The notes beneath the pieces were generated by a model. The model was not told the origin of the DNA and did not search any database. It saw nothing but the letters and a program-made list of their open reading frames with translations. Shown one piece after another: positions 1 through 64,000 of a DNA stretch of 64,000 nt. Position 1 is the stretch's first letter. Each line of letters begins with the position of its first letter. Location: NCBI GenBank assembly GCA_021736135.1, contig JAIPGO010000001.1, positions 1 to 64,000 of the forward strand. Reading direction: 5' to 3'. The position numbers and the translations under genes are program-made. The stretch is from Candidatus Cloacimonadota bacterium. GTDB lineage: Bacteria; Cloacimonadota; Cloacimonadia; Cloacimonadales; TCS61.

Positions 1-135
1 ACGGCTTACTTACTGATTCAAAGAGCTTTGACCAATCCATTACTGGAAGTAGCCATCTTTTTCACTTCCGGTCGAACAGAAAATTAACCGGATTGGACTT
101 TCACCAACTGGATGCACACCACCTCGTGACGCACC

Positions 136-225
136 GAATCCACACGAATTCACACGAATAATACTAAAACCCAATAGCAATAGACAATCACTCTTCTTCT
201 TACATTCATCCGTGCTGTCCGTGCC
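136..225. repeat. 90-bp direct repeat copy 1 (identical to 391-480)
   Basis: gaatccacacgaattcacacgaataatactaaaacccaatagc...tgtccgtgcc read identically at 136-225 and 391-480. Confidence 0.95.
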
Positions 226-329
226 GTCCGTGGTTGATGATCTTCAATTTCTTTTAAACCACGAATACACTGACCACACGGAAAAAAGAAAAAGGGTAAA
301 TAACTACTCCACTTCTAAAATATCCCCTC

Positions 330-416
330 TTATTCGTGAAGATTCGTGTTATTCGTGGTAGTAAAAAATCTTAATCCGTATTTCTACCACGAATCCACAC
401 GAATTCACACGAATAA
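330..416. repeat. Imperfect inverted repeat of 'attcgtg/cacgaat' words
   Basis: ttattcgtgaagattcgtgttattcgtggta (330-360) is largely complementary to taccacgaatccacacgaattcacacgaataa (385-416). Confidence 0.8.
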
Positions 417-480
417 TACTAAAACCCAATAGCAATAGACAATCACTCTTCTTCTTACATTCATCCGTGCTGTCCGTGCC
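391..480. repeat. 90-bp direct repeat copy 2
   Basis: Same 90-nt string as 136-225. The downstream match is interrupted by a 28-nt insertion (481-508). Confidence 0.95.
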
Positions 481-1424
481 GAGGCGTAGTAAAACGAAGA
501 CTGGTGCCGTCCGTGGTTAAGAAACTCTTTAAAAAACTCCAGCCACACGATTTTTTTCAAGTCGATAACCCGCCAAGTGGACGTTCACCAGTGCGCAGCA
601 TGGGGAATGAACACGACTCAGTGAACAGTGAATGGTGAACCGGATTTCCGGACCGCCGAGACCGACTCGGCTCTTACAATTTCGAATCACCCACCTTCGT
701 TTAATGCTATGGCGTGGCAAGCGAGTTACGAATCACCAATCTCGCTGAACGAAGTGAAGTCAATTTCAACCACAGATTCACATGGGTTCTTTTTTCAATT
801 CACGACTCACAACTCACAACTCACGATTTACTTCTTCATACGTTCATTCTCATTTCTATCAATTCAATTTACGTAGCACTTTTTTTTGGTTTTCCCTGTA
901 AAATTCCCGTTTTTATTACTTTATCATCCTTTTTGGTAACCGTTTATGCCTTTTTTCTGTCCTTAAGGAGAGGATGCTATGGGAATGCTATGGGTTCTTA
1001 AAGGCAGCAAATTAATATTGCCATTTATCACCACTAATTAGAACATTTGTTATATTGTATTATTATCTATTCATAGTTCATTAATATGTGAAATAATAAT
1101 TTATTCTCATGATTGAATTATAATTTTCAATTTTGCATTACTTTTGTCCCATCTTCACATCTTCACATTTTCGTCTCACGTCTCACGTCTCACGTCTCAC
1201 TCCTGAACACAGTGAAGGTAAAACGCAGTGAATGTATCACCATTTTTTATTGACAGAATTTTGAGCTTTATTTTATTTTTGTTTTTGGTTGAACTGCTTA
1301 CTTATGAATGAGAGTTTATTCTGTTATTTGTATAGTTCAACGCAGGAGGAACTACAAAATGAAAGACTTTTATAATGGACAATGGATGATGGATAATTCA
1401 ATCAAGAGGAGCTGCGTAAGTACT

Positions 1425-1444
1425 TATATATATATATATATATA
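1425..1444. repeat. (TA)10 simple sequence repeat in the 5' leader of the first beta-helix gene
   Basis: Counted directly. The homologous leader at 9625-9636 has (TA)6. Confidence 0.9.
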
Positions 1445-1509
1445 GCTCATTAACAGTAAATAACTTTGATCGAAAAAGACTGTTTTGCTTTGGATACAAA
1501 TTCAAATTC

Positions 1510-1606
1510 GGCTGAGGTGACTGCTTCATTTAGTTGAAGCAGGCTGAAAAATGAATGCCCATTTACCATAAAAGCTACTTTGCCGACTTTCGCCAGCAAA
1601 GCAGCC
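1510..1606 (+). ncRNA. Candidate structured 5' leader RNA (three-way-junction-like), copy A
   Basis: GGCTG (1510-1514)/CAGCC (1602-1606) encloses CTGCTTCA...TGAAGCAG (1521-1542) and CTTTGC...GCAAAG (1578-1601). The same architecture and length occur at 9702-9798. Confidence 0.5.
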
Positions 1607-1676
1607 ACGTAAGCAATGTTACGTTAATCAAGTCCGGTATTATGTCAAGCCGGACGCATCTCAATGGAGAATTTTC

Positions 1677-4118
1677 ATGAAAAAAATAATACTTTTATAT
1701 TTGTTGGTGATTTTACCAATATTTCTTTCTGCGCAATGGTATGTTGACGGAACGGTTGGACAAACCGGAAACGGTAGTCAGCAATCACCCTTCAAAACCA
1801 TAGCAGAAGCTGTGGCAGTACTGCATGATGGAGATATAGTTCATGTTGCGCCTGCTACATATACCGAAACCGTCGATTTTGATGATCACTATTTTGATCT
1901 TATAGGTGATAATGTAAGCACAACTATCATTGATGGGGATGAATCTTCTGATGGAATCATAATTCCTGATGGAAATCCTGCAATTACTGGATTAAGTACT
2001 ATTAAATCTCTTACAGTAATGAATTGCTATACATCCCAACAAAGTGATGGTGCCGGGATCGCAATTAAGAACAGGAATGTAGTAATTGATGATTGCATAA
2101 TTCAGTATAATGAAAGTGACAGACATGGTGGTGGTATATTTTTTGCAGGTGATGATGACTATATTTTAACGATAACTAATTGCAAAATCAATAATAACAG
2201 CACTGATGATTGTGGCGGTGGCATCTATTTTTATGGATCAGGTTCAGATGAATTAGTCATTCAAGATTGCGATATTTACTCCAACACATGCGAGGAATTT
2301 GGTGGAGGAGTATTTGCCTCAGGTACATCTATAAATTTGATGACATTATCATTTGAAAATTCTGATATTTATGGTAACGTCAGTACAAGTAATGATCCAG
2401 ATACCAGTAAAGGTGGTGGCATTTATGCTGCATATCTTGATTATAGCACTCTCTCGTTCGAGAATCTTCTTGTTTATGAAAATTCTTCCTACGACCACGG
2501 TAGTGGCATTATTATATCAAACTCAGATGGTGTACAAAATGATCCACTGACTTTGAATAAACTAACTGTTGTTGATAATATATGTGATGACAATAATCCA
2601 GGAATATATTTCGAATCCTGCTCCCATACGTTAGTGACAAATTCAATCATCTGGAATGAAAGCGGAACTATTCAAGTATCCCAAAATAGTGTAGAGTACT
2701 GCTGTATTTATAATGATTATGCAGGAACAGGTAATCTGGACGATGACCCTGAGTTTGTAAATGCTGCCAGTGATGATTATAGCATAGAAGATTATAGCCC
2801 CTGTATTGATATGGGTGATCCTGACTCAGATTATGATGATTCGGATGATTCCAGAGCAGATATGGGTTATGAATATGTTGATCAGGATAAATTTACTTAT
2901 GTTGGTGAAGTAGGACCAACCGTTAAACTCTGGAAATGGCTGAGTTATCCCCGGTTACCTGTTGCTGATGGTACGAATAATGGAGATGAGGTTAGTTCCT
3001 CTCTTTTAAGACATCATTGGAATCCGATGCCTACCCAATGTGGCTGGTATTATGAAGAAGATGATCCAAATTATCCTATTCTTTTGGGAGATTATGATGA
3101 CCCAGAATGGGATTGGTTTCCTCCAACTCCACCAACATTCAATAGTACGAAAGGTTATAAAGTCTATCGGAAAGGTGGATCTGTCAGCAATCATTTTAGT
3201 CCTGGTTTGAAATGTTTGGATGGACAAGATATCACTATCTCAACCGGGGAGAACTGGATAGGTTATTTTCTGGAAGATAGCCAGCAGCCTTCCGATGCTT
3301 TTCCGTCTGCAGTTCTTGATGATCTTAATTGGGTTCAAGGGCAGAGTTGGACATGGGCAAGAGATGGTCATGGAAACTGGCTTACTGATACTTATACCAT
3401 AAATTACGGAGACTGCATAATAGTAAGTGCAACCGCAGGTCACACTTTTGACTGGGAAACTCCCAGTCGTTCGGAACCGGTTATCAGACCGGAACCAGAG
3501 CATTATGCTTACCTGGAAGAGATCGATTATCAGCCCATTTACGTTGATTTTGGTGAGAATGAGCTTCCCTTGGAAGTAGCAGTTTACGTGGATGATATAT
3601 GCCGGGGAGCGGAAGTAGTTGATGGTCAGGTAACGCAAATATGTGCATATATTTTGGAATGTGATCCCGGTTTACAGGTAGAATTCGAATTCTATTATGA
3701 TAACCGTCAGATTGGCGACAGGATCAGGAATTATGATATTGAAACAGCATTCGGAGTGGAAAGTAATAGTAATCTGGAAACTGGCAGACCTGGAGATATT
3801 TATTTTGTTTCGTTCAGGGATCTTGATTTTGAAGTACTGGAACCACCAGTTGCGCTTCATTGCTATCCAAATCCTTTCAATCCTGAATTGACAATCTCAT
3901 TCAATATAGACGAAACTCAAGCAGTCAAACTGGAAATCTATAACAGTAAGGGGCAAAAAGTGAAGACTATGGTCAATGAACTGTTCCGTCCAGCAGATTA
4001 TTCGCTTGTTTGGAATGGAACCGATGATAATAATCGCTCCGTTAGCAGTGGAGTGTATTTCATTAAGCTGCAGGTGGGTGATGAAGTGGTTAGCGACAAA
4101 GTAATATTGATGAAATAA
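1677..4118 (+). CDS. Secreted right-handed parallel beta-helix protein with C-terminal T9SS-type sorting/FlgD-like domain
   Basis: Signal peptide MKKIILLYLLVILPIFLSAQ, repeated 'GGGIYF..NS.I' rungs, C-terminal YPNPFNPELTISFN...SSGVYFIKLQVG. Confidence 0.9.
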   Translation: MKKIILLYLLVILPIFLSAQWYVDGTVGQTGNGSQQSPFKTIAEAVAVLHDGDIVHVAPATYTETVDFDDHYFDLIGDNVSTTIIDGDESSDGIIIPDGNPAITGLSTIKSLTVMNCYTSQQSDGAGIAIKNRNVVIDDCIIQYNESDRHGGGIFFAGDDDYILTITNCKINNNSTDDCGGGIYFYGSGSDELVIQDCDIYSNTCEEFGGGVFASGTSINLMTLSFENSDIYGNVSTSNDPDTSKGGGIYAAYLDYSTLSFENLLVYENSSYDHGSGIIISNSDGVQNDPLTLNKLTVVDNICDDNNPGIYFESCSHTLVTNSIIWNESGTIQVSQNSVEYCCIYNDYAGTGNLDDDPEFVNAASDDYSIEDYSPCIDMGDPDSDYDDSDDSRADMGYEYVDQDKFTYVGEVGPTVKLWKWLSYPRLPVADGTNNGDEVSSSLLRHHWNPMPTQCGWYYEEDDPNYPILLGDYDDPEWDWFPPTPPTFNSTKGYKVYRKGGSVSNHFSPGLKCLDGQDITISTGENWIGYFLEDSQQPSDAFPSAVLDDLNWVQGQSWTWARDGHGNWLTDTYTINYGDCIIVSATAGHTFDWETPSRSEPVIRPEPEHYAYLEEIDYQPIYVDFGENELPLEVAVYVDDICRGAEVVDGQVTQICAYILECDPGLQVEFEFYYDNRQIGDRIRNYDIETAFGVESNSNLETGRPGDIYFVSFRDLDFEVLEPPVALHCYPNPFNPELTISFNIDETQAVKLEIYNSKGQKVKTMVNELFRPADYSLVWNGTDDNNRSVSSGVYFIKLQVGDEVVSDKVILMK

Positions 4119-4145
4119 CGTGATTCGAAACTCGAAACTCGACTA

Positions 4146-4173
4146 TCCTAGCGTCCCGCAAGGGGCGTCAGGA
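4146..4173 (+). other. Hairpin with GCAA tetraloop in the intergenic leader (second copy near 6599)
   Basis: tcctagcgtcccgcaaggggcgtcagga. The second copy (tcctggcgtcccgcaaggggcgtcagga) replaces the A-C mismatch with a G-C pair. Confidence 0.55.
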
Positions 4174-4250
4174 TTCTATAAAATACTGCCTCCTTCGCGT
4201 GAAGCCATCCCAAGGGCTGGTAAACTTTGGAGGATCTTCGAGAGGTTGAT

Positions 4251-6563
4251 ATGAAAAAAGTTGTCATCTTACTTTTTGTACTGATATTTATGAGTTTGCT
4301 GAAGGGGATCACTATTGAAGTGAATATTGATGGAACTGGAGATTATCTGACAATCCAGGAAGGTATTGATGCAAGTTCTGATGGAGATGTTGTGCTGGTA
4401 TATCCTGGGAGATATTTTGAGCACATAAATTATAATGGCAAGACAATCACGGTGGCCAGTTTGAATCTTACTACTGGAGATGAACATTATATTGATGAAA
4501 CAGTTATTGATGGCAGTGATAACGGTAGTTGCGTACGCGTAGATTCAGAAGAGGGGGAGTTAACAACTTTGCATGGTTTGACTTTGACTAATGGCGCTGG
4601 TGATCTTACTCTTCCAAGCATGAGGAAAGGAGGAGGAATATTATTGAGGAATTCCTCAAATTTACGAGTAATAAACTGCCTGATAACTAGGAACCGGGCT
4701 TCAGGTGGTGGCGGGATATTTACATCCCTTAGCAGCATATATCTGGAAGGGACTACTATCAGTTATAACAGGAGTTCACGTTTTTACAGTGGAGGATTAT
4801 GTACAAGTCATATGCAAGATGTTATATTTAGTGAGACCAACCGATGTAACATATATAATAATTATGGTCATTATGCAAATGATGTCTGTAATAGTGGGGG
4901 TGCAGGGAATTATACTGTTATAGTTGATACATTTACAGTATTAGAACCTGATCAATATTATCTGATGGGATTCAATAATGATACATCGTTTGAAATTTTT
5001 GAAATGGAATATGATATTTTAAATGGATATGTTGAAGAAATGGAATGTGACCTTTACGTAGCTCCTCATGGAGATAACACTAATAGCGGAATAAGCCCTG
5101 ATGAACCAATGCAGTCAATCACGGAAGCCCTGATCAGGGTACAGGCAGATGAGAATAATCCCCACACAATTCATCTGGCTCCGGGATTATACAGCTCCTG
5201 GGATAACGAACAAATATTACCTTTACACATGAAATCATTCGTTTCCCTGGAAGGAGCAGGGATGTATGAGACAATTATTGATGGAGAAGATTACTATAAT
5301 ATGCTCTTTGATCTAATCAGCCAATATGGCTATACAGTTAGTAATTTAAGTTTTGAAAATTCATACAGTCCCGTTGAAGTGGAACCCTATTCTAAACAAT
5401 ACAGTTGCTGTTTTTCGAGAATTAATGAAAATCTGGAATACTTTTTAATCGAGAATGTGAGATTTGCCTATTGCGGTGATGGATTTGATCCGGGATTTGA
5501 TAACTACTATTTGATCTGTAGTGATAGAGGGATAAACATAAATAATGTGATTTTCGAAAATAATGAATCGAGAATATGCGGATTTAAATTATATGGAAGC
5601 CCTTATGGTGATCCACAAACAACAAACATAACAAATACCATAATAAGAAATAATGACAATTTCAGTGGTTTGGTTTATTTTGGAAATGAAAATGAAAATA
5701 ATCGGTTAAATATCATTGATCTGGAATTTACCGGAAATCATTTCGACTATCCTAATGCGACACCTGGAGCAACTTATTGCCAGGGAATGAAATTTTATGG
5801 ACCTAGCCAGATAAATATAATTAACAGTACTTTTTCAGATAATACCCTGGCTCAGGATAATGGAACTATTTTAGATTTCCAATTTTCTATGAATATCAAT
5901 ATGTTTAATACAATAATATCTGGTTATCCGTATTATGCAATTGAAAGAAGCTTAGGTGGTGATCCATCTCAGGAATTTATTCTTGATCACTGTCTGATCG
6001 AGGGAGGTATTGATGATATGCTTGGAGCAGGACTTCCCGGAATGGTATATGGAGAAGTACTTACGCATCTTCCCTTTTATGATTATGAAGGAGAATATCC
6101 CTATTATTTAGCATATAATTCCCCCTGCATTGGAGCGGGAACATTAGACCTGCCTGATGAAATTGAATTACCGGATTATGATTTTATGGGTAATCCGCGT
6201 ATAGTTGGCAATAGCATTGATATGGGGGCTTATGAATGGGATGGCTGGGGTATGCCTGATAATGAAGATGAGATAGTAAATGAAAATGGAAAATTGAAAA
6301 TGGAAAATTATCCAAATCCATTTAATCCGGAATTGACAGTCTCATTCAATATCGACGAAACTCAAGCAGTCAAACTGGAAATCTATAACAGTAAGGGTCA
6401 AAAAGTGAAGACTATGGTTAACGAACTGTTCCGTCCAGCAGATTATTCGCTGGTTTGGAATGGAAATGATGATAATAATCATTCAGTAAGCAGTGGAGTG
6501 TATTTCATCAGGCTGCAGGTTGGTGATGAAGTAGTTAGCGACAAAGTAGTTTTAATGAAATAA
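4251..6563 (+). CDS. Secreted DUF1565-like parallel beta-helix protein with T9SS-type C-terminal domain
   Basis: The tracked ORF starts at TTG 4227. ATG 4251 (MKKVVILLFVLIFMSLLKG) follows gagaggtt and gives a clean signal peptide. C-terminus is NYPNPFNPELTVSFN. Confidence 0.88.
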   Translation: MKKVVILLFVLIFMSLLKGITIEVNIDGTGDYLTIQEGIDASSDGDVVLVYPGRYFEHINYNGKTITVASLNLTTGDEHYIDETVIDGSDNGSCVRVDSEEGELTTLHGLTLTNGAGDLTLPSMRKGGGILLRNSSNLRVINCLITRNRASGGGGIFTSLSSIYLEGTTISYNRSSRFYSGGLCTSHMQDVIFSETNRCNIYNNYGHYANDVCNSGGAGNYTVIVDTFTVLEPDQYYLMGFNNDTSFEIFEMEYDILNGYVEEMECDLYVAPHGDNTNSGISPDEPMQSITEALIRVQADENNPHTIHLAPGLYSSWDNEQILPLHMKSFVSLEGAGMYETIIDGEDYYNMLFDLISQYGYTVSNLSFENSYSPVEVEPYSKQYSCCFSRINENLEYFLIENVRFAYCGDGFDPGFDNYYLICSDRGININNVIFENNESRICGFKLYGSPYGDPQTTNITNTIIRNNDNFSGLVYFGNENENNRLNIIDLEFTGNHFDYPNATPGATYCQGMKFYGPSQINIINSTFSDNTLAQDNGTILDFQFSMNINMFNTIISGYPYYAIERSLGGDPSQEFILDHCLIEGGIDDMLGAGLPGMVYGEVLTHLPFYDYEGEYPYYLAYNSPCIGAGTLDLPDEIELPDYDFMGNPRIVGNSIDMGAYEWDGWGMPDNEDEIVNENGKLKMENYPNPFNPELTVSFNIDETQAVKLEIYNSKGQKVKTMVNELFRPADYSLVWNGNDDNNHSVSSGVYFIRLQVGDEVVSDKVVLMK

Positions 6564-6703
6564 CGTGATTCGAAACTCATAACTCGAGACTCGACTATCC
6601 TGGCGTCCCGCAAGGGGCGTCAGGATTCTATAAAATACTGTCCTCCTTCGCGTGAAGCCATCCCAAGGGCTGGTAAACTTTGGAGGATCTTCGAGAGGTT
6701 AAT

Positions 6704-9031
6704 ATGAAAAAAGTTGTCATCTTACTTTTTGTACTGATATTTATGAGTTTGCTGAAGGGGATCACTATTGAAGTGAATATTGATGGAACGGGGGATTATA
6801 TCACAATCCAGGCAGGTATCAATGCCAGTTCTGATGGTGATATTGTGCTTGTTTATCCGGGCAGGTATTATGAACATATCAATTATAATGGTAAGACAAT
6901 CACCGTTGGCAGTTTAAATCTGACTACTGGTGAGGAGCATTACATCCGAGAAACAATCATAGATGGAAGCGATAATGGTAGTTGTGTACGATTAGAATCG
7001 GAAGAAGGGGCAATGACTACTTTGCAGGGATTTACATTAACCAATGGAGCTGGTGACCTTATACATCCCGCCTTTCGGATGGGAGGAGGAATACTAATGC
7101 TTGAATCCTCACATTTAAGCGTTATAAATTGCCTGATAACCCACAATCGAGCTTCAGGGGGAGGGGGGATTCTGGCTTCAACAGGCAGCCTGTATCTGGA
7201 AGGGACGACAATTAATTATAATCGAAGTTCATATTTATACAGTGGGGGATTATCTACGATAAATATGCAGGTTGTTTTTAGTGAGGAAACCCGATGCAAT
7301 ATATATAACAATTACGGTCATTATGCTAATGATGTTTGCAATAGTGGGGGTGCAAGGGATTATACTGTTATTGTCGATACCTTTACCGTATTAGAACCGG
7401 ATCAATATTATCTGATGGGATTCAATAATGCTACGTCGTTTGAAATTTTTGACATGGAATATGATATTTTGAATGGATATGTGGATGCAGCTGAGTATGA
7501 CATTTACGTTGATCCTCTTGGAAATAACTCTAATAGTGGGATAAGTCCTGATGTACCTATGCAGTCAATCACGGAAGCCCTGATCAGGATACAGGCAGAT
7601 GAGAATAATCCCCTTACTGTTCATCTGGCTCCCGGATTATACAGCCCTTCGGATAACGGGCAAATATTACCGTTACACATGAAATCCTTCGTTTCACTGG
7701 AAGGAGCTGGAATGTATGATACCATTATTGATGGAGAAGATTATTATAATATACTTTATGATAAGATAAGTCGAAATGGATATGCTATAAGAAATCTGAG
7801 TTTTGAAAATTTTTTTAGTCCACGTGAAGTGGAACCTTATTCTGATCAATACAGTTGTTATTTTTCAAGTGCAAATGAAAATCTTGAATATCTCTTAATT
7901 GATGATGTAAGATTTGCCTTTTGTGGTGATGGCTCTGACCCAGGATTTTACAATTACTACTTAGTTAGGAGTACAAGAGGGTTAGATTTGAGTAATGTGA
8001 TTTTTGAAGATAATGAGTCGAGAATTTGTGGACTTAAGTTATATGGATATCCTAATGGAGGTTCCCACACCATAAACATCACTAATACTATTATGAGAAA
8101 TAATGACAATTTCTTTGGACTGGTTTATTTTGGTAATGAGAATGCAAATAATCAGCTGAATATAATTGATTTGGAATTTACAAGAAATCATTTTGACTAT
8201 CCCAATTCAACTCCGGGAGCAACTTATTGCCAAGGGATGAAATTTTATGGACCTAGTCAGATAAATATAATTAACAGTACTTTTTCAGACAATACTTTGG
8301 CTCAGGATAATGGAACTATTTTAGATTTCCAATTTTCTATGAATATCAATATGTTTAATACAATAATATCAGGTTATCCGTATAATGCAATTGAAAGATG
8401 CTTAGGTGGTGATCCATCTCAGGAATTTATTCTTGATCACTGTCTGATCGAGGGAGGTATTGATGATGTGCTTGGAGCAGGACTTCCCGGAATGGTATAT
8501 GGAGAAGTACTTACGCATCTTCCCTTTTATGATTATGAAGGAGAATATCCCTATTATTTAGCATATAATTCCCCCTGCATTGGTGCCGGAACATTAGAAC
8601 TGCCTGATGAAATTGAATTACCGGATTATGATTTTATGGGTAATCCGCGTATAGTGGGAACAAACATTGATATTGGCGCATACGAATGGAATGGCTGGGG
8701 AACGCCAAACGATTATGATGAAATAATGCAGAAATCGATGGATATAATGGTGTTTCCGAATCCGATAATTCCTGGTAAAATGCGGGATGGGAAAGCGAGG
8801 ATCGAATGGCGGGGAGAAGATGTTACTGGAGAGGTTAGTTTTGAGATTTTTAATGTGAAGGGGCAGCGCTTACGCGAATTGAAAATTGATAATGGAAAAT
8901 TGAAAATTAATACAGCGTATTGGGATATGACAGATAATAAAGGTCACATAGTGAGTTCGGGTGTATATTTTTTGCGGATGAAAGCAGAGGGGGAGTATAA
9001 GGCACAGCGGAAAGTAGTACTTTGTAATTAA
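6704..9031 (+). CDS. Paralogue of the 4251-6563 gene, with a divergent C-terminal sorting domain
   Basis: Near-identical N-terminus and 3'-central segment. C-terminus (VFPNPIIPGKMRDGKARIEW...SSGVYFLRMKAEGE) differs from its neighbour. ATG 6704 preferred over TTG 6680. Confidence 0.88.
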   Translation: MKKVVILLFVLIFMSLLKGITIEVNIDGTGDYITIQAGINASSDGDIVLVYPGRYYEHINYNGKTITVGSLNLTTGEEHYIRETIIDGSDNGSCVRLESEEGAMTTLQGFTLTNGAGDLIHPAFRMGGGILMLESSHLSVINCLITHNRASGGGGILASTGSLYLEGTTINYNRSSYLYSGGLSTINMQVVFSEETRCNIYNNYGHYANDVCNSGGARDYTVIVDTFTVLEPDQYYLMGFNNATSFEIFDMEYDILNGYVDAAEYDIYVDPLGNNSNSGISPDVPMQSITEALIRIQADENNPLTVHLAPGLYSPSDNGQILPLHMKSFVSLEGAGMYDTIIDGEDYYNILYDKISRNGYAIRNLSFENFFSPREVEPYSDQYSCYFSSANENLEYLLIDDVRFAFCGDGSDPGFYNYYLVRSTRGLDLSNVIFEDNESRICGLKLYGYPNGGSHTINITNTIMRNNDNFFGLVYFGNENANNQLNIIDLEFTRNHFDYPNSTPGATYCQGMKFYGPSQINIINSTFSDNTLAQDNGTILDFQFSMNINMFNTIISGYPYNAIERCLGGDPSQEFILDHCLIEGGIDDVLGAGLPGMVYGEVLTHLPFYDYEGEYPYYLAYNSPCIGAGTLELPDEIELPDYDFMGNPRIVGTNIDIGAYEWNGWGTPNDYDEIMQKSMDIMVFPNPIIPGKMRDGKARIEWRGEDVTGEVSFEIFNVKGQRLRELKIDNGKLKINTAYWDMTDNKGHIVSSGVYFLRMKAEGEYKAQRKVVLCN

Positions 9032-9329
9032 AAAATTGAATAAGAAATTTTTAAACCGCGGATTAAGATGATTACACGGATAAAATTCTATATTCTATTA
9101 TTAAATTGAGTTATAATTTTACATTTTACATTTTCAATTTTACATTACTTTTGTCACATCTTCACATCTTCACATTTTCGTCTCACGATTCACTTCTCAC
9201 GTTTCACTCCTGAACGTAGAGAAGGTTCATTTCTCATCCTCACATCTTCGCATCTTCGGTATTCGATATGAAGTGCATTGAGCATGTTAATGCATGCGAT
9301 GACAGCCGCAATAGGGGGGAAAATTAATT

Positions 9330-9349
9330 GGGCGAATGATGATTCGCCC
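9330..9349. repeat. Perfect 8-bp stem hairpin GGGCGAAT-GATG-ATTCGCCC
   Basis: Read directly. A second hairpin, CAGGGATG...CATCCCTG, follows at 9361-9400. Confidence 0.8.
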
Positions 9350-9624
9350 CTACAGTTGACCAGGGATGGTTTGGAAACTTTCGTTCACAGGGCATCCCTG
9401 CCCTGATTTGTATTCTCACTATTCACCGTTCACCATTTTTTATTGACAGAATTATGAGCGTTATTTTATTTTATTTTTTGGTTGAATCGCTTACTTATGA
9501 ATTAGAGTTTATTCTGTTATTTGTATAGTTCAACGCAGGAGGAACTACATAATGAAAGACTTTTATAATGGAAAATGGACAATGGATGATGGATAATTCA
9601 ATCAAGAGGAGCTGCGTAAGTGCT

Positions 9625-9636
9625 TATATATATATA
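9625..9636. repeat. (TA)6 simple sequence repeat in the leader of the fourth beta-helix gene
   Basis: Counted directly; homologous to (TA)10 at 1425-1444. Confidence 0.9.
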
Positions 9637-9701
9637 GCTCATTAACAGTAAATAACTTTGATCGAAAAAAACTGTTTTGCTATGGATACAAATCCAAATT
9701 C

Positions 9702-9798
9702 GGCTGAGGTGACTGCTTCATTAAGTTGAAGCAGGCTGAAAAACGAATGCCCGTTTACCATAAAAGGCGCTTTGCCGACAATTGCCAGCAAAGCAGCC
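9702..9798 (+). ncRNA. Candidate structured 5' leader RNA, copy B
   Basis: GGCTG/CAGCC enclosing CTGCTTCA/TGAAGCAG and CTTTGC/GCAAAG; same 97-nt length as copy A. Confidence 0.5.
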
Positions 9799-9868
9799 AT
9801 ACAACACATTGACATGTTAATCCGATCCGGCTTGATGTCAAGTCGTACAAATATATTGGAGAATAATA

Positions 9869-12361
9869 ATGAAGAAATATATAGTTTTAATGTTCCTTGC
9901 ACTAATACCCGTGATGATGATGGCAACTACAATTTATGTTGATGATGAGTATGAAGAAGAAAATTGTGGAGGGCATGACTGGGGAGAAGATGCATTTGAT
10001 AATATTCAGGATGCTATTAATGTTTTTGAAACCGGAGATGTAATACATGTTTATCCTTATAGTACTGGGGAATGGCCTATTCAGAATTATCTTTTCTGTT
10101 CCTACACAGATCTCCATATAATAGGAATTGGTGATGTAACTCTCAGAGGAGATACAAATGCTGTATCAGTTTTTTATATAGATAACGATGATAATCCTCT
10201 ATATACTATTACTCTCGAGAACCTTACTTTGGACCATGCAAATAATGGTAAATTAATCTACTGTCTTGGTGATGATAGGCATACATCATTAAATTTCTCA
10301 GAATGTACGTTTACTAATTATGGAGCAAGCATGAATGCTGATATGATCCATATAACAAATGCCTTTGAGGTATCAATAACAGATTGTATTTTTGAAAATG
10401 TACCTGGGGGCGGAAATGCAATTAGTTTTGGAACTATTAAAGAACTCACTCTTATTGATAATCAATTCACCGGAGGACCAGATTATCCTGTTACTGGCAA
10501 TATAAATGGAAGCTCGTACTACCCATTTTATAGTCTGATTGAGGGTAATATATCAAGTGATTGTCGCAGATTCTGTTCAATTAATTGTGTTGATTATGAT
10601 GTACAACTTGAGATCAGTAATAATCTGGTTTATGATATTCAGGATGTATCTGCCACTGAGTGTGGATATGCAATGTATTTATGCACCGATGGTGATGATG
10701 ATGTTGCCGTATCAGTTTATAATAATACATTTATACCTGATCCAGGAAATACTTATGATGTTGCGGTATTTGGTATAGCAACCAATGAATTTCCCGACAC
10801 TGATATAACAAACAATATTTTCTATGGATTTGACTATTTCATAGAGGATGATGACGATATTCCTGCTGAATTTGATATTGATTACAACTGCTGCAACATA
10901 ACACTGAATGATGTGGGAGCAGGTGATCTTCACAATATCACCGATGATCCGGAATTTGAGGATGCCGGATCTGATGAGTATGATCTTGCCTGGAATAGTC
11001 CATGTATGGACGCAGGAGACCCTACGTTTAGTTTGGATGTTGACGGAACAATAAGTGATATGGGGGCACTTGTAGCAAGAGAACATGATAATGTTTCTTT
11101 TGCCTTAAGCCAGACAGGTAATGAGAGCTACAACTGGGTGGGCTTTCCAAGACTGGATTTCGGTGAGTCAGAAAATGAAGGTGATTTTGTGGAAGCTACT
11201 GATATGCTGGAATATTTTACGTATCCGGATCCAGTTTATCCCCCTACTGATATTGATTTATGGTTTCACGACAGTCCAAATAGAAAATTTTATGGTGACT
11301 GGGATGGATACTATGAGTATTATATTTGGTCTGAAGATCCGTGTGATGACTTGATCAACAGCACCCGCGGATTTAAGTTCAAGGTCTGGGATAGTGGAAC
11401 TGTAACTAACTTAAGGGTATTCGGAGATGTTATTGCCAGTAGTACAGATATTACTTTTGATGTTACATATTTAAATAACTGGTTCTGTTATTTTCTGGAA
11501 GATGTTCAGAATGGATATGATGCTATTGATGACGATACATTAAGAAATCTAAAGTATGTCACAACTAAAACCTGGACAGCAGTAAAGAGTAATGACGTCT
11601 GGACATGGCCATCACCATGTCTATTGAAATATGGAGACCTGGTAGTACTAACTAACGACGGTCAGGTCAGACCATTTGATTTTCAATGGCAGAGACCTGC
11701 CCGAACAGATGTAGAACCTTATGAAAGACCTGTTCCCACTCAGTTCAGTTACAATGAAAAAATTGAATACCTGCCGGTATTCATGGATTTTAATGGTAAT
11801 GCACCTCTTGAAGTAGCCGTTTATGTGGATAACGTCTGTAAGGGAGCAGAAGTTGTGGATAACGACAGTTTGTTCCAGTTAAGGGCTTACGTTCTGGAAG
11901 AAGATCCCGGATATGAGTTGGAATTCGTTGCTTACTACGGCAGATCACAGTTGCAGGTAATGGATTACAGTATCCAGAAAGAATATAATATTCAGCATAC
12001 TGATAAACTGATCACTGGTAACCTGGGAGATTATGCCTTTATCGAATTTGGAGAACCTTTGAGTGACCAGGTTCCGGAATTGGATGTGGAAATGAGAACG
12101 TATCCTAATCCCTTTAATCCGTCTGTTATGATATCTTTCCAGACTACAGAATTCGGCAATATTGACCTTGACATCTATAATGCCAAAGGACAGAAAGTAA
12201 AAACGTTGCTAAACAATCATTATTGTGAACTGGGTGACAGAATTGAAAAAGTCTGGAACGGATATAATGATCAGGGACAGCTTGTAAGCGGTGGCGTTTA
12301 TTTCGTGAGGATGCAGTCAGCAAGTGGTATTCAGATGAAGAAGATAGTTCTACTAAAGTAA
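9869..12361 (+). CDS. Secreted parallel beta-helix protein with T9SS-type C-terminal domain
   Basis: Signal peptide MKKYIVLMFLALIPVMMMA. Shares 'PLEVAVYVD..C.GAEVVD' with the 1677 gene. C-terminus YPNPFNPSVMISFQ...SGGVYFVRMQSASG. Confidence 0.9.
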   Translation: MKKYIVLMFLALIPVMMMATTIYVDDEYEEENCGGHDWGEDAFDNIQDAINVFETGDVIHVYPYSTGEWPIQNYLFCSYTDLHIIGIGDVTLRGDTNAVSVFYIDNDDNPLYTITLENLTLDHANNGKLIYCLGDDRHTSLNFSECTFTNYGASMNADMIHITNAFEVSITDCIFENVPGGGNAISFGTIKELTLIDNQFTGGPDYPVTGNINGSSYYPFYSLIEGNISSDCRRFCSINCVDYDVQLEISNNLVYDIQDVSATECGYAMYLCTDGDDDVAVSVYNNTFIPDPGNTYDVAVFGIATNEFPDTDITNNIFYGFDYFIEDDDDIPAEFDIDYNCCNITLNDVGAGDLHNITDDPEFEDAGSDEYDLAWNSPCMDAGDPTFSLDVDGTISDMGALVAREHDNVSFALSQTGNESYNWVGFPRLDFGESENEGDFVEATDMLEYFTYPDPVYPPTDIDLWFHDSPNRKFYGDWDGYYEYYIWSEDPCDDLINSTRGFKFKVWDSGTVTNLRVFGDVIASSTDITFDVTYLNNWFCYFLEDVQNGYDAIDDDTLRNLKYVTTKTWTAVKSNDVWTWPSPCLLKYGDLVVLTNDGQVRPFDFQWQRPARTDVEPYERPVPTQFSYNEKIEYLPVFMDFNGNAPLEVAVYVDNVCKGAEVVDNDSLFQLRAYVLEEDPGYELEFVAYYGRSQLQVMDYSIQKEYNIQHTDKLITGNLGDYAFIEFGEPLSDQVPELDVEMRTYPNPFNPSVMISFQTTEFGNIDLDIYNAKGQKVKTLLNNHYCELGDRIEKVWNGYNDQGQLVSGGVYFVRMQSASGIQMKKIVLLK

Positions 12362-12399
12362 AACGGGACTAGGTACTAGGAACTTGGGACTCATAATAT

Positions 12400-12427
12400 G
12401 GCAGGCGTTCAGGAATGAACGTCTGCC
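12400..12427. other. Hairpin GGCAGGCGTTCA-GGAA-TGAACGTCTGCC (12-bp stem, one G-U) just upstream of the 12443 gene
   Basis: Read directly; GNRA-type loop. Confidence 0.75.
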
Positions 12428-12442
12428 GAATATAATGGAGAC

Positions 12443-15196
12443 ATGATGAGAAAATTACTTATTATTTTTTTCTTTTTAAAGGTCAGTTTTGCTTATTGTA
12501 CTTTAGTTACTGTTGCTCAGGATAATACTGGAGATTTTTCCGCGATCCAGGTTGCGATAAATGCAAGTGCGAGTGACGATACAATTCTGGTATATCCGGG
12601 CACATATTTCGAAAATATAGATTATATGGGAAAAGACCTGGTAATTGGTAGTCTGAATATGACCACTGGTGAAGATGAATATATACATTCTACAATTATT
12701 GACGGAAATAATGAGGGTCGAGTTGTAACCGTGGAAAGTAATGAAGATGAAGGAACTAAAATAATAGGATTTACAATTCAGCATGGCTATTTCGGAACAG
12801 GAGGAGGGATCAGATTAGCCGGATCTTATCTTGAAGTGAAAAACTGTATAATAAAAAATAATCATGCTATTGAAGCAGGTGGTGGTATTTTAGCGTCTAA
12901 TGAAGCAGAAATTTTTTTGTCAGGGACAACAATTAAATATAACATAGCCGAAGATCAATGTGGGGGCATAATAATATCCAGAACTTCTTTAGGAGAATTT
13001 GATCAGGAAAATCTTTGCAATATTTATGAAAATTATGGTCCTGAATTTTGTGATCTTGGAAGAGGTAATGATCTGGAAAATCCTGAATATTTTGTAGTTT
13101 ATCTTGATACTTTTAGCTGCCTTGAACCAGACAGATTTTTTATTGCAAATGGAGGTTTAGGGAATAATTTAAACTGGGAATATCTTGATTTGAACGTTAA
13201 TACAGCCTATTATGAATTTTATGATGGAGATCTCTTCGTTTCACCTGATGGAGATGACAGTAACAGCGGCATCAGCCCAGGTGAACCGATGCAGACAATT
13301 TACGGAGCAATAACCAGGGTAGTATCCAATCCGGATGATCCCCATGCAGTACATCTGGCACCTGGAATTTATAGCCATGAACTGAATAACCAATTGTTTC
13401 CTTTGAATATGAAAGCTTATGTGAGCATTATTGGTGAAGATATGGATACCGTGATCTGGGATGGTGAAGATCATCCTTTTATCCTTGATCATTACAGCGG
13501 TTTTGAGTACACTATAAAAAATATTACTTTTATCAATGGAGCACACCCCCCGGACAATGACATATATTTTAACCAGCAATATATTGAACCTCATAAGGTT
13601 ATTCTGGAAAATCTCAAACATATTGATGTTAATCATTATGAAGTTTATTTAATACAAGAGAGTGTGGAATTTGAAATGAACAACTTTATTATTGACGGAG
13701 GATATGGGTCATTATTAAATTATTTCAGTCAGCCGGGTAATCACAGTATAATCAAAAACTGTGTGATCAGTGGAGCAGGTACAGGTTTTGCTCATAATAA
13801 TTATGATACAGAAGGTGAAAGATCACGTTTGGACGTTATCAATACCCTGATAGCTGATAATACATGTCCCAGTCAAGACAGAATTTTTTTATATAATAGC
13901 AATGGCAGTGGATATACAACAACCAACCTGGTCAATTGCACCATAATGAACAACGATAGTGATGCTTCAGGTGGACCACCAGGATGCGTAGGTGCATTAT
14001 GGGGAGCGGATTTCAATATTTATAACAGTGTAATGTATGGAAATGAGGGATATGAATTTATAATCTATACTGAAGCGGGAGATGATATTGGCAGTACGGT
14101 CAATGTTTCTCATTCATTGATCCAGGGAGGGCAATCCGGGATTATGATTGATAGCTATCTGCCTGCCTCTTTAAACTGGCTGGATGGTAACCTGGATTGT
14201 GATCCGCTGGTTGATGACGATTATTTACCTTTAAATAATTCGCCATTGATCAATGCCGGGACGCTGGACCTGCCGGAAGGGATAGAGCTGCCGGAATTTG
14301 ACCTGGCAGGTAATCCCCGTATTATGGGTAATGGCATTGATATCGGTGCTTACGAATTTTATAATTCTTATGGTGATATAGATGATAATTTTGTATCTGA
14401 AAGTTATGACGCTTCTCTGATATTGATGTATGTGGTGGGGCTTGACCCAATTCCTGAGGATCCGCTTCCCTGGGAGGAATGGCGCATAATACGTGCAGAT
14501 GTTGACCTTGACGGGATGATAACGGCTTATGATGCGACTCTGATCCTGCAATTTGTGGTCGGTATCATTGATTTGCTCCCTGTGCGCAGCAGGATAAAAT
14601 CCGGTGAAGATATGGTCAGCTTCAGCAGTGATGACGAATTTATCTTTATTTCTTCGGAAAATGAGTTATTCAGTCTCAGTTACCGGGTCACAGAAACAGA
14701 AAATCTTATTCTGGGTGAAGCAGATGTAATTCCGCAGAACTGTCTTTTCAGCGTAAACGGGAACAGGCTGGCACTGGCTTCGGCACAGGCAGTTTCCGGT
14801 AAAATAATCCGTTTACCTTATGAAAGATCTGGAGATGAATGCTCCCTGACCTTTGAGATGGAATGTAATGGTAATATTGAAACTATCGAATATCAATTCC
14901 CCGAAAATACTCCAGAAGTGACATGTATCAAGTCAATTTATCCCAACCCCTTTAATCCCGAAACCACGATTTCTTTTTTCACCAAGGAAAGCACTGAGAA
15001 AACAGAATTGAGTATTTATAATATCAGAGGTCAAAAGGTGATTACATTGATTAACGGTTTAATATCAGCAGGTGACCATTCGGTTATCTGGAAAGGATTG
15101 GATGATAATGGCAGGCAGGTTAGCGGTGGTGTTTATCTCGTTCGTATGCAGACAGCAGGTGATACTCAGATAAAGAAAGTTGTACTATTGAAGTAA
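12443..15196 (+). CDS. Secreted DUF1565-like beta-helix protein with dockerin-type-I-like module and T9SS-type C-terminal domain
   Basis: Paired 'DASLILMYVVGL' and 'ADVDLDGMITAYDATLILQFVVGI' segments resemble dockerin repeats. C-terminus YPNPFNPETTISF...SGGVYLVRMQTAG. Confidence 0.87.
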   Translation: MMRKLLIIFFFLKVSFAYCTLVTVAQDNTGDFSAIQVAINASASDDTILVYPGTYFENIDYMGKDLVIGSLNMTTGEDEYIHSTIIDGNNEGRVVTVESNEDEGTKIIGFTIQHGYFGTGGGIRLAGSYLEVKNCIIKNNHAIEAGGGILASNEAEIFLSGTTIKYNIAEDQCGGIIISRTSLGEFDQENLCNIYENYGPEFCDLGRGNDLENPEYFVVYLDTFSCLEPDRFFIANGGLGNNLNWEYLDLNVNTAYYEFYDGDLFVSPDGDDSNSGISPGEPMQTIYGAITRVVSNPDDPHAVHLAPGIYSHELNNQLFPLNMKAYVSIIGEDMDTVIWDGEDHPFILDHYSGFEYTIKNITFINGAHPPDNDIYFNQQYIEPHKVILENLKHIDVNHYEVYLIQESVEFEMNNFIIDGGYGSLLNYFSQPGNHSIIKNCVISGAGTGFAHNNYDTEGERSRLDVINTLIADNTCPSQDRIFLYNSNGSGYTTTNLVNCTIMNNDSDASGGPPGCVGALWGADFNIYNSVMYGNEGYEFIIYTEAGDDIGSTVNVSHSLIQGGQSGIMIDSYLPASLNWLDGNLDCDPLVDDDYLPLNNSPLINAGTLDLPEGIELPEFDLAGNPRIMGNGIDIGAYEFYNSYGDIDDNFVSESYDASLILMYVVGLDPIPEDPLPWEEWRIIRADVDLDGMITAYDATLILQFVVGIIDLLPVRSRIKSGEDMVSFSSDDEFIFISSENELFSLSYRVTETENLILGEADVIPQNCLFSVNGNRLALASAQAVSGKIIRLPYERSGDECSLTFEMECNGNIETIEYQFPENTPEVTCIKSIYPNPFNPETTISFFTKESTEKTELSIYNIRGQKVITLINGLISAGDHSVIWKGLDDNGRQVSGGVYLVRMQTAGDTQIKKVVLLK

Positions 15197-15402
15197 AAAA
15201 CGGGATTCGGACGAGATAATGGGATTTGAAGGATAATAGTAGTACTTTGTAATTAAAAAAATTGAATAAGAAATTTTTAACCCGCGGATTAAAAGGACGT
15301 AATTAATGGATAATGGACTATGGATGATGGACAATTGAATTAATTTTACATTTTACATTTTCAATTTTACATTACTTTTGTCCCATCTTCACATCTTCTC
15401 AT

Positions 15403-15560
15403 CTTCACATTTTCGTCTCACTTCTCACGTTTCACGTTTCACTCCTGAACGCAGTGAAGGCCCCTCTTCACATTTTCGTCTCACTTCTCACGTTTCACGT
15501 TTCACTCCTGAACGCAGTGAAGGCCCCTCTTCACATTTTCGTCTCACTTCTCACGTCTCA
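15403..15560. repeat. 63-bp tandem repeat (about 2.5 units)
   Basis: cttcacattttcgtctcacttctcacgtttcacgtttcactcctgaacgcagtgaaggcccct recurs with starts at 15403, 15466 and 15529. Confidence 0.92.
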
Positions 15561-15587
15561 CTTCTCACTTCTCTCTCCTGAACCGAC

Positions 15588-17969
15588 TTAGAGCATGTTT
15601 ACGGGATCTATATCAATAGTGAGTTGAATGCCGGCGGGTAGTTTCAGGTTCTGCGAGAGATATTGTACGGCTTTTTGGATAAAGAGAGGTTTTTCGGCTT
15701 TCAGGAAAAGGTGGTAGCGGAATTTTTTATTGATGCGGGTAAGAGGTGCGGGGGCGGGTCCAATCAGGAAAAATTCCTTTTTCTTAAAGGCGTTCTGTAA
15801 ATAATTAAACAGGTTTTCTTTTTCCTTGAGAGTTTTAATGAGCAGTTTTTCATCATCAGCAGTGAAGATAAGTCTTGCCAGACGGTAAAAAGGAGCATAA
15901 TGCAGTTCTTCACGGTTTTTCAGTTCAATTTCGGCAAAAGCGGGAAAATCCTGACGTGTAGCATAAGTGATGGCATAATGAGAAGGGTTATATGACTGAA
16001 TGACAACGTGACCGTGAATATCACCTCTGCCGGAGCGTCCGGCGACCTGGGTAAGTAATTGAAAGGTTGATTCCCCGGCACGGAAATCGGGAAAATTCAA
16101 CCCGACATCTGCTGAAATTACACCAACAAGGGTAACATTAGGAAAATCAAGTCCCTTCGTGATCATCTGCGTGCCCAGGAGAATATCAATGCTGCCATCT
16201 TTCATACGGTCAAACATAATATTGTAACTATCGGCACGGGAAGTGGAATCGGAATCCATCCGCAGTATCCGCGCCGAGGGAAAGAGTATTTTCAGTTGTT
16301 CTTCAATCTGCTGTGTGCCGGGAGACCCGTAGCGGAAAAAAAAACTCCCGCAGTCCGGGCATTTTCGGGGAACCGGTTGCGAAATACCGCAGTAATGACA
16401 GAGCAGATTTTCGGAATGAGAGTGATAATTGAAGCTGATATCACAATTCCGGCATTTGAAGAGCGCGCCACAGGAGATACATTGAATAAAGGAGGAGTGA
16501 CCGCGGCGGTTTTGAAAAAGAATGATCTGCTGTTTCCTGGCAAGCCGGTCATCCATAAGTTTAATGAGTTTTTCCGAAAAAAGACCTTCCCTGTCTTTTT
16601 CCTGGCACATATCCACTATCTCCACATCCGGAAGCTGAAAATTACCGGGACGCTGGTTTAATTGCAGAAGCTTATATTTCCCGGATTGAGCATTATACCA
16701 GCTTTCCAGAGAAGGGGTTGCGCTGCCGAGAACGATGACCGCGTTTTCATTTCTGGCTCGCACGACTGCCAGGTCTCGGGCATTATAACGGGGAGTATTT
16801 TCCTGTTTATAGCTGTTTTCGTGTTCTTCATCGACGATAATAATGCCGATATTTGCCAGGGGCGCAAAAACGGCACTGCGGGCACCAATAACTATGCGGG
16901 AACGGTTTTCCCTGATACTCAGCCACTGCTGCCAGCGCTGGCGGTCATTCAGCCTGCTGTGCAGAATGGCGATATCTTCTCCGAAAGCATTATAAAATCT
17001 TTCCACCATCTGAGGGGTAAGAGAAATTTCCGGTACCAGCATCAAAGCGGATTTTCCGCGAGCCAGGCAGTTATGAATAGATCGGATATAAACTTCAGTT
17101 TTACCGCTGCCCGTGATGCCGTAAAGCAGCAGGGTCTGGAATTTTTCATTATCGAGCGCGGAGTTAATAGTATTAACAGCCACTATCTGTTCAGCGTTTG
17201 GTGTGATATTCGGCAGAATTCTTTCAGTTGGAAAGAGGTTATCATCAGGTGTAATTTCACGGGATTGGATAGTGATAAGACTCTTCTGGCGCAGAGCTTT
17301 AACGAGAGCGTAAGAGAAGGTTTTAGCAATTTCCGCCAGGGCAACTTCGGAGCCATGTTCCGAGATGAATTCGTAAAGAGCTATCTGTTTTTCGGTAAGA
17401 TCGGGAAGGTTCTGCCCCGGAAGCTTGATCACGAAATTAAGGGTTTTCTTCTTTATCTTGCTGTCAAAAGTGCGCTTGATCTCGAGGAAACCGGAGCATT
17501 CCATTGTTTCCAGCAGGGCATAAAAGCCGGGAGCAGGTAATTTATCTTTCAAAGAAAGCACGGGCATCCAGATTTCACAATCCAGCAGAGTCAGAAGACG
17601 GGACTGTTCGGGATCTTCCACGGGAGGAGCATTTTCCTTTTTACGCACTTCCACCTGGATATTTACATCAAGAGCATGCGGCAGCATGGCAAATAGTGAC
17701 TGACCGAGGGGAACATGATAATATTTATGAACCCATTCGGCAAGCTGCAAAATAGTAGCTGGAAGTATCGGATTTTTATCTATGATGTCAAGTATGGGAA
17801 GGTATTTGATGGCCGGATCAACAGTTGCTGCCTGGCACCAGACGATACCGGTATAATGGGCGTTTCGCAAGGTTACCATGACCCTGATCCCGGTTGCGAG
17901 TTTTGTTGCCGAAGAATAAGTGAGAGTATTTTTAAGCGCTAAAGGAAGAACAACGTCATAATAGAACAT
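15588..17969 (-). CDS. priA: Primosomal protein N' (replication restart helicase PriA)
   Basis: Helicase motifs GITGSGKTEVY, DEEHENSYKQ, GSATPSLES; zinc cysteines CISCGALFKCRNC/CHYCG/CPDCG. MFYYDVVLPLALKNTLTY at 17969 preferred over the tracked start at 18035 (TGATG junction with the upstream gene). Confidence 0.95.
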   Translation of the reverse strand: MFYYDVVLPLALKNTLTYSSATKLATGIRVMVTLRNAHYTGIVWCQAATVDPAIKYLPILDIIDKNPILPATILQLAEWVHKYYHVPLGQSLFAMLPHALDVNIQVEVRKKENAPPVEDPEQSRLLTLLDCEIWMPVLSLKDKLPAPGFYALLETMECSGFLEIKRTFDSKIKKKTLNFVIKLPGQNLPDLTEKQIALYEFISEHGSEVALAEIAKTFSYALVKALRQKSLITIQSREITPDDNLFPTERILPNITPNAEQIVAVNTINSALDNEKFQTLLLYGITGSGKTEVYIRSIHNCLARGKSALMLVPEISLTPQMVERFYNAFGEDIAILHSRLNDRQRWQQWLSIRENRSRIVIGARSAVFAPLANIGIIIVDEEHENSYKQENTPRYNARDLAVVRARNENAVIVLGSATPSLESWYNAQSGKYKLLQLNQRPGNFQLPDVEIVDMCQEKDREGLFSEKLIKLMDDRLARKQQIILFQNRRGHSSFIQCISCGALFKCRNCDISFNYHSHSENLLCHYCGISQPVPRKCPDCGSFFFRYGSPGTQQIEEQLKILFPSARILRMDSDSTSRADSYNIMFDRMKDGSIDILLGTQMITKGLDFPNVTLVGVISADVGLNFPDFRAGESTFQLLTQVAGRSGRGDIHGHVVIQSYNPSHYAITYATRQDFPAFAEIELKNREELHYAPFYRLARLIFTADDEKLLIKTLKEKENLFNYLQNAFKKKEFFLIGPAPAPLTRINKKFRYHLFLKAEKPLFIQKAVQYLSQNLKLPAGIQLTIDIDPVNML

Positions 17970-18745
17970 CAGGGGCGGCTGAGATACTGACGAGTGAGAG
18001 TATATTGTGTCCTGGCAGGAGATTTTATCTGCCAACGTTTAATGGCATCCAGAGCCTTGTTGAGAAATCCTTGCGAAAATCTGGAATTGGCAGCAAAGCG
18101 ATAATCCACATTTTCTACCCCTTGAGGTCCAATCGTGATGATAAAATCGAGTGAACCGCTTTGGGGAAGGATGTTATTTTCCCTGAGAAAGATATTATCT
18201 ATCTGATAGCTAAGCTGATTTATTATAGGGATAATTTCCTGCAAAGCCTGTCTGGACTGGTCAGTAACCGGCAGGAGTTCAACGGTGCTGGTTTTTTGAG
18301 GCAGCAGTTCCGGAATCTCCATGCGGGTATAGAGATTATAATCAGCAGGCTCGGTTGAGGTTAGCTGATAATCAGATGCCGAAATATTGATTTTTTCGTA
18401 CTCGCTAAGTTTGTTATTTAAGTTGAGAGAGGAGAAAAGATCAAGATCATTGAGCGCACCCACATCAAGAACCAGGGTGGAATCAGAGAGTTCTATTTTA
18501 TCAAGCTCTGTGGTGACAGTCAGCTCATCAATCAGGTTCTGACGCAAATTTAAGGATTCATCTGCCTTATAAGTCATAATCTGGGGGTCATGGGCAATGG
18601 AGAGCAGTTCACGCAAATAATAATATTTACTATACCGCGGCTTATCCAGAGGGAAGCCGAATTCCTGTTCATAATCGGCAAGTCCTGCTGAGAGCTGCAG
18701 AATATAGCTAATGAGTATAAGAAAGATTATTTTTTTCATATTCAT
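17969..18745 (-). CDS. TonB-C-like energy transducer/periplasmic protein
   Basis: Signal peptide. C-terminus GSLDFIITIGPQGVENVDYRFAANSRFSQGFLNKALDAIKRWQI resembles a TonB C-terminal domain. Confidence 0.6.
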   Translation of the reverse strand: MNMKKIIFLILISYILQLSAGLADYEQEFGFPLDKPRYSKYYYLRELLSIAHDPQIMTYKADESLNLRQNLIDELTVTTELDKIELSDSTLVLDVGALNDLDLFSSLNLNNKLSEYEKINISASDYQLTSTEPADYNLYTRMEIPELLPQKTSTVELLPVTDQSRQALQEIIPIINQLSYQIDNIFLRENNILPQSGSLDFIITIGPQGVENVDYRFAANSRFSQGFLNKALDAIKRWQIKSPARTQYTLTRQYLSRP

Positions 18746-18747
18746 AT

Positions 18748-19014
18748 CTAATAGAGAAGTTTATTTGATTTTTTCAGTTTATCATCGAGATCAATTTTTT
18801 CCTGAAAGCGGTTAAACTGTAACCTTGTTTGACGACGGGGCATCAGAACGTGATGTTGTGGTCTTATCAGTTTCGCAGTCTGCCCGGCTGCTGCTGCCGA
18901 GAGGGGTTCAGGATTCGTGTTTGGGATTGCCGGGGACTGGTTCTGAGCTGCTGCGGAGAGCCAGAATAAGGACAGAATCAGCAACAGTAAAAATTTTACA
19001 AACCTAGTTTTCAT
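18748..19014 (-). CDS. Small secreted hypothetical protein
   Basis: Signal peptide MKTRFVKFLLLLILSLFWLSAAAQ; lies in a tightly packed operon. Confidence 0.6.
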   Translation of the reverse strand: MKTRFVKFLLLLILSLFWLSAAAQNQSPAIPNTNPEPLSAAAAGQTAKLIRPQHHVLMPRRQTRLQFNRFQEKIDLDDKLKKSNKLLY

Positions 19015-22000
19015 CAATCACCTCGGAAGGTATCTGCTGAAGCATATTACGAGCCTGGGCAGCAGAGAAAGTACCTGCATAAGATATAATAATAGAGTTA
19101 AGAACCTCTTTAGCTTCCTGATAATTACCCATAGCCAGATTATTTTCGGCTATATGTATCAACGTTTCGGCTCTTCTGGCGCCAGATTGTGGTAAAAGCT
19201 CATTAAAGTATGACAATGCCTTGCTGTTATCACCAGTATATTCGTATGCCTCTGCTGCAAGGAACCGGGCATTATAGGCAAGCCGGTGTTCCGGGTTTTC
19301 ACTAATGAATGTTTCCAGGCTGATAATAGCGTTTGCATAATCCTGATAGCGGAATTTCATCAACGCTTTTTTGTATTGATATTGGGCTTTATCTACAGGA
19401 GCCTGAATTTGAGCCGGTAGCGCTTTAACCGTTCGGGGGGGAGAAGTGGCAAGTGCCGGAACCTGCAGAGCGAGTTCCTGGTTACCGGAAGTAATAAGAT
19501 TTACCAGGTAGTGATCAGGGAATTCAGTTATCAGTTTCAGCCAGTAAGTATCTCTTTTACCCGTATTACCGGATTTTTCGGCACAAAGCCCGGCATGATA
19601 GCAGGCGAGAGCAGTTTTATTTCCTTCCAAAGCTATCACCTGCTCATATATTAAGGCTGCATCGGAGAATTTTTCCTCTTTATACAGGGCTTCTGCCTGC
19701 ATGAACCTGCTGTTATAAGCAAGTTCGTGTTCAGGATAAAGGCGGCAGAACTTAGCGAAGCCTTTCCAGGCAGCTTTAAATTTTCCTTTCTGGTAATATT
19801 GCACATTTTTACGGTACTTCAATTCTATACTGCGTTCTTCCGAAACATCACGGGAAGAAATCTGTTCTGCAATTTTCCCTTGTTCCTCAATCTGGGAGAG
19901 CGTGAGCTTAACAATCTGAGTCAGATAATGGTCGGGATATTCATTAATAAGCCTGTTCCAGTAAGTAAAGGCCTCTCTGCGGTTGCCAACAGAATTATAG
20001 TAATGTCCCAGCCTCAATAACGCATCCGGTGTTTTATCTCTGTCAAAATCAAGAACCTGTTCAAAAATATCACGCGCCTTAGAAAGCTGTCCCATATTGA
20101 AATAGCTTTCCCCGGCATAATAGAGAGCTTCATAAGAAAGCGAGTGTCCGGGATATGAGTTGATAAAGCTCATAAATTGTTCCTGTGCAAGAGCATATCT
20201 TTTCGCCTGATAGTCAGAATAAATATTATTGTATTGCTTTTCAATTTCTTCATCAGCATATGATTCTTCTGCCAGCAGAGTTTTATCATCAAGAGCAACA
20301 ATTTCTCCGGCAATATCTCTTATACCCCATTCTTTCAGCCGAGTGAGAGCTTTACGGGTCCAGAGATCGGAATAGTCAATGTTGTCGGAATAATTATAGA
20401 GCAGGTTCTGATAAAAAGTGGCAGCAGCAAGCTTGAACTGGAAAGAATAGTCATTTCCCTCGGCAATCACTTTTCTTTTCAATTCACTTTGCAGGTATTT
20501 ATTGTCTTTGAGTTCGGGACGATTAAGCTGATCTGATATAACAACAAAATTCCGGATCTGCTGATCTGTGATCTCGTAGGCATGATCATAGGCAACAGCT
20601 ATCGCCCAGATGGCATGAGTATAATCCGGAGTATCCAGTTGATAGGATTTACCTTCCTGTAGTAAAGCAATAATATCATTACGTAAACGGTCACATTTTA
20701 TTAGCAATGAATCAATCCGGTTTTCACCGGCGACCATATTTTCCTGCCAGCGGGTAGCTTTATCAACAGGCAATAGTTCCCGGGTATTTTGCAAAAGAAA
20801 GCGATTTTCTACTGAATCCAGAGCATTTTTAAATCTTTTATAGAAATCAGCGAATTTCAGGAAATTGTCATAAAGAGCATTATCTCTGGCCAGATCTATC
20901 AACAGTGAGTCAGCATTAAGCGCTGTGGAGATTTCCTGAAAGCTTTTGATTTCATTGGCCATAGCTTCATATTCTTCGGCAAGAAAAAGAGAATTAATGT
21001 TATCTTTCAGTTTCTGAAGTTTGCGCAGGCGGGTACGGTAATTATCAGAATCATTATATGTAAGGTTTAAATCAATCAATGAGTAATCGGGATATTTCAG
21101 AGTGAAATCGGTTGTGAGTTCAGCACATTTTGGAACATCCTGCAGATTCTGGTAAATTCTCAAAGCATTGAGATAGATATTTTCCGGTCTTTGGCTTCCC
21201 AGGTCATATTTGTCTGCTTCTCTGTAGAGATCAAGGTAAAGCTGAGCAGCAGTTTCCTTTTCAAGCAACTGATTTTCGTAAATATCAATTATCTGCAATT
21301 TTGTGCGGAATGCTTCACTGGTGCCGGGGTAACGATTAATGAAGGTGTTGCGAAGCGCGATACTGCGGTTCCAGTCCTTTAATCTATCTGTTTCCTGCCA
21401 GGTATTTAGATAAAGAGCAATGGTTTGATCGAGATTCTGCTTCTGACTGCTCAGAGTGAGAAGCTCATTGACTTTCTTATCATTCCCAAGTTCTTCATAT
21501 ACATCAATAGCCTGAGAAAAGAACTGCAGACTTTTATCGGGATAGACTGCTTCCAGTTCAGCTGAAAGCCTGAGATATTCTGCCGCAGCGGCATCTGGTT
21601 TATTCGTGGAAAGTAAATATTCGGCTTTCTGTTGAATTGTAGCCAAAATATTATCAAACACAAGAGATTGGGTAAATCCGGCAGCAGTGCTCATTGCCTG
21701 TCGGAAATCAGCTTCGGCTCTGGTGAAATTTTTCTTTTGAAGAGCAATTTCAGCGGAGCGTCTCCAACTGTCAGTGATCAGTTCTTTATCGGTTTCAAGG
21801 GTAGTAATCGCCTGATAGTCAAGCAGTGCACTTTCGAAATTTCCGCGGGAAAGGTAATGTTCCGCACGTTTGAAAATTACGCGTGCTAATTCATCTTGAC
21901 GGTTTTCCCAAAGTGGGTCCTGACGCAGAATATTTTCATACTGCAAAGAAGCAGAAATATACAATGAATCTGATGATTCCAGCAAATAGTCACCTGAGGT

Positions 22001-23491
22001 TGAGTAGAGTTTTTCATAACAGAAGAAAATATTCATAGCAAAATCATAATAGTCAGGATTGTCGGGATAGGTTGAGTTAAAATTTTCCAGGGCACGAATG
22101 GCATATTCATAGTCAGCCGGAGCTTCCGTAGTCTGCGCCAGCATCTGACTCAGGTAAACCAGGTTATGACGGTAAGCTTTTTCCTTTTGAACTGCCGGCA
22201 GAGAAGGAAAGTCCAGAAATCCGGAATAACTGGTTATCAGCTCATAGTATTTTAAATAATGAACCAGATCGGGTGTATTTATAAATTCATTATAAATTTC
22301 TGGCTCTTTAAATTCAATCAGAGAGCGAATAATTTCCACAGACTTGAAAATATCAAGCCCCTTATTTTGTAAATACCAGAGTGATTCGGGATTATAACTG
22401 GTCAGCATCTGATCATATCTTTGTTCAATGATGGCAGTTACATTCTCTTCTCCACCAAAGAAGGCTGGATATTTTTTATAGATATCAATAATAGCAGCGT
22501 CGATTTCGGGAGCATTTTCAGAAGCAGGATAATAAGTAAGGTATGCCTCCAAAACACTGATTGCCTTAAGTGGCTTATCTTCTAAAAGAAATTGCTTTCC
22601 AATGGTAAAAACGATACTCTTTTCCCAGTAATCTCCCGGAAGCTCCCGTAATTTCAACTGGATTTGAGCAATCGCAACATTTACATCTGAAAAGTTAATG
22701 TTGCCATCATTTATAAGCACCCCGGCGATTATGGATATGGCGTCATCTGTTAGAATTCTCCGATTTATTATATTTGAAGAATTATTTAAACCGATGAGCA
22801 AGTTGATGCTGTTTGAGAAAGCGTCGGAATAATTTGCCAGTTCAAAGGCTGTCCAGGCATCTCCTATAAGACATTGATAATAAAAAGGTGATTCTGTTTT
22901 AGAAGTGATGAGCCGAAAATTATCACTCGCCCTGAGCAGGGTGATTTTATTATTACTTTCAATTCCTATCTTATAATATAGTTCTGCTAATCGCCAGGCG
23001 GTTTCATCATAATAAGCCGATAAGGGGTGTTCTTCCAGAAGACGTTTGTAAAAGTCTGTAGCAGGCTTAAACATCTTTTCCGAATATTTTAGAGTATCAG
23101 GTAAAGCTTCCCCGCTGGTTTGAAATATCTGACGCTGCTTGCCCTTTTTCAGGATAATGGATTTTTCGGTATAGTAGGCAATATTGTAAAGCACGATGTC
23201 CTTATATATAAAGTCGCGATTATAACGGAGGATCTGCCGATAGTAAGAAACGGTTTTGTCGGGTTCTGTCTGGTCAATCTCTGTGCTGAGTTCTGCCAGG
23301 TTGAAATAAAGCTGATCAAGTTCACCGGAATTGGGATTATCTCTGATTGTTTCCAGAGTACGGGTATAAACTTCTCTTTTATAATCAAGTTTTTGTTTAT
23401 ATTGCAGGTTAAGTTGAGTTTCAAAATTCTGAGCAGCCAGGGACATTATAGCAAAGATCAGCAGTAACAAACAAGAATGGATTTTACTCAT
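19004..23491 (-). CDS. Large secreted tetratricopeptide-repeat protein
   Basis: Start corrected to MSKIHSCLLLLIFAIMSLAAQ at 23491 (tracked 23713). Many TPR motifs such as AYNARFLAAEAYEYTGDNSKALSYFNEL. Confidence 0.88.
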   Translation of the reverse strand: MSKIHSCLLLLIFAIMSLAAQNFETQLNLQYKQKLDYKREVYTRTLETIRDNPNSGELDQLYFNLAELSTEIDQTEPDKTVSYYRQILRYNRDFIYKDIVLYNIAYYTEKSIILKKGKQRQIFQTSGEALPDTLKYSEKMFKPATDFYKRLLEEHPLSAYYDETAWRLAELYYKIGIESNNKITLLRASDNFRLITSKTESPFYYQCLIGDAWTAFELANYSDAFSNSINLLIGLNNSSNIINRRILTDDAISIIAGVLINDGNINFSDVNVAIAQIQLKLRELPGDYWEKSIVFTIGKQFLLEDKPLKAISVLEAYLTYYPASENAPEIDAAIIDIYKKYPAFFGGEENVTAIIEQRYDQMLTSYNPESLWYLQNKGLDIFKSVEIIRSLIEFKEPEIYNEFINTPDLVHYLKYYELITSYSGFLDFPSLPAVQKEKAYRHNLVYLSQMLAQTTEAPADYEYAIRALENFNSTYPDNPDYYDFAMNIFFCYEKLYSTSGDYLLESSDSLYISASLQYENILRQDPLWENRQDELARVIFKRAEHYLSRGNFESALLDYQAITTLETDKELITDSWRRSAEIALQKKNFTRAEADFRQAMSTAAGFTQSLVFDNILATIQQKAEYLLSTNKPDAAAAEYLRLSAELEAVYPDKSLQFFSQAIDVYEELGNDKKVNELLTLSSQKQNLDQTIALYLNTWQETDRLKDWNRSIALRNTFINRYPGTSEAFRTKLQIIDIYENQLLEKETAAQLYLDLYREADKYDLGSQRPENIYLNALRIYQNLQDVPKCAELTTDFTLKYPDYSLIDLNLTYNDSDNYRTRLRKLQKLKDNINSLFLAEEYEAMANEIKSFQEISTALNADSLLIDLARDNALYDNFLKFADFYKRFKNALDSVENRFLLQNTRELLPVDKATRWQENMVAGENRIDSLLIKCDRLRNDIIALLQEGKSYQLDTPDYTHAIWAIAVAYDHAYEITDQQIRNFVVISDQLNRPELKDNKYLQSELKRKVIAEGNDYSFQFKLAAATFYQNLLYNYSDNIDYSDLWTRKALTRLKEWGIRDIAGEIVALDDKTLLAEESYADEEIEKQYNNIYSDYQAKRYALAQEQFMSFINSYPGHSLSYEALYYAGESYFNMGQLSKARDIFEQVLDFDRDKTPDALLRLGHYYNSVGNRREAFTYWNRLINEYPDHYLTQIVKLTLSQIEEQGKIAEQISSRDVSEERSIELKYRKNVQYYQKGKFKAAWKGFAKFCRLYPEHELAYNSRFMQAEALYKEEKFSDAALIYEQVIALEGNKTALACYHAGLCAEKSGNTGKRDTYWLKLITEFPDHYLVNLITSGNQELALQVPALATSPPRTVKALPAQIQAPVDKAQYQYKKALMKFRYQDYANAIISLETFISENPEHRLAYNARFLAAEAYEYTGDNSKALSYFNELLPQSGARRAETLIHIAENNLAMGNYQEAKEVLNSIIISYAGTFSAAQARNMLQQIPSEVIDEN

Positions 23492-25502
23492 GAGTGATGT
23501 TTTCCCGAAATTCATTGTATTCCTGATCAAGCAGCATGGTCTGACGGAATAAGATATCAAGCAATGTATTCTGATACATGCTGTTTTCATCTGAGAGATT
23601 TTCCAGCATAGCAGTGATCGCCTCCACATATCTATAGCGGATCTCATTCTGGGAGCTGGCAAAATCTTCCAGCTCTGCCGCCAGGATAGGAGTAATCTCC
23701 CTGGCAAAGCCATTTATAATGTCTTTTTCCATTCTTTCCAGGACTTTATTATTATCTTTGATCTGGTTTATTTTCAGGTCAACAGTATTTTTATCGTTCG
23801 TAGCGTTATCTTTTTTAAAGGCTTCAGCTTCCAGTTCCGTAATGAGCAGTTGACTTTCTGAAATCAGGGAATCGGCATTATCTGCAATCCTGGTGACGGT
23901 TGGTGTATTATAATTCAAAGTAAGGTGATATACGTCATACCAGGCATCACGCAGAAAAGCCTGGTAAACCTTCTGTTCCGCCAGGAATCGGGCAGTTTCA
24001 TAATTTCGAGTGCTTTTTTCAGGGATTTTTTCCATATAATCCAATATCTGCAGATAGACAATGGATGAATCCTGACGAGTCATCTGGAAATTACTGATAG
24101 CGGGTAAACGGCGTAAGGCAGGACTTTGAACATATCCCATAAAAGCTTCAAAATTAGCCTGTGTAACAGTATAAGCAAAATATTCTTCCTCAAGCTGATT
24201 GAGATAGATAAGGTTTTCTCTATCCAGTCCCTGGCTGAGGTTTTCAACTTCACTGCGATTTTCGAAGAATTGTTCTTCCAGAGTCTGAAGCTGCTGGTCG
24301 ATCTGTCTTTGTCTTTCGCTGCTGAGAGAGGTGTTTATCAGGCTACTCAGCAGACCGGCATATTCGTCTAATAGCCCATATTTTTTGTTCAGTGCCTGCA
24401 TCAGAGCATTGTTATTATCAATGATACTCCGCAGGCTGTTTCTTCCACTTTCATAGTTTCCCCTGTCCTGTTCGGTTATGGCAATGAGGTATTTGGCGGT
24501 AACATAATATCTGCTTTTCTGAGGTTTTTCGGTTATCTGCCTGAAATATTTAATTGCCTGATTATATTCCCCGGCTTCCTTGTAGATGCTGGCAATTTCA
24601 TAAAGGATTTCGTCATCGACAATCTTTTCCAGTTGCACATACTGGTCATAGAGGTTAATTGCTTCCTGCTTATTTCCGTTAAGGGAATAAAGCCTTGCCA
24701 GAGAAAGATTAATGAAATTAAAATATGGTGTATCAGGAGAATATCTGAATTTCAGACTATTAAAATCGGTAATTGCCTGGGCAATATCACCATTTTCATA
24801 AGTCGCCAGAGCCAGCATGGCCCGGGAGCGCAGGGCATATTCCGGCTCGGAACCAAGCCGCCTGAAAACAGGAACGGCTTTTTCCAGGTCACCCGTGTTG
24901 TATAATGATTGAGCCAGCCACCAGCGCTGGAGAGCTGAATTAATTCCCCGGTAAATGGGATATATGGAAATGATATCTTCATAACGTTCCAGTTTAAAAT
25001 ATACTTCTTCCAGTAGTGCAACAATAGAGTTCCGGTTTTCCGGATCAAGGTTGTTGGCCAGGTTATTTTCCAGTATTCGTCTTGCCTTTTCATACTCGGA
25101 ATTACGTACAGCAATCCTGGCTTCGTAATACTGCATTTTCTGTTCAGGAAAATAGTTCTTAATATCAAGGGTTTCTATGTTCTGGTAAATGTGATCTAAT
25201 TCCCATATTTTTTCAACAGCTTTCTCCTGAGCATCCTGCTCAAAGAGTTGATCAAGTTCTGCCAGATCTCTTTCAAACATTTCGCGGATAGTACTCAGCC
25301 GGTTTTGTTTATAAAGCCGGTTGATCTGTTCTTTTTTGCTTATCAGATTAGTATAGTAATCAATTTCTTCTTCCAGAATTGCCAGATCGAAGGATTCCTG
25401 GCGAATTTCTTCCACAAGCGTGACACCGGATGCCCTTTGCGAAAATAAGGGCAGATGCCAAAGGTTGATCAGGATTAAAATCAGGCAAATTCTGGTTCGC
25501 AT
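23484..25502 (-). CDS. Secreted tetratricopeptide-repeat protein
   Basis: Signal peptide and TPR units (e.g. EIASIYKEAGEYNQAIKYFRQI). Overlaps the next gene by 8 nt. Confidence 0.87.
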   Translation of the reverse strand: MRTRICLILILINLWHLPLFSQRASGVTLVEEIRQESFDLAILEEEIDYYTNLISKKEQINRLYKQNRLSTIREMFERDLAELDQLFEQDAQEKAVEKIWELDHIYQNIETLDIKNYFPEQKMQYYEARIAVRNSEYEKARRILENNLANNLDPENRNSIVALLEEVYFKLERYEDIISIYPIYRGINSALQRWWLAQSLYNTGDLEKAVPVFRRLGSEPEYALRSRAMLALATYENGDIAQAITDFNSLKFRYSPDTPYFNFINLSLARLYSLNGNKQEAINLYDQYVQLEKIVDDEILYEIASIYKEAGEYNQAIKYFRQITEKPQKSRYYVTAKYLIAITEQDRGNYESGRNSLRSIIDNNNALMQALNKKYGLLDEYAGLLSSLINTSLSSERQRQIDQQLQTLEEQFFENRSEVENLSQGLDRENLIYLNQLEEEYFAYTVTQANFEAFMGYVQSPALRRLPAISNFQMTRQDSSIVYLQILDYMEKIPEKSTRNYETARFLAEQKVYQAFLRDAWYDVYHLTLNYNTPTVTRIADNADSLISESQLLITELEAEAFKKDNATNDKNTVDLKINQIKDNNKVLERMEKDIINGFAREITPILAAELEDFASSQNEIRYRYVEAITAMLENLSDENSMYQNTLLDILFRQTMLLDQEYNEFRENITHE

Positions 25503-26519
25503 TTATTCTTCTTCAAATAATTTTCTTAACCGCGCCAGTTCGTCTTCTTTTTCTTTGCGTTTTTGTTTTAGATCCTGCAATTCCTTAAACATGGGAAGTT
25601 CCTCATAAATGGAAGCATCTTCTTCCGGGATAACGTTTTCCACGATCACCCGGCGCTCAATGAGAGGTGAAATTGTTTTGTAATAACTGTAGTAATCATC
25701 ACGTCCCGATATCTTCTGCTCAGAAAAATGATCAAGTGTGTAAATTATATTTAATCCTACATTGATGCTGCCTTTAGCAAGCACAAATTTTAAAGCTTCC
25801 TCAACCTGATAAACACTGAACTGGTAAGTAAAATGCCGGGAATAAATGTTCAAACCGGCGCTGAAATTTTCCCCGTCAATTTCTGAATATAAACTCAGAA
25901 ATCGGGTGGGCTTCAGATCAATTCCCAGAAAAAATCCATTCAGATATTTGGCAATTTGACCATCACCTTTAAATCGTCGCATACCCCAGCCCAGTAAACC
26001 GGAAAGCTCTATATACTCAAGACCGGTGATATTAGATACCATAATAGCTTTCTTGGAGGCAACAATATAGGGGGAATTCTTCACCAGATCATCTTTGCTG
26101 CCTACCAGACCCTCGCTATAGGCAGGATAGTTGCTATCCGTTACACTTGAAAATACGTTGGTCATACCGATCGATAATTGAGGAATTCTCTTTTTTTCCT
26201 TTAATAACTGCAGCTTGAAATTCATATAAGGAATTCCGTAACTGTTTAAAATAAGTCCAACTTCTCCCCGGTCATACAAACCAAAATTGAGATTTGTAAT
26301 GGCATTAAAAATAAAGTCATTAGACCCATCTTTCGTCATACTGGTTATACCCGGAGCAAAGGCAACTCCAATCGTAGCCATTTTGTGAGGTAATATATAA
26401 GCATCGGGAATATTGATCTTATTTCCCGACAGCGAATAAGGCAAAGCAAAGAGCGGAGATATGCTGATAAACAGCAAAAAAATTACTAACAGGGAATTCC
26501 TCATTACATTTCTCCACAT
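25503..26519 (-). CDS. Putative outer-membrane beta-barrel-like protein with charged coiled-coil tail
   Basis: Signal peptide, alternating aromatic/hydrophobic strands, C-terminal ELQDLKQKRKEKEDELARLRKLFEEE. Confidence 0.6.
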   Translation of the reverse strand: MWRNVMRNSLLVIFLLFISISPLFALPYSLSGNKINIPDAYILPHKMATIGVAFAPGITSMTKDGSNDFIFNAITNLNFGLYDRGEVGLILNSYGIPYMNFKLQLLKEKKRIPQLSIGMTNVFSSVTDSNYPAYSEGLVGSKDDLVKNSPYIVASKKAIMVSNITGLEYIELSGLLGWGMRRFKGDGQIAKYLNGFFLGIDLKPTRFLSLYSEIDGENFSAGLNIYSRHFTYQFSVYQVEEALKFVLAKGSINVGLNIIYTLDHFSEQKISGRDDYYSYYKTISPLIERRVIVENVIPEEDASIYEELPMFKELQDLKQKRKEKEDELARLRKLFEEE

Positions 26520-26575
26520 TTTTTTTAGAATTTTTTATTTACATAATCAGCAAGTCAAGCTATTTTTTCCTCAAT

Positions 26576-26953
26576 ATGGAAGATAACATAAGAAAAGCAA
26601 AAGGAAAATCATCTGAAGATTATGCTTGCAGATTTTTAAAAAGATCTGGTTACAAAATAATCTGTCGTAATTTTACCTGCAAAACCGGTGAAATTGACAT
26701 TATAGTTCTCGATAAAAAAACCACAGAACTGGTATTTGTGGAGGTTCGATTCCGTGAATATGGCATAGATGCTGCCATTGACAGCGTGGCTTATACCAAG
26801 CGCAAGCGTATTTTCAAAGCGGCCGCATTCTTTCTGCTTATAAATCAGGTTTTTGCCGAATACAATACCAGATTCGACATTATTGCTTTAACTATGGATG
26901 ACAAAAAACGCTGGCAGTTAGAGCATATTCAGGATGCCTTTCGTAACTGGTGA
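26576..26953 (+). CDS. yraN: YraN/UPF0102 family endonuclease-like protein
   Basis: GKSSEDYACRFLKRSGYKIICRNFTCKTGEIDIIVLDKKTTELVFVEVRFR. Confidence 0.9.
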   Translation: MEDNIRKAKGKSSEDYACRFLKRSGYKIICRNFTCKTGEIDIIVLDKKTTELVFVEVRFREYGIDAAIDSVAYTKRKRIFKAAAFFLLINQVFAEYNTRFDIIALTMDDKKRWQLEHIQDAFRNW

Positions 26954-28357
26954 TCAATCCAGCAGCCGGTCATCAAAATCATAACCCAGGTATTTTCTCC
27001 AGTCCGGCAGACCATTTTCTCCATCCTCATCGTCTGAACTGTAAATTAGTTTATAATCGCCGCTGGTCATCATATCTATAAAGATGTAATTGGCGTTTTT
27101 CTTCAACCGGTATTTCCATATCTGGTAATTTTTAATCGCATGTTTATTGAAATCATAAGCATGTTTTCTTTCATTAATATCATATTCCTTGAAATCAGAG
27201 AAATCGTTTTCTCCCAGATTAGTGGTCAGCTTACTTATTTCATAGGGCTGACCATATTTAATATAAATCCTACCCATATCGGATGTCCAGCCGGGTTTGA
27301 AATGAGAAAAGTTGTCGTTGGCATAATCTATACGCTGTGCTACTTCTACCAGAAATTCGTTTTCTTCGGTAGCTGGATTCGGGTCATAAGATTGCCAGAA
27401 TCTATCCAGATAGTTCTTTTTCCCTTCCGGAGAAAGATTCTTCCAGGTATTGTCCTGATTGGAATTAAAAAAATAACCAGCCAGCATAAAGTCATCTTCT
27501 ATTTCAGGAAAAAACCGGTTAAGTTTCAACCTCTCTGTTTTTAATAATAAAAAATCATCCCTGGTTTCTGTTATGTCAATTACTTTATCGGTGCAGGTAA
27601 TATGTAAATCATAATATCCTTCTTCATAACCGGAAATATCGATCTTGTCGGATACCTCGTTTACATTCTGCCAGGGAGCACTGAAGTTAAATCTGACGGT
27701 ATCAATGACGCTTTGATCTTTAATGAATTCAATATCCAATGCTACTTGATAATTGCCCTGTTCATCCTCAAATAGATTGTAAAACTCTTCAAAAAAAAAT
27801 ATCTGACCCTGATTAGTTGAATAAGTATGGCTGGGCTTTACCTGATAAAGATGATCCTGACGATGAAATTTTGCCAGAAAACTCGTAGTATCCGGCATTA
27901 TGGAAGTTGATAATTCCAGATCACTGAACATTCCTTCTTTGTCTAAAGGAATAAAATTATTACTCCAATGATATGTGTTTTCCGTGTGTGTATCGGTGAA
28001 ATCGACATCTATCAAAAATTGATACGCTGGTAGAGTAATTGTAATTTTGTCCAGATAGGCTTCGTCAGAAAACATCTTCTGGGCATCACGGATTATTACT
28101 TTGTTAGTAAAAGAATCACTGCTGATCAGCTTATCTCCCATTTTCACACTAATATCGACAAATATCTCTGCCTCATAACCATATTGTCCCTGCATGAAAT
28201 CCAGGGTGAAATAAGGAAGAGAATAATTTATCTCCAGACGGGTATTTCCACCCTCCGCCAGATAACGGTTGTCATCAACATATACCCCCAGCGCACCAGC
28301 AGCGAAAAGGAGTGATAAATTGATAAAAAAAACTAATGTAAAGATATATTTTTTCAT
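26954..28357 (-). CDS. GWxTD domain-containing protein
   Basis: FKPGWTSDMGRIYIKYGQPYEI plus an N-terminal signal peptide. Confidence 0.85.
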   Translation of the reverse strand: MKKYIFTLVFFINLSLLFAAGALGVYVDDNRYLAEGGNTRLEINYSLPYFTLDFMQGQYGYEAEIFVDISVKMGDKLISSDSFTNKVIIRDAQKMFSDEAYLDKITITLPAYQFLIDVDFTDTHTENTYHWSNNFIPLDKEGMFSDLELSTSIMPDTTSFLAKFHRQDHLYQVKPSHTYSTNQGQIFFFEEFYNLFEDEQGNYQVALDIEFIKDQSVIDTVRFNFSAPWQNVNEVSDKIDISGYEEGYYDLHITCTDKVIDITETRDDFLLLKTERLKLNRFFPEIEDDFMLAGYFFNSNQDNTWKNLSPEGKKNYLDRFWQSYDPNPATEENEFLVEVAQRIDYANDNFSHFKPGWTSDMGRIYIKYGQPYEISKLTTNLGENDFSDFKEYDINERKHAYDFNKHAIKNYQIWKYRLKKNANYIFIDMMTSGDYKLIYSSDDEDGENGLPDWRKYLGYDFDDRLLD

Positions 28358-28366
28358 AACACCTTC

Positions 28367-31300
28367 TTAGTTAAAAATTAATTTAGGATTCTTTCCTGAG
28401 GTTTCTTTTAATCTGCCAAGCAAGCTTTCATTTATCTGTAAACTTAGATTTGTCTGGCAATGCAGAGTTTTGAAATGCTTTGTTTTAAGGATCAGGTTCA
28501 GCTTTACCTGGTTCTCTGTGCCGGAATGCTCGATGAGAAAATCGCACAATTCGTCGGATAGTTCTTCTTGAGCCAGCTCAACTTTTAATTCACCACTCCT
28601 TTTTCCGGGTATTTCATTTAACCGGTAGATGCGATCGGGAAGGACACTGAATATGCCTTCCCCCTGATAGTTATTGCGACCTTCGATAAGATATTCCTTT
28701 CCTGCTTCAAAGCGGGGGGTGAGAAGATCATACTTATCTCCGAACAGACAAACCTCAAATTTACCCTTTTTATCTTCCATTGTGATAATGGCAAAGGGAT
28801 TGCCTTTTCTGGTTCTTTTCTTCATTATGGCGTTAGCTATACCGGAGATTATGACGTTCTGGGGTATGTTATCTCCTTCTTTCTGCACTATGTCTGATTC
28901 CACATTTGTTATTGCCGAGATCAGGTTGCTGTATTTATCCAATGGATGCCCGGACCAGAAAAATCCCAGCACATCTTTTTCTTTCTGCAGTTTAGTTCCA
29001 AAATCCCATTCGGGAATTTCAGGTAATTGAGGATCTGTCAGAGCGCTTTCCTCTATAAAATCATCGAAAATTGTCATTTGCCCGCGTTTCTTTTCTTCAA
29101 AAATCGAGGCAGCATAATCAATAGCTTTCTGAACTACCATGTATTTCTGGGAGCGACTACCCTCCAAACCATCCATGGCTCCCGCCATAATCAGACTTTC
29201 AATTACGGCTTTGTTGACTGATGACGAGTCAAGCCGGGAACAGAAATTCCAGATTGTGTCAAACTTCTCCTCTTTGTTCCTTTCTTCCAGTATTTTACGA
29301 ACAGCAGAGCTGCCGACATTCTTAATCCCTTTCAAACCATAAAGAATTTTATTATCATCAACAGAGAATTCTTCCTGGCTCAGGTTTATATCCGGAGGAA
29401 TAACTTCAATATTCATCTGGCGGCAGACTTCGATCTGCAATGGTATCTTCGCCGGGTCTTTTTCTTCAGACATCAAAGCGGCCATAAATTCCACCGGGTA
29501 ATAGGCTTTGAGATACGCCGTCTGATAAGCAATATAGGCATAACAAGCAGCATGACTTTTATTGAAGGCATACTGGGCAAATTCCTTGAAATCCTCCCAT
29601 ATCTGCTGAATTGTTGTTATATTAACACTGTTTGATTGACATCCCTCTTCAAACATGGTGTACATCTCGGTCATCATTTTTTCTTTTTTCTTGCTCATCG
29701 CTTTACGCAGAACTCCCGCGCTGGCACTGTCAAAACCAGCCAGATCCTTGGATATCTGCATCACCTGCTCCTGATATACCGTTATGCCGTAAGTCGATTT
29801 CAGCGCCTTTTCCATCACTGGATGCCGGTAGGTGATCGGCTCAGTGCCATGCTTCCTGGCAATATAGTGATCAATATACTGCATGGGACCGGGACGGTAA
29901 AGAGCAACCATGGCAATGATATCATCAAATACATTAGGCTTCAGTTTTTTCAGGTATTTTTTCATTCCTGATGACTCCAGTTGAAACACTCCGTCTGTTT
30001 CGGCATTTGACAATAGCTCATACACTTTTTCATCATCAAGATGAATGTTATCAATATCAAGGTCAATATTGTAATTACGCCTGATTAAGTCCTGGGTTTT
30101 ACGAATCAATGTTAACGTTTTTAAACCCAGAAAATCCATTTTCAGCATTTTCAGATGTTCAAGCCATTTCCCTTCATATTGAACCAGGGTCGTTTGCGCA
30201 TTATTGCCCTTTTGAGGAGTAACTGCCAGCGGCACGTAATTACTTAAATCCCCGGGACCCATCACAACTCCGGCGGCATGTACGCCCGTCTGGCGGATTA
30301 AGCCTTCCAGTACGTTCCCTATGCGGTAAACTCTTTGATATATTGGGTTGCTGTCGATAAGCTGACGCATCTCGTGACTTATATTATATGCTTTTTCCAA
30401 AGTCATTTTAGCTGTCTCAGGAATAAGCTTGGCTATCTTATTAACTTCTGAAAGAGGAACTTCCAGCACCCTGCCTACATCTCGAATAACCGTTTTGGCT
30501 CCCATGGTGCCGAAAGTGATGATCTGGCAGACGCTTTCACTGCCATATTTGCCAACGACATAATCGATGACGCGCTCCCGCCCTTCAGAATCGAAATCGA
30601 TATCAATATCAGGCATTTCTGCCCGGGTCAGATTTAAGAATCTTTCAAATAACAGCTCATACTTCAGAGGATCAAGCTGAGTTATTTCCAGTAAATAAGC
30701 CACAATACTGCCGGCTGCGGATCCTCGCCCTGGCCCAACGGGTATCCCCCGTTCGCGGGAAGCATTAATAAAATCTCTCACAATTAGAAAATAATCATTA
30801 AATCCCATCTTGTTGATGACCTGTAATTCATAATCCAGGCGCTTCTGGATTTCCGGCGTTATTTCATTATATCTCCGGTGTACGGCATCATAGCACAGCG
30901 CCTTCAGGTATTCTTCAGAGTCGGCAAAGTCTTTGGGTACGTCAAAGTTGGGAAATAGAAATTTATTATAATCCAGTTCCAGGTTTATTTCTTCAGCAAT
31001 TCTTAACGTATTGTCATAAGCCTGGGGCAGATGCGGGAACAATTCCCGCATTTCTTCCTCGGTTTTAAAATAAAGCTGCTCTGTGGGATACTTCATACGA
31101 TCAATTTCTGATTCATAATGATTCGTCTGAATGCAGAGAAGAATATCATGCGCTTCCGCATCTTCCTTTTTCAGGTAATGACAGTCATTGGTAACAATCA
31201 TTTCTATGCCGGTTGCTTCTGCCAAAGCTATCAGCTTGGGCATCACCTCGCGCTCTTCTTTGATGCCATGGTCCTGAAGCTCAATGTAAATATCTTTACC

Positions 31301-31792
31301 AAAAATATCCTTCAACTCCAGCATTACCTTACGGGCTTCTTCATCTCTTCCCTGCAGAAGCAGTGATGGTATTTCTCCCTGGATACAGGCTGTAGTGCAA
31401 ATCAAGCCTTCGCGATATTGCCTTAGCAGGCTTTTTGTCATTCGCGGTTTATAATAAAAGCCCTTCTGATACGAGAAAGAACTTAGTTTGCACAGATTCT
31501 GGTAACCGATAAGATTCTTCGCCAGCAGTACAAGGTGATGGCGACGCTGCTTCTTGTTGTCTGCATCATCCAGCTCTCCTGGAATGACATACGCTTCTGT
31601 GCCTACTATCGGCTTAATGCCCGCTTTCTGGCAGGCCGTTACAAAATCTATCGTCCCGAACATATTGCCATGATCTGTCATGGCTACTGCCGGCATATTG
31701 TATTGTTTAGCCAGTGCAACCATGCGGTCAACACGACAGGCTCCATCCAGTAAACTATATTGCGTGTGGTTATGCAAATGTACAAACCCCAT
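28367..31792 (-). CDS. dnaE: DNA polymerase III subunit alpha
   Basis: PHP motif [87 protein letters not shown]. Confidence 0.97.
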   Translation of the reverse strand: [1141 protein letters not shown]

Positions 31793-31919
31793 TATTTCCC
31801 CTTTTTTATTTTATTCTTTCTGAAAAGATTCAGAGTCTGGAGAATTGTCAAAGAAAATCACATTATTTTTTCTCTGATCCTCTGATTCAAGATTTAAGAT
31901 TATAATGACGGACATACAA

Positions 31920-34436
31920 TTAACCACTGTCAGATGTCTTGAATTTTAAGGAGTCAGGCAATTTTATATTAAATAATTTTAATGAATAATTCCAGTAATT
32001 TTCCTGTCTCGTATAACGAAACTCCAGACGCCAGCAGTGCAGCTCTCTGAGCAAAGTAAAATTCTGGCTGACCATCTTGTTTTCATTCAGATCATAATAA
32101 TTGCTGTAGCTGAAATTCCAGTTCCGGGTCAACTGGGCAGTTAGAGATGCTTTCAGGTTACTGGTATAATCGTGACTTTCGTAAGTGCTCTGGGTTAAAC
32201 GGTAAGAATGCGTTATATTAAATGACCAGTTTTTCTGCTCACGCTCCAGTTCTTCAATTTCCTCCAGTGTAGTAAGCTCATTTTCTTCTTCCAGGCTTAA
32301 ACTGTCGCTTACCAGAAACTTATTGCTGGTAAAAGGATTATCTTCTAATGGAAAATATTCCACGTAATCAGCGTTACCACCGATGCTCAGTTTCGTGGTT
32401 AATGAACAATCCCAGTTAGACACTCCCCAGTCCCAGCGGTTGAGCTTTGTCCCTTTAAATTCCCAATCGTAAACATCCTGTGTGATAGAGCCCTTTGGTG
32501 AAACACTGAAATCCACAATTCCAAGCTTTAAAGAATTGGGATTCAGGTAAATAGCATGGCTCAGGCTGCTGAATCCTTTGCCCTCATTGTAACCCGTGTT
32601 TTTATTTTCCAGGTCATAACTGATAGCAGAATTGATTTTGAAGAAATCGTTAATGTTCTTTTCTTCTCGTGCTTCTGTTTTGCGCAGTTTCAGTTGCCAG
32701 ATATTACTCAGAGAAAAGGAAATTTTCTGCTGACGGTCACCTGAGGAAACGGAGATGCCGCCGATACTATCGAGGTTTTCATTTTCCGAGAAATCGGGAC
32801 TGTATCTATAGGAAACCTTGGGGGTCATTATGTGCCGCAGGCCTTTTATGTAACCCCTCTTGAAATTCCGGATGCCATAAAGATTGAAATTCAAGCTGGT
32901 ATCCAGATTCCAGTCACGTCCCCACTGGCTTTTTTGCTCCAGATTATCTTCATCAAACCAGGCAAGATTATAGCTGGCAGATTGGGAATAGCTTAACCAG
33001 CCGCGATATTTATTGGAATACCTGAATGTGGTGGAATGCTTCATAGCTGCTTCATGTTCATTGATCACTCCCAGGCTGTCTTCTTTTTCCTTCCAGAACC
33101 AGTCCGCAAAATCTGCCGTGGAATCTTTCAATACGCTGATATAAATCCCTCTGAAGTTATAAGAACCGGAAATTTTAGCATACCAGGCATCCTCATCAAT
33201 ATCACTATCTTCACCCACGAAATATTCGTAAAGGGGACGGGGAGACCGTGACCACGATACGCTGGGTAATGTGATCGTCTTCTTCTTATAGGTCAGTGTA
33301 TCAACTATGGTGCTTGACGAATCGCGACGTACTTCTGAAGTATCCAGAAGATCTGCCTCCAGTTTACCTGTCAGATTTAAAGTGCTGCCCAGAACCATGG
33401 TTTTGTAAGTGATAGTTGATTTAACATCTTCTGCCAGACGATCGTTGGCATCTTCTTCACCTTCCATTATACGCTGGGAGCTTATATAGGTGATATTGGC
33501 ATCAAGAGTGCTGTTTAATCCAATATTCTGATGATGAATCTGCCGCAGATACCATTCATAGGTACTGCTGATAAGACTGAAGCGCTCATGCCGCAATCGA
33601 AACAGCAGGTTGCCATTCAGCTCATAACGCTTGATATAATTCATACTAAGGTGTGCTTCCCAGCCCGTTTTTTCGTATAGATCCCCCCCCAGAATGATAT
33701 CTGCATAATCCTGGTAGGGATAATAAAAGGCAATATCTCTCAAATATTTTCCATCATGGCTGTTATAGCCGGGATAAGGGACCAGAAGTCCAGGCTGACG
33801 TCCCTTTTTTACCGGGAAAACTCCATAGGGAAAGGCAAAAACCGGCAGATGGTTTACATAAAATATTACAGGTCGCCCCACCACTTTATCGTCTTTATAA
33901 AGCCGCATACGGTTCGTCTTGATGTAAAAATGCGGATGCTGGGCATCACAGGTGGTAAATAAACCCGCATCAATATCATATATTTCATCATCGATCTTAC
34001 GGATCTCATCACCGTAATAATAACCCTGTTCAAATTTTGTGGCACCATTAATGATCATACCCCAGCGCGTTTTAAGGTCATAAGATATTTCATTCCCCAA
34101 AGCTAACATATCACGGTCTTTGAGCATTGATTTGCCAAAAGTAAAAGCCTGATTTTCCTGGATCTTTACGGTTATAGTATCTGCTGTGAGGCTGGAACTA
34201 TGATAATCTATACTCGCGGTGCCATAAAGACTGATGATTTGTTCTTTTGCCCAGTAATCCCCGGATTCTGCCGCATAGAACAAAGAATCAAGCTGCAGAG
34301 AAGTAGCTGCCAGGCTGTCAGCCAGGCTGCTATCCCTTAGTGCCGATACGGAAACAGATTCTTCTGCCGCATATAATCCCGATGTTACAAGCAGGATCAG
34401 GCCAATCAGTAATATTTTATAAAAAATCTCAGTCAT
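31920..34436 (-). CDS. lptD: LptD-like outer-membrane LPS assembly/OstA family protein
   Basis: TFGKSMLKDRDMLALGNEISYDLKTRWG, CDAQHPHFYIKTNRMRLYKDDKVVGRPVIFYVNHLPVFAFPYGVFP and a long beta-barrel. Confidence 0.8.
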   Translation of the reverse strand: MTEIFYKILLIGLILLVTSGLYAAEESVSVSALRDSSLADSLAATSLQLDSLFYAAESGDYWAKEQIISLYGTASIDYHSSSLTADTITVKIQENQAFTFGKSMLKDRDMLALGNEISYDLKTRWGMIINGATKFEQGYYYGDEIRKIDDEIYDIDAGLFTTCDAQHPHFYIKTNRMRLYKDDKVVGRPVIFYVNHLPVFAFPYGVFPVKKGRQPGLLVPYPGYNSHDGKYLRDIAFYYPYQDYADIILGGDLYEKTGWEAHLSMNYIKRYELNGNLLFRLRHERFSLISSTYEWYLRQIHHQNIGLNSTLDANITYISSQRIMEGEEDANDRLAEDVKSTITYKTMVLGSTLNLTGKLEADLLDTSEVRRDSSSTIVDTLTYKKKTITLPSVSWSRSPRPLYEYFVGEDSDIDEDAWYAKISGSYNFRGIYISVLKDSTADFADWFWKEKEDSLGVINEHEAAMKHSTTFRYSNKYRGWLSYSQSASYNLAWFDEDNLEQKSQWGRDWNLDTSLNFNLYGIRNFKRGYIKGLRHIMTPKVSYRYSPDFSENENLDSIGGISVSSGDRQQKISFSLSNIWQLKLRKTEAREEKNINDFFKINSAISYDLENKNTGYNEGKGFSSLSHAIYLNPNSLKLGIVDFSVSPKGSITQDVYDWEFKGTKLNRWDWGVSNWDCSLTTKLSIGGNADYVEYFPLEDNPFTSNKFLVSDSLSLEEENELTTLEEIEELEREQKNWSFNITHSYRLTQSTYESHDYTSNLKASLTAQLTRNWNFSYSNYYDLNENKMVSQNFTLLRELHCWRLEFRYTRQENYWNYSLKLFNIKLPDSLKFKTSDSG

Positions 34437-34474
34437 AAAGGCAATTTCCCGGCAGGTAAAACGATGTCAAGAAG

Positions 34475-35572
34475 TTACCCTTTTTCCTCTAACTGTCGTT
34501 TCAGTTCCTTTATTTCATCACGCAGATCCTTGATGCGGAATTCTCTGCCGACAAAAAGACGGTTGAATTCTTCCAGTTTCTGGTTTTTCTCTTCCAGTTC
34601 TTTTGTCCGGGCTTTAACCATATCCTCAAGATGTTGCCGGTAGTTATGTAGTTCCAGTTCAGTATTTTTTCGCTCTGTAATATCAATAATCGTTCCGTTC
34701 AAATGGAGTAATTCTCCATCTTCATTGAAAATGCCCTGTCCCTCTTCAAAAACCCAGACGATTCTGCCATCCCTGTGAATTATCCTGTATTCAAAAGTGT
34801 AATGATTTTTATTTTTTAATCCTTCCTGAACCAGATTTCCTAATGTCTCTTTATCTTCGGGATGGATGATACTGGCATAACTGCGAACCCGGTTACCAAT
34901 GAAATCAGTAACCGGATAGCCGGAAATCTTCTCAATACCTCCGCTGATAAAACTAATCGTCCAATTTTCGTCATTCGCACAGTTATAGACTACACCGGAC
35001 ATATTATGCAATACGGAATAATACAGTTCTTCATTCTTCTTCAGCTTCTGAACGGCTTTTATACGCTCCGTTATATCGATTGACATTCCCATTACAAAGA
35101 GAGGCTGGTTATTTTGATCTCGGATCAATACTAAACGCTGACTCACATATATAACGTTTCCATCTTTTTTGATCAGTCTTTTATCTATTCTTACGCTGGG
35201 AGCACCGGCAACCAGTTCGTTATATTTTTTCTCACTTTTCTCAATATCATCAGGATATCCTACTTCGTAGAATTTTCCCTGCAGCAATTCTTCGCGGGGG
35301 TAACCAAGAATATCGGCATAAGCCTGGTTTACATCCATTAATATTCCCTCGGATGTTGCCATGGCAATTCCAATGGGGGCATTTTCAACCATCAAACGGA
35401 AACGTTCTTCGCTTTTCTTCAGATCAAGCTCTACCTGTTTGCGCTCTAAAATATCTGTTTCCAGTTCCGCAGTACGTAGAAGTACTAAGCTGCGCAATGA
35501 CCTGTTCCAGAATATGATTAACAGTATTATTGCTAAAAGCAATACAGATATACATATAGTGACTAATGTCAT
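34475..35572 (-). CDS. Membrane-anchored protein with two PAS/PAC domains and C-terminal coiled coil; no recognised output domain
   Basis: N-terminal TM segment; ERFRLMVENAPIGIAMATSEGILMDVNQAYADILGYPREELL; FEYRIIHRDGRIVWVFEEGQGIFNEDGELLHLNGTIIDITERK. Confidence 0.88.
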   Translation of the reverse strand: MTLVTICISVLLLAIILLIIFWNRSLRSLVLLRTAELETDILERKQVELDLKKSEERFRLMVENAPIGIAMATSEGILMDVNQAYADILGYPREELLQGKFYEVGYPDDIEKSEKKYNELVAGAPSVRIDKRLIKKDGNVIYVSQRLVLIRDQNNQPLFVMGMSIDITERIKAVQKLKKNEELYYSVLHNMSGVVYNCANDENWTISFISGGIEKISGYPVTDFIGNRVRSYASIIHPEDKETLGNLVQEGLKNKNHYTFEYRIIHRDGRIVWVFEEGQGIFNEDGELLHLNGTIIDITERKNTELELHNYRQHLEDMVKARTKELEEKNQKLEEFNRLFVGREFRIKDLRDEIKELKRQLEEKG

Positions 35573-35731
35573 TCTTTGTTCTCCGCTTCAATATTTAATA
35601 TCTGATATACCGGCAAAGCGGAAATATTGTCTGATCAATAAATGATATTCCCAACCGCCAATCTTTCATATACACCTTAATTTTACAATATTATACCCCA
35701 AATACTTAATGCCTGTAAAGCGATATTGATG

Positions 35732-35893
35732 TCAAGCTAATACTTTTACCGGGCATAACTCCATTTCTGCTTTATATTCCCAGACTTTCTGACCCTTGAT
35801 ATTATAGACAGTAAACGATACTTTCTCTGCAGGTTTTCTTGGTTTAAACCATATCTTCGTTTCCGGATTGGAAGAATTTGAGTAATTATCCAT
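35732..35893 (-). pseudogene. Detached T9SS-type sorting domain remnant (53 aa)
   Basis: Reverse strand translates to MDNYSNSSNPETKIWFKPRKPAEKVSFTVYNIKGQKVWEYKAEMELCPVKVLA*, matching NYPNPFNPETxIxF...YNIKGQKV. Absent from the ORF track. Confidence 0.7.
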
Positions 35894-35910
35894 TTTCACC
35901 TGCCGGATTC

Positions 35911-36094
35911 AAATGTAGATTAATCTTTCCAGATTAATCTTTTTAAATGTCAAACTGGAAAGTTTGACCTGAACTTTAACTACATTCTTCGTAAATGATT
36001 TAAATCCCATTCACATAGCATCTGCCTTGCTCTGATGTAGATTAATCTTTCCAGATTAATCTTTTTAAATGTCAAACTGGAAAGTTTGACCTAC
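35911..36094. repeat. Two ~58-bp direct repeats (122-bp period), each with two hairpins whose loops are mutually complementary
   Basis: gatgtagattaatctttccagattaatctttttaaatgtcaaactggaaagtttgacct occurs at about 35914 and 36036. Confidence 0.9.
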
Positions 36095-36315
36095 ATCCCT
36101 TCGTAAATAAATTTGACCCCATCCGCTTTATCCGCTTGCCACGGAGAATATCTGCGAAGACGTGCGGTTGAAAAGTCTTTGGAGTAAACAGAAAATAAAG
36201 TAAATCCCGTTACCTGTCTTCTTCCTAATTTATTTACTCTGCCTTAAAGAAATGGTTGTGGGGGAATTAGAGATCGGTGATCAGTAATCAGTAATCTGTG
36301 ACCTGCGGTATGAAG

Positions 36316-36474
36316 GAGAATAAGGAGGTGCTAAGGACCTGCTAAGGTTGGTATAAGGAGCCACAACAAGGCACAATCTAACGATATTCTGTTAGATTGT
36401 GCCTTGTTGTGACACCTTAGACCCTCCTTAGTGCCACCATCGTGCCTCCTATTGAGTATAGCTAAAGTCATTGA
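36316..36474. repeat. Large imperfect palindrome with a perfect 21-bp core stem (36362-36382/36391-36411)
   Basis: CACAACAAGGCACAATCTAAC-gatattct-GTTAGATTGTGCCTTGTTGTG; flanking 'ctaagga' words extend the arms imperfectly. Confidence 0.92.
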
Positions 36475-36566
36475 GCCGGTGTAGTACATAACGTTCCTAG
36501 TTTTGTTTTGACAGAAATTGCTGGAAAAATTAGATTACTAATTAATTAAATTGTAAGGAGCATAAG

Positions 36567-36704
36567 ATGGTTGGTGGAAATTTTGCAATGCCGAATGATA
36601 CTTTTCAAATCCGGCTGGATGAAGAGCATATGATTCATAGAACCTCCATTAATATGGCTTTACAACTCGATAGCAGGAAGAAAAATAATGGGGAGAACTT
36701 ATGA
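36567..36704 (+). CDS. Small ORF (45 aa) translationally coupled to the ATPase
   Basis: ATG preceded by taaggag; translates to MVGGNFAMPNDTFQIRLDEEHMIHRTSINMALQLDSRKKNNGENL*. ATGA overlap with the 36701 start. Confidence 0.5.
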   Translation: MVGGNFAMPNDTFQIRLDEEHMIHRTSINMALQLDSRKKNNGENL

Positions 36705-37951
36705 AATTGACAGTAGATAATTTTATCAGTATAAAACGCGCAGAGCTGGAATTGAATAATATCACCCTGATCATCGGAGAACAGGCAGAAGGTAAAAGTC
36801 TGCTGGCGAAACTGGTGTATTACTTTCTGATGCTCATAGAAAATCCTTTTCTTGGAAGGGATAGATTTGATAATATTTCTGAATGTATAAAAGAGTACAA
36901 AAAAGAATTTCAGAATCGCTTCTATTACCAGGATAATGACTTTTTTAATATAAAATTTGAAATAGACTCAAATCTCTGGTATTTTTTAAAATATGATTCA
37001 GGAAATGGTCTGCAGCTTGAGATTTCCAAGGCTATCGGGACATTTATTACCAAGCATATCAGGCTAAATAATAGTGAAAAAGAACTGTTCATAGATAACA
37101 TAAAACGACTTATCAAATATAAAGGAGAAATACAGCAACTATTTGGCTCAATAAATTATAAGAAAGCCCTTTTTATCGATTCTGCACGTTCCTATTATGG
37201 AATTCTGGAGAAAACCTGGCTGCCCTTGATAAAGGAGAATATCAAGTTTGCAGATCCTTTTCTGTTTGAATATGGTGATTTGCTCCAGAAAGCCAAAGCT
37301 GTAGCCGGTAATGAAAAATTCAGGAATTGGGGTTCTGACAACAAAGTATCTATAAATCATTACAATAATATCTTGAAACTTCTTAGTAATAATATACTTA
37401 AAGGTGATTATAGAGCCATTAACGGAGATGAATACATCATTTCCGGCAATGAGAGAAAAACGATGATTGCAAATACGTCTTCCGGTCAAAAAGAAACTTT
37501 ACCTATTGTTTTAATTCTAAAAGCTTTGATATCTAATGACATTTATGATTATATGAGATTCAAAGAAATCATTATTGAAGAACCTGAATCTCATGTATTT
37601 CCATCTACACAAAAAGATCTCGTTGATTTTATTAGTTTTGTTTATAAATTAAATGATGATAATCATTTCCTGATTACGACACACAGTCCATACATCCTTA
37701 CTGCTTTCAATAACCTGATTCTGGCTGGTGAAACATATAATGATGCAGATCAGAAGGTAAAAAATAAAATAGCTAAGATTATGGTTAAAGAATGCCTCTT
37801 GAGAAGTAAGGAAGTAACTGCATATCATTTAGAAAGCGGCGTTCTTAAACCAATCATGGATAAAGAAACAGGGTTGATTTTAGCAGAAGGTTTAGACAAA
37901 GTTTCCGAAGATATTGGAGAGCAATTCAGTCAATTATTGGATCTTGATTAA
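36701..37951 (+). CDS. AAA/OLD-like ATPase (SMC/ABC-type ATPase), putative defence protein
   Basis: Walker A GEQAEGKS, signature-like TSSGQKE, Walker B EIIIEEPESHVFP, H-loop LITTHSPYIL. Confidence 0.85.
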   Translation: MKLTVDNFISIKRAELELNNITLIIGEQAEGKSLLAKLVYYFLMLIENPFLGRDRFDNISECIKEYKKEFQNRFYYQDNDFFNIKFEIDSNLWYFLKYDSGNGLQLEISKAIGTFITKHIRLNNSEKELFIDNIKRLIKYKGEIQQLFGSINYKKALFIDSARSYYGILEKTWLPLIKENIKFADPFLFEYGDLLQKAKAVAGNEKFRNWGSDNKVSINHYNNILKLLSNNILKGDYRAINGDEYIISGNERKTMIANTSSGQKETLPIVLILKALISNDIYDYMRFKEIIIEEPESHVFPSTQKDLVDFISFVYKLNDDNHFLITTHSPYILTAFNNLILAGETYNDADQKVKNKIAKIMVKECLLRSKEVTAYHLESGVLKPIMDKETGLILAEGLDKVSEDIGEQFSQLLDLD

Positions 37952-37952
37952 T

Positions 37953-38381
37953 ATGGATCGTCTGGAAGATTGTGTCGTCAGCAGGGGAAATGGTAAGCTT
38001 ATACCATTAAAAGAGAACCAGGCTAAGATCACTTTCAAAAATCCCAGCAATGATTGGATCATAAAAATCAAGCCTGAAAAGTGTTCTACACTTACCGGTA
38101 AAAGATGTGACAACCTGGTAATTATTGAAAGAAGCGCTGCCGGTATATTTGTGGAACTGAAGGGACGGCATTATGAGCAAGGTCTAAAACAACTACAAAA
38201 TACTGTGAAGCAAGTAAAAACACTGCACATTCTGGATTATATGAAGGCATATCTGGTAACAAGTAGCTGCCCTAAGATCACGACAAAAAATCAAAGAGAC
38301 CAACGAAACTGGCAAAAAGAAATTTGTCCTCTAAGAATTATCAGATCAGGCGTTGAAATAGATTTAACGACAATTATTTAA
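37953..38381 (+). CDS. Small putative PD-(D/E)XK-like nuclease/partner protein
   Basis: ATG 37953 one base after the ATPase stop (tracked start 37914 overlaps). Motif CDNLVIIERSAAGIFVELKGRHYEQGLKQL gives D-x(n)-ExK. Confidence 0.6.
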   Translation: MDRLEDCVVSRGNGKLIPLKENQAKITFKNPSNDWIIKIKPEKCSTLTGKRCDNLVIIERSAAGIFVELKGRHYEQGLKQLQNTVKQVKTLHILDYMKAYLVTSSCPKITTKNQRDQRNWQKEICPLRIIRSGVEIDLTTII

Positions 38382-38398
38382 AACATTCAGGAGATTTA

Positions 38399-39139
38399 TT
38401 GAAAGAAATTGATAGCGCTATTGAAATAATCCTTCAGGCGCGGCATTTGATCGCTTTTTGCGGGGCGGGGATATCTGTGGAAAGCGGGATTCCGCCTTTT
38501 CGGGGTGAAAACGGGCTTTGGAATAAATATGATGCAGATTGTCTGGACCTGGATACTTATTTATATAATCCCCAGTTGGTATGGCTTACTATCAAGGAAA
38601 TATTCTATGACTTTTTTGGGGAAGCACTGCCTAATCCCGCCCATTTTGCACTGGCAAAACTGGAGGAAATGGGTCTTTTAAAAGCGGTTATAACCCAGAA
38701 TATAGATAATCTCCATCAGACAGCCGGCAGCAAAGATGTTATAGAATTTCATGGTAATTCTCACAGCTTTATCTGTCAGAAATGCGGCAAAAAATATGCT
38801 CTAAAAGATCTGCAATTGGATAAAAAACCGCCTTTGTGCGGTTACTGTAAGGGTCTATTAAAGCCGGATTTCGTGTTTTTTGGAGAAGCGATACCGGAAT
38901 TGGCCAGAGACAGAGCCTTTGGTGAAGCTGAAATGGCAGATGTTGTTCTGGTGATTGGTACTACGGGCGAGATCATGCCTGCCTGCCTGATCCCGCGGCT
39001 TGCCTGGCAGCGGGGAGCAAAGATCATTGAAATCAATCCGGGATATTCCGCCTACAGAAATACTATTACCCATATTCATCTTTCAGGAGCAGCCGGAATA
39101 ATATTGCCCCTTCTGGTCAAGGGATTAGCGGTTGACTAA
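38399..39139 (+). CDS. cobB: Sir2-family NAD-dependent protein deacylase
   Basis: FCGAGISVESGIPPFRG, TQNIDNLHQTAGS, EFHGN, CQKCG...CGYCKG, KPDFVFFGEAIP. TTG start after an aggag motif. Confidence 0.92.
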   Translation: MKEIDSAIEIILQARHLIAFCGAGISVESGIPPFRGENGLWNKYDADCLDLDTYLYNPQLVWLTIKEIFYDFFGEALPNPAHFALAKLEEMGLLKAVITQNIDNLHQTAGSKDVIEFHGNSHSFICQKCGKKYALKDLQLDKKPPLCGYCKGLLKPDFVFFGEAIPELARDRAFGEAEMADVVLVIGTTGEIMPACLIPRLAWQRGAKIIEINPGYSAYRNTITHIHLSGAAGIILPLLVKGLAVD

Positions 39140-40016
39140 GCAGAATCAGGCTTATATTTATGCTCTGCTGGCAGTTTTCTTCTGGAGCACGGTCGCATCT
39201 GCTTTTAAGATAGCCCTTCGCTATAATTCACCTTTACCTTTGCTATGCGGTGCCAGTTTTTTCTCATTGTGCAGTCTGCTGGCGGTTGCTGCCTGGCAGG
39301 GGAAATTAAAATTATTCCGTAATTTCAGTATAAAACAGCTAAGCCTGCCAATTGCTTTGGGAGTGATCAATCCCTTTTTCTATTATCTGATCCTGTTTCG
39401 GGCTTATGAGCTTCTACCCGCCCAGATAGCTCAGCCTTTGAATTTCACCTGGTCGATAATGATGGTTCTGCTCTCCATAGTCATTCAAAAGCAGAAGGTT
39501 CGATATTATGATATTCTGGCAGTAATATTATGCTATAGCGGAGTGCTTGTAATTTCCAGCGGTGGTGGTAAACTGGGGGAGATAAATTCCCTTGGTGTCG
39601 TGCTGGCTTTAGGGACATCGATTCTTTGGGCATTTTACTGGATATATAACGTGGAAAGTAAAATTGATCCGCTGGTAAAGCTAATCACCGGTTTTGCTAC
39701 CGGAACTTTGCTTATCCTGATATGCTGTCTTGTAACTGGCAGTATTCCTTCTCTGAGCTGGCAAAGTATAACAAGTATGTTCTATATTGGGCTTTTTGAA
39801 ATGGGGTTGACATTTGTTTTCTGGCTTAAAGCACTTGAACTGACAGAAAGGACGGTCAAAATTTCCAATCTCATTTTTTTATCGCCCTTTGCCTCATTTA
39901 TCTTTATCAGGATTTCACTTGGTGAACATATCGCAGTTACTTCCGTCGCCGGATTAGCGCTGGTAGTAACTGGTATTATATTTCAGCACAGCAGGGCACG
40001 CAAGGAAAAACGTTAG
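39132..40016 (+). CDS. EamA/DMT-family transporter
   Basis: About 10 hydrophobic segments; TTG start overlapping the sir2 stop by 8 nt. Confidence 0.85.
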   Translation: MTKQNQAYIYALLAVFFWSTVASAFKIALRYNSPLPLLCGASFFSLCSLLAVAAWQGKLKLFRNFSIKQLSLPIALGVINPFFYYLILFRAYELLPAQIAQPLNFTWSIMMVLLSIVIQKQKVRYYDILAVILCYSGVLVISSGGGKLGEINSLGVVLALGTSILWAFYWIYNVESKIDPLVKLITGFATGTLLILICCLVTGSIPSLSWQSITSMFYIGLFEMGLTFVFWLKALELTERTVKISNLIFLSPFASFIFIRISLGEHIAVTSVAGLALVVTGIIFQHSRARKEKR

Positions 40017-40024
40017 CAACGAGT

Positions 40025-40321
40025 TTAATCGTCCTCCTCGTCATCATAGTCATCGTCAAAATCATCATCATCATCATCATAGTCGTCTTCGTCATCGAGC
40101 ATCCAGTCGGGGCAAAAGAGAGCATTCTCTTTCTTATCCCAGCCATCCACATTTTCCAGACCAAAACGGTCGAGCATATCTTCTTCCCAGACGGAATAAC
40201 GTACCTCATCATCCAAAATATCATAAACGAGAACCGGAGAAGTGTATTTTCTAAGTGAATACGGATTCCCAATCAGCTCAAAGAATTCTTTAATTCTCTT
40301 CCTGTCCCTTTCTGCTTTCAT
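40025..40321 (-). CDS. Hypothetical protein with Asp/Glu-rich tail
   Basis: Ends ...DWMLDDEDDYDDDDDDFDDDYDDEEDD; encoded partly by an (atc)n tract. Confidence 0.65.
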   Translation of the reverse strand: MKAERDRKRIKEFFELIGNPYSLRKYTSPVLVYDILDDEVRYSVWEEDMLDRFGLENVDGWDKKENALFCPDWMLDDEDDYDDDDDDFDDDYDDEEDD

Positions 40322-40406
40322 TAATTCAATCTCCCTGCTTTTTTTTTATATTTGACCTAAAACAACATTCCAGCATACACGTCCTCAAAAAAGACAGGGC
40401 GTATAA

Positions 40407-41897
40407 ATGTCAAATAAAATGAGAAAGTTAATATTTATCCTGCTGTTCTGGCAGGTGGCAATTCTCCTGGAGGGATTCGTACCGGAGAGGCGCGATTTTG
40501 CTTCTGAATATCAATATTGTATGTTTCGCAGCTGGTCAGCACTTGAGAAGTCAGAAAAGGAATTACCCGCCCGTATAACATATGAGCAGATTGAGCGAAT
40601 GGTACAATTTACCGCAGGTGAAACACAGGTTGTATATATCTGGGAAAACTGGAAAATCTACCGGCAATTAGAAAATCTGCCGGATATGCTGCCCTTTTCC
40701 GGTTATCAGAAGGAACTCACTATTGCCGGGGAACTGCTTTACCGGTTAAATTGCCGCCACACAATTTTTGCGGAACACTATCTGAAAAAAATGCCCATAA
40801 CTCTGCAATATGAAAACCTGACAGGAGACAATGCCCTGAATAGTCTCAGGGCTCATTACCCCAATCAGCGGCTGCCGCTTTTGAATATTCACCCGGTTAT
40901 TGATAAAGACCGGCTGGTGCAACTGAAACTCGTTCTGGATAATGATGATGAAATTTCTCTGACCTTTAGCGAAAGTGAAGACCTTGCTCAGGATGTTCTG
41001 GGTCTTAAGAAATTCGAATGGGAATTTCCTGAACCAAAACTTCCCGATGATTTCCTGATTACTGAAAAAGTCATTACTAAAACCGGAGAACCGGTACTGG
41101 ATATTCCAGAACTGGAAGAAATGATCCAGGAAAATCCCTATAAAGAATATATTCAGTCCCCTGCTGATAGCCTGCTTACTTCTTATGAAAATAAACTCAT
41201 CCGCTGGATCGAAATGCACCAGAATACAATGTGGGGCAGCGAAATGATTAATAATAAGGTTAGCGATATCAGTTCCTTTCTGCAAACGGAATTTCCCTAT
41301 CATTCACTTCTGATCAGAGGCGATGTTTATAACCTGACCCATGTCCCCTTTGGCGGTAACCTGTCGGCAGACCTGTATCTGAAAGCTAAGGAAAATGGGG
41401 GCTGGAGCATTACTGCCTGTGATGATATTGTAATTGACCGGAAACAGGTAACTGTGGACGGGTTTGAAAAATTTGATCTTTCGGCACTGACTGATTATGA
41501 GGCGGAAAGCATCTGTCAGTATCTCCCGCAACTGCTTATCTCTCACCGTGTTATTGGTAGCCGGCTGCAGGGCTTTATTCTGCAGCCTGATATGATTGAA
41601 ACTACTCTGGTATTCAGCGGCAGTCAGAGACGTATCTATAATATACGCTCCTATCATGACCTGCTTTTGCTGCTGGGAAATTTCTGGAAGGACAGGATCA
41701 TCTATTACACGGTGAACGATTTTAAAGTTATTGATGGCTATATTGAATTCCGGGGCTATCTCTCCGCTGAAGACCCGAAAAATGGTTTTTATGATCTGGC
41801 GGAAATTCGCTACCGGCTGGATGAAGACTATATGATGGTGCTGGCGATGATGGTGATATATCCTGAACAGCAACAGGTGGAGATGAAGGGAAGATAA
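40407..41897 (+). CDS. Hypothetical protein, probably exported
   Basis: Long ORF with N-terminal hydrophobic segment, abutting tatD. Confidence 0.65.
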   Translation: MSNKMRKLIFILLFWQVAILLEGFVPERRDFASEYQYCMFRSWSALEKSEKELPARITYEQIERMVQFTAGETQVVYIWENWKIYRQLENLPDMLPFSGYQKELTIAGELLYRLNCRHTIFAEHYLKKMPITLQYENLTGDNALNSLRAHYPNQRLPLLNIHPVIDKDRLVQLKLVLDNDDEISLTFSESEDLAQDVLGLKKFEWEFPEPKLPDDFLITEKVITKTGEPVLDIPELEEMIQENPYKEYIQSPADSLLTSYENKLIRWIEMHQNTMWGSEMINNKVSDISSFLQTEFPYHSLLIRGDVYNLTHVPFGGNLSADLYLKAKENGGWSITACDDIVIDRKQVTVDGFEKFDLSALTDYEAESICQYLPQLLISHRVIGSRLQGFILQPDMIETTLVFSGSQRRIYNIRSYHDLLLLLGNFWKDRIIYYTVNDFKVIDGYIEFRGYLSAEDPKNGFYDLAEIRYRLDEDYMMVLAMMVIYPEQQQVEMKGR

Positions 41898-42650
41898 ATG
41901 AAGATTTTTGAAACCCATGCCCATCTTGATCACCCTCAGTTTGCCTCTGATCGCGATGCCGTGATCAAAAGCTGCTCTCAGCAGGGCATCGATTTCATTA
42001 TTAATATCGGCTGCGATAAACAAACAACTTTGGATTCCATCGCCCTGGCAGAAAAATATGAATTCGTTTATGCTTCTGCCGGTTACCATCCCCATGATGC
42101 CAAAGAGTTTGATCTCGATTTCCTGAAAAAACAGGCTGCTCATCCTAAGATTATTGCTATCGGAGAAATCGGGCTTGATTATTACCGTTACCTTTCTCCA
42201 AAAGCAATTCAGCAGGATGTCTTCCGTAAACAATTGCAACTGGCGGTGGAACTTAAAAAACCGGTTGTAGTTCATAATCGTGAGGCGAATGAGGACTGCC
42301 TGCAGATACTTCGGGAATTTAAACCCGAAAAGGTTGTTTATCACTGCTTTTCCGGCGATGTATTCTATGCCAGGGAAGTATTGATGGAAGGCTGGTTCAT
42401 TTCCTTTACAGGCAATATTACCTATAAAAACAGTAACTTAGCGGAAGTAATTAGAATTATACCCTTTGACAGATATTTTGTCGAAACCGACTGCCCTTAC
42501 CTGGCTCCGCATCCGCTCCGAGGTAAACGCAATGATCCCCGCAACCTCCGGTATATCATCGAAAAAATTGCCGAGATTAAAGGCATTTCTCCCAAACTTG
42601 CAGCAGAACAAAGCTATAGGAATGCTCTGAAATTCTTTCTCAATAAATAA
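41898..42650 (+). CDS. tatD: TatD family hydrolase
   Basis: ETHAHLDHPQF, AIGEIGLDYYR, VVHNREANED, VYHCFSG, FVETDCPYLAPHPLRGKRNDP. Confidence 0.95.
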   Translation: MKIFETHAHLDHPQFASDRDAVIKSCSQQGIDFIINIGCDKQTTLDSIALAEKYEFVYASAGYHPHDAKEFDLDFLKKQAAHPKIIAIGEIGLDYYRYLSPKAIQQDVFRKQLQLAVELKKPVVVHNREANEDCLQILREFKPEKVVYHCFSGDVFYAREVLMEGWFISFTGNITYKNSNLAEVIRIIPFDRYFVETDCPYLAPHPLRGKRNDPRNLRYIIEKIAEIKGISPKLAAEQSYRNALKFFLNK

Positions 42651-43149
42651 TCTCTCTCTTTCTTTTTACATCCTGTCAACCTCAAGGCATTTAAATCACG
42701 ATTTTCAGTGTGAATAGTGAATGGGTTAAACCCATTTTGTGCAGTACCTTACAAGTAATATTCTGTCACTTTTTGGCAGAATATTTTATTCACTCTTTCA
42801 AACTCATTTCAAAGCTTTGCCTGGAATGTGTCTTTTTGTCAACTCTGCTGACTTTTGCAAAGAGTAGTCCCGATGTATCGGGACGGCTGTTTGTGAAATC
42901 CTGCTGCATAATATGGGTAAACCGTGGATTATGTGGGTGTTATCAATGGACAATTGAAATTAGGGGATTTATGAGGTTTATAGGTGAATATTGATTATAT
43001 CCCAGCACTTAGTACAAAAAGCATTTCAAGGATTTGTAATATTTAATTTGACAGCGAATAGTTAAAATTTATTTTTCTGTTTGAACAAAATGGTGTTGAT
43101 AATTGTAAGAAGAGCATCTTGTGTAAGAGCAGATTTATGGAGGTGAAGC

Positions 43150-46100
43150 ATGAATAATCAGATATTTTTTATACTTTTTATTCTTTCTTCAGTACTGTTG
43201 ATGGGTGAATGGATAACAGTTGATCAGGAATACGATAATGAAATGATCAGCTATACACAAACCCGGCTGTCCGAGATAGAGCTGGAATATCAAATTGACG
43301 GTTTTAATGTGGATAATATCCGGTATGAAGGTATTGAATATACACGGATCAGTCTTCCGGAAGCAAGTGATCTTTGTTTGCCTGGAAAGCCGGAGCTGCC
43401 GGTTTTTACTACTATAATAGCCATACCATTTCAAGGAGAAGCAAAACTGGAAATAGTATCCTTCCGGAGTTATTTCATATATGATATACTTGTTTATCCT
43501 CAGGAAGAAATAGAGCAGGATAGTGAAAACGGAGACAGGTTCACTATAGATATAGAATATTACAGGTCAGGAGGAGTGTTTCCGGAAGAGTTGGTTATGG
43601 CGGGAGAACCGGCAGTGATGCGGGATATGCGGGTATTGTCCTTGACTTTTTGTCCTTTCCGGTATAATGCTCAGGAAAGAAGCCTGGAAGTGATCACGGA
43701 GATCAGCGTGAAAATTGTTGCGGAAGGTAACGGGGGGATAAACTGCAAGACGCGTAAGGGGGCAGTTTCGAGAAGTTTTGAGCCGCTTTATCAGGCGACA
43801 GTATTGAATTACGAGACCGTCAGAAGCAGGGATGATTACCAGGTGCCGGCACTGCTTTTTATCGTGCCTGATGATGGTGACATAATGGATTTACTGCATT
43901 ATCTAACGGACTGGAAACAGCAGAAGGGATTTGAGGTTAGGGTAGCATCTACAGCAGCAACAGGCGAGACCGTCAGCGAGATAAAAGACTATATCCAGGA
44001 TGCTTATGATAACTGGGATAATCCCCCTGAACATGTTTGCCTGGTGGGAGATGCAGCAGGTGATTATATTATTCCAACCTGGTTTAATAATGGCAGTTTT
44101 GGAGAGGGAGATCAACCTTATGGTTTATTGGAAGGAGATGATTTTCTTTTAGACGTCAATCTGGGAAGGTTATCGTTTAACAATTTATCAACGTTAGCAG
44201 TGTTGATTACCAAAATAATAAATTATGAAAAAGCTCCCTATACAGAAAATCCGCAATGGATGCAGAAAGCCCTGTTAATTGGAGATCCGCATCATTCCGG
44301 TTACTCAACGATTTCTACGATGCTGGGTATCAAGGAAATGATGCTCACTTACCCTGATAACTGGTATGGAGATGATAATTTTTATGAAGTTTATAGTTCA
44401 CCTTTTCCGAGTCAGATGAATTCTGCCATAAATGCGGGTGTATTGTATATGTTTTACCGTGGATATTTGGGAACCAGTGGGTGGTCGACAACTAATATTT
44501 CCAATTTAAACAATGGCTGGATGCTGCCCTTTGCATCCATAATTACCTGCAGCACAGGAAATTATGCCAATGGTGACGGTATAAGCGAAGTGTTTACCCG
44601 GCTGGGTACTGTTACCACACCTAAAGGAGCAATCGGAATGATAGGAGAAGCCACATCAGGAAATCATACCTGTTTTAATAATGCGATTACGCTAGGCATC
44701 GCCTCTGGTATTTTTCAACATGGAATATATTCGATGGGGGGGGCGCTAACTATGGGTAAATATTATATGTGGAGCTTGTATCCGCAAAATCCTGGTGCAT
44801 ATATCAACGCATATTCTCATTATAATAACCTGATGGGGGATCCGTCTCTGGAATTATGGACAGGGATACCGCAGGAGTTGAATGTGATATGTGACGACCA
44901 GATCATGACTGGCGAAAACTGGTTTCAGGTAACTGTGCTGGATTCTCTGAATATAAATGCAGAAAATGCCTGGGTAACATTGAGTGCTTCTTCGCCGGAG
45001 GAATTTGCAGTTACCGGATTTACAAATGAATATGGACAGCTATTGCTGCCGGTAGCAGATCTTCCGGAAGGGTATTATCTGCTGACCGTGAGCAGGCATA
45101 ATCATATACCTTCCGTGGATTCCATAGCTGTTATTCAGGCAGCTCAATACGTGGATATTGAGGAAATTGAATATCTGGAAATCATCGGTAATGGTGATGG
45201 CATACTTAATCCGGGAGAAACAGTTGAATTGGCTGTAATCCTGGGAAATTACGGAACATCACCGGTCAATGGCGTTACTGCGGCTTTAGGTTGTAATAAT
45301 AATCTGATCACCATAATAACTGATGGGGCTGCTTATGGTGATATTATAGCCGGAGGCACTTCAGCGCCTGCTGATAATTTCCGGATTGCTATTAATCCTG
45401 CTGCCCTGGATGGCCTGGAACCGGTATTTGAATTTACGATTAACGATGATAATACTCATGAATGGACAACCTGGCACACAGGAATGATCAGTGGCGCAAA
45501 TCTCTGGATAAGTGATTATACCATAGGCGGGAACGGAATTCTGGAACCTGGTGATGCTGATGATATATACTTCACGCTGACGAATAACGGAGCAATGGCA
45601 GTTGAAGATGTGGAAGGTATTTTGAGTTGCCAGACTGCCGGGATAACGCTCATTGACGGGCAGGGATATTTCGGAGATATATTACCGGGTGAGACCGGTC
45701 AAAATGAAGAAAACCGCTTTACTGTCTGTGTCAGTGACGTTGTTATCCCCGGAACACAGATAACTTTCAGGATCCATTTAACCAGTCCGACGGGATATGA
45801 TAACATCGTGACCTGCCTGGTTCCGGCAGGATTCGTAAGCCTAACAGATCCTTATGGACCGGATGAACAGGGCTATATGTGCTTTGATGATGGAGATATT
45901 GGTTACGACCAGTGTCCGGAATTTGACTGGATAGAGATCAATCCTGATCTGGGAGGAGAAGGCGAATGTTTGACTGTGACAGCGGGCAGCGGGACAGGAG
46001 CTGTGCAGGTAATAGATTTTCCGGAAGATTTCCATTTCAAATTTTATGGTGATTCTTATGAGCAACTCACGATCTGTACAAATGGCTGGATAGCACCAGG

Positions 46101-47943
46101 CATTCACGAGGCAGCATCTTTTATGAACTGGTTCATTCCAAGTCCGCAGGGACCGAGTCCCATAATCGCGGTATTCTGGGACGATCTGAAAACAAATATA
46201 AGCAGCGCCGAGGTGTGTTATTATTATGATGGACTGGGAAATTATCTAGTTGTGGAATGGTCGCAGGTGAAAAATGGCGATACGGATGCCGACGAAACTT
46301 TTGAAGTGATTCTATATGATAGTTATTACTTTCCGACAATAACAGAGGATTCAGAGATCAAGATGCAATATCTGGAGGTTACTAACAATAATGCCGGAAC
46401 TTATCCAACCAATCATGGGCAATACTGTACTATTGGACTGGAAAATGAAGATTCGAGTATTGGGCTGCAATATACTTTTAACAATACTTATGCCACAGCG
46501 AACAAAGTTCTGGAAGATGAAACGGCATTATTATTCACATCTTCATATCTTAGCGATGAACTGCCTTTTCTGAGTATTGGCGAAGTGCTGATATCTGCCG
46601 GAGATGATGAATTTATTGAGGCTGGCGAGAATGTTTCGCTGCTTTTTGAAGTTGTTAACACAGGATATACGGCAGCTAATAATATCAGTATTGTAGTTTC
46701 TGCTAGTGACCTCTATATTGAAATTACAGAGAGCACTTCCAGTATTGATAATATTGCCTTTAATGGGATTGCCACGATCGAAACTCCCCTGGCATTTTCG
46801 GTTGTGGAATACGTTCCCGACTATCATTATTTTGAAATTGTGGTAAATATGGAAAGTGATGAATTTACCTGGGAAAGAGTCATCGGTTTCACGGCATATC
46901 AGCCTAATACCTTTAGTGTAGATCAGGACTCCATCTATATTGAGATGAATATTAACTGCCTCGATCGCCTGGATTTCGAACTGACCAATATCGGGAATCT
47001 ACCGGTGGAATTTTATGTGAGAACTGATGAGATCAGCACTCCGCAAAGAAATATCGGTGATTCGAATGTAACCTGTGATACAGATGAGTTTACACCCGGT
47101 GAAACCAGGGATTGGATTTTTTACGTTTATAATGAAACTGATGATTCCGAATGGATCAGTAACGTACTACTCACTTTTCCGCATGGAGTTACGGTAAATC
47201 ATGCCAGTAATGGTGTTGGAGGAAGTGGCGGTGACCTGGTCTGGGATGGTACTACTGGTACCGGACAGCTCATCACCTGGAGCGGATTGACACCGAACGG
47301 CTTTGGGGTGCTGCAAAACTGGGAAACTGCTGAAATAACGGTCAATGTCACCTTAAGTACTGAGTTTGCAGGTGATTTCGAAATCAACTGGCTGCTGGTG
47401 GGTGACGGTTACGGAGCGGGTCCACATGAGATGGCCGGAGAATGTACTTTTCTATTTCCGCTGCGCTGGATCAATCTGGATACTTCTTATGGAATTCTGG
47501 AGCCTGCTGATTGCCGGGCAATCACTGTAACATTTAATACATTTGACCTGGAGGCGGGAATATATCAGGCTCTTATTGAAATAAGCTGCGATCTATGGGA
47601 TAAACGCCGGATACAGGCAGTATTGAATGTAACAGGCAATATTGCTGAAGAAGAAGATATACCGGCACAAACTATGCTGCTGGGAAATTATCCCAATCCC
47701 TTCAATCCCAGCACAGAAATCTGTTTCCAGCTAGCGAAAGCGGAAAGAACGGAACTCAGGATATTTAATCTGAAAGGACAGGCAGTACGCAATTACCCGA
47801 CTCAAATACTGGAAACAGGCAAACACAGTATCACTTGGGATGGAGCTGACGAAATGGGGCGAAGCAGCGGCAGCGGCATATATCTTTATCAGCTGAAAAC
47901 CGGAGAAGTTGTGCTTACAGGTAAGATGCTGCTGATTAAATAA
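43150..47943 (+). CDS. Gingipain-like (peptidase family C25) secreted protein with T9SS-type C-terminal domain
   Basis: Signal peptide; CLVGDAAGDYIIPTWF, SIITCSTGNYANGDGISEVF; C-terminus NYPNPFNPSTEICFQ...SGSGIYLYQLKTGE. Confidence 0.88.
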   Translation: MNNQIFFILFILSSVLLMGEWITVDQEYDNEMISYTQTRLSEIELEYQIDGFNVDNIRYEGIEYTRISLPEASDLCLPGKPELPVFTTIIAIPFQGEAKLEIVSFRSYFIYDILVYPQEEIEQDSENGDRFTIDIEYYRSGGVFPEELVMAGEPAVMRDMRVLSLTFCPFRYNAQERSLEVITEISVKIVAEGNGGINCKTRKGAVSRSFEPLYQATVLNYETVRSRDDYQVPALLFIVPDDGDIMDLLHYLTDWKQQKGFEVRVASTAATGETVSEIKDYIQDAYDNWDNPPEHVCLVGDAAGDYIIPTWFNNGSFGEGDQPYGLLEGDDFLLDVNLGRLSFNNLSTLAVLITKIINYEKAPYTENPQWMQKALLIGDPHHSGYSTISTMLGIKEMMLTYPDNWYGDDNFYEVYSSPFPSQMNSAINAGVLYMFYRGYLGTSGWSTTNISNLNNGWMLPFASIITCSTGNYANGDGISEVFTRLGTVTTPKGAIGMIGEATSGNHTCFNNAITLGIASGIFQHGIYSMGGALTMGKYYMWSLYPQNPGAYINAYSHYNNLMGDPSLELWTGIPQELNVICDDQIMTGENWFQVTVLDSLNINAENAWVTLSASSPEEFAVTGFTNEYGQLLLPVADLPEGYYLLTVSRHNHIPSVDSIAVIQAAQYVDIEEIEYLEIIGNGDGILNPGETVELAVILGNYGTSPVNGVTAALGCNNNLITIITDGAAYGDIIAGGTSAPADNFRIAINPAALDGLEPVFEFTINDDNTHEWTTWHTGMISGANLWISDYTIGGNGILEPGDADDIYFTLTNNGAMAVEDVEGILSCQTAGITLIDGQGYFGDILPGETGQNEENRFTVCVSDVVIPGTQITFRIHLTSPTGYDNIVTCLVPAGFVSLTDPYGPDEQGYMCFDDGDIGYDQCPEFDWIEINPDLGGEGECLTVTAGSGTGAVQVIDFPEDFHFKFYGDSYEQLTICTNGWIAPGIHEAASFMNWFIPSPQGPSPIIAVFWDDLKTNISSAEVCYYYDGLGNYLVVEWSQVKNGDTDADETFEVILYDSYYFPTITEDSEIKMQYLEVTNNNAGTYPTNHGQYCTIGLENEDSSIGLQYTFNNTYATANKVLEDETALLFTSSYLSDELPFLSIGEVLISAGDDEFIEAGENVSLLFEVVNTGYTAANNISIVVSASDLYIEITESTSSIDNIAFNGIATIETPLAFSVVEYVPDYHYFEIVVNMESDEFTWERVIGFTAYQPNTFSVDQDSIYIEMNINCLDRLDFELTNIGNLPVEFYVRTDEISTPQRNIGDSNVTCDTDEFTPGETRDWIFYVYNETDDSEWISNVLLTFPHGVTVNHASNGVGGSGGDLVWDGTTGTGQLITWSGLTPNGFGVLQNWETAEITVNVTLSTEFAGDFEINWLLVGDGYGAGPHEMAGECTFLFPLRWINLDTSYGILEPADCRAITVTFNTFDLEAGIYQALIEISCDLWDKRRIQAVLNVTGNIAEEEDIPAQTMLLGNYPNPFNPSTEICFQLAKAERTELRIFNLKGQAVRNYPTQILETGKHSITWDGADEMGRSSGSGIYLYQLKTGEVVLTGKMLLIK

Positions 47944-47952
47944 CTATAGGTA

Positions 47953-48699
47953 TTATTGCGAGATAACTTCAATCAGGTTTTCGAAACCTGCCTCTCCCTC
48001 CACGGCAATTGTGCGGATCAACCCAATGCCGGGAGTATAGAATTTATGTTCAATAATACTGGGTTCCTGTAAACTCCATTCGTTAGTCTGCAGGCAGTTT
48101 TCGTAGGTTCCCAGGCCAATAGTTTCGGTTTTATTCAGACTCAAGATCTGAGCTGCGTCTTCAGCTTCATTTTCATAATATTCCTGCCGGTACCAGATGC
48201 CGGCATAAGGCTCCGCGAGCATAATAAGGCCAGGCAAGGCACCATCCACGCCTGCTTCCCAGGAACCTGCCGTGGAAACGACTTCACCATCATCAATTAG
48301 TTCGGAATATTCACCCATATACCAGATATTGCCATTAATTTCCTGGGCATACCAGTCATCGGTATCTTCAATAAGGACTCCGGCTTCATAAGCCTTGTCT
48401 TTCACAACGAGACAAGTTATTCCCAAAATTAATTTGGTCTCGGAGGTAGTGAATGTTTCAACTCTGACCAAAAGCCCGTCTTCATCTTCTCCTTCGTAGA
48501 TCATGGTGGTTCCCGGGACGAGAGGCATAAATTCATTACCCGTATAATCACTGGAAATGAAATCTGCGGGATCAAGTGTAACCTCATAAGGCATATCGCC
48601 TGAATTAGTTGGAGCTCCGCTATTGGAATCCTCAGAGCAGCCGGCAAAACCAACCATTAAAATGATAATGGCGAATGAGAAAAATACTTTTTCCATCAT
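47953..48699 (-). CDS. Putative lipoprotein
   Basis: Lipobox-like IILMVGFAGCSEDSNSG. Confidence 0.75.
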   Translation of the reverse strand: MMEKVFFSFAIIILMVGFAGCSEDSNSGAPTNSGDMPYEVTLDPADFISSDYTGNEFMPLVPGTTMIYEGEDEDGLLVRVETFTTSETKLILGITCLVVKDKAYEAGVLIEDTDDWYAQEINGNIWYMGEYSELIDDGEVVSTAGSWEAGVDGALPGLIMLAEPYAGIWYRQEYYENEAEDAAQILSLNKTETIGLGTYENCLQTNEWSLQEPSIIEHKFYTPGIGLIRTIAVEGEAGFENLIEVISQ

Positions 48700-49388
48700 A
48701 ACTTCCCATAAATTTCAATTATTATCCCTCTTTTTCCCGGATAGGTCAAGTACTTTCTAATTTAGAAACCGGCATACACTAAATATTGAAAAAACGAAAA
48801 ATGAATCTTTGTGGACTTGCGATTACACCAACAGTGCAAGTCTAACTTAACGGGTAAATTATTCATATATAATAATCCCATTTTGTGCAGTAGTATTTGA
48901 TGAAGAGTAGTCCCGATGCATATCGGGATGAGTACAGAAGAGTTAGAGAATTTTTATGAATATTATTTTTATATTTTTGAAAATTATCTAACTCTCTCTG
49001 TGCCAAAATCTTACTGCTATTCGCAAATTTCTACTGCACAATATGGGATAATACATTATTATAGCGGTTTAACTGGTATTCCCCCAGACCTGTATAAACC
49101 GAAACCCAACAAGAAGATTATCAACCGCGGATAACACTGATAGCACGGATAAAGAGATGAGGATTAGAATAATATTATATATAGGGTTTATTACTTCTAT
49201 GTTTTATATTTCTTGTATTGATCCGTGTAATCTGTGCTATCCGCGGTTAGTGAACTTCTGTTGAGTTGTGGATAGTTGCAGACCTCCGCAATGTGCATTA
49301 GTCCACAGCTAATACCCGATAATTGGAGGTCGTTACTTCAGTTAGCCGGCGTTTTCTACAAATTAATATGGTTAACTTACTCCAAAAA

Positions 49389-50195
49389 TTAGAAGAAGAC
49401 TCCAATATGGAACATCAGGGAACGAAATATTGTGCTGTCTATGTCAAAATAGTTATGCCCGAAGCCGATATACAGATGGCCATGATGAATGCGCAGTTCA
49501 CTGATGACATCAATTATCGTAATATCCTTATGAAACATGATACCCGGCTGGAATTTCAAAGAAAAAGGGCGCAAAGGATATATTTCCAGATTATATCCCA
49601 GACTGAAACCTTCATAATAGTCATCACCGAAACCTATCTTGTCATAACCGCTGGAAAATCCGGCATCAAAGAATGGTAATACTGCTGATTTCCGTTCCAG
49701 CATAATGGAATAATAACTTATTTTATAAGGTGCATCGTCTTCATCGATTAATTTATATTTGAAATTCAGAGCGAAGCTGCCAAAATTCCATTTCGCCTGG
49801 CTTAAAATACTTTGGGTATCTTCCGTTATGCCCGTTCCATAGGCAGTATCAAGGTTCAAAAGAGTATAGCGGTTACTGACGCTGTTGCGATGACCCTGGC
49901 TGCGCATATAATTATAAGGCTGCGGATTATAACGCACCCGCTGCAGGGCAAATCCCGGCTCTCCACCAAAAGGATTAAAATTAAAACTCAGGCAGAACCA
50001 GTAATAGGAAATCACCTCCCAAAAGTCGTCTTCTTCCTCATCCTGCCAATGATGAGAGTTGGTATGCTCTTGCTCTTCATAAGAGCCAGCGTTCTTCAGT
50101 TTATTATGCGCCTCTTCCGTCTTCGTTTCCGCATAAGCGAAGCCTAAAGTAAATATTATTATAAAAGTAATGATGATCCTGGTAAATACTCTCAC
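49389..50195 (-). CDS. Hypothetical exported/outer-membrane protein
   Basis: Signal peptide IIITFIIIFTLGFAYA; aromatic-rich strands ending in F. Confidence 0.6.
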   Translation of the reverse strand: MRVFTRIIITFIIIFTLGFAYAETKTEEAHNKLKNAGSYEEQEHTNSHHWQDEEEDDFWEVISYYWFCLSFNFNPFGGEPGFALQRVRYNPQPYNYMRSQGHRNSVSNRYTLLNLDTAYGTGITEDTQSILSQAKWNFGSFALNFKYKLIDEDDAPYKISYYSIMLERKSAVLPFFDAGFSSGYDKIGFGDDYYEGFSLGYNLEIYPLRPFSLKFQPGIMFHKDITIIDVISELRIHHGHLYIGFGHNYFDIDSTIFRSLMFHIGVFF

Positions 50196-50374
50196 TTTTA
50201 CCTTCCTTGTTTTTTTATGGCCAATAATTCAATCATAATTGCAGGGATAAATGCAGTAAAGTTTTTTATGATCAATCTCATTGTGATAAGAGAAAACTTA
50301 TTAAAGCAGTTGACATTATATAATGTTTTATTTGATCGTTTTGCAGAAATAAATTTGCTGATACAGGAGTTATT

Positions 50375-52423
50375 ATGTTCAAATATCCTTATACTCGCCG
50401 CGAAGATATTGTGGAAGAAATATTTGGAAAGAAGGTAGCTGATCCTTATCGCTGGCTGGAAGATAGTAAAGATAAAGCAGTGCAAGCCTGGGATAAGGCG
50501 CAGAATGAAATAGCAGAACCATACTTAAAGTCTTTGCCGGATAAAGATTACTTTTTTAACAATTTTAAAGATAGTGATCATTTTGATGTAGATTCTATCC
50601 CCCGCAAAGTAAAGAATGGCAGCAGACGTCTTTTTACACGGCAGCTTGCTGCTGAGGAAAAATCAATTTTAATGCTGCTGGAAAATGCGGATGCCGAACC
50701 TAAGGAGCTAATAAACCCCAACAATTGGGCAAAAGATGAGATATTATATCATCATCTTGTTTCCAATACCGGACGTTACCTTTCTTATGGTGTGATCAAA
50801 GCCGGAAAAGAAGATTCGGAAACCTGCATTCTGGATATTGACCAGGGGATACTTCTGCCAGATAAACTTTTGGGACATAAACAGTTTATAACCAGCTGGC
50901 TGCCTGACGACAGCGGATTTTATTACCGGTTTTGTCCTCTGCCACCGGAAGTACCGGCAGAAGAACAGGATTACTGGCAACGAACATATCTGCATTTGCT
51001 GGGCACACCTGCTGAGCAGGATAAACTGATCTTTGCCGAGAACAAAGTGAAAGAAATATGGTCAAATGCTTTTCTCAGCTATGATCAGCAATATCTGATC
51101 TACAGAAAAGGTGTCTTCTATAAGAGCTCTACCTGGATCGAGAGATATGGTAGTGGAGAAATAAAGGCAGTGATGCCGGAAATGAAATATGATATAGATA
51201 CTGAAATATTTGAAGATCACATTTACATTTTAACCAATGAAAATGCACCCAGAAGATGCATTTATAAAGTAAATTGCTCTGCCCCGGAGCGAAAGAACTG
51301 GAAACTGCTGATAGAGGAAAAGGATAAAAAGATTGAAGATTATGGAATAGTGGATGGAAAGCTTTTTATCAATTACCTGGATGGCATTTATAATACGATT
51401 GAAATTTATGATACTGAAGGCGCATTTCTGAAAGAGATAAAACTGCCGGGACAAGGAATTGCCTTCTGGCGTGGTTATCAGGATGAGAAAGATATATACA
51501 TCTTTTTCTGTAATCCCGTAACGCCATATATCAGATATAAATATGATTTTGAGAATAATACTCTGCAGCAGGACTTTGTCTATATCAATCCTGAATTTTC
51601 CTATAATAAAGACGCTTTTGTTTCAAAAATTGAATATGCCACATCCAAAGACGGTACCCGGATCCCATTAATTATCAGTCACAGCAAAGATATGCGAAAA
51701 GATGGCAGCAATCCGGTTATACTCTATGGTTATGGTGGATTCAATTCATCGACGAGTCCAAACTTTAGCGCCGGAGCTTTAGCATTATGCAAACGAGGAG
51801 GAATATACGTTTCGGCATGTCTGCGGGGTGGAGGTGAATTTGGAGAAAAATGGCATGAAGCAGGAATGAAAGAGAAAAAGCAGAACGTGTTTGATGACTT
51901 CATTGCGGCAGCGATATATTTGATAAATGAGAAATATACTTCGCCGGAGCATTTAGGCATTATGGGCGGGAGCAATGGCGGGTTATTAACGGGAGCCTGC
52001 CTGGTGCAGAAACCAGAATTATTTGCGGCTGCGGTAGTCAGCGTTCCATTACTGGACATGATCCGTTACCATAAGAATAAATTTGCCAATATCTGGAAAG
52101 AGGAATATGGTTCTGCCGAAAATGAAGAGGAATTTAACTATCTTCTGGCGTATTCGCCTTACCATAATATTGATGAGAACGCGGAATATCCTGCTACTCT
52201 GGTAACGGGAGGTTTTAATGATTCACGTTGTGACCCATATCATGGGCGTAAATTTGCCGCAGGTTTACAGTATTCTGCGCAAAATACCGGCAATGAAAAT
52301 CCCCTGCTGTGCCTTATAAATTATACAGAGGGACATGGTTTTGGTGGCGGTAAAACGCAGCGTTATGAAAATAGTGCCCAGATGCTGGCATTTCTGCTGG
52401 AGAATACGATCGGGAAAAAATAA
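50375..52423 (+). CDS. Prolyl oligopeptidase family serine peptidase (S9)
   Basis: YPYTRREDIVEEIFGKKVADPYRWLED; GGSNGGLL; GFNDSRCDPYHGRKFAA; EGHGFGGGK. Confidence 0.95.
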   Translation: MFKYPYTRREDIVEEIFGKKVADPYRWLEDSKDKAVQAWDKAQNEIAEPYLKSLPDKDYFFNNFKDSDHFDVDSIPRKVKNGSRRLFTRQLAAEEKSILMLLENADAEPKELINPNNWAKDEILYHHLVSNTGRYLSYGVIKAGKEDSETCILDIDQGILLPDKLLGHKQFITSWLPDDSGFYYRFCPLPPEVPAEEQDYWQRTYLHLLGTPAEQDKLIFAENKVKEIWSNAFLSYDQQYLIYRKGVFYKSSTWIERYGSGEIKAVMPEMKYDIDTEIFEDHIYILTNENAPRRCIYKVNCSAPERKNWKLLIEEKDKKIEDYGIVDGKLFINYLDGIYNTIEIYDTEGAFLKEIKLPGQGIAFWRGYQDEKDIYIFFCNPVTPYIRYKYDFENNTLQQDFVYINPEFSYNKDAFVSKIEYATSKDGTRIPLIISHSKDMRKDGSNPVILYGYGGFNSSTSPNFSAGALALCKRGGIYVSACLRGGGEFGEKWHEAGMKEKKQNVFDDFIAAAIYLINEKYTSPEHLGIMGGSNGGLLTGACLVQKPELFAAAVVSVPLLDMIRYHKNKFANIWKEEYGSAENEEEFNYLLAYSPYHNIDENAEYPATLVTGGFNDSRCDPYHGRKFAAGLQYSAQNTGNENPLLCLINYTEGHGFGGGKTQRYENSAQMLAFLLENTIGKK

Positions 52424-52438
52424 ATTTAGGATTGGAGA

Positions 52439-54070
52439 ATGAAACAGAAACTCGATAATGATTACGATGAACGATATGAGGGATATGCAGATTGGGAAAT
52501 AAGTAATCTCATTAGGGGCTGCTTTCGTAAATATTCTTCCGTTCACATAAGAAAAAGAATACCTGAGGAGGTTTTAGACCAGATCCCAGTTCTGGTTTTA
52601 GTGCAGTTATATCTGGAAAAAATAGATATTGCTGGCGGCTTGAATTTAAGCGAAACTTATAGAAATGAGGAAGATATAGAGGCTGAACTCAATCGGCATC
52701 CGGCAGCCAGGAAAATAGATTTTCATAGTAATAGAAAAAATCCTGCGCTTGAAATTGAAGTAGAATTATCGGATTTTATTATATCTTTCTGCCATGAATC
52801 AAAGTTGACTAAAGACGTAAAAAGTAAAAGATATATAAGCAGAAAGGGACGCAGCTTATTAAAAAATGGTAACAAACTGCTAAGAAATCTTCTACATTTT
52901 TTTACTTATGAATATTTTCCTGGAGGATGGGATGAATTTGGTGATACCGTCACCGGTCAATTGGGTATAGGTTTTTCGCTGATCCTGTTAAATAAATACG
53001 GTTATGAAAAACGGACAGATAATTTTTATGCAAAAAAGTATCTGGATGTCTTTCCACAATTAATAGAACCCGCAGAATTGAATCTGACAGGAAAGAAGTT
53101 ACGAGATCATTATGCAATGATCTATCGTTACCGGTTTTTCAACTTCTATTGCCGTCTTTTCAACCTCATAGAAGAATATGATGCCAGTAAGAAAAAAAAG
53201 AGAAATGTCGAAATATCAGATGTTTTTATTGACCTGTTTAATTTTCTGCCTTCAGAAGAAGAACGTAAATGGGCTAAAAACTTTCGCTTTAGCGAACGGA
53301 AATTTACAAAACGGGTTTTTGAGAATTTTACTGAACTGGAAGACCGCGAATGGGAAAGCGAGGAAGAACTGCAAAAATATCTGGATAGCCTGATTGGAAA
53401 AGCTTTGCCCAGAAGCAAAAACAGCAAAAAATTACGTATTGATCATGAGGTGGAATCTCTTATAAGGGAAGCAGAGCAATGTGAAAGCGCTGAAGAGGGA
53501 ATTAAATTACTGAAACAGGCGGAAGAAAAAGGAAAAACCCATATTGGTAAACAGTTCGAAGAATTTATAGGCAATTTCTGGGCAATTAATCCCACACGTC
53601 CCTATATGAAAGCTTTGATGGCACAAGTGGAATTTTATCAGAAATGGAACTATGATATTTCTGCCATTAGAATCATGGAAAGAATGCTGGTACTAGACCC
53701 TGACGATCACCTGGGAGTGCGTAATAAACTGGGAATATTGCAGGTTTTAAATGGTCTTTATGAAAAATATGAAAAACTGCGAGGCATTTTTCCTGATGAA
53801 GATGACACGCTCTGGTTATATACTGATGCCATTTATTGCTTCTGCAGATACGGTAAAAGCCCATCTGCAAAGGCATTAATCAAGAAAGCTACTGCCAGGA
53901 ATAAATTTCTGGCAGAATTCATCATAAAAAATTATACTCTACCCGCCACAATTCCGGAAAGTTACCTGCCTGGCGACAGAAATGAAGCGAGACTGTGTTT
54001 ACGGGAACTTCAACCTTTAGTAGCCCAAACAGAAGATTTTAGAGATTTTTTGAGGGAAATAATGAGATAA
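52439..54070 (+). CDS. Hypothetical protein with C-terminal TPR/ST7-like region
   Basis: INPTRPYMKALMAQVEFYQKWNYDISAIRIMERMLVLDPDDHLGVRNKLG. Confidence 0.6.
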   Translation: MKQKLDNDYDERYEGYADWEISNLIRGCFRKYSSVHIRKRIPEEVLDQIPVLVLVQLYLEKIDIAGGLNLSETYRNEEDIEAELNRHPAARKIDFHSNRKNPALEIEVELSDFIISFCHESKLTKDVKSKRYISRKGRSLLKNGNKLLRNLLHFFTYEYFPGGWDEFGDTVTGQLGIGFSLILLNKYGYEKRTDNFYAKKYLDVFPQLIEPAELNLTGKKLRDHYAMIYRYRFFNFYCRLFNLIEEYDASKKKKRNVEISDVFIDLFNFLPSEEERKWAKNFRFSERKFTKRVFENFTELEDREWESEEELQKYLDSLIGKALPRSKNSKKLRIDHEVESLIREAEQCESAEEGIKLLKQAEEKGKTHIGKQFEEFIGNFWAINPTRPYMKALMAQVEFYQKWNYDISAIRIMERMLVLDPDDHLGVRNKLGILQVLNGLYEKYEKLRGIFPDEDDTLWLYTDAIYCFCRYGKSPSAKALIKKATARNKFLAEFIIKNYTLPATIPESYLPGDRNEARLCLRELQPLVAQTEDFRDFLREIMR

Positions 54071-54164
54071 CGGGTGAATAAACCTTCGAATATTGATTTT
54101 CTTTCTTGACTTGAAATAACATAACCGCTATTTTAATAGTAGAATTAAAATAATCAGGTTAGAG

Positions 54165-55514
54165 GTGCTAATGGAAAAGACAGAATTCCAGTATATTCTA
54201 CAAGAAGGTGAATCATATTTTGTGGAATTCAAGCGTAATATTTCTAAAGGAATAGCCCGGGAAATGGTAGCTTTTGCTAATGCATCCGGCGGTCGGATTT
54301 TTGTCGGAATTGATGATGATGGAACTGTTCACGGATTAACGATAACTAATAAATTGAAATCTCAGATAAATGATCTGGCTCAAAACTGCTCCCCCTCTGT
54401 CAAAATTTCTCTTTCTGAATTCGAAAATATATTAATCATTCATATTTTGGAAGGACAGGATAAACCTTACCAGTGTTCTGAGGGATTTTTCGTCAGAATG
54501 GGTACAAATTCTCAAAAGATGAACAGGCAACAGATCATTGATTTTCTGCAATCAGAAGGCCAGATAAGGTATGAAGAGCAGATCCACCCCAGGTTTGATT
54601 TTGAAAGAGATTATGCTCCTTCCAAGCTGCAGGGATTTCTAAAACTGGCTGAAATAACCGAAAACGTGGATAATCAGATAGTGTTATTGAATCTGGGAGT
54701 TTCTGAAATTGTTACAGGTCATTTGCAGATGAAAAATGCAGGGGTTCTCTTTTTTTCACATACAATCGAGAGTTTATGTGAGCAGGGCACGATCACCTGT
54801 GCTGTATTCGACGGAAATGAAAGAATTGATATTTTAAACAGGAAAGACTATAATGATGATATTATCACGAATATCAACAGCACCTTACATTTTATCAAAC
54901 AGGCACTGAAAGTAAAATATATCATTACTCAGGAAGCTCAAAGAAAGGAATTATATGAATTACCTCTGGAAGCCGTTAGAGAAGCAATCGTAAATGCTGT
55001 GTCGCACCGCGATTATTTTATATATGGCGCACATACAACGGTAGATATTTTCGATGATAGAATTGAGATAAGCAATCCGGGTGGATTGCCCAGAGGATTA
55101 TTCCCGGAAGACTTTGGTAAAAGAGCAGTGAGAAGAAATCCCATTATAGCCTCTCTTCTCCAAAGAGTTAAGTTAGTGGAAAATATGGGCACTGGCATTA
55201 ACCGGATGAAAAAATTGCTAAAAGAAAACGGTAATCAGGAACCCGCATTTACCTTCAATGGATTTTATACTATCACATTTTTCCGCGATAATCTGGTAAA
55301 TGGCGGTGTAAATGGCGGTGTAAATGGCGGTGTAAATGAGAATATAGTTTATGGGTTCATTCAGCATAATCCTGGTTCCAGAGCAAATCTTATTAGTGAT
55401 AATCTTCAAATACCTCCGCGAACCGTGGAAAGGGCTCTAAAAAATCTGAAAGATAAAGAACTGATAAATTACAAGGGTAGTCCTAAAACTGGCGGTTACT
55501 TTGTTAACCATTAA
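54165..55514 (+). CDS. Schlafen/AlbA_2-type ATP-binding, putative transcriptional regulator
   Basis: YFVEFKRNISKGIAREMVAFANASGGRIFVGIDDDGTVHG; C-terminal LEAVREAIVNAVSHRDY...ENMGTGINRMKKL and winged-helix tail. Confidence 0.88.
   Translation: MLMEKTEFQYILQEGESYFVEFKRNISKGIAREMVAFANASGGRIFVGIDDDGTVHGLTITNKLKSQINDLAQNCSPSVKISLSEFENILIIHILEGQDKPYQCSEGFFVRMGTNSQKMNRQQIIDFLQSEGQIRYEEQIHPRFDFERDYAPSKLQGFLKLAEITENVDNQIVLLNLGVSEIVTGHLQMKNAGVLFFSHTIESLCEQGTITCAVFDGNERIDILNRKDYNDDIITNINSTLHFIKQALKVKYIITQEAQRKELYELPLEAVREAIVNAVSHRDYFIYGAHTTVDIFDDRIEISNPGGLPRGLFPEDFGKRAVRRNPIIASLLQRVKLVENMGTGINRMKKLLKENGNQEPAFTFNGFYTITFFRDNLVNGGVNGGVNGGVNENIVYGFIQHNPGSRANLISDNLQIPPRTVERALKNLKDKELINYKGSPKTGGYFVNH
55296..55340 (+). 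repeat. In-frame 12-bp tandem repeat (gtaaatggcggt x3 plus partial)
   Basis: Encodes VNGGVNGGVNGGVNE, the linker before the winged-helix region. Confidence 0.95.
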
Positions 55515-55736
55515 TTTCATGATTCTTTAACAATTCGCTAATAAGTCGGATTCCAGTTATCTTATATTTCAAATAATCTCCTGCTTGGAACTTATATAAT
55601 TACACAAGGGAAATATCGGATAGCAGCCCATATGGAATTAGTGAAATCGAGAAAAATTCGATAAAATAAATAAATAAATTGACAAATACCTGGCTTATTT
55701 TTAACTTTTCTACAAGAAATAGACAAAGAGGTTAAT

Positions 55737-57044
55737 ATGATCCAGGAATTTAGTGTTGGTAATTATTTATCCATCAAGGACACTCAAACGCTGAGTTTTA
55801 TTCCGCGGAAAAGTGATCTTAATCATGATTTATTTACAGTAGAGATTTCATCTGGAGTAAGGTTGCTAAAATCTGCGGTTATTTATGGGTCAAATGCATC
55901 AGGTAAAACAAATATATTAAAAGCTTTAGAATTTTTGCGACTTATAGTTTTGCGGACAAGAAAAAGAGGAGAAAATACTGGTTTTGTGCCCTTCCTATTT
56001 AACCAGGCCACAAAAAAATCACCCGGTGAATTTGAAATAATATTTTTTAAAGGCAATAATAAATTCAGGTATTATCTAAAAATCAGTGAGTCCGAAGTAA
56101 TTGAAGAGGAATTGAATTACTATCCAGGTCAGACTCCAGCCACGATTTTTTACCGCAAGACGGTTAGTGAACAAGATATTATTATTGAATACAGTTCAAC
56201 TTATGGAGTAAATAAAGCAGAAAGAGAAATGATAAGAGCGCGGGTATTACCTAACGTCAGCGTTTTAAGTTCACTGGGAGATGTTTCAACTAAAAATGAA
56301 ATTCTGTTGAAAGCATACAACTGGTTTTTAGAAGATCTAAAACCAATAATAACTCCTGACACAAAATTAAGGGATTACACTGCTTTCAAAATTCTTAAAC
56401 AAGATAAAATGGAAAAGCTGCTGACATATTTGATGATAAAAGCAGATTTTAATATAGAACACATCAGGGCAGAAAAAGAACTCATAAAGATCGAAAGTGA
56501 TGATATTACGAAGCTGAAGGAAAAATTTCCTGAATTTATTGTTAAGGAAATAGAAGAGAAAGGAGGGGTAACGCGAAGAAACTTGAGCTTCTTTCATAAA
56601 ATAAATGATAAAGGAGAAACAAGTATTTATCAGTTAGATGAGGAATTGGAATCACGAGGTACATGGCGATATTTCGGTTTAGCTGGACCTATACTGGAAT
56701 CATTAAAGGGTCATAAAACTCTGTTTATTGACGAACTGGATTCTTCACTTCACCCTGATTTATTGAATTTTATATATTCCATGTTTTTAGTAAACTCCAA
56801 AGGTGCCCAGATTATTTTTACCATTCATAATCGGGAATTATTGGAGGATAAAGAATTACAGCGTCGTGACTTAATCTGGTTTACGGAAAAACAAAGAGAC
56901 GGATCTACGGAATTATATTCAATAGCAGATATCAGCGGAATTCGCAAGGATCAATCTTTTGAGAAATTGTATAAGACCGGCAAATTTGGAGCCATACCTA
57001 ATTTGGGAAATCTATATCTGGAAATTGATTATGATGAAGACTAA
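55737..57044 (+). CDS. RloA/AbiLi-like AAA ATPase
   Basis: VIYGSNASGKTNILKALEFL; TLFIDELDSSLHPDLLNFI; IIFTIHNRELL. Immediately upstream of an RloB-like gene. Confidence 0.85.
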   Translation: MIQEFSVGNYLSIKDTQTLSFIPRKSDLNHDLFTVEISSGVRLLKSAVIYGSNASGKTNILKALEFLRLIVLRTRKRGENTGFVPFLFNQATKKSPGEFEIIFFKGNNKFRYYLKISESEVIEEELNYYPGQTPATIFYRKTVSEQDIIIEYSSTYGVNKAEREMIRARVLPNVSVLSSLGDVSTKNEILLKAYNWFLEDLKPIITPDTKLRDYTAFKILKQDKMEKLLTYLMIKADFNIEHIRAEKELIKIESDDITKLKEKFPEFIVKEIEEKGGVTRRNLSFFHKINDKGETSIYQLDEELESRGTWRYFGLAGPILESLKGHKTLFIDELDSSLHPDLLNFIYSMFLVNSKGAQIIFTIHNRELLEDKELQRRDLIWFTEKQRDGSTELYSIADISGIRKDQSFEKLYKTGKFGAIPNLGNLYLEIDYDED

Positions 57045-57753
57045 ACTAAATAGAAATATAATAGGGAAAAGAATATATACTACTATAGCAATACTCGGAG
57101 AAGGACTAACTGAGTATTGGTATTTTCAAAGAATGAAGGAACATGAGAAAGATCAATTTGCAAGAAAAACCGTGGCCTTCTTTCCAGATAAACCACCTCC
57201 ATCAGGACGTAAATGTGAAGAAATATTACAGGAAGCAATGGAATTAATTATTGATCGGGATTTTGTGTTCTGCATTCTTGATTATGATGTTATCTGTGCC
57301 CAAAAGAAGAATAGGGCAAATTTTGAAAAGAAATTATCTGAATTACGACAAAATTGTTTCAACTATAGTTCAGAAAAAGAAGATAAAATTTCCGTATATA
57401 TATTCCCCGATAACATAGCTTCTTTGAAAGATGTTAAAGCAAAGGCTATTATTATATTAAAAAATATGCCTTGTCTGGAATTCTGGTATTATCTACATTT
57501 TGAAAATAAGAGCGCTTATCAAGATAGATGTAATAAAATAGAAGAGTTGCTGGCAAGGGCTAAATATCTCTCCGGATATTCTAAAACCCAGAAATATTAT
57601 AAGGACAAGGATGTTTATTCATTACTTAGAGATAAGTTACCTGAAGCGATAAGTAATGCCGATTCAATAAATAAACTGCGTCTCTCTGAGCCGGATCGAA
57701 AATATTCTTACAGTGATATGTATATCTTATTTCAATTTCTGGGGATTGGATAA
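57031..57753 (+). CDS. rloB: RloB-like (AbiLii-like, Toprim-related) protein
   Basis: TIAILGEGLTEYWYFQRMKEHE...FVFCILDYDV...PCLEFWYYLHF. ATG 57031 (tracked 56959) gives a 14-nt overlap with the ATPase. Confidence 0.82.
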   Translation: MMKTKLNRNIIGKRIYTTIAILGEGLTEYWYFQRMKEHEKDQFARKTVAFFPDKPPPSGRKCEEILQEAMELIIDRDFVFCILDYDVICAQKKNRANFEKKLSELRQNCFNYSSEKEDKISVYIFPDNIASLKDVKAKAIIILKNMPCLEFWYYLHFENKSAYQDRCNKIEELLARAKYLSGYSKTQKYYKDKDVYSLLRDKLPEAISNADSINKLRLSEPDRKYSYSDMYILFQFLGIG

Positions 57754-57805
57754 ATAGAACGAGGAAATAATCGCTGAAATTGTTGCTTTTTAACCCTCCT
57801 GTAGC

Positions 57806-57825
57806 ACAGACGTCCCCGTCTGTGA
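57806..57825. repeat. Hairpin CACAGACG-TCCC-CGTCTGTG between convergent genes; possible terminator
   Basis: Read directly. Confidence 0.7.
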
Positions 57826-57847
57826 GCCGCTTTGAAATACTTCCCCG

Positions 57848-58921
57848 TTATCCTCGCAACAAACTCGCTGGCTCGCTTTGTTGCCTGCCTAACTCCTCGT
57901 TCAGGGCTTTTACGAAATTATTTATATCATCTTCCGTGGTATCGAAGGTGGTCATGAAACGGACTTCATTGGTGTGTTCATCCCAGACGTAAAAGAAGTA
58001 TTTTTGCTGGAGACGCGGAATTACTTTTTCAGGTAGAATGGCAAATACGGAATTCACATAGCAGGGGCGAGTGATCTTTATACCTATAACATTCTGCAAT
58101 TCTTTATAGAGCAGTTGTGCCATATCGTTAGAGTGTCTGGCATTTTTATACCAGAGCTCATCGGTGAGCAGAGCTGAAAACTGGGCTGAAATATAGCGCA
58201 TCTTGGAATGCAACTGCATATTCTGCTTGCGGAAATACTTGAAGTCCGCTGCCAGTTCGGGACGGAAAAATATAGCAGCTTCGCCGAACATCATGCCGTT
58301 CTTCGTACCGCCAAAAGAGAGCAGGTCAATGCCTGTATCAGTTGTCATTTCCTTAAAAGTACAGTTCAGGGCAACTGCTGCATTGGCAATTCTGGCACCA
58401 TCCATGTGCACCAGCAGATTATTGTCATGGCAGAAATCGCAAAGTGTGCGCAGTTCTTCCAGAGAATAAAGAGTGCCGAGTTCAGTAGATTGGGTGATGG
58501 AAACTACTTTCGGCTGTGAATGATGCTCAAACCCGATGCCCAGAAGCATGGAATTCACCAGTTCCGGAGTCAATTTTCCATCTTCAGTATAAACGAATTC
58601 CACTTTGCAGCCGCTGGCAGCACCCGGTGCGCCGCATTCGTCCACGTTGATATGTGAAGAAGCCGGGCAGATAATGGAATTATAACTGCGGGTAACCGTA
58701 TTAATCAGCACAGTATTAGCGCCAGTACCGTTATAAACAAAGAAGACTTCTATATTTTTACCCAGAAGCTGACGGAATTTCTGAATGGCAACCTCGGTAA
58801 AAGGATCATCTCCATAACCGGTATAATGACCATGATTAACGTCAGCGAGTGCCTTCAGGACCAGCGGATGCACCCCGGAATTATTATCACTGGCAAAAGA
58901 TTTTGGAATATTCATAAACAT
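57848..58921 (-). CDS. ltaE: Low-specificity threonine aldolase/beta-eliminating lyase
   Basis: FASDNNSGVHPLVLKALADVNHGHYTGYGDDP; VHMDGARIANA; DLLSFGGTKNGMMFGEA. Confidence 0.93.
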   Translation of the reverse strand: MFMNIPKSFASDNNSGVHPLVLKALADVNHGHYTGYGDDPFTEVAIQKFRQLLGKNIEVFFVYNGTGANTVLINTVTRSYNSIICPASSHINVDECGAPGAASGCKVEFVYTEDGKLTPELVNSMLLGIGFEHHSQPKVVSITQSTELGTLYSLEELRTLCDFCHDNNLLVHMDGARIANAAVALNCTFKEMTTDTGIDLLSFGGTKNGMMFGEAAIFFRPELAADFKYFRKQNMQLHSKMRYISAQFSALLTDELWYKNARHSNDMAQLLYKELQNVIGIKITRPCYVNSVFAILPEKVIPRLQQKYFFYVWDEHTNEVRFMTTFDTTEDDINNFVKALNEELGRQQSEPASLLRG

Positions 58922-58935
58922 ACCTCACTAAAATT

Positions 58936-60021
58936 TCATTCCGAGCTTAATTCGGAAATCCTACCGGAAGAGGCAAGCACAAAAAATTTCTTATCCTTAA
59001 AAAGTAAAGCCTGACCAGACTCCTGATACTTAAGACCTGCGTCTATTGCAATAACCTGCTGGTTGGAAGTAATCTGAATTTGAGCATGTGTAGTATGACC
59101 AACAATTATCGTTTCCAGTTCGTAAGTGCCCAGAATTTTGTTCATAATTTCAGGAGTGGATAATTCCCATTTTTTTTCATCATAAAAATAACCTCGATAC
59201 CAGAAAGGGCCATTATTTGAGAAAAGATAGTCAATTTTTTCAACTTCTATTCCCTGATAATGTGTAGTTATCATCTGATTTACTTCATCAATATCAGGAT
59301 ACTTTTCTGCTAATCCCGGTGAAACACCACCATGCACAAACAGGTACTTTTCCAGAATGAGAACCGTTTGCCAAGAGCGCATCCATTGCCCGATAAAGGA
59401 ATCAGTGCCATATAGTTCATTATATGTTTTACTCATTAATCCACAGGTTAGAGCATATTTTCCTTCCATCTTATGTTCTTTTTCCCGTAGTGACATGGTT
59501 TCATGATTACCAAGCAGGGGAATTACTTTTCCATTTCCTGATTCCTCCGCCTGCTGCCAGAGATGGAAAAGCAGCCAGAGTATTTTTGTGGTATCTTCTC
59601 CCCGGTCGAGAATATCACCATCGATGATGAGCCAGCCATCATAAGACCAGTTGTAGTTAAGGTCAATAACGCCACCGGCACGCAGAAGTTCTAACGTGCC
59701 ATCAAGATTTCCATGCAGATCACTGAGAGCAAGAAATTTAGGGGGAAGAGAATAGCTGGTCTGATAAGCAGGGAATTCCGTAATAATCTCTACCGGTTCT
59801 GCTTTATCTTCTGCCCAGTAAAGGTAATATCTGCCGTCTGGCGCCTGCTGCATAACGTTTTTTATAACAGCATCATTTCTAATGTAATAGGCGACGGGCT
59901 GCTCATTTTCCCAAAATAAAAATGGCCCATCAGAAAAACTGGTAGCTAAAGAGCCGGCAGCAGTCAGCCATCCGGAAACTGCTGTAAAAATCAGGAGAAA
60001 CACTAATTTCATTTTTTTCAT
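58936..60021 (-). CDS. Calcineurin-like metallophosphoesterase
   Basis: LSDLHGN, IIDGDILDRGED, LLGNHE, GHTTHAQ; signal peptide. Confidence 0.92.
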   Translation of the reverse strand: MKKMKLVFLLIFTAVSGWLTAAGSLATSFSDGPFLFWENEQPVAYYIRNDAVIKNVMQQAPDGRYYLYWAEDKAEPVEIITEFPAYQTSYSLPPKFLALSDLHGNLDGTLELLRAGGVIDLNYNWSYDGWLIIDGDILDRGEDTTKILWLLFHLWQQAEESGNGKVIPLLGNHETMSLREKEHKMEGKYALTCGLMSKTYNELYGTDSFIGQWMRSWQTVLILEKYLFVHGGVSPGLAEKYPDIDEVNQMITTHYQGIEVEKIDYLFSNNGPFWYRGYFYDEKKWELSTPEIMNKILGTYELETIIVGHTTHAQIQITSNQQVIAIDAGLKYQESGQALLFKDKKFFVLASSGRISELSSE

Positions 60022-60157
60022 AGGTAAAGAGAAACTTAAGCGGGCAGCAGGTCAAGTTAAAATCCGCAAGTAGATTATTGCTTGACGTATCAGGTGAAAA
60101 TTTGAGAAATAGACTGCAAAGAGCATTACCGCTTTCGGGGAAGATCAGGAGGCTGAT

Positions 60158-62470
60158 ATGCTGAAGAATTTCATTATTACTGCTATTCGTAACTTTAGAC
60201 GCCACATAGGTTATATGTTGATCAATATTTTTGGTCTGGCGCTGGGGATCGCTGTTTTTTGCCTGATAATGTCCTATGTGCAATATGAGTTTTCTGCCGA
60301 CAGGTTTCATAAGAATTATGCCAATATCTATCGAGTTGACCTTGATTCGCGTTTTGGAGTAACGCCGATCACCTTGAAGCAAACCATCAGCGACCGCTTT
60401 CCCGAAATTCCCATTACGCGTTACTTTCCCCGTAATTCAAAAGTGATCTACGAAGAAAAAAAACTGGATTCGAGCATCCTGTTCGTCGATCCGGAGTTTT
60501 TTGATATTTTCTCTTACGAGGCAATTCAGGGAAACCTGCAGGAAGTGATCAAAGAACCTGCCAGTGCCATTGTCACAGAAAAGTGGGCAAAGAAAATGTT
60601 CGGAGACATAGATCCCATAGGCAAATCTATCAATTACAACCGAGAAGTTGACCTGGAGATAAAGGCTGTCATCAAAGATCCGACCGGCCGTTCGCAGCTA
60701 CTGGTCAGAGAAGTCATCGCTCCGCTGCACAGTCTTAAAAATATTCTTGATTTTGAAAATTCCTGGTTTTCCAATTACGTAACATTTCTGCTGCTGCCGC
60801 CGCATCACGAAGCTGCCGAGACCCGAAAGCAGATCGATGATTTCTTCATTGAACTGCATAATGAGATCGATCCCAATTTTCCGACTTTTTATCTGCGTCC
60901 CTTTTCGGAACTCTATTTTGACAGCAGCAAATTCGACTATTGTGCCCATGGGAACAAGACCACGGTCATGACCTTTCTGGCAGCAGCTCTCTTTATTATT
61001 CTCATTGCCTGCTTTAATTACATCAATCTGGCAACTGCCAGAGCTGCCTTGAGAGCTCGCGAAACAGGCATCCGCAAAGTGGTCGGTTCTTCCCGGCAAA
61101 TGCTGATCTGGCAGATGATCAGCGAATCAGTATTGCTCTGCCTGCTGGCGCTGTTATTAGTTATAATTATCATCTGGCTGGCATATCCTGCGTTCAGCGA
61201 TTTCTTCAGGATAAATGCCGGATTTTTTAACTGGCAGAGATTACTGTTTTTATTAGGAATAACCGTTTTTGTGGGAATTGCCGCCGGGATTTATCCTGCT
61301 TTTTATCAGACGTCCTTTGAACCGGTATATGGGCTGAAACGCACTTTTTCCAGCGGCAGCAAAGGCATTCTTTTCCGCAGGATACTTATCATTTTACAGT
61401 TCACCATCTCTATTGCCATGATCGTCTGCACTTTGACGGTTTTTGGGCAGCTGAAATATTTCCTTGATCATGATCTGGGTTTTGATAAAGAACAGGTGAT
61501 AACCTTTCGTCAGACTGTAGAGATCATGGATAACCGCGACGCCTTCCGCCAGGAACTATTGAAATCACCTCGAATTAAAGGCGCAAGCTGCACTTACCTG
61601 GCCATGGGCAGGATCATTCTTTCCGGCTGGTATATTGAAGAAGGAGATAGTGAAGAAAATAAGAAGAAATACCGCGTTATTAACACTGACCCTTACTTCC
61701 TTGACGTTTACGGCGTAAAACTGCTGGCCGGCCGCAATTTCAATCCTGATCTGGAATCTGATCACGATAATATTCTGGTCAATGAAGCCTTCGTGAAGGA
61801 ACATATAACCGAAGACCCTCTACAATACACGCTCTGGGAAAATACGCAGGTAATAGGCATTGTGAAAGATTTTTCCTACCGTCCCTTGCAATATGAGATC
61901 GAACCGCTGATATTATTCTGGAATCCTGAAGAAACATTTGCCATGGCACTGCGCATTTTACCGGAAAATATCAGTGAGACCGCAGATTATGTGGAAAATA
62001 TTTTTCACCAGTATTCCCCTGACGTAGAGTTTGAATACGAATTTCAGGATGAAGTTTTTGCCGCTTTTTATGCTCAGGAAAAACGCTTTGGTCAGATTTT
62101 CAGTTTCTTTGCCGCGCTGGCAGTGGTCATCGCCTGCCTCGGCATGTTTGGTCTGGCATTATTTCTGGTTACTAACCGTACCAGAGAGATCGGCATCCGT
62201 AAAGTTCTCGGCGCTGATTCAGCCAGCATCATACTTTTGTTGAATAAAGAATTTACGCGCCTGGTGCTCATTGCCGGAATCCTGGCTGCTCCGCTTGCCT
62301 GGCTGGTGATGCACAACTGGCTGGATAATTTTGCTTTTCATACTCAAATGAAGGTTTTATATTTTATTATGGCTGCTCTGGCAGCACTTCTGATTTCCTG
62401 GATCACTGTGAGCTGGCAGACTTTGAAAGCTGCTGCCACTAATCCCGTGGAGGCTATAAAATATGAGTAG
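60158..62470 (+). CDS. MacB/FtsX-type ABC transporter permease
   Basis: N-terminal TM and periplasmic MacB_PCD-like region; ARETGIRKVVGSSRQMLIWQ and TREIGIRKVLGADSASIILL. Confidence 0.92.
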   Translation: MLKNFIITAIRNFRRHIGYMLINIFGLALGIAVFCLIMSYVQYEFSADRFHKNYANIYRVDLDSRFGVTPITLKQTISDRFPEIPITRYFPRNSKVIYEEKKLDSSILFVDPEFFDIFSYEAIQGNLQEVIKEPASAIVTEKWAKKMFGDIDPIGKSINYNREVDLEIKAVIKDPTGRSQLLVREVIAPLHSLKNILDFENSWFSNYVTFLLLPPHHEAAETRKQIDDFFIELHNEIDPNFPTFYLRPFSELYFDSSKFDYCAHGNKTTVMTFLAAALFIILIACFNYINLATARAALRARETGIRKVVGSSRQMLIWQMISESVLLCLLALLLVIIIIWLAYPAFSDFFRINAGFFNWQRLLFLLGITVFVGIAAGIYPAFYQTSFEPVYGLKRTFSSGSKGILFRRILIILQFTISIAMIVCTLTVFGQLKYFLDHDLGFDKEQVITFRQTVEIMDNRDAFRQELLKSPRIKGASCTYLAMGRIILSGWYIEEGDSEENKKKYRVINTDPYFLDVYGVKLLAGRNFNPDLESDHDNILVNEAFVKEHITEDPLQYTLWENTQVIGIVKDFSYRPLQYEIEPLILFWNPEETFAMALRILPENISETADYVENIFHQYSPDVEFEYEFQDEVFAAFYAQEKRFGQIFSFFAALAVVIACLGMFGLALFLVTNRTREIGIRKVLGADSASIILLLNKEFTRLVLIAGILAAPLAWLVMHNWLDNFAFHTQMKVLYFIMAALAALLISWITVSWQTLKAAATNPVEAIKYE

Positions 62471-63200
62471 AATTATGAAAGAATTATGGCAAAAGCCTGT
62501 TTTACGCATAATCTGCGTCTCACTGATCGCCTGGACAGTATTTCACGCTGCAGGCGTGCTTAAGAACTTCTCCGGCACTCTGCTCCCAGACTGGCTATCT
62601 GCTGATGCTAACAGCATGGGCGCTATTTTTAAAACGTTTCTGGCACTACTTTCCATTCTGATCATGCTCATCCTGCCCGGCAGAAAACTGCCCGATTACG
62701 GTCTATGCCTGCCACAAAGGATAAATTACCTGAAATTAGCAGGGATCACCATTGCGGCGACCATTGGAGGGCTTTTAATTTTGGCACCCCTTTATATGGG
62801 CATATTGTCCCATCTATTCAAAGTAAAAATGCAGGGCGGTTTTGATATGGGCGGTTCATTCTGGATCATGATCATCGGCGTCTGGTTCTGGTCCAGCATT
62901 ACGGAAGAAATTTATAATCGCGGTTTATTGCAGACACTGCTGCAGGGACTGGAAAAATATAGATTCCTTAGCCTGAGTTTGACCGTCTGGATCTCGGCAT
63001 TACTTTTCGGTGCCGCTCATTTCAGCGTTTTCAAGATCAGCAGTTCACCTTTTTTTGTAATGTTCATCGTCTCCAACACCACTATTCTCGGTTTAATAGC
63101 TGCCCGTTACCGTGAAAAAACCGGCAGCATTCTTCCCGCAATATTTGCACATATCCTGGCTAATATCGCAGGTTCTCTGCCGTCCATACTAATGGGTTAA
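62463..63200 (+). CDS. CPBP family intramembrane metalloprotease
   Basis: TEEIYNRGLLQ, FGAAHFSVF, HILANIAG; multiple TM segments; overlaps the permease by 8 nt. Confidence 0.88.
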   Translation: MSRIMKELWQKPVLRIICVSLIAWTVFHAAGVLKNFSGTLLPDWLSADANSMGAIFKTFLALLSILIMLILPGRKLPDYGLCLPQRINYLKLAGITIAATIGGLLILAPLYMGILSHLFKVKMQGGFDMGGSFWIMIIGVWFWSSITEEIYNRGLLQTLLQGLEKYRFLSLSLTVWISALLFGAAHFSVFKISSSPFFVMFIVSNTTILGLIAARYREKTGSILPAIFAHILANIAGSLPSILMG

Positions 63201-63204
63201 CGGT

Positions 63205-64000
63205 TTGAAGAAGATAATTATCCATGTGTTCAGCGGAACCGGCAATACCTGCCATGCTGCAACGAAACTGGCTGAGCTGCTGGATAAAGATGCAGAAGTT
63301 ACAATCCACCAGATTGAAGATAAGAAAACTGTTGATCCTGCCGCATTTGATCTGAATATTTTTATGTTCCCCATATATTCTACGGCAGTTCCGGCAATAA
63401 TGTGCCGGTATATCACTCATTTGAAAGGAAGCTCGGTAAGGGCTGCCGTAATCTCCACTAATGGCAGGATAAACCGTAAATTTCGGGACGGTTATCAGGG
63501 CTGGGCGCTGCACCAGGCACGCCTGCTGCTTGCTTTACGCGGTTTTAAAGTCTTTTTCAGTGATACGCTTGATTATCCGCATAATTTGACCATCGGTTTT
63601 CCGGCTTCCTCGGAAGAAACCTGCAACTATATTATTTTAAAAGCAGAAGCTAAGCTTGCAGAATTCTCAGAAATGCTGGTAAGTGGCACACAAAGGCAGC
63701 GCGGATTCTTTCTGCCTCATCTTGTATGGAGTCTGCCCATCGGGATCTCGTTTACGCTTTTCGGCAGGTTTTTCATAGGAAAACTTTTTGCTGCCGATGA
63801 CCGCTGCATCCAATGCGGACTCTGCGCACAATCCTGTCCGGCTTCAGCAATATCGGTCGATAAGAAGGGAGTGAACTGGCACTGGAAATGTGAAGGCTGC
63901 CTGCGCTGCCTTAATATCTGTCCGCAGCAGGCAATTCAAACTTCTCTGATCAGACTGATAGTTTTGGTCAGCGCGATTTTCTGGAATCCGCTCTTTCGCT
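63205..64000 (+). CDS. EFR1-like flavodoxin/ferredoxin fusion protein (partial; runs off the window)
   Basis: Manual translation: KKIIIHVFSGTGNTCHAATKLAELL...RCIQCGLCAQSCPASAI...KCEGCLRCLNICPQQAI. Not in the ORF track; TTG start is tentative. Confidence 0.85.
   Translation, partial: MKKIIIHVFSGTGNTCHAATKLAELLDKDAEVTIHQIEDKKTVDPAAFDLNIFMFPIYSTAVPAIMCRYITHLKGSSVRAAVISTNGRINRKFRDGYQGWALHQARLLLALRGFKVFFSDTLDYPHNLTIGFPASSEETCNYIILKAEAKLAEFSEMLVSGTQRQRGFFLPHLVWSLPIGISFTLFGRFFIGKLFAADDRCIQCGLCAQSCPASAISVDKKGVNWHWKCEGCLRCLNICPQQAIQTSLIRLIVLVSAIFWNPLFR

What the first reader, a model, noticed from the sequence alone, without database searches (positions are those of the whole stretch)
36567..38381. 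Compact sORF-ATPase-nuclease-like cassette: candidate undescribed defence system
Seen in sequence: an untracked 45-aa ORF with a Shine-Dalgarno motif overlaps (ATGA) an OLD/AAA-type ATPase. A ~142-aa protein starts one base after the ATPase stop and carries CDNLVIIE...FVELKG, a D-x(n)-ExK pattern. Established knowledge: AAA/OLD ATPases paired with a small nuclease recur in anti-phage systems (Septu, Gabija, OLD). Inference: this is a nuclease-effector pair with a small coupled partner. I do not recognise this exact three-gene arrangement as a named system, but I could not search.
Basis: partly seen in the sequence, partly recalled or inferred. Interest (0 to 1): 0.85.

Follow-up and report, generated by a model that had tools for sequence, protein, structure and literature searches.

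The report
Known-type ATPase–nuclease phage-defence pair (WonAB-like)
Two tightly coupled genes encode an ATP-driven sensor and a small nucleic-acid-cutting enzyme that very probably stop phage infection; the same pair is already listed as a candidate defence system (PDC-M29) and closely resembles a tested Vibrio system (WonAB), so it is a good new example of a known kind rather than an undescribed system.

Summary
The ORFs are exactly as described. The 142-aa protein models confidently (pLDDT 94) and its best structural matches are PD-(D/E)XK nucleases; D53, E68 and K70 are invariant in 36 relatives. The ATPase is a Rad50/PtuA-type ABC ATPase without Toprim. Both proteins hit the two partners of one PADLOC candidate, PDC-M29. 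All 37 genomic loci found with the nuclease alone, from several phyla, have the ATPase immediately upstream; in reverse, 19 of 22 evaluable ATPase relatives on viral contigs have the nuclease next door. An E. coli relative lies in a P2-like prophage between replication endonuclease and portal genes. The design matches WonAB of Vibrio cholerae (ABC ATPase + ~16 kDa PD-(D/E)xK nuclease, catalytic Lys71 versus Lys70 here), shown to abort infection by stopping translation; WonAB's own sequence could not be compared. The 45-aa ORF has no homologue anywhere searched. The cassette is AT-rich and absent at the same place in three relatives. New member of a known kind; low-to-moderate interest.

The parts
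36701..37951 (+). ABC-type ATPase, 416 aa (PDC-M29A / WonA-like): Walker A GEQAEGKS 36776-36799 (K32), R163, signature SSGQ (260-263), Walker B IIEEPE (E293/E294), H-loop THS (H328), short C-terminal extension with invariant D399
   Evidence: PADLOC PDC-M29A 6.7e-23 is the best hit; Pfam AAA_15 1.8e-14; 34/34 sequences scanned match PDC-M29A; motifs invariant in 34 sequences; model pLDDT 84, closest to Rad50 and PtuA
37953..38381 (+). Small PD-(D/E)XK nuclease, 142 aa, 16.3 kDa (PDC-M29B / WonB-like): D53 codon 38109-38111, E68 38154-38156, K70 38160-38162, Q80
   Evidence: PADLOC PDC-M29B 3.4e-8, its only PADLOC hit; model pLDDT 94.3; Foldseek best EndoMS/NucS, then BspD6I, Can2, Mus81; C52, D53, F66, E68, K70 invariant in 36 sequences
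37949..37955 (+). Translational coupling junction: ATPase stop TAA, one base, nuclease ATG
   Evidence: a start codon lies -8 to +6 nt from the ATPase stop in 34 of 38 loci
36567..36704 (+). 45-aa ORF with Shine-Dalgarno motif, overlapping the ATPase start by ATGA; at most a lineage-specific leader peptide or regulator, not part of the conserved module
   Evidence: no homologues; codon composition gene-like

Best explanation
A two-gene anti-phage (abortive-infection) cassette of the PDC-M29 / WonAB type. Shown here by computation: an ABC-type ATPase with an intact nucleotide-binding set, and a translationally coupled small PD-(D/E)XK nuclease with an intact catalytic set, that travel together across phyla and occur in prophages. 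Inferred by analogy with WonAB: the ATPase dimer binds the nuclease through its C-terminal extension and senses a consequence of phage infection. The ATP-dependent ATPase is then needed for nuclease activity, which cuts a host RNA (tRNA or rRNA), stops translation and arrests the infected cell before phage structural proteins are made. The trigger and the exact substrate are unknown, also for WonAB.
For: Both proteins hit the two partners of one PADLOC candidate, PDC-M29A and PDC-M29B. 37/37 loci found with the nuclease alone have the homologous ATPase directly upstream. 19 of 22 evaluable ATPase relatives on IMG/VR contigs have the nuclease next door. ATPase and nuclease distance matrices correlate, r=0.92, 0 of 5000 permutations as high. 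Fold of the nuclease confident and PD-(D/E)XK-like; ATPase Rad50/PtuA-like. An E. coli relative (433-aa ATPase, 145-aa / 16.1 kDa nuclease with catalytic K71) lies in a P2-like prophage between replication endonuclease and portal. WonAB: ABC ATPase plus PD-(D/E)xK nuclease WonB (16.1 kDa, K71 essential), both needed, abortive, stops translation (PMC12137116). Mobile: GC 32-33% against 40-45% in most flanking sequence; cassette absent upstream of sir2 in three relatives; ATPase tree mixes phyla.
Against: No defence island: genes beside 28 genomic relatives are mostly housekeeping, with few PADLOC hits. Nothing was tested against phage. The nuclease substrate (DNA or RNA) cannot be read from the fold; the nearest structural matches (EndoMS, BspD6I) cut DNA. 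PDC-M29 itself is an unvalidated PADLOC candidate as far as I could find.
Confidence: 0.77

Rival explanations
1. A DNA-targeting defence pair: the nuclease, activated by the ATPase, degrades or nicks phage (or host) DNA, as reported for Septu PtuAB, rather than RNA.
For: Closest structural matches of the nuclease are DNA enzymes: EndoMS, BspD6I, Mus81. ATPase is Rad50/PtuA-like. Septu PtuAB from E. [quoted passage not shown]
Against: WonAB, the nearest tested architecture, left DNA intact and stopped translation (PMC12137116).
Confidence: 0.25
2. A DNA-repair or housekeeping nuclease-ATPase pair (Rad50/EndoMS-like) rather than a defence system.
For: ATPase resembles Rad50 and the nuclease resembles the mismatch endonuclease EndoMS/NucS; neighbours are often housekeeping genes.
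Against: Patchy (4 of about 125 genomes of the phylum), cross-phylum tree, in prophages, absent at the syntenic place in relatives, PADLOC candidate in both partners.
Confidence: 0.08
3. A three-component system in this lineage, in which the 45-aa product is an antitoxin-like or trigger-sensing regulator.
For: Good Shine-Dalgarno motif, ATGA overlap, gene-like codon score.
Against: No homologue in any relative locus, in 123 genomes of the phylum or in plasmids; the nearest relative locus (L017) has no similar ORF; the ATPase has its own SD-like motif.
Confidence: 0.1

Closest known systems
PDC-M29 (PADLOC-DB 2.0 phage defence candidate, partners A and B)
   Same: ATPase hits PDC-M29A best (6.7e-23) and nuclease hits only PDC-M29B (3.4e-8); 34/34 ATPase sequences match A, and of 36 nuclease sequences 27 match one PDC-M29B model (PDLC04563) and 4 the other (PDLC04564)
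   Different: Only a name in a model library; I found no paper on PDC-M29. The window carries an additional upstream sORF.
WonAB (V. cholerae WASA-1 prophage) and the wider 'OLD-ABC ATPase + Novel REase' operon of Krishnan et al. 2020, as cited in the WonAB paper
   Same: OLD-like ABC ATPase without Toprim, followed by a ~16 kDa PD-(D/E)xK nuclease; essential residues K34/R182/E300/H333 and K71 in WonAB against K32/R163/E293-294/H328 and K70 here; prophage carriage of relatives (PMC12137116)
PD-T4-4
   Same: ABC ATPase + nuclease; ATPase hits PD-T4-4_A second (5.5e-18)
   Different: Nuclease gives no PD-T4-4_B hit.
Septu / retron Ec78 PtuAB
   Same: ATPase profile matches PtuA (1.2e-13) and its fold; two-gene logic
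   Different: PtuB is an HNH nuclease; here the nuclease is PD-(D/E)XK.
PARIS (AriAB), OLD, Gabija, AbiL
   Same: AAA_15/AAA_21 ABC ATPase as sensor
   Different: Those rely on Toprim nuclease domains; none is present here.

Membership tests
PDC-M29 (PADLOC) | ATPase matches PDC-M29A | tested here: met
   6.7e-23, best of all PADLOC models
PDC-M29 (PADLOC) | Adjacent small protein matches PDC-M29B | tested here: met
   3.4e-8, only hit; adjacency
WonAB | ABC ATPase with Walker A Lys, conserved Arg, Walker B Glu, H-loop His, no Toprim | tested here: met
   K32, R163, E293/E294, H328 invariant in 34 sequences; about 90 residues after the H-loop; no Toprim hit
WonAB | Downstream ~16 kDa PD-(D/E)xK nuclease with catalytic Lys near position 71 | tested here: met
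   16.3 kDa, K70, fold supported
WonAB | Sequence homology to V. cholerae WonA and WonB themselves | not tested
WonAB | Abortive infection through translation arrest, both genes and both active sites required | not testable with these tools
   Needs experiment; shown for WonAB (PMC12137116)
PD-T4-4 | Partner nuclease matches PD-T4-4_B | tested here: not met
   No PD-T4-4_B hit in the window protein or 35 relatives
OLD / PARIS / Gabija (Toprim-based) | Toprim nuclease domain in the ATPase or partner | tested here: not met
   No Toprim match in Pfam; partner is PD-(D/E)XK-like
Septu | HNH nuclease PtuB | tested here: not met
   Partner is PD-(D/E)XK-like, no HNH hit

The most novel reading that the evidence does not exclude
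In this lineage the 45-aa ORF is a genuine third component (leader, antitoxin or trigger sensor) of a WonAB-like system, giving a three-gene variant in which a small coupled peptide controls an ATPase-licensed nuclease.
Probability: 0.08. Interest if true: 0.45.

Novelty: new member of a known kind. Interest (0 to 1): 0.25.

Why it matters
It shows that a candidate defence pair known mainly from a profile library (PDC-M29) has the same architecture as the tested WonAB, reaches Cloacimonadota, Bacteroidota, Cyanobacteriota and other phyla, and has a clearly predictable PD-(D/E)XK catalytic set. Since neither the trigger nor the RNA target of WonAB is known, the family-wide invariant residues and the diverse relatives, including an E. 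coli prophage copy, give ready-made material to find them.

Tried and rejected
Novel three-gene system: rejected, sORF has no homologues. OLD/Gabija/PARIS membership: rejected, no Toprim. Septu membership: rejected, nuclease is not HNH. PD-T4-4: rejected on the nuclease partner. Defence-island evidence: looked for in 138 flanking proteins of 28 genomic relatives and not found; no matched control was run. Pfam, NCBIfam and PDB sequence searches of the nuclease gave nothing useful; weak NucS_C and HSDR_N hits in some relatives agree with the fold search. Nuclease-anchored scans of viral contigs found nothing; the ATPase-anchored scan worked. Rfam found nothing in 35500-38500.

Full report
Observation. 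The ATPase has GEQAEGKS, SSGQ, IIEEPE and THS; the small protein has CDNLVIIE...FVELKG.

Known families. Pfam gives AAA_15 for the ATPase and nothing significant for the small protein; NCBIfam gives nothing near its cut-offs. PADLOC gives PDC-M29A for the ATPase (6.7e-23, best) and PDC-M29B for the small protein (3.4e-8, its only hit). The pair is therefore already represented in a defence library. 'PDC' systems are unvalidated candidates from a guilt-by-embedding survey (PMC12988326, PMC10855318). No paper held in the library mentions PDC-M29.

Relatives and co-occurrence. A scan of one genome per species with an alignment of the small protein alone gave 37 loci in Cloacimonadota, Bacteroidota, Cyanobacteriota, Thermodesulfobacteriota, Bacillota, Planctomycetota and Electryoneota (phylum names). 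All 37 have a homologous ATPase directly upstream, and so does a phage-labelled gut scaffold. A start codon for the nuclease lies -8 to +6 nt from the ATPase stop in 34 of these 38 loci. Reverse test: the ATPase alignment found 37 IMG/VR loci. Of 23 that score strongly as this ATPase family, 19 have the same nuclease family immediately downstream, one is cut near the contig end, and three (L077, L080, L081) have a different ~200-aa partner, two of them with an ExK-like motif. Over 34 loci the distances of the two proteins correlate at r=0.92 (0 of 5000 permutations as high).

Fold. In 36 nuclease sequences C52, D53, F66, E68, K70 are invariant, and L55, L69, G71, Q80 nearly so. The AlphaFold model has mean pLDDT 94.3. 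PDB matches are modest in E-value (best 5.6e-3, probability 1.00), but the leading ones are nearly all PD-(D/E)XK nucleases: EndoMS/NucS, BspD6I, Can2, Mus81-Eme1, Card1 (fold class of these enzymes from own knowledge). The ATPase model (pLDDT 84) resembles Rad50 and PtuA, and its profile finds PtuA, OLD and AriA in PDB. No Toprim domain is present.

Function by closest tested system. WonAB of the V. cholerae WASA-1 prophage is an OLD-like ABC ATPase plus PD-(D/E)xK nuclease. WonA K34/R182/E300/H333 and WonB K71 are required; infection is aborted without lysis; WonB is toxic only with active WonA; DNA stays intact and translation stops, so the target may be tRNA or rRNA (PMC12137116). The window pair has the corresponding residues K32/R163/E293-294/H328 and K70, and a 16.3 kDa nuclease. 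A related E. coli pair (L061: 433-aa ATPase, 145-aa, 16.1-kDa nuclease with K71) is present in 10 of 5426 complete E. coli genomes. In strain A27 it sits in a P2-like prophage between replication endonuclease and portal genes, the position that in P2 holds tin and old (own knowledge). The WonAB sequences themselves could not be compared, so 'WonAB-type' is an architectural and motif match; 'PDC-M29' is a tested profile match.

Mobility. The cassette is 32-33% G+C against 40-45% in most flanking sequence. In three relatives of the same family the sir2-EamA-(40025)-(40407)-TatD block is conserved, but a peptidase-like gene (L109, L110) or a 650-aa ORF (L108), not the cassette, precedes sir2. Only 4 of about 125 genomes of the phylum have a detectable nuclease in each of two searches. 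The ATPase tree places the window in a supported clade that mixes Cyanobacteriota, Bacteroidota, Electryoneota and Cloacimonadota. In Dyadobacter (L048) the pair lies between pyrH-like and frr-like genes (naming from sequence and size, own knowledge). Defence islands are not evident around relatives.

The sORF. It has a good Shine-Dalgarno motif and gene-like codon usage, but no homologue in the own genome, 123 genomes of the phylum, plasmids or any relative locus. I treat it as lineage-specific or spurious, not as a component of the conserved system.

Verdict. Observation confirmed; interpretation right on biochemistry and probable role, wrong on novelty and on a third component. New member of a known kind.

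Noticed in passing
36323-36450: Large palindrome (60-nt arms, 77% complementary, 8-nt loop) just upstream of the cassette; similar sequence at several dozen other places in the own genome (79 strand-matches), so a dispersed MITE/REP-like palindromic repeat.
   Followed up: partly
35897-36092: Two 74-nt direct repeats, 91% identical, in the intergenic region upstream.
   Followed up: no
55737-57753: A second ABC-ATPase/partner pair in the same window: ATPase matching AbiLi at 5.3e-81 followed by an overlapping 264-aa frame with a GEGLTEYWYF stretch reminiscent of RloB/Toprim-like partners; probable AbiL/RloAB-like defence pair.
   Followed up: partly
54165-55514: Schlafen AlbA_2 + HATPase_c_4 protein next to the AbiL-like pair.
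   Followed up: partly
L077, L080, L081 (viral contigs): ATPases of the same family followed by a different ~200-aa protein, two with IELKY/IETKY motifs and no PADLOC hit: possible exchange of the nuclease partner.
   Followed up: partly
L018, L022, L024, L028, L041, L043, immediately upstream of the ATPase: A conserved ~160-aa gene (MSTVIYVNQACIESLDITPAKIAIEKLL...) ends about 7-11 nt before the ATPase start in six cyanobacterial loci (Pseudanabaena and one uncultured); not seen elsewhere.
   Followed up: no
L114 (E. coli A27), 8043-9790: E. coli relative of the pair in a P2-like prophage between replication endonuclease and portal; the pair is in 10 of 5426 complete E. coli genomes, annotated only as AAA family ATPase and hypothetical protein.
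   Followed up: yes
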